From the NCBI RefSeq assembly GCF_014652655.1, contig NZ_BMZF01000012.1:1-43431 (forward strand): 43,431 nucleotides of DNA, read 5' to 3'. The translations under genes were made by a program, and so were the position numbers. Below, piece after piece: positions 1 through 43,431 of this stretch; position 1 is the stretch's first letter, and every line of letters starts with the position of its first letter. The stretch is from Paramylibacter ulvae. Lineage in GTDB: Bacteria; Pseudomonadota; Alphaproteobacteria; Rhodobacterales; Rhodobacteraceae. The notes below the pieces were generated by a model. That model was not told where the DNA came from and ran no database searches. It saw only the letters and a program-made list of their open reading frames with translations.

Positions 1-127
1 CCGCCAACAAGGTTAAGATCCGCCGCCGTGATTTCCTACCCCCGTTGTCGGACATCCGAAAGATCGGCTTTGGCTGCTATTTCAAATCCTGCTTGATAGG
101 TTATTTTGTTGGTACATTGCCAGGTGC
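1..127. repeat. Left copy of the 127-bp terminal overlap (circular join)
   Basis: These 127 bases are identical to 43305-43431. An exact repeat at the two ends of a contig, of a length typical for an assembler k-mer (127), marks a circular molecule cut open at an arbitrary point. The reading frame of tctA passes through the join without a break, which supports circularity and not a biological terminal repeat. The unique circle length would be 43,304 bp. Confidence 0.93.
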
Positions 128-824
128 GGGCGGCTCGATGGGGTCGTTCCTGGCCTATACCGAAGCCGTGCGCACCTCTTCCGAGCCGGAGACGTTTGGC
201 AAGGGTAACCCTCAGGGCATCGCTGCGTCGGAAAGCGCAAACAATGCTGTCTGTGGTGGGGCCATGGTGCCTATGCTGACCTTTGGTATTCCCGGCGATC
301 CGATCACCGCGATCATGCTGGGCGTTCTGGTGATCAACGGCATTCAGCCAGGACCGCAACTGATGGCTGATCAAGCTGGGCTAATTGCCCCGATGCTAGC
401 CACGCTTTTGTTCAGCGCGGTGGTGCTGATCCCCCTAACGCTCTGGCTGATAGGGCCGTATTTCATCAAGATCGTATCGGTGCGCAAAGATGTGCTATAT
501 GCCGTGATCGCGCTTCTGGCCGTCGTCGGCAGCTACGTGGCAACTTATTCAACTTTCCAAATGTTCATGGCACTTGGAATGGGAGTTTTGGCCTTTTATT
601 TGCGGCGCAATGGATTTCCAGTGATCACTATGCTGCTAGGTTACATCCTTGGGCCAAACTTGGAAGAATTCTTGCGGCGGTCTCTGGCATTGTCGAACGG
701 CGACCCGACGACCTTCTTCACCAACCCCGATAGCCTGTTCTTTGTCGTGCTGACGTTGGTGTTCGTCTACTTTTTGGTGATCCGCAAACCTGCACCGAAG
801 CCTGCAGCTATCAAAACCAAGTAG
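1..824 (+). CDS. tctA: TctA large membrane subunit of a tripartite tricarboxylate transporter (3' part, continues from 42602)
   Basis: This is the C-terminal half of the large permease subunit of a TTT-family secondary transporter. The 5' part lies at 42602-43431; joined across the circle the protein has 508 residues, the normal TctA length. The segment carries the second copy of the family's glycine-rich motif (GTLPGAGGSMGSF), the EAxxNA-type stretch (ESANNAVCGGAMVPML) and a run of hydrophobic membrane segments, ending in a short basic proline-rich tail (RKPAPKPAAIKTK). It works in the inner membrane with TctB (42149) and the periplasmic binding protein TctC (41025). The solute is a carboxylate in characterised members; here it is unknown. 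A GntR regulator follows downstream. Confidence 0.93.
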   Translation, partial: ANKVKIRRRDFLPPLSDIRKIGFGCYFKSCLIGYFVGTLPGAGGSMGSFLAYTEAVRTSSEPETFGKGNPQGIAASESANNAVCGGAMVPMLTFGIPGDPITAIMLGVLVINGIQPGPQLMADQAGLIAPMLATLLFSAVVLIPLTLWLIGPYFIKIVSVRKDVLYAVIALLAVVGSYVATYSTFQMFMALGMGVLAFYLRRNGFPVITMLLGYILGPNLEEFLRRSLALSNGDPTTFFTNPDSLFFVVLTLVFVYFLVIRKPAPKPAAIKTK

Positions 825-837
825 GTTTCAGCTCTCT

Positions 838-863
838 GGCCATCCCTTTCCAAAGGGGTGGTC
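838..863 (+). terminator. Hairpin after tctA, probable weak terminator
   Basis: Bases 838-849 pair with 852-863 in a 12-bp stem with two G-U wobbles and a tiny CC loop, 14 bases after the tctA stop. No strong U-tract follows, so it may be a partial terminator or an mRNA 3'-end stabiliser between the transporter operon and the GntR gene. Confidence 0.5.
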
Positions 864-967
864 GCATGTATTTTAGGCTCGCGCGCGCCGCCACTGTATT
901 TTATACTCAGATGCGGTTTATAAAAAAACTTGACGCGAACGCCCAACCCTCAAACAAGGAGATCACG

Positions 968-1669
968 TTGTCAGAGACAAGGCTACCCTCACTGGCAGAT
1001 CAAGTATACGATAAGCTTCTGACCAAGATCCTCGAAGAGGAATACCCGGTACATAGTCGGTTGCCCACCGAAGAAATGCTGGCTGAAAATTTCGGCGTCT
1101 CGCGACCGATCATACGTGGGGCACTGTCTCGACTTCGAGACGATGGCATCGTACAGTCGCGCCGCGGTTCGGGAAGCTACGTTCTACGCCGCCCTGACCG
1201 CGAGTTGATCAGCTTCGTACCGCTGGAATCAGTTTCTGATGTTCAACGTTGTTACGAGTTTCGCATCGATGTCGAGGGCGCTGCCGCCGCTTGGGCGGCG
1301 CGGCGGCGCGACGACGAGGATCTGGCGGCGATGGATGCAGCCTATCAAGTGATGGAGCAGACCTATCAGCAAAACGCTCTTGGCGTAGATGCCGATCAGC
1401 GCCTGCACCTAACGGTAGCACGGGCGGCAAAAAACCCATTTTTCTCTTCAGTGCTGGAATCCTTGAGCGAGCAAATTGCCTATGGCGTTAAGTTGTCACG
1501 TTCCTTGACCCTGCTTGATGCTCCCGTCCGTCAAGAGCTAGTGTTGGCAGAGCACCGCGCTGTGCTTGATGCGATCCGCTTGAAACAACCCGAGGTGGCA
1601 CAAGCGACGATGCGCCACCACATCACCGCCGCGAAGGATCGAATGTTCGTGGGAACGCAGGACGACTGA
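968..1669 (+). CDS. GntR-family (FadR/FCD type) transcriptional regulator
   Basis: The N-terminal winged helix-turn-helix (about residues 5-70) has the GntR signature: LPTEEMLAENFGVSRPIIRG, then RLRDDGIVQSRRGSGSYV. The C-terminal half is an FCD effector domain with the FRIDVEGAAAAWAA start and the two-His region (RLHLTVARAA, then HRAVLDAI and MRHHITAAKDR). I chose the TTG at 968 because AAGGAG stands six bases upstream and the family homology begins right after it. An in-frame ATG at 866 would add 34 residues that do not look like the family. The position directly behind tctCBA suggests it controls that transporter in response to an organic acid; FCD regulators usually bind small carboxylates. 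The target operator was not identified. Confidence 0.9.
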   Translation: MSETRLPSLADQVYDKLLTKILEEEYPVHSRLPTEEMLAENFGVSRPIIRGALSRLRDDGIVQSRRGSGSYVLRRPDRELISFVPLESVSDVQRCYEFRIDVEGAAAAWAARRRDDEDLAAMDAAYQVMEQTYQQNALGVDADQRLHLTVARAAKNPFFSSVLESLSEQIAYGVKLSRSLTLLDAPVRQELVLAEHRAVLDAIRLKQPEVAQATMRHHITAAKDRMFVGTQDD

Positions 1670-1838
1670 CTCCACGACGAACCGGCCGATCAAGGCAGAA
1701 GTGATATAGGGTTTCTTGGTAAAACGAAGGGAAATATCTTCTTGGTTTTTAACAAGCGCTCAGCCTAGACAGATCGCCATTGATATCCTTCGCAACGAAC
1801 GTCAGCTTGGATGACTGTTCGTATTTGAGCTAACTGAT

Positions 1839-2561
1839 CTAATCGAGCGCCTCTATCTTGATGCCCTGTTCGAGCTTCAACAGCTGAGCGTCCCGAAGTC
1901 CCTCCCAGTCTTCAGCATTCGCACCACCTTGGCGCAAGTCCGGAGCTGTTAATCCCGTTGATGCCAAATCTTCGACCTGTAGTATCAACATCTCTTGGCG
2001 AGGGGCATCCGCTGGCACATAAGCAAATCGCGACCAAATATAGTCCTTTGGCACGGGAAAACCTCGTTCGTCTGTAAAGGAATAGTAGCGTTCCGAATCC
2101 GTCCCCGGTAAGCCGTTGCGAACCAGCCAATGACGACGGACCGGATCAGCATCCACATAGAATTCCAAAGGTCCGATGCGTATCGCTCGCGGAGCTGCGG
2201 AATAATCGTAACTCCCTTTGATGTCAGGCAGGATCGCCTCAAATTGAACATTGATCAAGGCTCGCGTTGAGCCATCCGGGTGCGACGACGCAAACATGTA
2301 TTGTTCGGCTTCAGCCGTGCCATAGAGAATAAACCTTTGAGCACCGAGATATTCATATTCTGGTGGAAAAGTGATGCGCACGGATGGATGTTCATAAGAA
2401 GTAAGCGTGTTACCTTCGACAGTTCGAGTCAAACCCTCCATGCTCACGTCTGATGAGAACCGCCCGGAATGGCTATAATAGATCTTGTAGATGGCGTAGC
2501 CAACGGCACCAGAAACTCCAAGAACAAAGAGGGTCGTGGCTATCAAAATCCACTTTTTCAC
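1839..2561 (-). CDS. Hypothetical membrane-anchored protein (240 aa)
   Basis: I do not recognise the family. The protein starts MKKWILIATTLFVLG and has one hydrophobic segment at about residues 4-26 that reads as an uncleaved signal anchor. The remaining ~210 residues are hydrophilic and probably periplasmic, with no cysteine pair, metal-binding cluster or repeat that I can see. The start is a GTG with GGAG about eight bases upstream. It is a lone minus-strand gene between the GntR regulator and a stretch of remnants, so the context gives no function. It appears intact. Confidence 0.65.
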   Translation of the reverse strand: MKKWILIATTLFVLGVSGAVGYAIYKIYYSHSGRFSSDVSMEGLTRTVEGNTLTSYEHPSVRITFPPEYEYLGAQRFILYGTAEAEQYMFASSHPDGSTRALINVQFEAILPDIKGSYDYSAAPRAIRIGPLEFYVDADPVRRHWLVRNGLPGTDSERYYSFTDERGFPVPKDYIWSRFAYVPADAPRQEMLILQVEDLASTGLTAPDLRQGGANAEDWEGLRDAQLLKLEQGIKIEALD

Positions 2562-3007
2562 TATCCTGCTCCTACGTCATTAGATCTCGCTATCCGGTGC
2601 GGTATTATTAGCGACCAGCTTTGCGGTCTTCAATGCACAGGGCAGCCGTTATGAAACCCTGGTTCTGCTAAGTTTGTCGCCTTATTACGTGCAGTAACTA
2701 TCGGCTCATGTTCAAAGCAGACACTGGGGGAGGAGGCAGAATGCCAGCTTCTGTCCCCATAACCGGTATTGGCGACGACATTGTTTCGAAAATACAGACA
2801 TTTCTATTGTACAATAGAAGAAGCAACTTACCTAAAGCAAAGACTGCCTGCACGCCTATCAATCAACAATATTCCGTTAATCTTTATTATGTTAAATTTT
2901 ATAGTTATTCAATTTTGGTGCAAAACATTCGCCGAATAAATAAGGTTAAAAGTAACCGCTCGTTTGACCTCACCTACCATAATCTAGTGTAATCTGCGAT
3001 TTTTGGA
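2562..3007. other. Non-coding stretch between the 240-aa gene and the sulfatase remnant
   Basis: About 450 bases with no convincing gene. The second half is strongly AT-rich (around 2860-3005). The possible 94-residue reading at 2708-2992 has low-complexity, unfamily-like sequence and no clear Shine-Dalgarno site. The only structured element seen is the perfect palindrome at 2802-2819. The stretch probably marks a recombination junction that also removed the 5' end of the sulfatase gene. Confidence 0.55.
2802..2819. repeat. Perfect 18-bp palindrome
   Basis: TTCTATTGTACAATAGAA reads the same on both strands with no spacer. It lies in an AT-rich gap with no neighbouring intact gene start. Symmetry of this length fits a dimeric regulator or recombinase site, but no second copy was found in the window. 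Confidence 0.55.
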
Positions 3008-3343
3008 ATGCATGGGTCTCACGTGAACATCACTGACGGGCGCTACGTTTATATGCGAGCCCCCCAAAACCCCGAGAACAAGCCACTCTACCAATATACG
3101 CTGATGCCGACCCATATGCGCGCATCATTTGCGGTGGAAGACTTTTCGTTTCAGAAAGGCGCCATGACGATGAAGATCGAAAACGTCACATGGGTTACGC
3201 GTGACAAACAGTTCGATACCATGCTCTGGGATACGGAAAAGGACCCAAACCAAGTAAGTTGCCTCGACAATTCAAAGGTTGAAAGTTACCTAAAATCAAA
3301 AATGTTCGAACTCATGCTAGAAGTAGATACGCCAACGGAATAG
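3008..3343 (+). pseudogene. Sulfatase C-terminal remnant
   Basis: The 111 residues match the C-terminal end of arylsulfatase-type enzymes: a GSHVNITDGRYVYMRAP stretch, then PLYQYTLMPTHM and a late MLWDTEKDPNQ segment, where sulfatases typically carry their LYDLxxDPxE-like motif. The catalytic N-terminal domain, with the C/S-x-P-S-R formylglycine site and the calcium ligands, is absent upstream. The first codon here is only the first in-frame ATG. This is a dead 3' fragment left by a deletion or recombination whose breakpoint lies close to position 3000. Confidence 0.75.
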
Positions 3344-3452
3344 TTTGAGAGATTGGGACTTATCGAATCCTAATCAATCTGACTTTATTCAGCTGTCTTT
3401 GAAAGATATTTGCTCATCTGATTTCATTCAAGCAGCAGACCCGCCGGATGGA

Positions 3453-4964
3453 TCACAAAACGGCGCCCATTTGCCACGGCACAAATTCAACGCCGCCAAA
3501 CCCTAGCGCTTCGCTTTTGGTTGCGGCTCCACTGGCCACCGCAATAAGCGTTTCAAAAATTTCCGCACCCTTATCGGTTAACGAACAACCATCGGCGATG
3601 TCGCCACAGTTGATATCAATGTCATCGCCCATACGCGCAAACAGATCCGAATTGGACGACAGTTTAATACAAGGTGTGGGTTTATAACCTGAAACCGAAC
3701 CGCGCCCCGTCGTAAACGCGATCAAATTTGCACCAGACGCCACCTGCCCTGTGACCGAACATGGATCATATCCTGGACTGTCCATGAAAACGAAACCCTT
3801 GGTCGTCAATGGCGCGCCATAATCGAAAACACCTGACAGGGGCGCTTGTCCGCTTTTTGATACTGCACCAAGCGATTTTTCCAAAATCGTGGTCAACCCG
3901 CCGCGCTTGTTTCCAGGGCTTGGATTATTATCCATTTTCGCATCGTTGCATGCACAATAATCTTCCCACCATGACAAGCGATCGACCAATGCTTCACCAA
4001 CCTCTTTTGTCACCGCGCGCGATGTCAATAAATGTTCTGCGCCATAAATTTCCGACGTCTCTGACAGGATCGACGTCCCTCCATGTTGAACCAATAAATC
4101 CGATGCAACCCCCAAGGCAGGATTGGCGGTGAAACCAGAATACCCATCCGATCCACCACATTGCATTCCTAACACCAATTCGGAAACGGGTGCGGGTGCG
4201 CGGCTGGTTTTATTGGCAAAACTTGCCAGCGATGCAAGGTGTTCCTGCCCCATATCAATAGTGCGTTTGGTTCCACCGGTTTGTTGAATGGTCATATAGC
4301 GCAACGCGCCGTCTTGTGTGATTTTGCGATCCCCGACAATTTCGGCCAATTGCAAAACTTCACAGCCAAGACCAACCAACAATATCGCGCCAAAGTTTGG
4401 ATGATTTGCGTATCCTTTGAGCGTGCGCAACAAAATATCATACCCTGCCCCGCGATTGGCCATGCCACACCCGCTGTTATGAACAATGGGCACAATCCCA
4501 TCGACATTAGGGTAATCATCCAACATCCCAGATTTTTCGCACGCTTCGGTGATGAAGCGTGCAACAGAACCTGAACAATTCACCGATGTTAAAACGCCAA
4601 TATAATTGCGCGTCCCAACACGCCCATTGTCACGATGATACCCCAAAAACGTGCGGTCTTGGTCAACCACAGGCAACGGAACGGCCGCCGATGAATATGC
4701 ATAATCAACGCTATGCGTGCTCATATCCATGTTGTGATCATGCACATGCGATCCTTTTTCAATCGCACATGTCGCCTGCCCAATGATTTGCCCGTAACGC
4801 AAAATATGCGCACCCTTGGCAACATCATCCGTCGCCATTTTATGCGAACGCGGGATTTCCATAACCGCGCCAGCATCACCAATTGCTAAGTTTTGCAAAG
4901 CAATCACAACGTTATCCGCCGCATTTAGACGCAAAATAGCAGGCTGGTTATTGGATGAACTCAT
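3453..4964 (-). CDS. UxaA/GarD-type sugar-acid dehydratase (altronate/galactarate dehydratase family)
   Basis: This is a full-length (503 aa) hydro-lyase of the altronate/galactarate dehydratase family, which removes water from a hexonate or hexarate to give a 2-keto-3-deoxy acid. The N-terminal ~90 residues form the SAF-like domain ending in GSHVHDHNM. The large C-terminal part has the family landmarks [35 protein letters not shown] with AANPA-like FTANPALG, and the [19 protein letters not shown] stretch. Its ATG overlaps the stop of the upstream ABC fragment by four bases (ATGA), so the two were translationally coupled in their original sugar-acid operon. The upstream partner is now broken, and no transport or downstream aldolase gene remains here, so expression and benefit are uncertain. 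The exact substrate cannot be read from sequence. Confidence 0.88.
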
Positions 4965-5461
4965 ATGATTTGGCTCCGAGTCATTGGGTCGTTTGGCAAT
5001 CTGTCCATGCTGATATTCCAGATGTTATCGATCAAATTCACACTTGCAGAAATTTCCACACCCTCAAACCCATCATCCGTGGGGCGGATATCATCTGAGC
5101 GAATGCCAAAAACCAATTGATCGCCCACCTTTGCACCCGCGGGCATATCACAGGCAATTTCACCACCAGATAATTTAATACCGTTTTTGGTCACAACACA
5201 TTCAATCAAATTCATCGGCGGGCTTCCCATGAAACCCGCAACGAATAACGTATCAGGATCATGAAAAACCTCGTCTGGTGTGCCTTGCTGTTCAATCCGT
5301 CCATCCTTCATGATAACAATTTTATCCGCCAGCGTCATCGCTTCGACTTGGTCATGTGTCACATAAATGATGGTATTCTTAAGCCGTTGGTGCAAGCGTT
5401 TGATTTCTGCACGCATTTGCCCGCGCAGTTTTGCATCAAGATTGGACAAGGATTGAACCAA
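4961..5461 (-). pseudogene. Truncated sugar ABC transporter ATPase (3' fragment, UgpC/MalK type)
   Basis: Homology begins at LSNLDAKLR, immediately after where the Walker B motif should be, and continues through [17 protein letters not shown] (switch histidine) and the C-terminal OB-like regulatory domain ([19 protein letters not shown]). Walker A, the Q-loop, the LSGGQ signature and Walker B are all missing, so it cannot bind ATP. The break lies within about ten bases of the stop codon of the Fic gene (5468), which dates the fusion of the plasmid backbone to this sugar-acid fragment. Its stop overlaps the dehydratase start (ATGA). Confidence 0.88.
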
Positions 5462-5467
5462 ACAAGC

Positions 5468-6553
5468 CTATTGATACACGATCTGGTAAACCGTGGATCG
5501 CCCCCCTGCCCCAGATTTGTTCAACGCGCCGATTTTGACCAGTTCATTCAAATCACGCGTTGCCGTTGCAACAGAAGTTTTGGCGATCTTCACATAGGAC
5601 TTATTGCTGATGCCAAGATCAACACGCGTTGGCCCTTGTCCGAACAGGTTTTGCAACACCTGTATCTGGCGGTCATTCATTTGAGCCACAAAGCGAGCGA
5701 AAAATTGGTTGCGATGGGTTAAAAACAACGCTTCTTGCAAACCGCGCTCTGCGGCTGTTTCCAAACATTGCAAAAACCAGACGACAAACGCAGTTGCATC
5801 AATTTGCCCCTCGCCCAAAACCCGCCCCGCCTGCAAGGCCGCGTAATATCCTGTCTTGTCCGATTCAATCTGGCGCGACATCGAAAATGGCAATGCGTCC
5901 GTTTTGGCAAAGATGTTTTCAACAATCGCACGCCCGATCCGCCCGTTGCCGTCTGAAAACGGGTGAATGCTTTCAAACCACAAATGCATAAGCGCCGCAA
6001 ATACGGGCACAGAGCGCCCCTGATGGCTATTCGCACCCGCAACCCAGTTTTTCATTGCATCGCCAACGCTGGCCGCAGGGATCGCGTTATAGAGGATTTC
6101 TTCTCGATCCGCGCGCGCCGACTTCACAATCACCATTTCGGATTGGCGCCAACGGCCCAAATCTTCGGCCTCGGTATGGGCGAACAGCAGATGATGCCAA
6201 CGACACAGGGTTTGTTCATCCAGTTTTGTTTTCGGATCGCGTGCCTCTAACATCATTTGTGCCACGCGATCTGATCGCCGTGTCGCGCCATCCAGATTGC
6301 GCCCCGCCATGGATGCAATAACAGATTGTTGGATATCTTGTGCGCGCAGCGTTACGCCTTCTATCCCAAAACTATGCACGGCCTCTTGTGCAATTTCGCG
6401 CAACAAAATCTGTTCACGATCCGCCGGCGACAATCCAGCATGAACACCGTGCACACGCCCCAATCCATGCGAAAGCCGTGCTAAATACGGTTCGACAACG
6501 TTGTTATCGACACCAAAATTTGGCCAATATGGCGATTCCCAGATTTCTGTCAT
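5468..6553 (-). CDS. Fic-family AMP-transferase with N-terminal DUF4172 and C-terminal winged helix
   Basis: Fic enzymes transfer AMP (or related groups) to a hydroxyl of a target protein. The catalytic loop HPFSDGNGRIGR is complete (about residues 200-211). An upstream SFGIEG (about residues 61-66) fits the (S/T)xxxE(G/N) inhibitory helix, which places it among self-inhibited Fic proteins with an N-terminal inhibitor. The protein opens with IWESPYWPNF, typical of DUF4172, and ends with a helix-turn-helix-like region (SVATATRDLNELVKIGAL). I prefer the ATG at 6553; a TTG 36 bases upstream would add 12 unfamily-like residues. It lies next to parB on the same strand, separated by a palindrome, so a role in plasmid maintenance or addiction is possible but unproven; it could also act on a host or phage protein. 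Confidence 0.87.
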   Translation of the reverse strand: MTEIWESPYWPNFGVDNNVVEPYLARLSHGLGRVHGVHAGLSPADREQILLREIAQEAVHSFGIEGVTLRAQDIQQSVIASMAGRNLDGATRRSDRVAQMMLEARDPKTKLDEQTLCRWHHLLFAHTEAEDLGRWRQSEMVIVKSARADREEILYNAIPAASVGDAMKNWVAGANSHQGRSVPVFAALMHLWFESIHPFSDGNGRIGRAIVENIFAKTDALPFSMSRQIESDKTGYYAALQAGRVLGEGQIDATAFVVWFLQCLETAAERGLQEALFLTHRNQFFARFVAQMNDRQIQVLQNLFGQGPTRVDLGISNKSYVKIAKTSVATATRDLNELVKIGALNKSGAGGRSTVYQIVYQ

Positions 6554-6632
6554 GAGGCGATTATTATCGTCATTCACCGCAAAAAACAATAAATTATGAG
6601 GAGAATAGGCGAATTATTCTCCTCAATACGGT

Positions 6633-6656
6633 AAACCTTCCCCGCAGGGAAGGTTT
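6633..6656. repeat. 24-bp palindrome directly after parB (copy 2)
   Basis: Arms 6633-6644 and 6645-6656 are complementary except for one C/A mismatch beside the centre. The sequence is identical to the copy inside parA (8053-8076) at 23 of 24 positions. It abuts the parB stop codon at 6657 and lies between parB and fic. It may act as a transcription terminator for parAB, a centromere-like site, or a copy of a mobile palindromic element. Confidence 0.8.
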
Positions 6657-7751
6657 TTAATCGTCAAGCGCATCCAACATCTGTGCCACGGCTGCTTCCA
6701 ATTTCAAACGATCCATCGCGGAAAAATCTTTGGGCAATCGAATTTCCAATCGCCCCGATGATGCCGTACATTTTGCGGCACCTTCAGCGCGGGATAATTG
6801 AAATGTTGTCTTGGCAACCCGCGCCTTTTTCGTGACAGGTTGTTTATCTTCGGTGGCATTTTTTGAATCACCCCCCTGCCCCGCATAACGGCGCAGCACG
6901 TCCAATTCAGCCGCGGATTTGCGCCCCAGTCGCGGCCCCAAATCCGCCTTGATCGCATTTGCCATCCAATCCTTGGATTGGATTTCCTTTAACACCGCAA
7001 TCCCCAATGCGCGTGGAATATCCTGTGGAAAAATCAACGCATCACCCAAAGCATCCAACAGAGAAATGAAATTGCGGATATAACTGCGCCGCGCATAATT
7101 CGCCGATGAAAACAACTCTGCTACGGCCTTGTTCGGATCGTTCTGCGGCGTGTCCGGGTCGGCGGCGTAACGCATCGCAAGCTGTGCCATTTCAGCAAAT
7201 GAAATATCCTTGCGGATCATATTTTCATCCACCATCTGGCGATACAAACCTTCTAGCGAATTACCCTGTGCCTGAACCGATGCAGGAATGCGCCCATAGG
7301 TTTGCGCATCATCCGTATCGCTCAACAATGCGCGATACGCGCTCAGGCGACGATAGCCTTGGATCAGTTCAAAACGCCCCTGCCCCGTTGGTTCAACCTT
7401 GATCGGATTGGACAGACCAATTTGGCTGATCGATGTTTTCAGCTCGTCCAATTCAGGATCGGCACCATCTGCCCGATCACGGGTTAATTTATCGGTATCG
7501 ATCAGGTGCAACTCTATCTGTTCAACAATGAGGCCCTGTTTTTTCATGCGCACATGTTCATGTGCAAGCGCATCATTTTCTGCACGTATCGCTGCCTCTG
7601 TGTCGGCGCGTTCGCGATTGCTCGCAGCATTTTCATTGATCGCCGTTGCCATTGGGCCGCGTCGATTTTTTGATGGCGTCGGTGTTTCAACCACAGGTGG
7701 CAAATCATCTGTGGGCATTTCAATGTCAAACATTCTGCGCTTCTTGCTCAT
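6657..7751 (-). CDS. parB: ParB/RepB-type plasmid partition protein
   Basis: ParB binds parS sites, loads onto DNA and stimulates the ParA ATPase to segregate plasmid copies. The 364-residue protein has the ParB/Spo0J nuclease-like core: LDELKTSISQIGLSNPIKVEP, the box GRFELIQGYRRLSAYRAL, and an ENMIRKDISFAEMAQLA start of the helix-turn-helix region. The C-terminal ~60 residues form a basic-then-amphipathic tail suited to dimerisation (FSAMDRLKLEAAVAQML). Its start overlaps the parA stop by four bases (ATGA), so parA and parB form one coupled operon. Length and organisation match the partition modules linked to DnaA-like replicases in Rhodobacterales plasmids. Confidence 0.93.
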   Translation of the reverse strand: MSKKRRMFDIEMPTDDLPPVVETPTPSKNRRGPMATAINENAASNRERADTEAAIRAENDALAHEHVRMKKQGLIVEQIELHLIDTDKLTRDRADGADPELDELKTSISQIGLSNPIKVEPTGQGRFELIQGYRRLSAYRALLSDTDDAQTYGRIPASVQAQGNSLEGLYRQMVDENMIRKDISFAEMAQLAMRYAADPDTPQNDPNKAVAELFSSANYARRSYIRNFISLLDALGDALIFPQDIPRALGIAVLKEIQSKDWMANAIKADLGPRLGRKSAAELDVLRRYAGQGGDSKNATEDKQPVTKKARVAKTTFQLSRAEGAAKCTASSGRLEIRLPKDFSAMDRLKLEAAVAQMLDALDD

Positions 7752-9055
7752 GCTTCATCCTCCAATTTCTGCCACGCGGCCAGAAAGGTTTCTTTGAATT
7801 CGTCGTAGGCCAAATCAAAACTGCCGCGCGCGCGCCGCCATGTGTCACGCGTCATGTCGCGGTAATCAATTTCGTAAATCGAGCTGAGGAATCGGCTTGA
7901 TTGTTCTACCGCGCGGGTCATTTCGATTGGGTTGTCGGTTAATCTATCCCCAAAAACCTTTCGAAATGCTTCTACCATCGCACGGTGCAAATCATTGCTT
8001 GGCTCGTATCGTGTCACCAAAAAGCGGATGTCTTGGAATACCTTGGGCAATGAAACCTTCCCCGCGGGGAAGGTTTGTTCAAACCCAGCGCTGAGATCTT
8101 CCAACGCTTCTGCAAGCTGTCCGATGAAGCTGGTGGTGCTGTCATATTCCCAATAGCCAGGGCCAGATGGAATATACAAAAGGTCCGCCGCAAACACAGC
8201 ATTCATGGATTGATAGCCAATCGCAGGCGGGCAATCGAAAATAATCAAATCATACGCATCATCAGGCAACGCATCCAAATAACGGCTAACCGCGGCAAAG
8301 AATGACCATTCGGGATTCATATGACGATATTGCGCCGAGGCAAATTCCACAAAGGCTGCATTGGCACAGGACGGCACAATATCAATTGTGGACCATGCGG
8401 TTGGCTTGATGAAATCATTGACGCGCAAATCACCCAAACCCATATCGGTGATCGCTGCAGGAATGCGGCGTTGGGGCAGGGCGGTTCCGCTTTCGGCGCC
8501 CACCGCAGCGGCATTTTGACGGTTGGTTTCGCGCTCCAAGTCACGCGCCATAATGCCCCAAACGGTGTGATCTTCAGAGACATTCGTGAGCCCCATTGAA
8601 TGGCTTAGTGTAGCTTGTGGATCAAAATCAACGGCCAACACACGGTATCCATCAAGGGCGGCGGCATGTGCAAAATGAAGTGCAACGGTTGATTTTCCAG
8701 CACCCCCTTTGAAATTCGCAATCGCGCAGCGCACCGCACGTTTTCCCGCAGGGCGTTCTGGCATCATGCTTTGGCGGTTCACCTTCATCTTGCGGCGCAG
8801 CTCGTTCACCTCTTCCAAAGTATACCAGCGCTGGCGGCCATCTTCTTCGACCAAGCCTGCAGGCAAGGTCGGGTCACTGGCCAAACGTCCGCGAAAGGTG
8901 GATTGGTTAATTTTAAGGATCAGGCTCGCCACTTCCCAACTTGAAAAACGACGCAGCTTTTTATCCATTTCAGGGCTGAACGTCTGTTGACGGATCCAGT
9001 TTTGCATCTTTAATGAATTGGCTTGAAGCTCGCTTAAATCTTGGTGCGTGAACAT
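7748..9055 (-). CDS. parA: ParA/RepA-type plasmid partition ATPase
   Basis: This is a 435-residue ParA with an N-terminal DNA-binding region (about residues 30-95, FSSWEVASLILKINQSTF, then RQRWYTLEEVNELRRK) that should repress its own operon. The deviant Walker A motif is KGGAGKST at about residues 114-121, the A' motif is VLAVDFDPQATLS, and Walker B is DLIIFDCPPAIG. The enzyme drives partition by forming an ATP-dependent gradient on the nucleoid. The ATG at 9055 is followed by MFTHQDLSELQ, common for this group. The 3' part contains a perfect 24-bp palindrome (8053-8076) that adds an in-frame TFPAGKVS segment at about residues 327-334 and looks inserted between two family-typical blocks. Confidence 0.94.
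   Translation of the reverse strand: MFTHQDLSELQANSLKMQNWIRQQTFSPEMDKKLRRFSSWEVASLILKINQSTFRGRLASDPTLPAGLVEEDGRQRWYTLEEVNELRRKMKVNRQSMMPERPAGKRAVRCAIANFKGGAGKSTVALHFAHAAALDGYRVLAVDFDPQATLSHSMGLTNVSEDHTVWGIMARDLERETNRQNAAAVGAESGTALPQRRIPAAITDMGLGDLRVNDFIKPTAWSTIDIVPSCANAAFVEFASAQYRHMNPEWSFFAAVSRYLDALPDDAYDLIIFDCPPAIGYQSMNAVFAADLLYIPSGPGYWEYDSTTSFIGQLAEALEDLSAGFEQTFPAGKVSLPKVFQDIRFLVTRYEPSNDLHRAMVEAFRKVFGDRLTDNPIEMTRAVEQSSRFLSSIYEIDYRDMTRDTWRRARGSFDLAYDEFKETFLAAWQKLEDEA
8053..8076. repeat. Perfect 24-bp palindrome inside parA (copy 1)
   Basis: Bases 8053-8064 are the exact reverse complement of 8065-8076; the core is CCCCGCGGGG. It is read in frame as part of ParA. Copy 2 lies 1.4 kb away right after parB (6633-6656). 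Having one copy inside coding sequence suggests either a partition site embedded in the operon or a palindromic element that inserted in frame. Confidence 0.85.
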
Positions 9056-9514
9056 TTTATAAATCCCAGGACGCTAATTTTGATTATTTTCGTAAATACG
9101 CCTAATTTGCAAAAATTGCAAAGATGTAATTCACTCAATTAAGGAAATTGCGAAAATAGGCTTTTGCCTTATCTATAGCGGGTAAATGATCGAAACCGAT
9201 TCGCAAACAATTGCGTTGTACAGGGAACAATGGCTGCGGGGTGAACACAAAATATAGGGGACACCAAATCACCGAATACCGCACAATGGGTGACACGAAT
9301 ACGCCAATAGGGGACACGTTGAGAGTCACCCTTTACCAATAATACCTTTCTTTTATATTTGATTTGGAAAAATTCTGGGGGAATGTTTCGGTATCCCTTG
9401 ACAGAATCGGATCGCTCAACGCAAATATGAGGAGGTTGTTGAAAAGCGTTGGGAAACAGGCTAATCAACAGTCACCAAGCAAGACAGTTGGCAAAACTGC
9501 GAAAAGGGCGAGCA
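9056..9514. other. Candidate replication origin / par control region between parA and rep
   Basis: This 459-bp gap separates divergent parA and the DnaA-like rep gene, the usual place of the origin in this plasmid type. It is AT-rich next to parA. Visible elements are two direct copies of ATAGGGGACAC (9253-9263 with a leading T, and 9307-9317), a related GGTGACAC at 9289-9296, an inverted repeat CGCAA-ACAA-TTGCG at 9202-9215, and two TTGCAA hexamers separated by AAA near 9107-9121. The TTATCTATA at 9169 weakly resembles a DnaA box. The repeats could be iterons for Rep or operators for ParA; the sequence alone does not separate these roles. Confidence 0.6.
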
Positions 9515-10204
9515 ATGGCAATACGAAAGCCAGTGGGGCAGGGTGCCTCATCAAAGAAATACGATATTTTGACGGCTTTGTCTGTGCATGGTTTGTCGGC
9601 GGACAAACATGTTCAACGTCAAGTGTTGCGTATTATTGCGTTGATCACCAGTCGCTATAATTGGCGCGGCGATGAATTGTCGATGGGACACAAAGAAATT
9701 GCACGTCTTTGGGCGGTGGACCCGCGTACCGTGAAACGTGAAATGGCAAAACTGCGGGATAAGAATTGGATTGTTGTCAAACGCCAAGGCGCGCGCGGGC
9801 GGGTTTCGACATATGGAATAAACCTTGATCTGATCCTCAAAGATACACAGGAACAATGGCCCAATGTCGGGCCAGATTTTGTTGAAAGAGCAGGGGGGCT
9901 ATTGCCCGCGCCCGCAAGTCCGAAGATTGTCAAAGTTGATTTTGGCAAACCGCAGCCCAAACCGATTGATATTCGCAAAGGCAGCTGGAGCGATGTCTGC
10001 GCAAGCCTTCGTGCAATTGATCCAGTGCGGTTTGAAAACTGGTTGGCACGCTTGGATTTTAAAATGATTGACGATGCCGTGCTCGTCCTTACCGCGCCAA
10101 GCAGCTTTATTGCGCAATATGTGCAAACACACCTATCTGATTTCATCCTCAAACAAGCGAGTGGCGCATATCCAGGGGTGAAATCATTGCGCGTTGAAAC
10201 CTAG
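9515..10204 (+). CDS. DnaA-like plasmid replication initiator
   Basis: The N-terminal half is a winged helix-turn-helix region (LSMGHKEIARLWAVDPRTVKRE, then LRDKNWIVVKRQGARGR) expected to bind the origin. The last ~75 residues match domain I of DnaA: WSDVCASLRAIDPVRFENWL, then AVLVLTAPSSFIAQYVQTHL. The AAA+ and domain IV parts of chromosomal DnaA are absent, as expected for the DnaA-like plasmid replicases of Rhodobacterales. I chose the ATG at 9515 (AAGGG eight bases upstream); a TTG at 9449 would give 251 residues. It lies divergent to parAB and ends four bases before the convergent flavoprotein gene. The domain I part may recruit host helicase-loading factors. Confidence 0.88.
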   Translation: MAIRKPVGQGASSKKYDILTALSVHGLSADKHVQRQVLRIIALITSRYNWRGDELSMGHKEIARLWAVDPRTVKREMAKLRDKNWIVVKRQGARGRVSTYGINLDLILKDTQEQWPNVGPDFVERAGGLLPAPASPKIVKVDFGKPQPKPIDIRKGSWSDVCASLRAIDPVRFENWLARLDFKMIDDAVLVLTAPSSFIAQYVQTHLSDFILKQASGAYPGVKSLRVET

Positions 10205-10208
10205 TGAT

Positions 10209-12143
10209 TCAAGACTGTTCAATCATGAAAGCATCAAAGAATTTTGCAAGCTCTGCATGTGCTGTGACAGGCAAGATTGTCGCGATGTGTTGATCTGGTC
10301 TGACAATGACAACACAGCCGTTGGTGCGCTCGATCCCACGAAGATCATAGATATCATTGCCGTCCTGCGCTTGGAATACTTTTTCATAGTCACGCAGTGC
10401 GTATTTACCCTTGGCAGGCCAGAGATAGTCAGGAAGGTCATGCATTGACAAATCTTGTTGTTGAAAGACCGCGTAAGTATCAATCAAAGAGTCAATATCG
10501 CCATCTTTGGGTGTGTATTTTTTAACAGGAGAAGACGGGTCATTGGCCAAGAAATCAACGCATTGATATGCATCTGACGATGCTTGCCTTGGATCTTGGA
10601 CGCCACCAAATAGAAAGAGGCGCCAGCGACCGTCGGCTTTGACGAGGTGACCCAAATGCTGGGTTCTGCCATCGGCCACGCGCGTTGCCTGTGCCGAGTG
10701 GAAGCGTTGCCCTATTTTAAGACCCGTCGCCAAATGTTGGTTTTCTTGTCCGGTACAAATGTAGGACGGGAAATATTCGATTGATGTGCCGCTTACAAAA
10801 CCGCTTTGGCGTTTCATAAAGGCTTCGATCTCGGCTGTGCCGATTCTGGCTGAGTCTAAATTGCCACCAGCAGTGGGGCGCGTTGCGATCAATTTTGACA
10901 GCTCCTTATCCGCATCAATCAGTTGTTGCGCCACTTTGCGACGTTCGGTGCAATATGTGGCCAGCAATTTGGGATCGCTTTGGCCTTGCAAGACTGCGGC
11001 CATTTTCCAGCCCAAGTTAAAGGTATCGGGCAAGGATGTGTTTAAACCCCAGCCACCCTTGGGGCTGTGTGTGTGACAGGCATCACCAGACACAAAGGCA
11101 CGCGGCATGACATCGTCTGAACTGTCGATGGGGCGGTTATCAAAGCGATCTGCAATACGTTGGCCCACCGAATAGATTGACCACCATGCCACCTCTTTGA
11201 CGTCCAATGTGTAGGGGTGGAAAATTTTCTGTGCTTTGGCGATCAGGTCCTGTTCGGTTAGCTTGATATCGGTTGCGCGTTTGCCTTTGGCCATTGAATC
11301 CATTTCGACGTAAAAGCGGCAAAGATAACCGCCCTCGCGTGGGATGGTCATCACCGCGCCGTGGTCTTTGGATTGGATAAAGCTTTTGACGCGAATATCT
11401 GGGAAATCTGTGTTTAACAGAATGTCCATCACACCCCATGCTTTATCAGCGGAATCACCTTGCAACGAAATGCCAAGCCCCTTGCGAACGCTGCTTCTGC
11501 CGCCATCGCTCCCAACGATGAAACGCGCCTTGACCGTTTCAACCTTGCCAGCGCCCGCATCATCGGAGCGTTTGAATGTTGCGGTAATCGGATAGGCGTC
11601 GAGGTCTTGGGTAAGGGTATCGTCGATATCCAAATCAACCAATTCGCGGCTGTAATGCGGGCGCAGGTTGGTGATCGAATTTTTCATCCCGTCGATCAAT
11701 ATTTCATGCAGTCGTGCTTGGTTGACAATGCCGTGCGTGAATTCTGACAATCCGTCCCTTGCATCGCTGATTTTTTCAGTACGCTTGATGTTTTGTGGAT
11801 TTGCGTCGTCTGGTTCCCAGAATGTGTTTTGTTTTAACTGATAGGTTTCTTTGACCACCAAGTCGCTGCTGTTAAAGGCTTCCATGATTTCGATGGTACG
11901 GCACGAAATGCCATCCGCGCGGCCAAACAGCAACGGACCATGTGCCATATCAACAATGCAGGTTTTGATGTCTGCAAATTCCGACATTTGCCGCGCCATG
12001 GTCAAACCTGCTGGGCCAGTGCCAATGATCAGCACGTCGATTTCGCTGGGCAAGTCTTCGATCGGGGGAATTGGGTATGGTTTTCTTGCTGCATCAGGAA
12101 CCTGATAGTTACCCGGTTTGAACCCGTTTAGATGATATTGCAT
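10209..12143 (-). CDS. FAD-dependent aromatic hydroxylase (phenol 2-monooxygenase / 3-hydroxybenzoate 4-hydroxylase type)
   Basis: This 644-residue single-component group A flavoprotein monooxygenase should use NAD(P)H and O2 to add a hydroxyl ortho to a phenolic group. The N-terminal dinucleotide fold is IGTGPAGLTMARQMSEF. The mid-sequence FAD/NADPH motif is FIVGSDGGRSSVRKGL. The FAD ribityl-binding motif is AFVSGDACHTHSPKGGWGLN, and a C-terminal thioredoxin-like domain fills the last ~180 residues, as in MobA and phenol hydroxylase. It lies next to the homoprotocatechuate cluster and shares a palindromic promoter site with it, so it probably supplies the catechol that HpaD cleaves, for example from a hydroxyphenylacetate. 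HpaBC, the usual 4-hydroxyphenylacetate hydroxylase, is absent. The substrate is an inference. Confidence 0.88.
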   Translation of the reverse strand: MQYHLNGFKPGNYQVPDAARKPYPIPPIEDLPSEIDVLIIGTGPAGLTMARQMSEFADIKTCIVDMAHGPLLFGRADGISCRTIEIMEAFNSSDLVVKETYQLKQNTFWEPDDANPQNIKRTEKISDARDGLSEFTHGIVNQARLHEILIDGMKNSITNLRPHYSRELVDLDIDDTLTQDLDAYPITATFKRSDDAGAGKVETVKARFIVGSDGGRSSVRKGLGISLQGDSADKAWGVMDILLNTDFPDIRVKSFIQSKDHGAVMTIPREGGYLCRFYVEMDSMAKGKRATDIKLTEQDLIAKAQKIFHPYTLDVKEVAWWSIYSVGQRIADRFDNRPIDSSDDVMPRAFVSGDACHTHSPKGGWGLNTSLPDTFNLGWKMAAVLQGQSDPKLLATYCTERRKVAQQLIDADKELSKLIATRPTAGGNLDSARIGTAEIEAFMKRQSGFVSGTSIEYFPSYICTGQENQHLATGLKIGQRFHSAQATRVADGRTQHLGHLVKADGRWRLFLFGGVQDPRQASSDAYQCVDFLANDPSSPVKKYTPKDGDIDSLIDTYAVFQQQDLSMHDLPDYLWPAKGKYALRDYEKVFQAQDGNDIYDLRGIERTNGCVVIVRPDQHIATILPVTAHAELAKFFDAFMIEQS

Positions 12144-12188
12144 GATAACCTTCTCCCGAATGATCGTTCCGCATATGCCACAAGATCA

Positions 12189-12206
12189 GTTAATTGTCAT
12201 GTTAAC
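12189..12206. promoter_or_regulatory. Candidate MarR operator upstream of the flavoprotein gene
   Basis: GTTAATTGTCATGTTAAC is an inverted repeat (GTTAA / TTAAC with eight bases between) located 46-63 bases upstream of the monooxygenase start. Its CATGTTAA core is shared with the palindrome at 12886-12897 in front of hpaF, so both arms are likely controlled by the MarR protein encoded between them. Confidence 0.55.
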
Positions 12207-12360
12207 TATTATCGAAGGAAGTTGATATTCACAAGTATCCTTTTCACAATTCCTTGGTGCGATCTGGCACAGATATAGGGTGCGCGATCTTGCAGGATGC
12301 GCATTTGGTGGAGAATTCGACGTGGGTTTTGTTTATTGCGTGCGGACAACGCCGTTGCGA

Positions 12361-12798
12361 TCAGGGGTTCGCATCGGGGTCCAGCCGGGCCAAAAGATCA
12401 AGTAATTCTTCGTATCCTTTGGGGCCGAGTTTTTCTTTGAACCCAGCGACGATCTTTAGCGCTTGGGGCGTGTGTTCATCAATAATCTGCTGACCATTTT
12501 TTGTGATTTCAATGAATTGTCGCCGTCTGTCATTGGTGTCGCGCGTTTGTGTCACAAGCCCCTTATCGCGCAAGGTTGCCGCGATCCGTGTGAGGCTTGG
12601 AAACATAAGACTGGATCGATTGGCCAGCGTTTTAGTATCCATGCGGCCAAATTCCGTTAAGACCCGCAAAACGCGCCATTGTTGTTCGGTAATACCCGTT
12701 GTTTCCAGCATTTCACGAATCGGGGACATCAGGCCTTCGCGTGCTCTGATCAGTGCAATCGGTAGAGATCGGGCCGTCGAAGGAAGTTGTTTTGTCAT
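12361..12798 (-). CDS. hpaR: MarR-family regulator (HpaR-like)
   Basis: The 145-residue protein has the MarR winged helix: GITEQQWRVLRVLTEFG, TLANRSSLMFPSLTRIAATL, then LRDKGLVTQTRDTNDRRRQF as the wing. HpaR proteins repress homoprotocatechuate genes and release DNA when the aromatic substrate is bound. It is divergent from hpaFED with 108 bases between, and same-strand with the flavoprotein gene, the position expected for a repressor of both. The operator candidates at 12189-12206 and 12861-12897 support this. The symbol hpaR is given by context. Confidence 0.85.
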   Translation of the reverse strand: MTKQLPSTARSLPIALIRAREGLMSPIREMLETTGITEQQWRVLRVLTEFGRMDTKTLANRSSLMFPSLTRIAATLRDKGLVTQTRDTNDRRRQFIEITKNGQQIIDEHTPQALKIVAGFKEKLGPKGYEELLDLLARLDPDANP

Positions 12799-12847
12799 TG
12801 GTGCCTCAATTTATATATTCCCCCTCACTTGCACGAGAAAGAAGGTG

Positions 12848-12897
12848 TTGACAACGCATGTTAGCATTAATTAACTTAGCATCAATTAACATGTTAA
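12848..12897 (+). promoter_or_regulatory. hpa promoter and MarR operator region
   Basis: A consensus -35 TTGACA stands at 12848-12853, with a weaker -10 (TTAACT) 17 bases on. Two tandem 15-bp repeats follow, TTAGCATTAATTAAC (12861-12875) and TTAGCATCAATTAAC (12876-12890), and then the perfect 12-bp palindrome TTAACATGTTAA (12886-12897). These overlap the predicted -10 and transcription start, a layout that suits repression by a MarR dimer. A GGAA-containing ribosome site precedes the GTG of hpaF. Confidence 0.65.
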
Positions 12898-12906
12898 GGA
12901 ATTTAC

Positions 12907-13296
12907 GTGCCACACTTTCACATCGAATATTCTGCCAACCTAGAGGACGTCATTGATATGGCGGCACTGTGTCAGGAAATCCGCGCCGAAGCGGCAAAAA
13001 TCGATGCCTTCCCCACGCCAGGTATTCGGGTGCGGGCAACGCGCGTTGATCATTTTGCAATGGCTGATGGAAATCCTAAACATGGGTTTATTGATCTGTC
13101 GGTTCGATTGCGCGAGGGCAGGGCGCCAGACGTAAAGCACGCGGCAATCACGCGTCTGTTTGAGGTTCTTAAAGATTTCGTCGCCCCCGCAATGGCCACC
13201 CGTTCCATCGCGCTCTCGTCAGAGATGCGCGACATTAATGCCGATCTGTCGCCGAAATTTGGCAACGTTCGCGATCACTTGGAGGATCCTCAATGA
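12907..13296 (+). CDS. hpaF: 5-carboxymethyl-2-hydroxymuconate isomerase
   Basis: HpaF tautomerises 5-carboxymethyl-2-hydroxymuconate in the homoprotocatechuate meta-cleavage pathway. The 129-residue length is normal. Position 2 is proline (start PHFHIEYSANLED), the catalytic amino-terminal proline exposed after Met removal in this tautomerase family. Basic residues in GIRVRATRVDHF fit the substrate carboxylate site. The start is GTG. It is the first gene of the operon, and its stop overlaps the hpaE start (ATGA). Confidence 0.92.
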   Translation: MPHFHIEYSANLEDVIDMAALCQEIRAEAAKIDAFPTPGIRVRATRVDHFAMADGNPKHGFIDLSVRLREGRAPDVKHAAITRLFEVLKDFVAPAMATRSIALSSEMRDINADLSPKFGNVRDHLEDPQ

Positions 13297-14804
13297 GTAA
13301 ACTGAATGACAACATCGCCAAACTGGATGGATATCTGGGCAGGTTTCGCAAAACCGGCATCCTGAACCGGATCGCAGGACAGGATGTGGCGGGTGCTGAT
13401 GGGGTGTTTCAAAACACTTCGCCTGTGGACAAATCCGTAATTTGTGACGTGGCACATGGCGCGGCGGCGGATATTGATGCGGCAGCGAATGCCGCACATG
13501 ATGCGTTTGCTGCTTGGCGTGATATGCCAGCGCTTGAACGCAAAAAAATCCTTATCAAGATCGCCGAAGGCATTGAGGCACGTGCCGAAGAAATTGCGCT
13601 GTGTGAATGTTGGGATACGGGCCAGACTTATAAATTCATGTCCAAGGCGGCATTGCGCGGTGCAGAAAATTTCCGATATTTTGCGGATCAAGTCGTGCAG
13701 GCGCGTGATGGTCAACAGTTACAATCACCAACATTGATGAACGTCACAACGCGCAAGCCCATTGGCCCTGTCGGTGTTATTACACCGTGGAACACGCCGT
13801 TCATGTTATCCACTTGGAAAATCGCGCCGGCCTTGGCTGCGGGATGTACTGTGGTGCATAAACCTGCGGAAGCCTCGCCATTGACTGCGCGTCTTTTGGT
13901 TGAAATCGCCGAAGAGGCAGGTTTGCCACCGGGCGTTTTGAACACCGTCAATGGATTTGGCGAAGGTGCTGGCAAGGCGCTTTGTGAACATCCAAAAATC
14001 AAGGCGATTGCATTTGTGGGCGAGAGCCGCACAGGCAGTTTGATCACCAAACAAGGTGCGGATACGTTGAAACGTAATCACCTTGAACTTGGCGGTAAAA
14101 ACCCTGTTATTGTATTTGACGATGCCGATCTGGATCGCGCATTGGATGCTGTGATCTTTATGATCTATTCGATAAACGGGGAACGCTGCACCAGTTCTTC
14201 GCGCTTGCTGATCCAAGATACAATTCGCGAAGAATTCGAAGCCAAACTGATCGAACGTGTTAATAATATTAAGGTTGGTCATCCGCTGGATCCCGCCACG
14301 GAAATTGGGCCATTGGTCACCGAAGAACACTTTAACAAAGTGACCAGTTATTTCGATATCGCCAAAGAAGACGGCGCGACAGTGGCCGCAGGCGGCGTGA
14401 CAATTGGCGACGAGGGTTATTTCGTTCGCCCCACATTGTTCACCAACGCCAATAACAAAATGCGCATCGCCCAAGAAGAAATCTTTGGCCCTGTGTTAAC
14501 GTCCATTCCTTTTTCGACCGAGGAAGAGGCGCTCAGCATCGCCAATGACATCGACTATGGTTTGACTGGTTACGTTTGGACAAATGATTTGACCCGCGCG
14601 TTGCGTTTTACCGATGCACTAGAGGCGGGGATGATTTGGGTAAATTCCGAAAACGTGCGCCACCTGCCCACGCCATTTGGCGGGGTAAAGGCCAGCGGTA
14701 TCGGGCGCGATGGCGGCGACTGGTCTTTCGAATTTTATATGGAGCAAAAACACATCGGTTTTGCCACAGGTCAACATAAAATCACCAAGTTAGGAGCCCT
14801 TTGA
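13293..14804 (+). CDS. hpaE: 5-carboxymethyl-2-hydroxymuconate semialdehyde dehydrogenase
   Basis: This 503-residue NAD-dependent aldehyde dehydrogenase oxidises the ring-cleavage product of homoprotocatechuate to the diacid. Visible ALDH motifs are the Rossmann PWNTPFMLSTWKIAPALAAG, the general-base stretch LELGGKNPV and the nucleophilic cysteine in NGERCTSSSRLL. Later motifs include EEIFGPVLTSIPF and the C-terminal FGGVKASGIGRDGG. It overlaps hpaF by ATGA and hpaD by TGATG, with GGAGG before its start, so the three genes are tightly coupled. The assignment within the large ALDH family rests on the gene order. Confidence 0.92.
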   Translation: MSKLNDNIAKLDGYLGRFRKTGILNRIAGQDVAGADGVFQNTSPVDKSVICDVAHGAAADIDAAANAAHDAFAAWRDMPALERKKILIKIAEGIEARAEEIALCECWDTGQTYKFMSKAALRGAENFRYFADQVVQARDGQQLQSPTLMNVTTRKPIGPVGVITPWNTPFMLSTWKIAPALAAGCTVVHKPAEASPLTARLLVEIAEEAGLPPGVLNTVNGFGEGAGKALCEHPKIKAIAFVGESRTGSLITKQGADTLKRNHLELGGKNPVIVFDDADLDRALDAVIFMIYSINGERCTSSSRLLIQDTIREEFEAKLIERVNNIKVGHPLDPATEIGPLVTEEHFNKVTSYFDIAKEDGATVAAGGVTIGDEGYFVRPTLFTNANNKMRIAQEEIFGPVLTSIPFSTEEEALSIANDIDYGLTGYVWTNDLTRALRFTDALEAGMIWVNSENVRHLPTPFGGVKASGIGRDGGDWSFEFYMEQKHIGFATGQHKITKLGAL

Positions 14805-15787
14805 TGCCAATCCCAGCACCAAATCTGTACCCCGATTTCAACACAATCCGATTGAGCCACGTTTGCTTGAATGTAAAAGACCTTGCTGCGTCGCGCAAAT
14901 TTTATACTGAGATTGTTGGTCTTCAGGTCACTGATGAATCCGATAGTCACGTTTACCTGCGCGCCATGGAAGAGCGCGGGCATCACTGCATAATTTTGCA
15001 AAAGTCCGATCAACCAGGCACCGTCGAAGTGATGGGTTTCAAAACCTATGACGAGGCTGATTTGGACAAGGCAGAAACCTATTTTAAAGGCAAAGGCCGC
15101 CCTACGTCTTGGGTTGAACGCCCATACCAAGGCAGAACATTGCTGACATCCGACAACATGGGCATTCCGCTGGAATTTTATCACAAAATGGATCGCTTGG
15201 ACCCAATCCACCAGAAATATGCGCTGTATCGTGGTGTGAAACCGTTGCGGATCGATCATTTCAACTGTTTCAGCCATGATGTTGATGCATCCGTGGATTT
15301 TTACAGTGATTTTGGGTTCCGTGTGACAGAATACACCGAGGATGATGACAGCAAGAAACTATGGGCCGCTTGGATGCACCGCAAAGGTGGCGTGCATGAT
15401 ATGGCGTTCACCAACGGTACGGGTCCACGGATGCACCATGTTGCGTTTTGGGTGCCAACCCCGTTGAACATTATTGATCTGCTCGATCTGATGGCGACGT
15501 CTGGTTATGTCGATAATATTGAACGCGGCCCTGGCCGCCATGGTATTTCGAACGCTTTCTTTCTTTACATCTTGGACCCTGATGGCCACCGCATTGAGAT
15601 TTACTGTTCTGATTACCAAACGGTTGATCCTGATCTGGAACCGATTAAATGGGATCTACAAGATCCACAGCGCCAAACGCTTTGGGGTGCTCCTGCACCT
15701 GAAAGTTGGTTCAAGCATGGCACTGCGTTCGTCGGTGTTGATCTGAAGGATTCCGAGATTGAGGCCAGCCCGATTATTGCACCTTAA
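14804..15787 (+). CDS. hpaD: 3,4-dihydroxyphenylacetate 2,3-dioxygenase, extradiol type I (VOC fold)
   Basis: HpaD opens the ring of homoprotocatechuate between C2 and C3 using Fe(II) or Mn(II). The protein (327 aa) consists of two vicinal-oxygen-chelate modules. The second carries the 2-His-1-Glu metal triad: His in RIDHFNCFSHDV, His in RMHHVAFWV and Glu in GHRIEIYCSDY. This VOC type differs from the LigB-type HpaD of E. coli and resembles the Brevibacterium/Arthrobacter enzyme. ATG 14804, with AGGAG seven bases upstream, is preferred to the in-frame TTG at 14801. A hairpin follows at 15824. Confidence 0.92.
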   Translation: MPIPAPNLYPDFNTIRLSHVCLNVKDLAASRKFYTEIVGLQVTDESDSHVYLRAMEERGHHCIILQKSDQPGTVEVMGFKTYDEADLDKAETYFKGKGRPTSWVERPYQGRTLLTSDNMGIPLEFYHKMDRLDPIHQKYALYRGVKPLRIDHFNCFSHDVDASVDFYSDFGFRVTEYTEDDDSKKLWAAWMHRKGGVHDMAFTNGTGPRMHHVAFWVPTPLNIIDLLDLMATSGYVDNIERGPGRHGISNAFFLYILDPDGHRIEIYCSDYQTVDPDLEPIKWDLQDPQRQTLWGAPAPESWFKHGTAFVGVDLKDSEIEASPIIAP

Positions 15788-15823
15788 CGGATCTGGGTTT
15801 GAAAACTCTGATCAATTCGGACA

Positions 15824-15847
15824 ACCGCCCCTTGCAATGGGGGCGGT
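15824..15847 (+). terminator. Intra-operon hairpin between hpaD and hpaG
   Basis: ACCGCCCC (15824-15831) pairs perfectly with GGGGCGGT (15840-15847) around an 8-base loop. No U-tract follows, so partial termination or mRNA end protection is more likely than a full stop; the hpaGHI genes continue on the same strand 113 bases later. Confidence 0.6.
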
Positions 15848-15959
15848 GTATTGAAATGTTCAACGCTGGGATTGTCTTAACAAGAAATCCTACCTGAAAC
15901 CGGCGACGATGTTGGATGATGGCCGTCGCTGTCATTCAAGAAGTTTTGGAGAAACTAAA

Positions 15960-16814
15960 ATGAAATACGCAACATATACAACGCATGGGCAAACGCATTA
16001 CGGGGCCGTCACAGATGATGGCATGGTTGCGCTGGATGGTGATTTTCCACAGTGGCCAACCTTGCTCGATGTGGTGCGGGCAGGCGGGTTTGACGCGTTG
16101 GAACAGGCGGCCACTGGCAAACCTGTTACGCATACAGAATTTGAATTTGAAATGGTTCTGCCCAATGCACCGCGCATTTTATGCGTTGGTGTTAATTTCC
16201 CCGATCGTAACGCGGAATATAAAGACGGTTCAGAGCAGCCCAAATATATGTCGCTTTTCCCACGCTTTGCCAGTGGGTTCACAGGCCACAACCGCCCATT
16301 GATCCGCCCGCCTGAAAACGAAACGCTTGATTACGAAGGCGAGGTTGCGATTGTTATCGGCAAGACGGGTCGCCGTATCAGCCAAGACGATGCCTATGAC
16401 CATATCGCTGCGCTGACATTGTGTAATGAGGGTACGATCCGCGATTGGGTTCGCCATGCGAAATTTAACGTCACCCAAGGCAAGAACTGGGATAATTCAG
16501 GGTCAATCGGCCCATGGTTGGTGCCGTTTACGGATGCAAGCCAACTGGACGATGCCCGTATTATTACGCGTGTAAATGACGAGGTTCGCCAAGACGATGT
16601 GTTAAGCCGTATGATGCACCCAATTCGGCGCGAGATCGAATATATTTCTACCTTCATGACGCTTCAGCCGGGTGATATCATTGTCACGGGCACACCAACG
16701 GGTTCTGGTGCGCGTCTTGATCCGCCACAATACCTGAAACCTGGTGATGTGGTTGAAATCGAAGTTAACGGCATTGGCACGCTGCGCAACACAGTCGCGG
16801 ACGAAGCGGTATGA
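15960..16814 (+). CDS. hpaG: Fumarylacetoacetate-hydrolase-family decarboxylase/isomerase of the hpa pathway
   Basis: The 284-residue protein is a single FAH domain with the metal-binding glutamates in LDYEGEVAIVIG, the NWDNSGSIGPWLVP stretch and the C-terminal GDIIVTGTPTGSGA loop. By position it should decarboxylate 5-oxo-pent-3-ene-1,2,5-tricarboxylate and isomerise the product, as HpaG does. E. coli HpaG is two such domains fused; here only one is present. I chose ATG 15960 with GGAG nine bases upstream; an earlier ATG (15909) adds an unfamily-like leader. Its stop overlaps hpaH (ATGA). Confidence 0.85.
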   Translation: MKYATYTTHGQTHYGAVTDDGMVALDGDFPQWPTLLDVVRAGGFDALEQAATGKPVTHTEFEFEMVLPNAPRILCVGVNFPDRNAEYKDGSEQPKYMSLFPRFASGFTGHNRPLIRPPENETLDYEGEVAIVIGKTGRRISQDDAYDHIAALTLCNEGTIRDWVRHAKFNVTQGKNWDNSGSIGPWLVPFTDASQLDDARIITRVNDEVRQDDVLSRMMHPIRREIEYISTFMTLQPGDIIVTGTPTGSGARLDPPQYLKPGDVVEIEVNGIGTLRNTVADEAV

Positions 16815-17611
16815 CCCCCCAAGATCACGCCCAAGCGGCGGCTGATTTATTGGTCGCAGAAAAATCTGGCGAACAGATTGGATTGTTAACCAAACGCCAT
16901 CCTGAAATGGGGATGGATGATGCCTATGCCGTGCAAAACGCGATTTACCGTGCGAAACTGGCGGCAGGGCAACGTGTGATCGGCTGGAAGATCGGTTTGA
17001 CATCCAAAGCCATGCAATATGCGTTGAACATCGACATTCCCGACAGTGGAATTTTGTTTGATGACATGCTGTTTGAACATGGCGCAACCGTTCCAAAAGG
17101 TCGCTTTATCCAACCCCGCATCGAGGCAGAAATTGCTTTTGTGTTAAAGGCGCCATTGGGTGGTGCGGATGTCACGTGTGAAGATGTCATCGCGGCCACT
17201 GATTTTGTGGCACCATCCATCGAAATCCTTGATACACGGATTTTGCGTGCAGATCCAAAAACAGGAGAGACCCGCAAAGTTTTTGATACGATCAGCGACA
17301 ATGCCGCGAATGCGGGTATTGTTCTGGGCGCACAAAAACATGCCATTGATGCGTTTGATTTACGTTGGGTTGGCGCGATCACGTCGCGAAACGCAGAGGT
17401 TGAAGAAACTGGTCTTGGGGCAGGGGTTCTGAACGATCCTATTGAGAGCGTGGTTTGGTTGGCGCGGCGCATGGCGCAATACGGCCAAAGCATTGAACCG
17501 GGTCAAATCATTTTATCAGGCAGTTTTATTCGCCCAGTTGAATGCCCGTCTGGTTCACAAATCAACGCCGATTTTGGCGATTTTGGTCATGTCGATATAA
17601 CATTTGCATAA
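16811..17611 (+). CDS. hpaH: 2-oxo-hepta-3-ene-1,7-dioate hydratase
   Basis: HpaH adds water to 2-oxo-hept-3-ene-1,7-dioate to give 4-hydroxy-2-oxoheptanedioate, which HpaI then cleaves. The 266-residue protein has the MhpD/HpaH landmarks: GWKIGLTSKAMQ, then DSGILFDDMLF, the metal-site RIEAEIAFVL, and near the end GQIILSGSFIRPVE. Its ATG overlaps the hpaG stop, and hpaI follows after 12 bases, so translation is probably coupled. Confidence 0.93.
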   Translation: MTPQDHAQAAADLLVAEKSGEQIGLLTKRHPEMGMDDAYAVQNAIYRAKLAAGQRVIGWKIGLTSKAMQYALNIDIPDSGILFDDMLFEHGATVPKGRFIQPRIEAEIAFVLKAPLGGADVTCEDVIAATDFVAPSIEILDTRILRADPKTGETRKVFDTISDNAANAGIVLGAQKHAIDAFDLRWVGAITSRNAEVEETGLGAGVLNDPIESVVWLARRMAQYGQSIEPGQIILSGSFIRPVECPSGSQINADFGDFGHVDITFA

Positions 17612-17623
17612 AGGATCATCGTA

Positions 17624-18406
17624 ATGCCTGCACCACATAATCCATTTAAATCCGCAATCGCAAACGGTGATCTTCAACTGGGATGCTGGCTTGGCCTTGC
17701 GGATCCGTATATTGCGGAAATCAGCGCCGGTGCTGGGTTTGATTGGTTGTTGATCGATAGCGAACATGCCCCCAATGATCTGCGTTCAATCGTTGCACAG
17801 TTACAAGTGATCGCTGCGCGTAACAGCCATGCCGTTGTGCGCCCACCAATTGGTGAAACCTGGATTATCAAACAATTGTTGGATGCAGGTGCACAATCGT
17901 TGTTAATTCCGATGGTTGAAAGTGGCGAACAAGCGCAAGAGCTGGTTGATGCGATAACCTATCCGCCCCACGGTGTGCGCGGGGTTGGATCCGCCCTTGC
18001 ACGGGCGTCGGATTTCGCGGCAATTGGCGATTATTTGACAACCGCACGCGAACAAATTTGTTTATTGGCACAGGTTGAAAATCAAAAAGGTATTGATGCG
18101 CTGGATGATATTTTGGCGGTTGACGGTGTGAACGGGGTTTTTGTGGGGCCATCTGATCTAGCCGCTGATATGGGTTTTATCGGCAAACCTGGCCAGAGCG
18201 AAGTGCAAGATGCGGTCTTGGATGCCGTTGATCGGATCGTGGCGGCGGGCAAAGCGGCAGGTATTTTGACCTTGGACAAAGAATTGCAAGCAGAATGTTT
18301 TAAACGTGGTGCGCGTTTTATTGCCACGGATATCGATGTGACCTTGTTTGCGCGCGGTATTCGGGCGTCATGTGCCGCATCACGGGCGCATTTGACGAAT
18401 AAATAA
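17624..18406 (+). CDS. hpaI: 4-hydroxy-2-oxoheptane-1,7-dioate aldolase
   Basis: This class II (divalent-metal) aldolase of the HpcH/HpaI family splits its substrate into pyruvate and succinate semialdehyde, the end of the pathway. The 260-residue TIM barrel has the motifs LGCWLGLADPYIAEI, FDWLLIDSEHAPND with the catalytic-loop His, ARNSHAVVRPP, the metal-binding glutamate in LAQVENQKGI, and NGVFVGPSDLAADMG. It is the last gene of the operon and is followed seven bases later by a strong hairpin. Confidence 0.94.
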   Translation: MPAPHNPFKSAIANGDLQLGCWLGLADPYIAEISAGAGFDWLLIDSEHAPNDLRSIVAQLQVIAARNSHAVVRPPIGETWIIKQLLDAGAQSLLIPMVESGEQAQELVDAITYPPHGVRGVGSALARASDFAAIGDYLTTAREQICLLAQVENQKGIDALDDILAVDGVNGVFVGPSDLAADMGFIGKPGQSEVQDAVLDAVDRIVAAGKAAGILTLDKELQAECFKRGARFIATDIDVTLFARGIRASCAASRAHLTNK

Positions 18407-18412
18407 CACGAG

Positions 18413-18445
18413 GACACGCGCAGAACCGAAAGGTTGGCGCGTGTC
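18413..18445. terminator. Bidirectional terminator between hpaI and the MBL-fold gene
   Basis: GACACGCGC (18413-18421) pairs with GCGCGTGTC (18437-18445), with an inner AACC/GGTT stem. TTGTT follows on the plus strand and A/T-rich sequence on the other side, so it can end both convergent operons. Confidence 0.8.
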
Positions 18446-18452
18446 TTGTTCA

Positions 18453-19310
18453 TCAAAGGGCGATTTTGATCCCGTCAAAGCCAACGTGCAATGGTCCGCT
18501 CCAATGATCTGTAACGCCATTTGCCCAATCATCTTGCGAATAATCTGGATCGTCGGAGGGGATTAAATGGGACAGCGCCAATTGTTTAACCCCTGCAGAG
18601 GTTGCGATCTGGGCTGCGTCATGTGCAAAAGTATGAGATCGGAGCCAATGCGCCATTAATTTCTCACTGCCATTTCCGATACGCGCCATCAACGCAGGCA
18701 GCGCGGATTCCAACATTGCTTCGTGGATGAGGACATCGGCATCCTTGGCGAAATCAACCATGGTGGCGATGGGCGCGGTGTCACCTGAAAACACTACAGT
18801 TTTTTCATCTGACGTAAATTTCAATGCAAAACAATCCACCAAAGGGGGATGTTCTGTGCGCATTGGCGCAACGACAATGCCCGTGTCCAGTTTGATATCA
18901 TCATTGTCGATCACATGGATCGCAACCAATTTTCGCAGATCGGGGCGACCTTCGTCATCGATGCGCGTTTCAATGTCGGATTTCATTGATGCAACAAAGT
19001 TGTTCCAATATTGATCCAAACCAGCAGGCCCCCAAACATTGACCTTGGTTTTTAACCCTGCCGTCCATGCGGTGTGGAGCAATCCGCCCAGTTCAAGGTA
19101 ATGATCGGAATGCAAATGCGTAATGAACACGGTTGAAATATCTTTTAACTGTAATCCTTGATCGACAAGCCCACGCGTAACACCGAGCCCGCAATCAACG
19201 ACGATTTTGTGACCGTTCAGGCATAACAGATTGGATGTTGGCATGCTGGAACCTGGGCGAATGGCTGGGCCACCTTTGGTCCCGAGCAGCGCGACAAAAT
19301 TATTATCCAT
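18453..19310 (-). CDS. Metallo-beta-lactamase-fold hydrolase (RNase Z/AtsA-like)
   Basis: The 285-residue protein has the metal-binding HxHxDH motif (FITHLHSDHYLELG, about residue 64) and the later VVFSGDTAP and DVLIHEAML metal sites. The order matches the RNase Z/arylsulfatase AtsA branch of the fold, not glyoxalase II. It has no obvious signal peptide. It starts three bases after the aminotransferase stop on the same strand, so it belongs to the IclR-aminotransferase operon. Its likely role is hydrolysis of an ester, lactone or other bond in the substrate taken up by the neighbouring TctCBA; the real substrate is unknown. Confidence 0.87.
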   Translation of the reverse strand: MDNNFVALLGTKGGPAIRPGSSMPTSNLLCLNGHKIVVDCGLGVTRGLVDQGLQLKDISTVFITHLHSDHYLELGGLLHTAWTAGLKTKVNVWGPAGLDQYWNNFVASMKSDIETRIDDEGRPDLRKLVAIHVIDNDDIKLDTGIVVAPMRTEHPPLVDCFALKFTSDEKTVVFSGDTAPIATMVDFAKDADVLIHEAMLESALPALMARIGNGSEKLMAHWLRSHTFAHDAAQIATSAGVKQLALSHLIPSDDPDYSQDDWANGVTDHWSGPLHVGFDGIKIAL

Positions 19311-19313
19311 GTG

Positions 19314-20666
19314 CTAGCCTTTGACGGTTGAAAGACCAGCATCAAGTGCTGATAAAATTGTATTTACATCCGCATCCGTCACAACCAGTGGCGGTGACAT
19401 AATGATGTTTGGGCCAGAAACGCGGACCATAGCACCAGCATTGTATGCGGTTTCTTGGATCAATGCCGCTGATGCCCCATCGATTGGTTTTTTGGTGGCG
19501 CGATCACTGACCAATTCAATCGCCGTCATCAATCCTTTGCCGCCGCGCACATCACCGACAATCTCGTGTTTATCCATCAAGGCAAGGCAGCCGTCATACA
19601 TCTGTGTGCCACGGGCCGCGGCATTTTCGATAACATTCAATCGCTTGGTTTCTTTTAAACATGCTAGCGCCGCCGCCGCGCCAACGGGATGGCCAGAATA
19701 TGTGTATCCATGGCCAATTTTTGCGGCTGGATTGTTTTCAAACGCCTCGATCATCTTGTCACCCATCATGACGACACCAAATGGGAAAAACCCGTTTGTG
19801 ATGGCCTTGGCCGTACACATCATATCGGGTTTAATCCCCCACAAACGCGCGCCAGACCATGCGCCTGTGCGGCCATATGCGGTAATCACTTCGTCCGTGA
19901 TCAACAAGATACCATTGCGTTCACAAATTTCGGCAACCTGTGGTGCGAACGATTCATGGGGAACGATGACGCCACCCGCACCAAGGATCGGTTCCATGAT
20001 CATCGCCGCAATGGTATTTGCACCTTGGAAATTGATCTCGTCCTCAAGCGCAGCAATACATAAATTAGCCAGCGTTTCAGGATCGGTTTCGTTGAATGGG
20101 TTGCGATAAGTATAAGGGGCAGGGATGTGGTGACACCCTGGCAATAGGGGTTCGTATGCATTGCGGAAATTTGCGTTCCCGTTCACACTTGCACCGCCAA
20201 TATGTGTGCCGTGATAACCCTTTTTAAGGCTTAGAAATTTAACGCGCCCTGATTCACCACGCAGTTTGTGATATTGCCGCGCAAGACGTAGCGCCGTTTC
20301 AACAGAATCCGACCCACCCGACGTAAAAAACGCACGGCTTAACCCGTCTGGGGCGAAAAAATCGGCCAATTCATACGAAAGCTCTATCGCGGCATCATTG
20401 GATGTGCCGCGAAAGGTGGAATAATAAGGAAGTTGTTCCAGTTGAGCGGCAATCGCGTCTTTTACGGGTTGGCAGGAATACCCCAGATTCACATTCCACA
20501 GACCGCCAACCGCATCAACAACTTCGTTTCCGTCGATGTCTTGAATGCTGACGCCCTGTGCGCCGGTGATAATTTTGGGCGGCGTTGTTGTGCTATCCTC
20601 TGGCGAAGTCATTGGATGCCAAAAATGACGGGCGTTGTTTTCCTTTAGGAAATTTGAATCTTTCAT
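19314..20666 (-). CDS. Class III (omega) aminotransferase
   Basis: This PLP enzyme (450 aa) should move a terminal amino group from an amine or omega-amino acid to a keto acid, usually pyruvate. Motifs are the start RHFWHPMTSP, FTSGGSDSVETALRLARQY (cofactor phosphate loop), YHGTHIGGASV, the Asp in LLITDEVITAYGRTG and the Schiff-base lysine in CTAKAITNGFFPFG. I chose the ATG at 20666, which overlaps the upstream IclR stop (ATGA). The aldehyde it produces may be the substrate of the aldehyde dehydrogenase at 24667, making a two-step amine-to-acid route; this is inferred from gene content. Confidence 0.9.
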   Translation of the reverse strand: MKDSNFLKENNARHFWHPMTSPEDSTTTPPKIITGAQGVSIQDIDGNEVVDAVGGLWNVNLGYSCQPVKDAIAAQLEQLPYYSTFRGTSNDAAIELSYELADFFAPDGLSRAFFTSGGSDSVETALRLARQYHKLRGESGRVKFLSLKKGYHGTHIGGASVNGNANFRNAYEPLLPGCHHIPAPYTYRNPFNETDPETLANLCIAALEDEINFQGANTIAAMIMEPILGAGGVIVPHESFAPQVAEICERNGILLITDEVITAYGRTGAWSGARLWGIKPDMMCTAKAITNGFFPFGVVMMGDKMIEAFENNPAAKIGHGYTYSGHPVGAAAALACLKETKRLNVIENAAARGTQMYDGCLALMDKHEIVGDVRGGKGLMTAIELVSDRATKKPIDGASAALIQETAYNAGAMVRVSGPNIIMSPPLVVTDADVNTILSALDAGLSTVKG

Positions 20667-21472
20667 ATCGACATTTCTTTCTCTGCTAAAGATTTGGACG
20701 ATTGTGCCCAAAGGGTTTGGATCGAGGTGGGAACACGTCCCCCCCAGTTATGTGAAATACTGGTGCTGGCTGTGATCAGGCTGTTGTGGATTTGATCGAC
20801 CAACGCATTGGTAAGACGGCTGGCAACCGCGGCCACGGCAACTGTTCCGGCCATCTGGCCTGTGTGATCAAACAGCGGGGCTGCAAAACCAACGATATCG
20901 TTTTCAAATGCGCGATCCGAAAAACCAAACCCAGATTGTTGAACGCGTGAAATATAGCGGGCAAGTGTTTCAACATCCTGTGCCGTTTGTTTTGTAAATT
21001 GCGTCAACGTCGTATTGGCGATTTGCGTTAAATCGGCGGGGCCAAAGGCCAAGGCACAGATCCCTGATGCGGTCGCATGTAATGGTAATTTTTGCAGGTC
21101 AATGACAGCGCGTGTGCTGTGCAACATCGATTCGCACGCTTCCAATGCATGCAGGCCATTCCCCGAAAGAATCGAAACATGCGCAGTTTCGCCCGTTGCT
21201 TGGGCAAGTATTTCAAGCGGCTTTATGGCACCTTCGCGGCGGGGTACAGTTTGTTCGCGAATATCTGCCAAATGCAGAACCGCTGGCCCGATCCGATACA
21301 TTTTGGAAACAGGGTTTTGTTCGACAAAATCAATAGATTCTAATGTCGTAAGGTATCTGTATGTGGTGGCCTTATCCTTTTTCGCGAGACGGCAAAGCTG
21401 TGACAGACCCAGTTCGGGGTTCTGAACAGAAAAGTGTTCTAGTAGAGAAATTGCCTTGGCGACGACCGACAT
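20663..21472 (-). CDS. IclR-family transcriptional regulator
   Basis: The N-terminal winged helix (VVAKAISLLEHFSVQ, LSQLCRLAKKDKATTYRYL) and the C-terminal GAF-like effector domain (EPLEILAQATGETAHV-type stretch, then VIDLQKLPLHATASGICALAF) are typical of IclR proteins. I chose ATG 21472 with GGAG seven bases upstream; an earlier in-frame start (21514) adds 14 residues outside the family. It is divergent from the tctC gene at 21582 and upstream of the aminotransferase, and so probably controls both transcripts through the 109-bp region between them. Confidence 0.9.
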   Translation of the reverse strand: MSVVAKAISLLEHFSVQNPELGLSQLCRLAKKDKATTYRYLTTLESIDFVEQNPVSKMYRIGPAVLHLADIREQTVPRREGAIKPLEILAQATGETAHVSILSGNGLHALEACESMLHSTRAVIDLQKLPLHATASGICALAFGPADLTQIANTTLTQFTKQTAQDVETLARYISRVQQSGFGFSDRAFENDIVGFAAPLFDHTGQMAGTVAVAAVASRLTNALVDQIHNSLITASTSISHNWGGRVPTSIQTLWAQSSKSLAEKEMSI

Positions 21473-21488
21473 TGATTGGCTCCGTACA

Positions 21489-21536
21489 GTTAATTTGTAG
21501 AAAAAGTTTGACATAAACTAATTAACAAGGCAATCT
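21489..21536 (+). promoter_or_regulatory. Promoter and operator candidate in the iclR-tctC gap
   Basis: A -35 TTGACA at 21508-21513 is followed 17 bases later by a poor -10 (CAATCT). The -35 sits between the arms of an inverted repeat, GTTAATT (21489-21495) and AATTAAC (21520-21526), a possible IclR site. Confidence 0.45.
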
Positions 21537-21581
21537 TTTTTACACAACAGTGGTTTAATAAATGAACCGAAGGAGTGTGAA

Positions 21582-22526
21582 ATGAAAATAATCAACAAGA
21601 CTCTCATTGCTACCTTTTGCGTCGCAACAGCGTTCGCAGGTATGGCACATGCAGAATATCCAGAAAAACCAGTAGAATTTGTTGTTCCATGGCCTCCGGG
21701 TGATTTGGAAGACGTTTTAACGCGCATGATCGCGGAAGATTTCCAAAAAGAATATGGCGTGCCAGCAGCGGTTGTAAATAAACCAGGTGGGGGCGGCGGC
21801 CCGTTCCCCGGTGCCGTCGAAGTGGCCAATGCACCCGCAGATGGTTACACAGTTGGGTCATTTATTATTGCGATCCCTGTGGTTGGCCCGCAGATCGGTA
21901 TTCCTGATTTGAACCCAAATCCATTTGAACCGCTTGGCAATTTCCTAACGTATCCATTTGTTATCGCTGCAGGTGCAGATGCACCATATGATGATATGGC
22001 TGGTCTTGCGGCGTATGCCAAAGAGAACGATGTTGTGCTTGGCCATTTTGGCGCGCCATTGGTTCCAACGCAGGTGACCATGGGGCTGGCCAAAGAAATG
22101 GGCTTTTCCTATGCATCTGATGCGGCATTTGATGCCTTGGATTGTAATACTTTGGCCTCTGGTGATGTTGATGTTATCAACACAACTCTGCAATTGATTT
22201 TGCCTTGTTTAGACAGCGTCAAAGTGCTGGCTTCGGTTGGATCGGAGCGGATTTCTTTGACGCCCGACATACCAACGGTTGCCGAATTGGCGCCAGATTT
22301 GAACGTTGCACTTTGGAATGGATTGTTTGTTCACAAAGACACACCAGCCGATGCACGCGAAAAAATTATTGCGGTTGCGCAAAAGACAATGATGTCAGAA
22401 CGCGCGCAAAAACTGGCAGCTGAAACAGGTGCGACGGTTTACTGGCAAAGTGCAGACGAAGTGACGGCGCAAATCGACACTGACATTAAAACGCTGGGCC
22501 ATATCGGCACTTTGATCGGCGAATAA
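21582..22526 (+). CDS. TctC-type periplasmic solute-binding protein (second TTT system)
   Basis: The 314-residue protein has a cleavable signal peptide (about residues 1-23, ending AGMAHA before EYPEKPVEF) and a Bug/TctC-type binding fold. Typical points are VVPWPPG at the first ligand loop, VVNKPGGGG and DGYTVGSF. AAGGAG precedes the ATG. It captures a carboxylate in the periplasm and hands it to TctAB (22594, 23144). The solute is not predictable; the operon content suggests a compound with an amino or aldehyde group. Confidence 0.9.
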   Translation: MKIINKTLIATFCVATAFAGMAHAEYPEKPVEFVVPWPPGDLEDVLTRMIAEDFQKEYGVPAAVVNKPGGGGGPFPGAVEVANAPADGYTVGSFIIAIPVVGPQIGIPDLNPNPFEPLGNFLTYPFVIAAGADAPYDDMAGLAAYAKENDVVLGHFGAPLVPTQVTMGLAKEMGFSYASDAAFDALDCNTLASGDVDVINTTLQLILPCLDSVKVLASVGSERISLTPDIPTVAELAPDLNVALWNGLFVHKDTPADAREKIIAVAQKTMMSERAQKLAAETGATVYWQSADEVTAQIDTDIKTLGHIGTLIGE

Positions 22527-22545
22527 AGCGATCCATAAAAATTTG

Positions 22546-22567
22546 CTCGGGCTGCAACTGGCCCGAG
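22546..22567 (+). terminator. Hairpin between tctC and tctB
   Basis: CTCGGGC (22546-22552) and GCCCGAG (22561-22567) form a 7-bp stem followed by TGTTTC. Such hairpins after binding-protein genes often protect or partly terminate the mRNA so that the binding protein is made in excess. Confidence 0.65.
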
Positions 22568-22593
22568 TGTTTCAAAACCCACGAGGAGCTTGC

Positions 22594-23133
22594 ATGTCAC
22601 GGTACACAACACTGAAAGTGCTGTTCAAGCGATACCGACGCCCCGGAGACATCGTTTTCGCGTGGTTCTTCTTTGCTCTATCCGTATTTCTTTTGACACA
22701 AATTCTGGATCAAACGGCATATAAATCGTCGGGAAAATTATTTTCGCAACCGCGATTTTGGCCCGCTGTTTCACTGACAGGTATGACATTTTTTGCAGCG
22801 TTACACCTCCTTGCCTCTGGCCTGTCCGAACGTATCGAGGGCCGCTGGAAAGAGGTAATCGTTTGGGGCGCATCGCTAGAGTATGCGGGTTGGTTCATTC
22901 TGTACGCATTTGCAATTCCCTATATTGGGTATCTGGGCGGCACTATTTTATTTGCCGTATTGCTGGTGTTTCGTGTTGGTTATCGCAACCGTGCGATATT
23001 CATCGGCGCTGTGTGTTCGGCAATCGTGACTGTGCTGATGTTCAAAACCTTTTTGCAGGTCAAATTGCCCGCTGGTCAAATTTATAACGCCTTACCCGAT
23101 GGTCTGCGTCAGATCATGTTGACTTATTTCTAG
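22594..23133 (+). CDS. TctB-type small membrane subunit (second TTT system)
   Basis: The 179-residue protein has about four hydrophobic helices (starting at IVFAWFFFALSVFLLT; further ones at PAVSLTGMTFFAALHLLA, WFILYAFAIPYIGYLGG and AIFIGAVCSAIVTVLMF), as usual for TctB. GAGGAG precedes ATG 22594; an earlier in-frame start at 22543 would run through the hairpin and is not used. It sits between the binding protein and TctA. Confidence 0.87.
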   Translation: MSRYTTLKVLFKRYRRPGDIVFAWFFFALSVFLLTQILDQTAYKSSGKLFSQPRFWPAVSLTGMTFFAALHLLASGLSERIEGRWKEVIVWGASLEYAGWFILYAFAIPYIGYLGGTILFAVLLVFRVGYRNRAIFIGAVCSAIVTVLMFKTFLQVKLPAGQIYNALPDGLRQIMLTYF

Positions 23134-23143
23134 AGGATAAATC

Positions 23144-24661
23144 ATGGAAAATTTACTCGCTGGCGCAGAGCTTCTTATGCGTTGGGATGTGGGGATTGCG
23201 TTATTAGTCGGCGCGCTGGGGGGCGTGATTATCGGCGCTATTCCCGGTGTTGGACCCGCGGTTGCAATTGCGATCCTTTTGCCCGCCACATTCTCCTTGG
23301 AACCAATTGTTGGTCTGACTGTGTTGTTGGGGATTTACGGATCGTCCATGTATGGCGGCGCTATTCCTGCGATCCTTATTAATACCCCTGGCACAGCGGC
23401 GAACGCGCTTACCTCTTATGATGGGCATCCAATGACCAAGCGGGGCGAAGGCCACCGCGCGCTGTCGTTGGCATATAGCGCATCGTTTTTTGGCGGTATT
23501 TTCGGCATCCTCTGTCTGATCCTGCTTTCACCTGTTTTAGCAGTGATTGCCCCGATGTTTGGCAGCAGAGAAATTTTTCTGGCAGCCCTATTGGGGATTA
23601 TCCTCGTTGTATTTGCACACCGTGGACAGGTGTTCGCGGCGGGTATGCTTGCGATGTTTGGCATCTTTTTGAACACAATCGGATTGGATGCAATTACCTA
23701 TACCAAACGATACACCTTTGATTTGACGTTCCTAAGTTCGGGCGTAAACCTTATTGTTGTGGTCTTGGGGTTATTCGCGCTTAGCCAAGCATTTTTCCTG
23801 CTAACAAACCCTGACAGCAGTCCAGATACCAAACCCGTTTCGGGCAGTATGACAACTGGTTTCAAAGAGCTGTGGAAACACAAACGCGTGGCCTCTGTCG
23901 CGTCCAGCTTTGGGGTGGTAATGGGCATGATCCCAGGTGTTGGTGAATTCACCGCACAATTCATGAGCTATACCTATGCCCAGAAAACCTCGAAAAAGCC
24001 CGATGAATTTGGCAATGGATCACCCGAAGGTTTGATTTCATCCGAGGCGGCAAACAACGCCGTTCCAGCGGCGGCGATGATCCCCCTTTTGGCGCTTGGT
24101 ATCCCTGGCGAGGCCTTAACTGCGATGATGCTGTCGGTGTTTTACGTGCATAATGTCATCCCGGGGCCGGCACTGTTCCAAAACAATATTGATTTGGTTT
24201 ACGGTTTATATCTGGCGCTGATCATATTGAACGTATTGGTTTTGATGTTCTTGATGGTGTCAACGAATGTGCTGACCAAGGTTATTCAAATCCCCACCCG
24301 CTTTCTTGGGGTGATGATCTTAATTTTGTCATTCGTTGGGGTTTATTCGCTTCGAAATTCACTCACAGATTGCATGTTGGCGGCTGGCTTTGGCGTGCTG
24401 GGGCTTGTTCTGAAACGCCTCAACCTTCCGATTGTTCCGATCATTCTGGGCATGGTTTTGGGTGGCATTATGGAAGTGAAATTACGTTCAGCATTGCCGC
24501 GGTTGAAAACACCCTTTGATATGATCGACCGCCCAATTGCGTTCATCCTCTTCGTCGTGATCGTCCTTGTGTTCGCGATGCATATCCGCACGCTCATCAA
24601 AGAGTTTCGCACTGTTCAACCAGATGAAGACCACGATCTTCACGATAGCCAAACACGGTAA
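23144..24661 (+). CDS. TctA-type large membrane subunit (second TTT system)
   Basis: The 505-residue permease has the duplicated TctA core. The first repeat carries GAIPGVGPAVAIAILLPATF with YGGAIPAILINTPGT and DGHPMTKRGEG; the second carries GMIPGVGEFTAQFMSY and EAANNAVPAAAMIPLLALGIPGE. About eleven hydrophobic segments are visible. The glycine/proline loops are thought to form the ion- and solute-binding site. It follows tctB by ten bases and precedes the aldehyde dehydrogenase by five, so all are one operon. It differs clearly in sequence from the tctA that spans the circle join. Confidence 0.94.
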   Translation: MENLLAGAELLMRWDVGIALLVGALGGVIIGAIPGVGPAVAIAILLPATFSLEPIVGLTVLLGIYGSSMYGGAIPAILINTPGTAANALTSYDGHPMTKRGEGHRALSLAYSASFFGGIFGILCLILLSPVLAVIAPMFGSREIFLAALLGIILVVFAHRGQVFAAGMLAMFGIFLNTIGLDAITYTKRYTFDLTFLSSGVNLIVVVLGLFALSQAFFLLTNPDSSPDTKPVSGSMTTGFKELWKHKRVASVASSFGVVMGMIPGVGEFTAQFMSYTYAQKTSKKPDEFGNGSPEGLISSEAANNAVPAAAMIPLLALGIPGEALTAMMLSVFYVHNVIPGPALFQNNIDLVYGLYLALIILNVLVLMFLMVSTNVLTKVIQIPTRFLGVMILILSFVGVYSLRNSLTDCMLAAGFGVLGLVLKRLNLPIVPIILGMVLGGIMEVKLRSALPRLKTPFDMIDRPIAFILFVVIVLVFAMHIRTLIKEFRTVQPDEDHDLHDSQTR

Positions 24662-24666
24662 ATCCC

Positions 24667-26151
24667 ATGAAACAAACTGATATTGATACATTGCGCGCGA
24701 AATCCATTTCGCCACAACAACACCTTATTGAGGGCAAATTCGTTCCCGCATCAGATGGTGCGACGATGGATATCATTTCTCCAATTGATGGCACTGTTTT
24801 AACATCGGTGGCACGGGGCACGGCGCAGGATATGAATGCGGCTATTGCGTCTGCGCGTGTGGGATTTGACGATGGTCGATGGGCAAACCAACCCCCAGCG
24901 GCGCGTAAAAAGGTTTTGATGAAATGGGCGGAATTGATTGAAAAACACGCGCTAGAATTGGCCGTGCTTGGTGTGCGTGACAACGGAACCGAAATTGGAA
25001 TGGCGATCAAGGCTGAACCGGGTTCAGCGGCGGGCACAATCCGCTATTACGCCGAAGCATTGGACAAGGTGAACGGTGAAATCGCGCCAACGCAATCGGA
25101 TGTTTTGGCATTGGTCAGCAAAGAGCCCGTTGGTGTGGTTGGCGCGATCATCCCGTGGAATTTCCCTTTGATGATTGGCGCATGGAAACTGGGCCCTGCC
25201 TTGGCGTGTGGAAATTCTGTTGTATTGAAACCCGCAGAAACAGCATCACTTTCGTTGATCCGTATGGCCGAATTGGCGCTCGAAGCGGGTCTTCCTGCGG
25301 GGGTGCTGAATGTTGTAACTGGTCAAGGCGCCGTGGTCGGCGAAGCGATGGGCCTGTCGATGGATGTCGATGTGTTGGTTTTTACCGGGTCTGGCCCAAC
25401 AGGCCGTCGTTTGTTGGAATATTCGGCGCGATCCAATCTAAAACGTGTCTATCTTGAACTGGGTGGGAAATCCCCAAATATCGTTTTCGCAGACGCCACC
25501 AATTTAGACGAAGCAGCGGCCGTTTCCGCCGCAGGAATTTTTCGCAACTCTGGTCAGGTTTGCATCGCAGGGTCGCGTCTCTTGGTTCAAGAAGACATCC
25601 ATGATGAATTCGTTGCCAAGGTCGTTGCAATCGCACAAGGAATGCGCGTTGGCGATCCGCTGGATTTGAACAACCAGATCGGCGCTGTAAATTCATTGCC
25701 CCAGTTAGAGCAAAACCTTGGGTTTGTAAAAACGGCGATCGCTGAAGGTGGTGAAATCGCGACAGGTGGCCAACAAATTCATACACAATCGGGTGGCTAC
25801 TATATGGCGCCAACCATCGTGACACAGGTACGCCCTGATGCAACGCTGGCCCAAAAAGAAGTGTTCGGCCCCGTTCTAGGAGTGACGACGTTCAAGGATG
25901 AAGCAGAGGCAATCAAAATTGCGAACGCGACCGATTTTGGCCTGTCTGGCGCGGTTTGGACATCGGGATTGTCGCGTGCACATCGCATGATCAAGGCAAT
26001 CCGAACAGGTGTGATTCACGTTAACACCTATGGCGGCGCCGATAATACCGTGCCACTTGGCGGGGTTGGACAATCGGGAAATGGTCACGACAAATCGCTT
26101 CATGCGCTGGATAAATACACAAACTTAAAAACCGCGTGGATCAAGCTGTAA
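24667..26151 (+). CDS. NAD(P)-dependent aldehyde dehydrogenase
   Basis: The 494-residue protein has all ALDH motifs: PWNFPLMIGAWKLGPALACGN, KPAETASLSLIRMAEL, the base glutamate in YLELGGKSPNIVF, the nucleophilic cysteine in NSGQVCIAGSRLLV, KEVFGPVLGVTTF and the C-terminal PLGGVGQSGNGHDKS. Overall it looks like betaine-aldehyde or gamma-glutamyl-aminobutyraldehyde dehydrogenases. Placed behind TctCBA and opposite the aminotransferase, it probably oxidises the aldehyde left after transamination. An alternative is oxidation of the succinate semialdehyde released by HpaI. Confidence 0.9.
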   Translation: MKQTDIDTLRAKSISPQQHLIEGKFVPASDGATMDIISPIDGTVLTSVARGTAQDMNAAIASARVGFDDGRWANQPPAARKKVLMKWAELIEKHALELAVLGVRDNGTEIGMAIKAEPGSAAGTIRYYAEALDKVNGEIAPTQSDVLALVSKEPVGVVGAIIPWNFPLMIGAWKLGPALACGNSVVLKPAETASLSLIRMAELALEAGLPAGVLNVVTGQGAVVGEAMGLSMDVDVLVFTGSGPTGRRLLEYSARSNLKRVYLELGGKSPNIVFADATNLDEAAAVSAAGIFRNSGQVCIAGSRLLVQEDIHDEFVAKVVAIAQGMRVGDPLDLNNQIGAVNSLPQLEQNLGFVKTAIAEGGEIATGGQQIHTQSGGYYMAPTIVTQVRPDATLAQKEVFGPVLGVTTFKDEAEAIKIANATDFGLSGAVWTSGLSRAHRMIKAIRTGVIHVNTYGGADNTVPLGGVGQSGNGHDKSLHALDKYTNLKTAWIKL

Positions 26152-26170
26152 CAATAAAACAGGGGACATT

Positions 26171-27403
26171 ATGTTGGAAAAAACCATTTTGGTCATCGGT
26201 ACCTATGACACGAAAGACGATGAACTGAATTATATGGCGGATGTGATCCGTGACCAAGGCGGACGTGTTTTAACCATGGACGTATCCGTTTTGGGCGATC
26301 CCATTAATCCAACTGATTATTCCAAACATGATGTCGCCCAAGAAGGCGGGAGTTCAATCAAGGCTGCGATTGATTCTGGCAATGAAAATGCAGCGATGCA
26401 GATTATGGCTGCCGGTGCGGCAATGTTGACCGCGCGCATTTACGCCGAGGGAAAATGCGATGCGATGATCGTTTTGGGCGGCACCATGGGCACTGACCTT
26501 GCGCTTGATGTTTGTTCAGCCTTGCCACTTGGTGTGCCAAAATACATTGTTTCAACCGTGTCCTTTTCGCCATTAATTCCCGCCGAACGATTGGCCGCAG
26601 ATACCCAAATGATCCTTTGGGCAGGTGGGCTCTATGGGCTGAATTCGGTTTGTAAAGCATCCCTCAGCCAAGCCGCGGGCGCCGTGTTGGGTGCCGCGCG
26701 CGCCGTGCAATCACCAAATCGCAACAAACCACTGATCGGGATGACGTCACTGGGTAAGACCGCATTGAAATATATGGTGCGCCTAAAACCAGCCCTTGAA
26801 GAGCGTGGATTTGAGGTGGCCGTTTTCCATTCCACTGGCATGGGCGGTCGCGCGTTTGAAAGTCTTGCAGGGCAGGGCGCTTTTGCCTGTGTATTTGATT
26901 TCTGCACTCAAGAATTGGGAAACCATATTCACGGATCAAATATTTCTGCGGGTGCCGATCGTTTGACGAACGCAGGGCGCAATGGCACCCCGCAATTAGT
27001 AGCACCTGGATGTTACGATCTGGTGGATATTATTGGCTGGCAGGGTATTCCCGCCAAATGGCAAAATAGCATGACACATGCTCACAATCGTCTGTTAACA
27101 TGCATTGTCCTAAATCACGAAGAGCGCGGCGAAGTTGCCAAAGCACATTCGAGGCAATTGGCCACAGCAACAGGCCCAACTGCGCTTTTGCTTCCCAAAG
27201 ACGGACTTGGCGAATGGGATCGCGATGGTGCTGATCTTTGCAACAAGAAAGGCCTGCAGACGTTTTTGTCAACACTTCACGAAACCTGCCCCGACAACGT
27301 CGAGATCCACGAGATAGACGGCCATATCAACGATCCAATTTTTGCAGATACTGCATTGGCATTGTTTGACGCGTGGTGCGAAACAGGCGTTGTAACAAAA
27401 TAA
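26171..27403 (+). CDS. Tm-1-like ATP-binding domain protein (UPF0261)
   Basis: The 410-residue protein has the UPF0261 opening ILVIGTYDTKDDELNYMADV and the family blocks VLGGTMGTDLALDV, PKYIVSTVSFSPL, GMTSLGKTALKYMV and VFHSTGMGGRAFE. The N-terminal half is the nucleotide-binding part described for plant Tm-1. The biochemical role of bacterial members is not established. Many sit beside a TIM-barrel partner; none is present here. As the last gene of the tctCBA-ALDH operon it probably takes part in the same catabolic route. Confidence 0.88.
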   Translation: MLEKTILVIGTYDTKDDELNYMADVIRDQGGRVLTMDVSVLGDPINPTDYSKHDVAQEGGSSIKAAIDSGNENAAMQIMAAGAAMLTARIYAEGKCDAMIVLGGTMGTDLALDVCSALPLGVPKYIVSTVSFSPLIPAERLAADTQMILWAGGLYGLNSVCKASLSQAAGAVLGAARAVQSPNRNKPLIGMTSLGKTALKYMVRLKPALEERGFEVAVFHSTGMGGRAFESLAGQGAFACVFDFCTQELGNHIHGSNISAGADRLTNAGRNGTPQLVAPGCYDLVDIIGWQGIPAKWQNSMTHAHNRLLTCIVLNHEERGEVAKAHSRQLATATGPTALLLPKDGLGEWDRDGADLCNKKGLQTFLSTLHETCPDNVEIHEIDGHINDPIFADTALALFDAWCETGVVTK

Positions 27404-27483
27404 TTTTGGAGCCGTTGCGTATCCACGCGCCTTGTCGTGATGGTAGGTATGAGCGGCCTCGCTATAGAACCTGCCACCGTGAT

Positions 27484-27756
27484 GTGATTCCAATGTCCAA
27501 CATGTCTATGTTGATGTTGTTGCGGCGCATGAAGATCGAGGGCGTCACCGTCCACGGGTTCCGTTCCATGTTCCGCGATTGGGCGTCAGAGGTCGCCAAT
27601 GCACCCAGAGAGGTTGCGGAAATGTCATTGGCGCATAAAGTGGGTTCAGATGTTGAACGCGCCTATGCCCGATCTGATCTTTTGGAACGGCGCAGGGTGT
27701 TGATGGGAGAATGGTCGCAGTTCGTCTCATCTGATTGCAAATCAAAGAAGGATTAA
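27484..27756 (+). pseudogene. C-terminal remnant of a P4-type tyrosine integrase
   Basis: The 90-residue frame carries the end of a phage integrase: SNMSMLMLLRRM, the catalytic HxxR in VTVHGFRSMFRDWAS, PREVAEMSLAHKVG with the second His, and the nucleophile Tyr in VERAYARSDL. The N-terminal DNA-binding domains and the first catalytic Arg are missing; the frame upstream (27404-27483) has no integrase similarity. It marks the left edge of an old insertion, directly behind the UPF0261 gene. Confidence 0.85.
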
Positions 27757-27763
27757 AGAGCAG

Positions 27764-28615
27764 ATGTTTTGTCCAGTTGGTTACGTTACGATTGCAGAGC
27801 TTTGGAATGAGTTTTCTCAAAAACATCGTGCGACGCTTATTCAATTTATACTTGAACAAAATCAAAAAGAAGCTCTGGCCATTGCCGAGGAACATGGCTC
27901 GCCAGATGACTATTGCGAAGACATCTTTCTAGCATCGTTCAAATCATTCTCTGCCTATGTCGCCAATACGAACGGACGCGTTTCAAAACTGTTAATTGAC
28001 GTTGATCTGGGACATTCCAATATTTTTACAAAAATGAGTGCGCTTGAGAGTTTCTTTGCAGCGAGCGACCCCATTGATGCGGGCGAGGATGGTTATTGGT
28101 TGCGAAGAATGGGGTCCAATAATTTTGTCGCGCTTGATCCACATGATCGAGAGGCATGGAAAAATGGTGTCTGGGAGCAAAGATGTTTAAATGGGGATGA
28201 TTTTGCCTTTGCGTCACATGCGTATCACACGCTTCCATATGTGTTTGAGCGTGGTCGTTATATCATTCCTGATACGCCCCCACCCTGGCATGGTGATGCA
28301 ATTGATGAGCATTTTTTACCAAAGATCGTTGAACTATTTGCCGGCAACTCACTTTGCCTTCTAGAGAAAGACGCAAACAAGTGGCGCAAAGTTACGCTCA
28401 ACGGTTCAACATTTGTACAAGCATTGATGGGTGAAAAAATTTCAATTGGCCGAACTTCGAAAATTCCTGCTGCGATGGCCGATATGAAGCGCGTATTTCC
28501 TAAGGGTCTCCCCGATATAAGCTGGAAACAAATGCTCTCCCAAATCGCATTGGAAACTGGGAATCGTTATTCCGAAAGTACCCTCAGGCGCGCGATAGAG
28601 CGTAGTGAGCTATAA
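27764..28615 (+). CDS. Hypothetical protein (283 aa) in the integrase region
   Basis: I do not recognise the family. The protein is soluble and acidic. It has a long N-terminal helix-rich region (AELWNEFSQKHRATLIQFIL), a central part with several Trp/His residues, and a C-terminal ~35-residue segment that reads like a helix-turn-helix (ISWKQMLSQIALETGNRYSE, then STLRRAIER). It starts 8 bases after the integrase remnant and is followed by the repeat cluster and the excisionase-like gene, so it may be cargo or a regulator of the integrated element. It looks intact. Confidence 0.6.
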   Translation: MFCPVGYVTIAELWNEFSQKHRATLIQFILEQNQKEALAIAEEHGSPDDYCEDIFLASFKSFSAYVANTNGRVSKLLIDVDLGHSNIFTKMSALESFFAASDPIDAGEDGYWLRRMGSNNFVALDPHDREAWKNGVWEQRCLNGDDFAFASHAYHTLPYVFERGRYIIPDTPPPWHGDAIDEHFLPKIVELFAGNSLCLLEKDANKWRKVTLNGSTFVQALMGEKISIGRTSKIPAAMADMKRVFPKGLPDISWKQMLSQIALETGNRYSESTLRRAIERSEL

Positions 28616-28653
28616 ACGAAGCAATAAAAGTGATCGGAAAGTGCAGATTTCTT

Positions 28654-28704
28654 CTGTCAAAACCCCTGTCAAAACTCTTTTTAGGTTTTGACAGTTCTGA
28701 CAGA
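28654..28704. repeat. Cluster of CTGTCAAAAC repeats upstream of the excisionase-like gene
   Basis: CTGTCAAAAC occurs at 28654-28663 and 28666-28675, its reverse complement GTTTTGACAG at 28685-28694, and a shortened CTGACAG at 28697-28703. The second and third copies form a 10-bp stem with a 9-base loop. The array lies 66 bases upstream of the small gene at 28770 and could be its operator, an Xis/integrase arm site, or the terminator of the 283-aa gene. Confidence 0.7.
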
Positions 28705-28769
28705 CTAGCGCTGACTTAAAATTCTGATTGAACCTCCACTCATCGAAATGAACGTGGAGGCATCGCAGA

Positions 28770-28985
28770 ATGACCAATCTATTTGAAGATAATCGAAACT
28801 ATGTGTTGGGTGATCCCGAGCTTGAATTAATCGGTGATCGCGACAAGCTGGCGCAATGGCGCCATAAAAACATGGAGCCAGCATTTTATAAGCTTGGGCG
28901 CAAAATCATCTATCGTGGTACAGATTTAAACGCTTGGGCGAATGCCTGTCGTATCGATCCTACGAACACTTGTTCAGGTAAGTGA
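28770..28985 (+). CDS. Small excisionase/AlpA-like DNA-binding protein
   Basis: The 71-residue protein contains a MerR-like short winged helix of the type found in excisionases: LAQWRHKNMEPAFYKLGRKI followed by YRGTDLNAWANA. GGAGG-rich sequence (GTGGAGG) stands about 10 bases upstream of the ATG. It precedes the tyrosine recombinase by 145 bases on the same strand, so a role as directionality factor or regulator of that recombinase is likely. Confidence 0.75.
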   Translation: MTNLFEDNRNYVLGDPELELIGDRDKLAQWRHKNMEPAFYKLGRKIIYRGTDLNAWANACRIDPTNTCSGK

Positions 28986-29130
28986 AGCATTCTGTTGGCA
29001 TAAGTTGCAACGTGATTGATGTTGCTTGGCATTTGATGCCTTTGCAAATTTTTCATTGCAAGCGAGGCTGTGGGCCATCGGATAGAGCCAGCCAAAAAGT
29101 GTTGGGGTATTTTTATCGCGGTAGCTCCAA

Positions 29131-30699
29131 ATGAGCCGCTCATATAAAAACGTGCGTTTGAAAAAAGATCGTGTGTATTGCGTTGATGATCTCTGCTCAA
29201 AATACAACGTTTGCAAAAACACCGTCTCGAATTGGGTTCAAACGGACCTAAAACCAATAGATAAAAAACGGCCAAATTTGTTTCGCGGAGCAGCTCTGAA
29301 CTTGTTTCACAAGGAACGACGACAGCGCTCAAAGTTAAATCTTCGCGCAGGTGAATTCAAATGCACTGGCTGTAAGTCTGCCGTTTTTCCGTTGCTCGAA
29401 ACCATAACTGAAAAGAAACTTCGCAACGGGACAATTATGTATTTTGCGTACTGTACGGACTGCAATGCGATGGTGCAAAAGATATCATCTGAGGCTGATC
29501 GAGACTATTTTGCGCGTCTTCGAAATCCCAATACCACCGTGGGCTGCCTACACGAAGTAAAGAAGGCAGTCCCCGCTGGTATTGGGATTAACGAGGAAAA
29601 GTTTGCGCAAGATTGTTGGTCGACAAATGATCGCATCATCTTTGCATGGCAAATTTATGCGGGGCGATTGGATGAAAAAACAATTGATCGCCACCTGGCT
29701 GCAATCCGGTATTGTGAACGGATTACTAAAGGAAAGGCCTTTGATCAGTTCACTGTTTTAGATGTGTCAAAGATACGAGATGATTTAAAACGTCGCGCAT
29801 GCCCTGATGCAGAAGATCATTTGTCAAAGTCGTCTGTTTTGCACTTCGTATCGCATTTAAAAGCGTTTGTTAAATGGTTGCTGAAGCAAGATGGCTACAA
29901 ACGTTTACCTCAAGATTTACCGGATTATTTTGATTTGCCGCGGCGCGCTTTTTCGAAAAGCTTGCCACGTAGTGCCAAGCAATACAAATCTATAGAGGAC
30001 GCAGCGCAATTGTTGCAAGAAATGCCAACAGGAACTTTGCAAGCGCAGCGAGACCGCGCAATCGTTGCCATTGCATATCTTGGGGCATTACGTGCCGATA
30101 CAATCGTATCCTTGAGGCTGTGCCATTTGGACATCCCAAATAAACTCATTATCCAAGACGCAAATGTCGTGCGTGCAAAAAATGGCAAAAGCTTAAAGAT
30201 AAGGTGGTTTTCAATCCTTGATATTTTCCACGAGGTTATTGTGGACTGGGCTGCAACGCTAACAGATTTAGGGTTTAAAGATGATGATGCACTATTCCCG
30301 AGCAATAATCACTTAGTGAATAAAAAGGCGTTTCGAGAAAATGATGGTGTCTCAATCCCAGTTATGGCCACCACGTATGCAGTGACCAAAGCCTTTGCAA
30401 TGGCTTGTCGCAATAGCCCAGAAAAGATCACACCGCATTCGGCCAAGCATTCAATTTCAGCCGAGCGTGATCGGCGTCGGTTAAGCCAAGAACAACGCAA
30501 AGCGTGGTCAGAAAATATGGGACATGAAAACGAAACGACCACGAAGAAATTTTACGGAAAACTACCAGATGAACGCCGCTTTAAGCTTCTTGAAGAGGTG
30601 CAGGAAGACCAAGTCGCTCCACCGTTGTATTTGTCTGATGAAGAGAAAATTGAGATGGCAAACGAATTTTTGAAATTGATGAATGAGAAATTTGGGTAA
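29131..30699 (+). CDS. Tyrosine recombinase with N-terminal helix-turn-helix and zinc ribbon
   Basis: The 522-residue protein begins with a helix-turn-helix (VDDLCSKYNVCKNTVSNWVQ) and a four-cysteine zinc ribbon (KCTGCKS and YCTDCNA, about residues 76-110). A SAM-like core-binding region (about 160-275) and a catalytic domain follow. The catalytic residues are Arg in GALRADTIVSL, Lys in the beta-hairpin (AKNGKSLKIRW), His in ITPHSAKHS, His in NMGHENETTTKKFYG, and Tyr in the same stretch. The usual HxxR is HxxK here. With the upstream excisionase-like gene it forms the mobility module of the defence island that follows. No attachment-site pair was recognised. Confidence 0.88.
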   Translation: MSRSYKNVRLKKDRVYCVDDLCSKYNVCKNTVSNWVQTDLKPIDKKRPNLFRGAALNLFHKERRQRSKLNLRAGEFKCTGCKSAVFPLLETITEKKLRNGTIMYFAYCTDCNAMVQKISSEADRDYFARLRNPNTTVGCLHEVKKAVPAGIGINEEKFAQDCWSTNDRIIFAWQIYAGRLDEKTIDRHLAAIRYCERITKGKAFDQFTVLDVSKIRDDLKRRACPDAEDHLSKSSVLHFVSHLKAFVKWLLKQDGYKRLPQDLPDYFDLPRRAFSKSLPRSAKQYKSIEDAAQLLQEMPTGTLQAQRDRAIVAIAYLGALRADTIVSLRLCHLDIPNKLIIQDANVVRAKNGKSLKIRWFSILDIFHEVIVDWAATLTDLGFKDDDALFPSNNHLVNKKAFRENDGVSIPVMATTYAVTKAFAMACRNSPEKITPHSAKHSISAERDRRRLSQEQRKAWSENMGHENETTTKKFYGKLPDERRFKLLEEVQEDQVAPPLYLSDEEKIEMANEFLKLMNEKFG

Positions 30700-30918
30700 C
30701 ATTGCGGCATATGCGAAGCTTCGAATGACAAGTTAATGGCGAATTTGGGCGGAATGCGGACCTTCGCTGCAACCGCAACCTTCATTAGAGACCGCACAAA
30801 ACCGGACGTTATATACCCGACAGTGCCGTCCCCCGTGTTTAAAGGGTTGCAAACGCCGTTGGCTCGACGATTATGGTTGAATTAAAAGTATTCACTATAT
30901 CTTTTTGGAAGCTATCAA

Positions 30919-32673
30919 ATGCGTATCGCACATATTTCCATTTTGGAATTTCGAGGTATCAAATCACTTGAGTGGTCACCTTCACCGAACGTGAACTGTC
31001 TTATCGGCTCGGGTGACTCCTGTAAGACAACTATATTGGATGCCATTGAAATCTGCTTAAACCCGCGCTTCGGGTTCTCGGGCAGTGATCCCGACTTGTT
31101 CGGTTGCGATCCAGCCAGCAAACCAGAAATTTGCCTCACCCTGGTTGATCTGCCAGAAGAATTGATAGTTGAGCACAAGTATGGTCTGTATTTGCGTGGA
31201 TGGAGCGACGCAGATAAAAAAATTAACGACGAACGAGCCGAAGGCGATCTTCTTGCCTTGACGGTTAAAGCGGCGCTTGATCCCGAAACACTCGATTGGC
31301 GTTGGGAGATTTTCAATGAACGCCTAGAAGGTGAACCTCCACGTTTCGGCTTCAAAGACGCCAAATTGATAGCTCCCAACCGACTTGGTGAATACGCAGA
31401 CCGTCATCTCACATGGAGTAGAACCTCTGTGCTCGGAAGACTTGAAAAAGGTCCAAACGCCGCTGAGCTGCTTGCTGGTTCGGTTAGGCAAGCAAAGAAA
31501 TCATTTGCAGCCGGAGATCGCACCTCGTTCGATGATGTTGTAAAACTGACAGAGAAAGTCAGTGCAGGCTTTCTGGTCCCCAAGAACCAAGGCTACGAAG
31601 CCCAATTGGACATTCATTCAGGCATGTTAGCTTCAGGCGCAGTTTCTTTGCACGATGGCAACCTGCCGCTGCGAACCCTCGGAAGTGGATCCTCGCGCCT
31701 TATGGTGGCAGGCGTCCAAAATTCTGGCCCAACACAAAACATCACGCTTGTCGATGAGCTTGAACTTGGGTTGGAACCGCATCGCATAATGCGCTTGTTG
31801 CGTTATCTACGATCTGGATTTCCACAAGATGGTATCGCTCAGCCTATCGTACACCAAACATTCCTGACAACACATTCCCCAGTTGTTGTTTGCGAATTGG
31901 AAGTCGCAGAACTGTTTTGCGTTCGTAGCAACGCAGGCAGTATTGCCGTTAAGTGTGCGCGGCCAGTCGAAGGAGACGCGGATACGGCACAACGGCACAT
32001 TCGGTCCAGCCCAAGTGCATTTCTTGCCCCGCGCTTGTTGATTGGCGAGGGGCGAACAGAGGTCGGATTTTGGCGCGGCATGGACGACCTTTGGTGCGAC
32101 GAAGGCAAGGAATCCTTCGCCTATCAGGGAGCCGTGGCAATCGATGGCAGCGGCAATGACAACGCCATAAAGCTTGGCTTGCATATGCAAAATCTAGGCT
32201 ATCGGTGCTTCGTATTGCTAGACTCTGACGTTCCTGTGTCAGAAGCCAATCAGCAGGCGCTTAATCAGGCGGGAGTCCAAGTCGCGGAATGGACCGATGA
32301 CTGCGATATCGAGCGCAGGGTCTTTCTTGACGTTCCATGGGCAACAGTAACGGCAATAGTTGACTTTGCTATCGAAGTTGTCGGTGAAGGAAGGGTTCTA
32401 AAAAATCTTCAGTTGGCAAAGCCTGCGGGCCCGGGCGTCGATCGAGCGGCGCTAGGTGCTCTCGCTGATACGGAAGATAATCGCAAGTGGTTAGCAATGG
32501 CCGCAACTCTGAAAGTTGAAAAAGGGCTGGGTAAAAAAGAAGATCGATCATGGTTCAAAAATATGTCACGTGGCGAGCAGCTAGGAAGAATTGTATTTGT
32601 TTGCCTCAAAGACATTCCGGATACCCCACTTGCCAAAACGATAAATGAAGTGAGGCAGTGGATTGATGCCTGA
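30919..32673 (+). CDS. gajA: Gabija GajA: OLD-type ATPase with TOPRIM nuclease domain
   Basis: GajA is the ATP-sensing DNA endonuclease of the Gabija antiphage system. The 584-residue length is close to the known ~578. The N-terminal ABC-type ATPase has FRGIKSLEW, a P-loop GSGDSCKTT at residues 30-38, a signature-like LGSGSSRLMVAG (about 255) and Walker B ITLVDELELGLEPHR (about 275). The TOPRIM part has the first acid in LLIGEGRTEVGF (Glu377), the DxD in VLLDSDVP (435-437) and a lysine-rich end KGLGKKEDRSW. The P-loop has Cys at residue 35 in place of the usual Gly (TGT at 31021). The gene overlaps gajB by eight bases. Confidence 0.9.
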   Translation: MRIAHISILEFRGIKSLEWSPSPNVNCLIGSGDSCKTTILDAIEICLNPRFGFSGSDPDLFGCDPASKPEICLTLVDLPEELIVEHKYGLYLRGWSDADKKINDERAEGDLLALTVKAALDPETLDWRWEIFNERLEGEPPRFGFKDAKLIAPNRLGEYADRHLTWSRTSVLGRLEKGPNAAELLAGSVRQAKKSFAAGDRTSFDDVVKLTEKVSAGFLVPKNQGYEAQLDIHSGMLASGAVSLHDGNLPLRTLGSGSSRLMVAGVQNSGPTQNITLVDELELGLEPHRIMRLLRYLRSGFPQDGIAQPIVHQTFLTTHSPVVVCELEVAELFCVRSNAGSIAVKCARPVEGDADTAQRHIRSSPSAFLAPRLLIGEGRTEVGFWRGMDDLWCDEGKESFAYQGAVAIDGSGNDNAIKLGLHMQNLGYRCFVLLDSDVPVSEANQQALNQAGVQVAEWTDDCDIERRVFLDVPWATVTAIVDFAIEVVGEGRVLKNLQLAKPAGPGVDRAALGALADTEDNRKWLAMAATLKVEKGLGKKEDRSWFKNMSRGEQLGRIVFVCLKDIPDTPLAKTINEVRQWIDA

Positions 32674-34120
32674 GCTTTCCCAAGAGGAAGTCACAGCCAT
32701 CATACGTGCCACCAATGCAGGCAGCGTGATCGCGGCAGCCGGGTGTGGAAAAACTGAGCAAATCGTACGGACGGTGAAAGCGATTAGTGACGATCCGGAG
32801 GTATCGAAACGCAGCCTCATTCTTACCCATACGTTTGCGGGAGTCGATGTATTGCACAAGCGACTACGCAAGCTAGAGGTACCCGCGTCGTCCTACAGGC
32901 TCGATACAATCGCCAGTTGGTGCCTGCGATTTGCAAAAAACTATCCGAAGACGTCGGAAATCCTTAAAACTAACCCACAGAGCAATGAGGAATGGCGTAA
33001 CGTCTATCCTGCCGCGGTCAAGCTGCTTGATTCCCGTAGTATCGATGATGTGGTCCTTAGCACGTACGACTGTGTTTTCGTAGATGAGTATCAGGACTGT
33101 AGCGCACACCAGCATGAGCTAATTGTGCGACTTAAACAGCTTGTTCCCGTCTGCATTTTTGGGGATCCGCTGCAATCGATTTTCGAGTTCGATGGTGTAG
33201 TGGATTGGTCCGATGTTGTCGAAAGGGACTTTCCTAATGTCGCTAAGCTCACCACGCCTTGGCGTTGGAGGAGCGAAGATTCCAACACAGAGCTTGGAGA
33301 GTATTTGGTCGAGTTGCGGGAACAGATTGAAGCTGGGGGCCCCTTGGACTTTCGGATCGACGGAAGAGGAATTCAGCGCTCTTGGCTACCTGATCTTCCT
33401 GGACCGAAGTCTGGGAAGGTTTTAAGCACTTGTCTTGATACAATGGACTTGGAAGGCACCTTAGTGGTTGTGGCGCAATCCGCATCAGAAGCCTCGCGAG
33501 CAAAAATCGCCGAAAAACTTGCTAAGCAACGGTTCGCAGTTGTTGAGCCAGTTTCATGCAAACCGCTAGCCAAGCATGCTAAATTAATTGAGCAATCAGG
33601 CGATGAAGGTAGGCTTTCAGCGGTTCTTGACTTTGTTAAGCTTTGCGTTGTTGGCCTCAGGGCTGATTTTTCAAGTTCAGTGAAATCTCACCAAATCGGA
33701 AAACGCGCTGGAAGATCGAAGTTCGGCGAGCTTATCGACATCGGAGATCGAGTCACTGAGCCGGATGGGTTAACGCATGTGTTGGACCTTATTGAAGGTA
33801 TTTTGGACCGAGACGACATTTTTTCGTATCGCCGCGAAATCCTTAGCATGATGCTCTCGGCGCTTCGAACATCAAGAGCTACAGGGGTGGCGCTGACCGA
33901 AGCCGCAGCGGATGTGGAAGCTAAGACAAGGCACTTAGGGCGTCATGTTGCCCGAAGAAGCGTGGGTAGCACACTGCTACTGAAAGGCCTCGAATTCGAG
34001 CATGTGGTAATCGTGGAATACGCTGGGATGACCAAAGAGGATTGGTATGTCGCTCTAACGCGAGCGACAAAATCCGTTACCGTATTATCATCTTCTGCAA
34101 TCGTCGCCTTTGATAAATAG
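32666..34120 (+). CDS. gajB: Gabija GajB: UvrD/Rep-like helicase
   Basis: GajB is the superfamily 1 helicase partner that assembles with the GajA tetramer. The protein (484 aa; about 494 in the reference system) shows Walker A AAAGCGKTEQIV, Walker B VFVDEYQDCSAHQ, motif III IFGDPLQSIFEFDG, motif V LLKGLEFEHVVIVEY and motif VI WYVALTRATKSVTV. ATG 32666 is chosen over the in-frame TTG at 32663; either overlaps the end of gajA, so the pair is translationally coupled. A TOPRIM-OLD protein followed by a UvrD helicase is the class 2 OLD arrangement, equivalent to Gabija. Confidence 0.92.
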   Translation: MPELSQEEVTAIIRATNAGSVIAAAGCGKTEQIVRTVKAISDDPEVSKRSLILTHTFAGVDVLHKRLRKLEVPASSYRLDTIASWCLRFAKNYPKTSEILKTNPQSNEEWRNVYPAAVKLLDSRSIDDVVLSTYDCVFVDEYQDCSAHQHELIVRLKQLVPVCIFGDPLQSIFEFDGVVDWSDVVERDFPNVAKLTTPWRWRSEDSNTELGEYLVELREQIEAGGPLDFRIDGRGIQRSWLPDLPGPKSGKVLSTCLDTMDLEGTLVVVAQSASEASRAKIAEKLAKQRFAVVEPVSCKPLAKHAKLIEQSGDEGRLSAVLDFVKLCVVGLRADFSSSVKSHQIGKRAGRSKFGELIDIGDRVTEPDGLTHVLDLIEGILDRDDIFSYRREILSMMLSALRTSRATGVALTEAAADVEAKTRHLGRHVARRSVGSTLLLKGLEFEHVVIVEYAGMTKEDWYVALTRATKSVTVLSSSAIVAFDK

Positions 34121-34250
34121 CAACGCGCGTTTTTGATCTGCTCTCAAAAGCCAATCTCTGTTTCTGTTTAGAATAGCATACGATTAGGCCATGTCATCGC
34201 TTGCCGGAAGCGTCGGGTTTGATGTCAGCTAGGCACAGTCGAAGCATAAT

Positions 34251-34303
34251 TTGACATTTTTACGTAAATCAGTTATTTCACGTAATATACATTTTTTACG
34301 TAA
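34251..34303 (+). promoter_or_regulatory. Promoter with three 18-bp-spaced TACGTAA operator sites
   Basis: A consensus -35 TTGACA (34251-34256) has a -10 candidate TATTTC 17 bases on (34274-34279). TACGTAA at 34261, CACGTAA at 34279 and TACGTAA at 34297 are spaced exactly 18 bp apart, each preceded by a T-run. They cover the spacer, the start site and the stretch just before the ribosome site (AGGGAG) of the 34316 gene, a layout expected for tight repression. Confidence 0.75.
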
Positions 34304-34315
34304 GTAGGGAGCAAC

Positions 34316-35275
34316 ATGGAATTTCGCGCTAACCAAGCAGCAGACCGTTTGAACAACAATGTGACGCGCTACTTTACCAAGAATCTGTCTGATCCGGCAG
34401 CGGGAGTGAGACTCCTCGGCGAAATACAAAAAAGACTCGGGAATGCCGTCGAAGGCTTGCCCGACTGGCATCCGATCTTGACTGCACCGGCTGAGCGCCC
34501 TCAAGCCCACTGGCACGCGTCGAGTTACTCATCACTACCAATATATAACTCATGCGATCACACTCAGGAATTTGTGCGAGGAATGCTCACCTGTCCATAT
34601 AGTGAATCAGACGCCGATAAACTCGTAGAGACGGTGAACCAAGTCCAGGGGTTGAACGCTGAACGTCTTGATGGAGCCCTCTATATGGACAACGCATTTC
34701 CGGTGTTGATTGAGGCTTGGGAGGTAAAATTAGAAGCGGATGGAACCATTCGGAGCCGAGATGCATTAGCTTGGTTCGTGCAGGCAACTGTAGAACACGC
34801 TCGGGAAGCAAAAGTCGCTGAAACGTGGTGGAACGTTCGGTATCTGACACTTGGTAAGCCACACGGAGCCCGGTCATCACTACTGGTAAACGACTATACA
34901 GGGCGGCATATGCGAAAGATTCTTGAAACCCTGAATGAAAGTGGAATGTTCGGTCCGGTTAAAGAAGTGTCGCTAGAAATGCTTTCAGAGCGAAAACGCA
35001 GTGCGATCGCTCGCACGCTGATGCGGGCGGCTATAGACGCCGCTACACCTCTTGACAGTGTGACCGATGAGCCTCGTGACTTCACTTTCGAGTTGCGAGG
35101 GGAAACCTGCATAGGGCGAATTCGTGATACTTGGGGTGATGCTACAGAATATTCGCTGCGGATTAGTATTGGTGAATTCGATTTGAATACGTCAGGATTT
35201 TACTACCCCAGCGGTGATAAGTTGGAACACACAGAACCAACTGGCAAACGAAAGCTTGCGGAAAAGTTCGTTTGA
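34316..35275 (+). CDS. Hypothetical protein (319 aa) in the defence island
   Basis: I do not recognise the family. The protein is soluble, without membrane segments. A stretch around residues 120-140 (YMDNAFPVLIEAWEVKLEAD) has an Asp followed by a hydrophobic strand and E-x-K, which faintly recalls the PD-(D/E)XK nuclease core; this is a weak reading. Another conserved-looking block is ETWWNVRYLTLGKPHGARSS. AGGGAG precedes the ATG. It has its own tightly organised operator-promoter (34251-34303) and stands between Gabija and the DUF2130 gene, so it may be a separate defence or regulatory gene whose expression must be held low. Confidence 0.7.
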   Translation: MEFRANQAADRLNNNVTRYFTKNLSDPAAGVRLLGEIQKRLGNAVEGLPDWHPILTAPAERPQAHWHASSYSSLPIYNSCDHTQEFVRGMLTCPYSESDADKLVETVNQVQGLNAERLDGALYMDNAFPVLIEAWEVKLEADGTIRSRDALAWFVQATVEHAREAKVAETWWNVRYLTLGKPHGARSSLLVNDYTGRHMRKILETLNESGMFGPVKEVSLEMLSERKRSAIARTLMRAAIDAATPLDSVTDEPRDFTFELRGETCIGRIRDTWGDATEYSLRISIGEFDLNTSGFYYPSGDKLEHTEPTGKRKLAEKFV

Positions 35276-35323
35276 TCCCACTTGCGTCCTAATCTTGTTT
35301 CAAATCAAGCGCGGTGAGAATGA

Positions 35324-35341
35324 CCAGAGCGTATGCTCTGG
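35324..35341 (+). terminator. Short perfect hairpin after the 319-aa gene
   Basis: CCAGAGC (35324-35330) pairs with GCTCTGG (35335-35341) around GTAT. No U-tract follows, so termination is uncertain. Confidence 0.45.
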
Positions 35342-35365
35342 AGGCGCATTCAGTTCGGTGGTAGC

Positions 35366-35381
35366 TTTACAGTTCTGTAAA
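35366..35381 (+). promoter_or_regulatory. Inverted repeat just upstream of the DUF2130 gene
   Basis: TTTACAGTTCTGTAAA is a perfect inverted repeat with 7-bp arms and a TT centre, ending 16 bases before the ATG at 35398 and just ahead of the AAGG ribosome site. It suits a dimeric repressor. Confidence 0.5.
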
Positions 35382-35397
35382 TTATTAAGGTGAGCTC

Positions 35398-36549
35398 ATG
35401 TCCGAGTTGAAAATCCAATGCCCGAAGTGCTCTAACGAAATTGAGTTGACCGAACAATTGGCTGGCCCGATGCTGGCCGACCTCAGGGCGTCTTTCAACG
35501 ATGAGCTTGCCAAACAAGAAGCGCAAGCGACGAAGGCGCTCGCCGCCGCGCAGGCGCAGGCCAAGGAAACGGCCAAAGCTGAAACTGCAGCAGAACAGGC
35601 CGCCCTTGAGGAACGCGTCAAAGCACAGGATGAAAAGCTGCGCGAGGCTCAAAAGGCTCAAGCTGCAGCGCTAAAACGTGAACAAGAGCTCAAGGACAAG
35701 GAGGCTGAGATGGAGCTGACCTTGCAAAAGATGCTCGCTGCGGAACGTCCAGCACTAGCTGAAAAGCTAACCCGCGAGGCGAATGAAAAGGCTGAACTGA
35801 AACTCGCAGAACAAGAGCAAGTCATGCAAGGCATGAAACGTCAAATCGCGGCGCTGAAACAGAAATCTGAACAAGGCTCGATGCAGACCCAAGGTGAGGC
35901 AGCCGAGATCGTATTGGAAGAAACCCTCGGTGCGGCCTTTCCGTTGGATGCCTTCGTGCCCGTTGCCAGAGGCGTTAGCGGTGCGGATGTGCGCCAGGAC
36001 GTGACCGCATCGGGTGGCATTGCCGGCAGTATCCTATGGGAAAGCAAACGGACCAAGAACTGGACCGCGGGCTGGCTGGCCAAACTGCGTGATGACCAGC
36101 GTGCATCGGGATGTGAGGCGGCTGTGATAACCTCCCAAGCTTTGCCCGAGGGAATTGACGGTTTCGGCATGGTTGACGGTATTTGGGTTTGTGCGCCCCG
36201 CTATGCAGTCCCGCTGGCGTCGTCCTTACGCCAAGGTCTGATCGACGTGGCAAACGCCAAGGGACGCGCTATGGGACAGGAAACCAAGATGGAAATGATT
36301 TATGATTACCTGACCGGAACGCAATTCAAACAGCGTGTCGATGCGATCGTCGAACGCTTCGAAGACATGCAGGACAACCTGCGCAAGGAACGCGTCTTTA
36401 TCGAAAAGCAATGGGCTCTGCGTGCCAAACAGATTGATCTGGTGATCGCATCAACGGTTGGGATGCACGGTGATTTGCAGGGGATCGCTGGCCGGTCGAT
36501 GCCTGAAATCGAAAGCGTTGAAGCGTTGTCGATCGGGAAGGATGACTGA
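35398..36549 (+). CDS. DUF2130 protein: zinc-finger-like start, coiled coil and nuclease-like C-terminal domain
   Basis: The 383-residue protein begins with a short CPKCSNEIEL knuckle. A long Ala/Glu/Lys-rich coiled coil follows (about residues 25-155), then the DUF2130 domain. In that domain GADVRQDVTASGGIAGSIL followed by WESKRTKNW gives a D...E-x-K pattern consistent with a PD-(D/E)XK-type nuclease fold, next to DDQRASGCEAAVITSQALP. A second coiled segment near 305-345 follows. Function is not established; nuclease activity is an inference. It lies alone behind its own operator between the 319-aa gene and rtcR, in a defence setting. Roughly 195 bp without a gene follow. Confidence 0.82.
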   Translation: MSELKIQCPKCSNEIELTEQLAGPMLADLRASFNDELAKQEAQATKALAAAQAQAKETAKAETAAEQAALEERVKAQDEKLREAQKAQAAALKREQELKDKEAEMELTLQKMLAAERPALAEKLTREANEKAELKLAEQEQVMQGMKRQIAALKQKSEQGSMQTQGEAAEIVLEETLGAAFPLDAFVPVARGVSGADVRQDVTASGGIAGSILWESKRTKNWTAGWLAKLRDDQRASGCEAAVITSQALPEGIDGFGMVDGIWVCAPRYAVPLASSLRQGLIDVANAKGRAMGQETKMEMIYDYLTGTQFKQRVDAIVERFEDMQDNLRKERVFIEKQWALRAKQIDLVIASTVGMHGDLQGIAGRSMPEIESVEALSIGKDD

Positions 36550-36744
36550 GGGTGGTAAATGCTCTGCAAAACGGCAGGCGAGGCTCTTCGACAGGCGGAA
36601 GGGCCCTTCGCTTCAAAAGCCTAAGCTCGTCAAGTGGGTTAGTGAAACACTAGCTTATTCGAATGTCCGCAATGCGGGCTGCAACTGCAGCATTGGGTCA
36701 TCGTGTCCAATGTCGATTAAGGGCCGTTCGTATTTATCGTAATA

Positions 36745-38316
36745 TTAAAGTCGAATATCAGCCCAAGATAATTCAAACCTATCCAAGTATTTTCGCAATC
36801 TGTCCGCATCATTTTTACTCTTCTTCTCTGCACGCGAAGCCGCAAAAAGTGTGCGCCCAGCTTCGCTCAGCGTTTGAGACGAGCTGCATGTTCTTATTAC
36901 GTTAGCCAACTGCGGAATATCAAAGGGGTCAACCTTATCTATATTTGGCCCTAAGAATTCAGACAGTAGTTTCTGATCAGGGTCCTGGACAGCGTCCCGC
37001 CATTGTTTTTTGAGAACTGAAATTTCATCCTCCACCATCGAAACCGTAATTCGTCCCCGAGCAGCGAATGTACAGAGCCGTTGGATGGATGCCCCGAGAT
37101 CTCTGAAGTTACCGGGCCACGGTGTTGCAGGGTTTTTGGCAAACCGCAGGTAAGCATCGGACGCATCCTTGTTAAAGCCAACGCGCCCACCCAATGTTTT
37201 CTCCGCGCGGCCAAGTTCGCATTCTATATTTGCCTGAATATCCTCGCGCCGTTCCCGAAGCAAAGGAAGTGATACCGTCCAAAGATTTAATCGCGAATAG
37301 AGGTCGGCTCGAAACTTGCCTTCGGCAACCAGTTTGGCCAAATCCCTGTTCGCCCCCGCCAGCAGTTGAAAGTTCACTTTGATCTCATGATCCGAACCCA
37401 ATGGATAGAATGAACCTGTCTCGACGGCATGTAGAATGGTTGCTTGATCATCGAGGCTTAGTTGATCGATTTCATCCAGAAATAAAACGCCGCCATCTGC
37501 TTCGCGCAGCAAACCCTTGCGATCTTGCCCACCACTTCCCAATGCAGCGCGGCGATACCCAAAAAGAGCGGACATGCCTTGTTCGCCTTTTAGGGTCGAA
37601 CAGTTGATGTGAATAAATCGACCTTTGACCATTCTGCGCTGCCGCTTGAGGTCATAAATTCGAGAAGCAAGATGCGATTTTCCTGTACCTGTGGCACCAA
37701 CCAAAAGAATGGGCGCATTTGACGAGGTCGCAATATTTTCCACTTTTTCGATTAGAGCATTGAAAACTTGGTTTTCAGTTTTTATCCCACCCTTTAACAG
37801 AGCGTTAGATTCAGCAGTCACTAAGTCAAAACGCTGTTGAAGCGCATCGTACCGACTTAAATCAAGATCGATGATTTGGATCGAGCCGTTTACGCCATCC
37901 TCTTCTGTAGGGGGTGAGGTTTGCAGCAGCCGCGCCGGAACATGACGAGATTCAGTCAAAAGAAACCAACAAATTTGTGCTACGTGTGTACCAGTGGTCA
38001 GGTGAACGTGATAACGCTCTCTGTCTTCGTCAAATCCATAGCCTTGTGCGAAATCAAACAGGGCGCCGTAAACCTCTTGGAAATCCCAAGGATCAGATAG
38101 ATCGACTTGGCGTAGAATAATTTCAGTTTCTGGAGCTAAGGCTTCGATGTCACGCTTTACGGATTTAGCCAATCGAGTGAATTTACGATCGTGAAGTAGT
38201 TCCAAGCGATCGACATCGAAATCTTCTTGCAGACATATGGATACAGATGGGCGCCATTTGCGACGTTTCCCCATATCTAACTGCGTTCCAAGGAATCCAA
38301 TTACAACGTTTCTCAT
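36745..38316 (-). CDS. rtcR: RtcR-like AAA+ regulator with CARF-type sensor, lacking the GAFTGA loop
   Basis: RtcR senses damaged RNA ends through its N-terminal CARF-like domain and turns on the RNA repair genes. The 523-residue protein follows E. coli RtcR from start (VVIGFLGTQLD) to end (NDADRLRKYLDRFELSW). The sensor domain has the VHLTTGTHVAQICWFLL block. The AAA+ domain has Walker A LVGATGTGKSHLA (about residue 205) and Walker B GVLFLDEIDQL. The sigma-54 contact loop, GAFTGA in normal activators, is AALGSG here (residues 257-262, codons at 37531-37548), though flanking sequence aligns fully. The C-terminal helix-turn-helix region is short. It is divergent from the tRNA-rtcB unit, with a 268-bp gap. 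Confidence 0.92.
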   Translation of the reverse strand: MRNVVIGFLGTQLDMGKRRKWRPSVSICLQEDFDVDRLELLHDRKFTRLAKSVKRDIEALAPETEIILRQVDLSDPWDFQEVYGALFDFAQGYGFDEDRERYHVHLTTGTHVAQICWFLLTESRHVPARLLQTSPPTEEDGVNGSIQIIDLDLSRYDALQQRFDLVTAESNALLKGGIKTENQVFNALIEKVENIATSSNAPILLVGATGTGKSHLASRIYDLKRQRRMVKGRFIHINCSTLKGEQGMSALFGYRRAALGSGGQDRKGLLREADGGVLFLDEIDQLSLDDQATILHAVETGSFYPLGSDHEIKVNFQLLAGANRDLAKLVAEGKFRADLYSRLNLWTVSLPLLRERREDIQANIECELGRAEKTLGGRVGFNKDASDAYLRFAKNPATPWPGNFRDLGASIQRLCTFAARGRITVSMVEDEISVLKKQWRDAVQDPDQKLLSEFLGPNIDKVDPFDIPQLANVIRTCSSSQTLSEAGRTLFAASRAEKKSKNDADRLRKYLDRFELSWADIRL

Positions 38317-38524
38317 ATAAGTATATTATTTCGGATAAAAGCGTATATCAATAGATATAATTATTCGATCACGAATTCACTAAAACATGATTTAATTTTT
38401 TAAATACAGTTACTTAATGAATTTTAAAATTTTCTTTGGAACGTCGCAAGTGTTCCGTCATCTTAATCCTACACAAAAGAGAGAAGCAAAGGAGCAAACA
38501 AATCCGTGTTTGCAAAGACAGACA
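38317..38524. promoter_or_regulatory. AT-rich control region between rtcR and the tRNA-rtcB unit
   Basis: The gap is very AT-rich next to rtcR and includes AATTTTAAAATT, a 12-bp palindrome. An inverted repeat GGAAC (38438-38442) / GTTCC (38452-38456) with a 9-base spacer may be a regulator site. TTTGGAACG there resembles a sigma-54 -24 box, but the matching -12 TTGC is missing at the correct spacing. No firm promoter can be named. Confidence 0.4.
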
Positions 38525-38573
38525 GATCGATGCAGGCCCTGATGCCCATATCCTTCGGGGTTTTGCATCGATC
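38525..38573 (+). ncRNA. Long hairpin in the leader just upstream of the tRNA
   Basis: GATCGATGCA (38525-38534) pairs perfectly with TGCATCGATC (38564-38573). The stem extends inward with G-U pairs and CCC/GGG across one bulge. It ends 11 bases before the tRNA 5' end. It may be a processing signal, a regulatory leader of the tRNA-rtcB transcript or a small structured RNA. It does not look like an intrinsic terminator because no U-tract follows. Confidence 0.55.
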
Positions 38574-38584
38574 ACCATAAATAT

Positions 38585-38660
38585 TCGACCGTAGCTCAGA
38601 TGGTAGAGCAGCCGACTGTTAATCGGCGCGCCGCAGGTTCGAGTCCCGCCGGTCGAGCCA
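38585..38660 (+). tRNA. tRNA-Asn (anticodon GUU)
   Basis: A full 76-nt cloverleaf with encoded CCA. The acceptor stem is TCGACCG/CGGTCGA with discriminator G; the D arm is GCTC/GAGC with G18G19. The anticodon stem GCCGA/TCGGC surrounds loop CTGTTAA (GTT at 38618-38620), the variable loop has 5 nt, and the T loop is TTCGAGT. The T stem GCAGG/CCCGC has one A-C mismatch at pair 51-63. The U1-A72 pair and G73 fit tRNA-Asn. It lies on the same strand as rtcB, which starts 34 bases after the CCA, and so probably shares a transcript with it. Confidence 0.93.
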
Positions 38661-38694
38661 AATTCGAAAAGCTGCAATAGGCCAGCGACGAAAG

Positions 38695-40122
38695 ATGAAG
38701 AGTAAGAAAATGACGACCATTGACGAAACTAAACACATTGTAACTGGAAAAGATCTGATTGCATGGGGCCATCGCCCTGGACCTGAATTTGCATCGCTAC
38801 TGGAAAAAGCGAACTGCGCAGTGAGCGAAGGTGCTTCCATTGATGCCGTTCAAAAACAACTTGAACTGTTTATTGTGCCGATGCCTGATCATCTTCCCTT
38901 ACATCCTGATGGTAAGATTCCTTATCATATGAACATTGATGTTTCTGAAGACGATGAACTGGACAATGTGGAAAAGGTCAAATTGACCATGAATGCGGTT
39001 ATGCGCACGCCCACCATTGTTGGTGGTGCAGTGATGCCGGATGCCTGTCCTGCGGGTCCAATCGGTACCATCCCAGTAGGCGGTGTGGTTGCAGCAAAGA
39101 ATGCTATCCATCCTGGAATGCACTCTGCAGATATTTGTTGTTCAGTAATGTTCACCGATCTCGGTGACGCTGACCCAAAGACCGTTCTGGATGCAGCTCA
39201 CTCAGTTACCCATTTTGGGCCTGGTGGACGTCGCAATGGACAGCGTTTTACGACTTCGTTGAAGTTGCTTGATGCGTTTCGTGAAAACCGTTTCCTTAGG
39301 GGCCCTCGTACGATGCGCATGGCGCAAGAACATATGGGCACACAAGGTGATGGTAACCACTTCTTGTTTGTTGGGCGGTCGCGTAAAACGGGCCGTACAG
39401 CAATGGTGACCCATCATGGTTCGCGTGGCCCAGGTGCGATGCTCTACAAAGAAGGCATGATCGTTGCGGAAAAGTTTCGTCGTGAATTGTCTCCTAAGAC
39501 ATTGAAGCAGAACGCTTGGATTCCAGCTGATACCCTTGAAGGTGTTGCATATTGGGAAGCTTTGCAATTGATCCGTAAATGGACCAAGGCAAATCATAAC
39601 GCGATCCATCAAGCGACGCTTGAAGTTGCCAAAGCACAAATGGGTGATCGTTTCTGGAATGAGCATAACTTTGTGTTCAAACGCGATGATATTTATCTTC
39701 ATGGTAAGGGTGCTACCCCCGCTTGGGATGGATATGCATCCGATGCATCGGGTCTAACACTTGTTCCGTTAAACATGTCGGAACCTGTGCTGGTCGTAAA
39801 AGGTTCAGATGCTGGTCACGCGCTGGGATTCGCTCCGCACGGCGCAGGACGAAACTATTCTCGCTCTGAGCATCGTCGTCGTATGGGTTCTGCTACAGCC
39901 GAAGATTTGTTGATCGCAGAAACCAAAGGTCTGGATATCCGCTTCCATGCCGGTCCGATTGATCCGTCGGAACTACCTTCCAGCTACAAAAAAGCTGAGA
40001 CGGTTGTTTCGCAAATCAGCAAATTCGAGCTTGCTGATATTGAGGATTATATCGACCCTTACGGCTGCATTATGGCTGGTGATGTTCCACCGCCTTGGTT
40101 GAACAGAAAAAAGCGTAAATGA
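38695..40122 (+). CDS. rtcB: RtcB RNA ligase
   Basis: RtcB joins RNA 2',3'-cyclic phosphate or 3'-phosphate ends to 5'-OH ends, using GTP and Mn(II), and repairs tRNAs cut by anticodon nucleases. The 475-residue protein has the metal-site Asp/Cys in HSADICCSVM (Asp146, Cys149), the His of GDGNHFLFVG (222), HHGSRGPGAML, and the guanylylated His in HGAGRNYSRSEHRR (382). The ATG at 38695 has a poor ribosome site; the second ATG at 38710, with GAAGAG eight bases before it, is a real alternative. No RtcA, archease or PrfH gene follows. The gene is preceded by a tRNA-Asn and faces an RtcR-like regulator. Confidence 0.95.
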   Translation: MKSKKMTTIDETKHIVTGKDLIAWGHRPGPEFASLLEKANCAVSEGASIDAVQKQLELFIVPMPDHLPLHPDGKIPYHMNIDVSEDDELDNVEKVKLTMNAVMRTPTIVGGAVMPDACPAGPIGTIPVGGVVAAKNAIHPGMHSADICCSVMFTDLGDADPKTVLDAAHSVTHFGPGGRRNGQRFTTSLKLLDAFRENRFLRGPRTMRMAQEHMGTQGDGNHFLFVGRSRKTGRTAMVTHHGSRGPGAMLYKEGMIVAEKFRRELSPKTLKQNAWIPADTLEGVAYWEALQLIRKWTKANHNAIHQATLEVAKAQMGDRFWNEHNFVFKRDDIYLHGKGATPAWDGYASDASGLTLVPLNMSEPVLVVKGSDAGHALGFAPHGAGRNYSRSEHRRRMGSATAEDLLIAETKGLDIRFHAGPIDPSELPSSYKKAETVVSQISKFELADIEDYIDPYGCIMAGDVPPPWLNRKKRK

Positions 40123-40136
40123 CGTAGATAAAACTG

Positions 40137-40158
40137 ACCATGGCTCACGGGCCGTGGT
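40137..40158 (+). terminator. Hairpin after rtcB
   Basis: ACCATGGC (40137-40144) pairs with GCCGTGGT (40151-40158), one pair being G-U, around a 6-base loop, 14 bases after the rtcB stop. The following TACCGTTTATAT is only weakly U-rich. Confidence 0.6.
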
Positions 40159-40321
40159 TACCGTTTATATACAGCGGCAGCTAATGGTGCTTTCGGAAAC
40201 TGTCAAAACTCAGATGTATTTCTATTTAAAGGCAGCTTTGGGCCGAAACTTCGGTTTAATGTCCATGAAAAATACTGAATTATGCGTTTAGATTACGAAT
40301 TGCAGAAATCCATGGGGACGA

Positions 40322-40666
40322 TTACTCACTCTTCTTTTTCAATACATGCAGTGTCATAAGGCCCAGTGCCGAGAGCGACCTTTGTTCAGCTACCTCAAGG
40401 TCAGGTTACTGAAGCACTGAGCGAATTCCAAAGTCAGAATGCCAGCCCAACAGATTGGAAAACGGTGCGGTAAGTCGCTCGATCCGAGAAAGTATACCCG
40501 TTTCTCTGGCAAAATGGTTGGTGATAACGAACAGACCGTCAGGTTTACAGACCCGCGCCATTTCTTCCATGACCCTCCCAGGTTCCGGTACAACTGAAAT
40601 AATATGCATCGCAGCCACGACGTCGAATGATGCATCGGGAAATCCACCAACATGGCAGCGCATCAC
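40322..40666 (-). pseudogene. Remnant of phosphatidylethanolamine N-methyltransferase (PmtA) with an internal stop
   Basis: The reading has the PmtA core: FPDASFDVVAAMHIISVVPE, VMEEMARVCKPDGLFVITNH, then GWHSDFGIRSVLQ. A TAA at 40406-40408 interrupts it, after which the same frame resumes PDLEVAEQRSLSALGLMTLH and ends naturally at 40322. The N-terminal SAM-binding half is missing beyond about 40690. It is a chromosome-derived scrap, inactive by both truncation and the nonsense codon, that separates the RNA-repair cassette from the TTT operon. Confidence 0.85.
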
Positions 40667-40697
40667 CCGTATTGTGAATTTGCCCGTTTTTGTTATA

Positions 40698-40775
40698 ATT
40701 TGTCCTATTTAAGAACAAATATAAGCATTTTTTGAACAAATAATCACATAATGTGTAAAATTTGTCTTGATTTGT
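40698..40775. promoter_or_regulatory. AT-rich control region with five ATTTGT/ACAAAT hexamers
   Basis: ATTTGT occurs at 40698, 40760 and 40770, and its complement ACAAAT at 40715 and 40736, giving two inverted pairs (40698-40720 and 40736-40765). The array is in the 330-bp gene-free stretch before tctC and may hold its promoter and the site for the GntR protein encoded behind tctA. The rest of the gap (40776-41024) shows no gene. Confidence 0.5.
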
Positions 40776-41024
40776 AAATATTAACCACCTAGCCTGACTA
40801 AACCTTCAACGGCTTCGCCCCAATTGGCGTGCGTGTGAAGAGGCAATATGCCGAGACGAAAGGGGAGAGTTGTATCAGCTGTATCGGAGGCACAGCCCAC
40901 TTACGTTAACGCGATGAACATTCATGACGCCGAGCCGGGAAAGCACAGCTTTTCGGGACCAGTCGGTGCACGGAGGACGCCAGACCTGTCTGGCAAACGA
41001 CATCTGTATAGGAGGAACAGAACT

Positions 41025-41990
41025 ATGTTTTATAAAAGCTTGAAAGCCACACTCGGCATTGCACTTGGTGCAGCCGTACTTGGGACATCTTTGGCCGCGG
41101 CGGATTTCCCGACCCGCGATATTCGTCTGATCGTGCCATGGCCCGCAGGCGGCGGCGCAGACGCAATCTCACGCAAGATCAGTAATATCGCTGAGCAAAG
41201 TTTACCAAAGTCCATCTATGTGGAAAACATTGCTGGTGCAGTCACTGCCACTGGGCTGATCCAGATGTCCAATGCGCGTCCCGATGGACACACCGTTGGC
41301 GTCCTCACTTATGACAGTGTCATCACCTTGCCGCGCGGCGAAATGGTACCGGGCTATTCGCTCGACAACATGAAGTTAATTGCGCGCATCACTTCTGAGG
41401 CAGACGCCATTGTTGTCTCTAAGCATTCGGGGATCGAAAGCTACGAGGATCTGATTGCCCGCGCCAAGGAAAACCCCGGCCAAGTACGTGTCGGCGTGGC
41501 CCCTAAGGGCTCTGGCCCCTACCTCTCCGTTATGCAGCTGGAAAAATTGCTAGACGTGGACTTTAACGTCATCACCTATGCTGGCTCGTCCAGCGCAGAA
41601 GCTGAAGCGTTGCTTTCTGGCGAATTGGATGCGGCAATCTCAAGCCTCGGAGACTTTAGCGGCATCTTAGCCTCTGGCGATGCCAAGGGTGTGGTCGAAT
41701 TGACTTCAGTACAAAACGCCACTTACACCGACGTGCCTACGCTGAAATCCAAAGGTCACGACCTACAGACGGGTAGCTTCATCGTGCTCGCCGCTCCGGC
41801 AAACACGCCGGATGATGCGGTCGAGACGCTGGAGACCACTTTCAAGTCGGCCTATGACAGCGCCGAATTCCAGGACTGGTTAGCGCAGATTGGCGTAACC
41901 GCCGATTGGTTGGGATCCGATGAAGTTGTCACATGGACCGAAAATCTGCAAACCAAGACGTTCACGTTGATGGACGAACTGGATCTGTAA
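41025..41990 (+). CDS. TctC-type periplasmic solute-binding protein (first TTT system)
   Basis: The 321-residue protein has a signal peptide (KATLGIALGAAVLGTSLAAA, cleaved before DFPTRDIRL) and the Bug/TctC fold with IVPWPAGGGADAISRKI, VENIAGA and RPDGHTVGVL. ATG 41025 follows TAGGAGG at a good distance; reading further upstream in frame gives basic sequence before the signal peptide that is not family-like. It binds the transported acid and delivers it to TctB/TctA. Its sequence differs clearly from the TctC at 21582, so the two systems probably take up different solutes. Confidence 0.91.
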   Translation: MFYKSLKATLGIALGAAVLGTSLAAADFPTRDIRLIVPWPAGGGADAISRKISNIAEQSLPKSIYVENIAGAVTATGLIQMSNARPDGHTVGVLTYDSVITLPRGEMVPGYSLDNMKLIARITSEADAIVVSKHSGIESYEDLIARAKENPGQVRVGVAPKGSGPYLSVMQLEKLLDVDFNVITYAGSSSAEAEALLSGELDAAISSLGDFSGILASGDAKGVVELTSVQNATYTDVPTLKSKGHDLQTGSFIVLAAPANTPDDAVETLETTFKSAYDSAEFQDWLAQIGVTADWLGSDEVVTWTENLQTKTFTLMDELDL

Positions 41991-41992
41991 TC

Positions 41993-42051
41993 CTCCACAC
42001 CAAAGACATGGCTTTGGTGGAGCCAGCGACGCTGATGACGGCGCCGCTGGC
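41993..42051 (+). terminator. Two consecutive hairpins between tctC and tctB
   Basis: The first stem joins CTCCA+CCAAAG (41993-42005, CA bulge) to CTTTGG+TGGAG (42012-42022). The second joins GCCAGCG (42022-42028) to CGCTGGC (42045-42051). Placed directly after the binding-protein stop, they probably attenuate or stabilise transcripts so that TctC exceeds the membrane subunits. Confidence 0.65.
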
Positions 42052-42148
42052 AAAACGCCACTTTTTTCGCGCTCAGGGCAAATGTGAGGTCATCCGTTGC
42101 AACCGACCGCGCTGACGCACCCGATCACGCCCAACCCAGGAGAAGACG

Positions 42149-42598
42149 ATGCTCTTACATAAGCAAATGGTATTTCTGTATGTCACTCTCGCAGTGTCTG
42201 CTGGTTATTTAGTCACGGCTCTGAGTTTGGGCCCTCCGATTGCCGAGAGCGGGTTGACGCCTGCCTTCTTTCCAACCCTTGTAGGCGGCGCGGCGATTGT
42301 CTTTTGCAGCATCTTGATTGTGCAGGCGCTGCAAGCCAAGCCAGAAACCGCACCAGCGGATGACGCGCGACGCTACACACATGTTTGGGTCGTGGTGGCG
42401 ATCTTCTTTTACATTGTGGCGTTCAAGCCGCTTGGCTATTTCTTGTCGTCCGGCCTTTTCGTCTTTACGCTAATACTGCTGTTTTCAAACTTCGAGAAGT
42501 TGGTCCTCAAGGCTATTATCTCGGCTGCAATCGTCGGGATTGCCTTTGTCATGTTTCAACAATTGTTCGGGGTCCGCCTCCCGACGCTGTGGGGTTAA
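42149..42598 (+). CDS. tctB: TctB-type small membrane subunit (first TTT system)
   Basis: The 149-residue protein has four hydrophobic segments: MVFLYVTLAVSAGYLVTAL, FPTLVGGAAIVFCSILIVQA, VWVVVAIFFYIVAFKPLGYF and the paired LVLKAIISAAIVGIAFVMF. AGGAGA stands nine bases before the ATG. TctB is the least conserved subunit and its role is structural or coupling. tctA starts three bases after its stop. Confidence 0.88.
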   Translation: MLLHKQMVFLYVTLAVSAGYLVTALSLGPPIAESGLTPAFFPTLVGGAAIVFCSILIVQALQAKPETAPADDARRYTHVWVVVAIFFYIVAFKPLGYFLSSGLFVFTLILLFSNFEKLVLKAIISAAIVGIAFVMFQQLFGVRLPTLWG

Positions 42599-42601
42599 GT
42601 C

Positions 42602-43431
42602 ATGGATTTCATCTTCCTCGTTTTCAGCAGCTTGTCATTGCTGGCCGATCCGCTCAACCTCACTTACGTAATCCTTGGCTTTGTGATCGGCACGGTTTTT
42701 GCTGCCATTCCCGGCCTGACTGCAACGTTAGCAATGGCGCTACTTTTGCCACTGACCTATTCGCTCAGCGTCGAAACCGCGCTGATGGCCTGTGCGAGCA
42801 TCTATATGGCTGGCATGTGCGGTGGATCGATCACGGCCACAACGATCAACATTCCCGGCGCGCCATCCTCTATGATGACCGCGCTTGACGGGTATCCGAT
42901 GCAGTTGAAAGGTAAAGGCGCACTGGCGCTTGGGCATGCGGCGCTTGGCTCGATGTTTGGCGGTGCAGTGGGGGCGTTATTACTGATTGCCGTCGCACCA
43001 TTCGTGGCTGAACTGTCGCTTTTGGTAAAAACCACCGGGAAGTTTTCACTTCTGGCCTTTGCTTTGATAGTCGTAGTGATCGCGCAACGCGGTCGCATTC
43101 CACAGGCCGGGCTGGCCGCCTGTATCGGACTGATGCTGGCTACCGTCGGGCTTGATGCAATGGAGCCTATTACCCGCTTTACCTATGGCTATTCCAGCCT
43201 GACCGCTGGGATCGATCTGATGCCAGTGATCATAGGCACCTTTGCCATTGCCGAGGTGCTGATGCAAGCGTGCACGCGCGCAGATATCAGCGCCGCGACC
43301 GCAGCCGCCAACAAGGTTAAGATCCGCCGCCGTGATTTCCTACCCCCGTTGTCGGACATCCGAAAGATCGGCTTTGGCTGCTATTTCAAATCCTGCTTGA
43401 TAGGTTATTTTGTTGGTACATTGCCAGGTGC
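42602..43431 (+). CDS. tctA: TctA large membrane subunit (5' part, continues at position 1)
   Basis: The N-terminal half of the TctA whose C-terminal half is at 1-824. The frame stays open to the window end and stays in phase across the 127-bp overlap. Family landmarks are FAAIPGLTATLAMALLLPLT, AGMCGGSITATTINIPGAPS and ALDGYPMQLKGKGALALGH. The ATG is three bases after the tctB stop. It forms the ion-coupled permease of the first TTT system. Confidence 0.93.
   Translation, partial: MDFIFLVFSSLSLLADPLNLTYVILGFVIGTVFAAIPGLTATLAMALLLPLTYSLSVETALMACASIYMAGMCGGSITATTINIPGAPSSMMTALDGYPMQLKGKGALALGHAALGSMFGGAVGALLLIAVAPFVAELSLLVKTTGKFSLLAFALIVVVIAQRGRIPQAGLAACIGLMLATVGLDAMEPITRFTYGYSSLTAGIDLMPVIIGTFAIAEVLMQACTRADISAATAAANKVKIRRRDFLPPLSDIRKIGFGCYFKSCLIGYFVGTLPG
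43305..43431. repeat. Right copy of the 127-bp terminal overlap
   Basis: Identical to 1-127. See the left copy: the window is the linear form of a 43,304-bp circle. Confidence 0.93.

Follow-up and report, generated by a model that had tools for sequence, protein, structure and literature searches.

In Escherichia coli and Salmonella, the rtcR / rtcBA arrangement places a divergent rtcR (CARF and AAA+ domains) beside rtcB. The CARF domain of RtcR binds tRNA 5′ fragments carrying a cyclic phosphate, according to the part of PMC7790460 that treats RtcR; which substrates bacterial RtcB/RtcR repair serves is unsettled so far. The same source describes an rsr–yrlBA–rtcBA operon, which encodes Ro60 and Y RNAs. 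A single precedent was found for a tRNA-derived gene in such a place, in one genome: the mutant tRNA-Asn gene Pcar_R0061 of Pelobacter carbinolicus, which in the account given in part of PMC3543383 lies between divergent rtcR and genes including rtcA and rtcB. In Anabaena, the portion of PMC10272220 on the trn tRNA operon reports that these extra plasmid tRNA genes are co-regulated with rtcB, being de-repressed together with it under translation stress by TrcR.

We analysed contig NZ_BMZF01000012.1 of Paramylibacter ulvae (positions 1 to 43,431, forward strand; this whole stretch of 43,431 nucleotides is termed the window), in which rtcR on the minus strand is followed by leader stem-loops, tRNA-Asn(GUU) and rtcB, all on the plus strand (Table 1). 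Unlike the E. coli and Salmonella loci, the window has no adjacent rtcA, no GAFTGA in RtcR and no −24/−12 consensus, and a tRNA gene occupies the gap. It retains the letters of the first rsr codons of the rsr–yrlBA–rtcBA type of operon, but differs from the operon outlined in PMC7790460 in that the host genome gave no rsr match, the window has no Y RNA and the related operons are interspersed with real tRNAs. Whereas Pcar_R0061 is described (PMC3543383, the part on this gene) as having a CAG anticodon, a changed U33 and a CCA buried in the acceptor stem, all three features are intact in the window. The Anabaena system, as far as the same portion of PMC10272220 describes it, differs in having a regulator unrelated to RtcR, 26 genes, and rtcB at a distant, chromosomal site.

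Layout of the plasmid cassette

The plasmid nature of the contig is supported by ParA/ParB-type genes (6657–9055) and by 127 identical bases at both contig ends, as expected of a 43304-base circle. PADLOC placed GajA/GajB as neighbours of the cassette, a proximity that by itself demonstrates no defence function, Pfam identified the flanking ORFs as DUF2130, TctC, TctB and one unmatched ORF (rtcA was not among these scanned ORFs), and a phage-integrase-family gene lies 8 kb away. RtcR matched PF06956 (257.5 bits, E 6.9e-77) and the PADLOC RtcR CARF-AAA-HTH model (768 bits). RtcB matched PF01139 (112 bits) and a solved RtcB (E 2e-8); the alignment to the latter retains the GNHF, HxGSRG and HGAGR stretches, which we take to be catalytic, and RNA ligase activity is predicted. 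The sequence-only reading had proposed a plasmid setting beside Gabija, a divergent RtcR-like protein without GAFTGA and a CCA-bearing tRNA-Asn upstream of rtcB on the same strand, all of which held up.

Table 1 Features of the rtcR–tRNA–rtcB cassette (window coordinates)
Feature	Position	Strand	Evidence
rtcR variant; CARF-type RtcR domain and AAA+ domain, RRAALGSGG replacing GAFTGA	36745..38316	-	PF06956, PF00158, PADLOC RtcR
Candidate RtcR operator half-sites TATATC-AATA-GATATA, close to rtcR start	38344..38359		by eye
Element A, stem-loop GCAAACA-AATCCG-TGTTTGC	38494..38513	+	stem-loop pattern count, rsr start alignment
Stable leader hairpin	38525..38573	+	folding against shuffles
tRNA-Asn(GUU), encoded CCA, U1-A72, G73	38585..38660	+	ARAGORN, Rfam RF00005, genome-wide tRNA list
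rtcB, RNA ligase, diverged RtcB branch	38695..40122	+	PF01139, alignment to solved RtcB

The tRNA gene, called by both ARAGORN and Rfam (61.9 bits against a gathering threshold of 29), is 76 nt long and ends 34 nt before the rtcB start. Its cloverleaf is complete by eye, flawed only by one T-stem mismatch (A51-C63), and the GUU anticodon, U33, CCA and G73 provide the sequence features of a functional tRNA-Asn. The host chromosome has its own tRNA-Asn; the window gene is an additional, diverged copy that agrees with it at 55 of 76 positions. The anticodon loop is identical to that of the housekeeping tRNA-Asn, so the window copy shows no sign of anticodon-nuclease resistance.

Genes similar to this tRNA lie both inside and outside rtc loci. 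A gene at related locus L052 is 87% identical to it and reads as Lys(UUU), and a tRNA tree groups the two, with weak deep support and with the Asn genes of related loci not forming one clade. In another genus, lone tRNA-Asn genes outside rtc loci (G1375 and G1460) are 86% identical over 72 nt, which weakens the claim that the window tRNA descended from the lineage found in rtc loci. When the intergenic region was searched against plasmid DNA, the matches covered the tRNA part alone among the 30 listed of 146; a plastid-ycf2 match on the strand opposite the tRNA scored below threshold and was rejected.

The leader appears to preserve part of rsr. The letters of Element A correspond to codons 2–8 of rsr in many related loci, the window lacking the start codon, and stem-loops of this type occur in 55 of 71 upstream regions, 53 of them at a distance of 178–189 nt from the start of rtcR; among 5000 windows drawn as a control, 139 contained one. 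We interpret Element A as an rsr relic and probable leader element; conserved 8-mers initially considered as an operator turned out to be the rsr start. Searches of the host genome gave no match to Ro60/TROVE (rsr) with PF05731 and none with the rsr protein of a related locus (L058) as query, the latter search having been run without a control genome. Likewise, no Y RNA was detected with RF02553 in 36500–40400 at E 10, nor any Y pattern in the window. The window looks like a reduced cassette from which rsr and the Y RNAs have gone, leaving a stem-loop made of rsr codons. The leader hairpin noted in the sequence-only reading is real as a fold (38520–38584; −27.7 kcal/mol, z −5.3, none of 200 shuffles equally stable), but similar hairpins occur by eye at the same place in rsr-less loci without tRNA, and the hairpin is therefore not tied to the tRNA.

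A sigma54 (−24/−12) promoter was rejected: the strict pattern occurred in none of the 71 upstream regions and the loose one in five, and the window matched neither. Also rejected as an operator was a GGAAC-N9-GTTCC palindrome that precedes the leader in the window, being absent at that place from the other regions of the 71; one related locus (L085) has a shorter-spaced GGAAC/GTTCC palindrome at a different place. By eye, inverted repeats resembling the half-sites of Table 1 (ACGATA...TATCGTA) recur in several short intergenic regions.

tRNA genes beside rtcR and rtcB elsewhere

Same-strand tRNA genes lie upstream of rtcB at 27 of 80 related loci (45 genes, hereafter island tRNAs), with rtcR visible beyond them at 25 of the 27; the remaining two (L066 and L075) are cut off by a contig end before that point. 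Three additional loci (L342, L343 and L344) have the same arrangement. The recurrence anticipated from the window was thus found here, mostly at more than 200 bp from rtcB, and also in further families. The expectation that the tRNA would always be Asn was not borne out: the identities are Asn (17), Gln (9), Lys (9) and Pro (9), with one unassigned. An rsr-like gene is present at 51 of the 80 loci, and at many of them the rtcR–rtcB interval contains Y RNAs. The island tRNAs are closely associated with these RNAs, 32 of 45 starting within 25 nt of an upstream Ro60-type Y RNA and 5 more within that distance of an upstream tRNA, whereas random tRNA placement (1000 trials) put a mean of 7.5 and a maximum of 16 next to a Y RNA. 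Each tRNA species keeps a nearly constant distance to the end of the Y pattern (9 nt for 7/9 Lys; 15–16 nt for 10/17 Asn).

Charging-identity bases are largely kept. Every Asn gene with CCA, including that of the window, has G73 and U1-A72 (17/17), the acceptor stem is fully paired in 16/17, and the acceptor and anticodon stems carry matched changes; U1-A72 is present in 9/9 Gln genes and A73 in 9/9 Pro genes. The Lys genes have a C2-A71 mismatch in 8/9 cases and T73 in two, features that may hinder charging.

Outside the family, same-strand tRNA or tRNA-like genes lie on the rtcB side of 16 of 53 RtcR loci (36 genes in 8 families, 32 of them confirmed by Rfam), a count in which 20 of the 53 loci were added once the pattern was known (among the 33 earlier ones, 5 were tRNA-bearing) and 11 of the 16 stem from a search focused on an order that was picked with the pattern already in view. 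Three such genes lie on the opposite strand, at 2 of the 53 loci (strand sign test, p 0.0013). Ten tRNA-likes at nine loci of this wider set have anticodons unusual for bacteria (AAG, AAU, AGA, AGU, ACU and AGG). At one locus (L250), RtcR stands beside six tRNAs behind a TTGGCACGAGCCCTGCA sequence; besides rtcR, no ORF longer than 306 aa was found in the 8.6 kb examined, and hence no intact rtcB lies in that stretch.

Loss of GAFTGA had been expected to covary with the tRNA, and it does not: in the first set the motif is absent from all 91 loci that bear RtcR, tRNA present or absent, and it is kept exactly or in near form by 45/45 further RtcRs read (GAFTGA 38, GAYTGA 6, GAFAGA 1), among which are all 16 tRNA-bearing loci of the wider set. 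Plasmid-borne RtcB was found mostly in Rhizobium (48 of 55 records; identity about 52% among the matches listed). Some tRNA accompanies RtcB at 16 of 80 loci in viral contigs, but tRNA genes are common in phages generally, so this count was set aside as evidence.

Explanations for the embedded tRNA

Our leading explanation, held tentatively and rated a little below probable, is that an RNA-repair transcription unit under RtcR control carries the tRNA-Asn as accessory cargo, which would combine repair with refill. From the directly observed genes, order, strand, recurrence elsewhere, diverged sequence and kept charging-identity bases, we infer co-transcription, induction, processing, charging and function as follows. 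RtcR would be activated by cleaved tRNAs with 2′,3′-cyclic phosphate ends, as reported for Salmonella RtcR; a promoter in the gap that separates rtcR from the tRNA would drive a transcript spanning the leader, the tRNA gene and rtcB; RNase P and 3′-end nucleases would excise the tRNA, also freeing the rtcB message; and newly made tRNA-Asn from the operon would add to the tRNAs resealed by RtcB. The cassette resembles a pared-down version of the rsr–Y RNA–tRNA–rtcB operon that related bacteria carry. The suggestion that the tRNA belongs to an RtcR/RtcB unit gains from its recurrence, from the retained decoding and charging features and from the Anabaena analogue. Counting against it, a tRNA is missing from all 20 other rsr-less loci that have rtcR, and at a congeneric locus the slot held by the tRNA in the window is taken by a Y RNA, with no tRNA present. 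The T-stem mismatch and the housekeeping-type anticodon loop of the window copy also weigh against refill.

That same substitution would suit a decoy, in which the tRNA, like Y RNAs and odd tRNA-likes, would be bound or cut by an anticodon nuclease, sparing the cell pool. The unusual-anticodon tRNA-likes fit decoys better, as do tandem tRNA-likes with non-standard anticodon loops after TGGCAC-type sequences (L182, L186 and L198), Pro(AGG)-like copies (L239, L242 and L243) and the changed U33 of the Pelobacter copy (PMC3543383, in the part cited above); the passages of PMC7790460 on YrlA propose its tRNA-like domain as a possible competitive inhibitor. However, those passages also report YrlA as uncut, and Rhodobacterales-type loci retain standard anticodons and the bases that set charging identity, both dispensable for a decoy. 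We rate this explanation as unlikely for the window, though as the strongest of the alternatives; of the roles put forward in the sequence-only reading, spare copy and decoy both stay plausible.

The adjacency to Y RNAs and the near-constant spacing would suit a processing module, in which the tRNA would be an RNase P/RNase Z signal for trimming the Y RNA 3′ end and freeing the rtcB message, and a leftover in the window. We consider this less likely still: any tRNA would do, yet the 44 assigned island tRNAs comprise just four amino-acid species, and the window has no Y RNA.

Chance would require that a tRNA-Asn was copied or inserted by plasmid recombination, unlinked to rtcB. The tRNA-free rsr-less loci, the differing congeneric locus, the tRNA of near-equal similarity found outside rtc loci in a different genus and the integrase-family gene 8 kb away all agree with it. 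It had been argued that chance placement would gain if homologous loci lacked the tRNA and the tRNA matched that of the host; close homologous loci without it do exist, but the gene is complete, CCA-ended and no copy of the host tRNA-Asn. With same-strand recurrence in other families and the adjacency statistics also against it, we regard chance as improbable. Least credible is a sensor, in which cleavage of the window tRNA itself would give the RtcR-activating 5′ half: the tRNA adjoins the regulator gene and RtcR binds such fragments, but housekeeping tRNAs already yield them (PMC7790460, in the part on RtcR), and 53/80 related and 37/53 wider-set loci have no tRNA call.

Beyond the window, the recurrence of tRNA genes beside RtcR suggests that cells may mend broken tRNAs and also make fresh ones or decoys. 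We consider it possible, with appreciable doubt, that RtcR across Pseudomonadota is a damage-responsive regulator of tRNA or tRNA-like genes together with repair enzymes, cut tRNAs triggering a repair-or-replace response, with a cargo that extends from a lone tRNA next to a Y RNA up to arrays of at least six tRNAs, one of them accompanied by a GOLLD RNA and lacking an intact rtcB close by. Were tRNAs a frequent component of RtcR operons, the operon would mark the tRNAs at risk (Asn, Gln, Lys and Pro in Rhodobacterales-type loci), and the Y RNA–tRNA pairs hint at a trimming route for bacterial Y RNAs.

The plasmid cassette and its tRNA-Asn

We located all parts of the layout described in the sequence-only reading (rtcR, hairpin, tRNA-Asn(GUU) with encoded CCA, rtcB). 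The ParA/ParB-type genes and the identical 127 bases at both contig ends (1–127 and 43305–43431) fit a circular plasmid, which the window probably represents in full, with 43304 bases; a TctA-type gene spans the end-to-start junction. Upstream of the leader lies a palindrome, GGAAC-N9-GTTCC (38438–38456), which was not seen at this position in any of the 70 remaining upstream regions.

Features of the window cassette and its surroundings
Feature	Position	Strand	Remark
rtcR	36745–38316	−	
Stem-loop	38494–38513		loop AATCCG
Stable hairpin	38525–38573		
tRNA-Asn(GUU), encoded CCA	38585–38660		Rfam tRNA 61.9 bits (gathering 29)
rtcB	38695–40122		
GajA, GajB			cassette neighbours
Phage-integrase-family gene, DUF2130 gene			further neighbours
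ParA/ParB-type genes	6657–9055		

The host genome gave 36 tRNA matches, the window's tRNA among them, and ARAGORN found one further tRNA-Asn (contig position C1:74300). Identity between the two, which the sequence-only reading had named together with other signs as making chance placement likelier, was not observed: they share 79% identity in the BLAST-aligned part and 55/76 positions overall. The housekeeping tRNA-Asn is conserved (full-length match at 97–100% in 44/61 family genomes), and the window gene is therefore, as judged from sequence, a diverged, extra copy. Its nearest relative by pairwise identity in the compared set (87%) is an island tRNA, that is, a tRNA gene upstream of rtcB and on its strand in a related locus (L052); this gene reads Lys(UUU). 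A search of 390 genomes of the order with the window tRNA returned seven non-self matches that reached E 1e-12: four in rtc loci (genomes G1429, G1337 and G1392, loci L342–L344, and G171, with coordinates inside L214), one tRNA-Lys, and two tRNA-Asn genes that stand alone in another genus and are 86% identical across 72 nt. On these matches, the window tRNA may descend from the island lineage.

tRNAs and Y RNAs in related rtcB loci

One genome-contig scan gave at least 560 relatives; the related loci analysed here are its best 80, mostly Rhodobacterales. In 51 of these 80, a Ro60-like protein of a single cluster (one member scored 30 bits against Pfam TROVE and 47 bits against vWA_Ro60) is encoded upstream of rtcB by rsr; 20 have rtcR but lack the Ro60-like gene, and for the other 9 the stretch covered does not include rtcR. 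A Y RNA pattern, built from Rfam YrlA matches (10 matches in 7/11 scanned loci) and their sequences, gave 173 matches in 172 kb of upstream gaps (overlapping matches counted) and none in 1.78 Mb outside them (strands summed).

The sequence-only reading had proposed looking for other rtcB loci with a same-strand tRNA within 200 bp upstream, and such loci exist, though mostly with the tRNA farther from rtcB than this: ARAGORN called 45 ordinary-length tRNA genes in the gaps of 27 of the best 80, after exclusion of three longer, Y RNA-like calls (L066, L081, L106). They are not always Asn (17 genes), the remainder being Gln, Lys and Pro (9 each) and one without an assigned species. Among the best 80 loci, rsr is present in 26 of the 27 that bear tRNAs, and wherever rtcR and rtcB were both seen, the interval between them contains no minus-strand tRNA (rtcR is beyond the contig end at L066 and L075). 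Island tRNAs start at most 25 nt from a Y RNA in 32/45 cases, versus a mean of 7.5 and a maximum of 16 in 1000 trials of random placement with Y RNAs alone scored; for five more, the neighbour at this distance is another tRNA. The remaining eight are at L052, L064, L071, L074 (two), L075, L079 and L090, and inspection of L090 revealed a YrlA, missed by the pattern, that ends 4 nt before the tRNA. A Tpt1/KptA RNA 2'-phosphotransferase gene (checked at L067:5359–6027; the cluster has five further loci) has the tRNAs or Y RNAs on one side and rtcB on the other, and so adds a second RNA-repair enzyme to the gap.

Base 73, pair 1–72 and the like are charging determinants. Among genes with CCA, the Asn set (window included) has G73 and U1–A72 in 17/17 and all seven acceptor pairs in 16/17, with stem letters that vary between loci yet still pair; Gln genes have U1–A72 (9/9) and G73 (8/9), Pro genes A73 (9/9) and C1–G72 (8/9), and Lys genes A73 (7/9) and a C2–A71 mismatch (8/9). 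The island tRNAs thus look usable. Island Pro(UGG) shares 58–60% identity with host Pro(UGG) among the five values listed. In the tRNA tree, island Pro and Lys (L052 apart) form clades (support 84 and 98); neither the Asn nor the Gln group resolves as a clean clade, and the deep nodes are weakly supported. The C2–A71 mismatch occurs in the Lys genes of L042, L044, L048, L049, L053, L054, L100 and L105, and T73 in the tRNA-Lys of L053 and L052.

An apparently reduced cassette and its leader

In related loci rsr starts with ATGGCAAACAAATCCGTGTTTGC or a near-identical sequence; the window carries GCAAACAAATCCGTGTTTGC, with the start codon missing, and neither TROVE nor the one rsr protein used as a query gives a match in the host genome. 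The GCAAACAAATCCGTGTTTGC stretch forms the AATCCG stem-loop, and such a stem-loop occurs in 55/71 upstream regions (window counted), 53 of them 178–189 nt from the rtcR start (controls, 139/5000 drawn windows). It is kept in 13/21 rsr-less regions, window counted, some stems being in other letters (CGGATG/CATCCG, GCAGGCA/TGCCTGC), and is therefore probably a leader element that outlasts rsr. Codons 2–8 of rsr are almost invariant as DNA (window 38494–38513; upstream regions L035–L112), and their stem-loop is possibly a regulatory RNA or operator. At the other 20 rsr-less loci with rtcR (best 80), the gap contains no tRNA. By eye, ten rsr-less leaders (L036, L041, L073, L076, L084, L086, L088, L089, L091, L112) have a hairpin after the stem-loop, with CCCATT- or GTATT-like loops, and several show CCCC/GGGG pairing about the rtcB ribosome-binding site.

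Window-type RtcB was found in 2/33 genomes of the window's genus. The other congeneric locus, L346, has one Y pattern immediately before rtcB, no rsr match and no tRNA; we take it to be the same locus as L072 (Amylibacter marinus), in which we recognized by eye a stub of rsr together with a Y RNA. With the window's tRNA and the L346/L072 Y RNA both standing before rtcB, the same slot in sister loci holds a tRNA in one and a tRNA-mimicking Y RNA in the other.

RtcR beyond the family and proposed function

RtcR (PF06956) was found in 27/398 genomes of the phylum, 13/369 of the gammaproteobacterial class and 24/293 of one order within that class (the latter two by inferred affiliation). From outside the family we assembled a wide set of 53 RtcR loci (L228 partial; G711 and G1032 excluded, with rtcR at the contig edge). 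Family loci L206–L222 (n = 17, some on contigs already in the best 80) were kept apart; 7/17 have operon-strand tRNAs. In the wide set, 36 tRNA or tRNA-like genes lie on the operon strand and rtcB side in 16/53 loci of 8 families, and three genes in 2/53 loci lie on the opposite strand (sign test P = 0.0013, kinship among loci ignored). The order with 24/293 was sampled after the pattern had been seen in a member: 11/20 loci within it and 5/33 outside it are positive. Some tRNAs of L185 and L232 lie 2–4 kb beyond rtcB and may be outside the operon. In addition to L250 (below), about ten wide-set loci gave no rtcB with the window RtcB, a diverged query with which absences carry little weight.

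Rfam recovers 32 of the 36 genes. Ordinary tRNAs occur at L197 (Pro) and as arrays at L232 and L250; ten tRNA-likes at nine loci (L182, L185, L186, L198 (two), L234, L237, L239, L242, L243) have A-first anticodons, which are unusual in bacteria. At L250, RtcR adjoins six tRNAs and a GOLLD RNA, downstream of TTGGCACGAGCCCTGCA sequence; besides rtcR, the 8.6 kb examined contain no ORF >306 aa. The GOLLD RNA (2667–3130; Rfam E 7.6e-49) overlaps a tRNA-Ile call inside the array.

The suggested covariation of the tRNA with loss of GAFTGA from RtcR was not borne out. GAFTGA is absent from the aligned RtcR of all 91 RtcR-bearing loci of the first set (window counted three times; family and named loci overlap), and the 45 wide-set RtcRs read (all but L223–L230) have it exactly (38) or in near form (7); on these alignments, loss tracks clade rather than tRNA. 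Rhodobacter NtrC without GAFTGA reportedly works with sigma70, which suggests that GAFTGA-less RtcRs could act likewise.

RtcR binds cyclic-phosphate tRNA 5' fragments, according to PMC7790460. Cut tRNAs would be sensed by RtcR, which would then switch on the ligase and the tRNAs. For the window's clade we favour a refill role, because charging features are kept; at loci with odd tRNA-likes, a decoy role is favoured. A processing role can account for the tight Y RNA–tRNA spacing and would be compatible with either. PMC3543383 describes a mutant tRNA-Asn in Pelobacter carbinolicus between rtcR and the slipin–rtcA–rtcB genes, proposed there as substrate or guide; as in the window, a tRNA-Asn-type gene stands beside rtcR at an rtcB locus. 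A limited literature search found no prior report of the wider tRNA–RtcR pattern or of Y RNA–tRNA pairs, which we provisionally regard as new.

At L185 (2050–4700), the tRNA array past rtcB includes, by eye, an HNH endonuclease-like stretch; the Anabaena TrcR gene table, a part of PMC10272220, likewise has an HNH endonuclease gene. On a viral contig (L326:4823–4976), a tandem tRNA-Phe pair ends 24 nt before a same-strand rtcB match.
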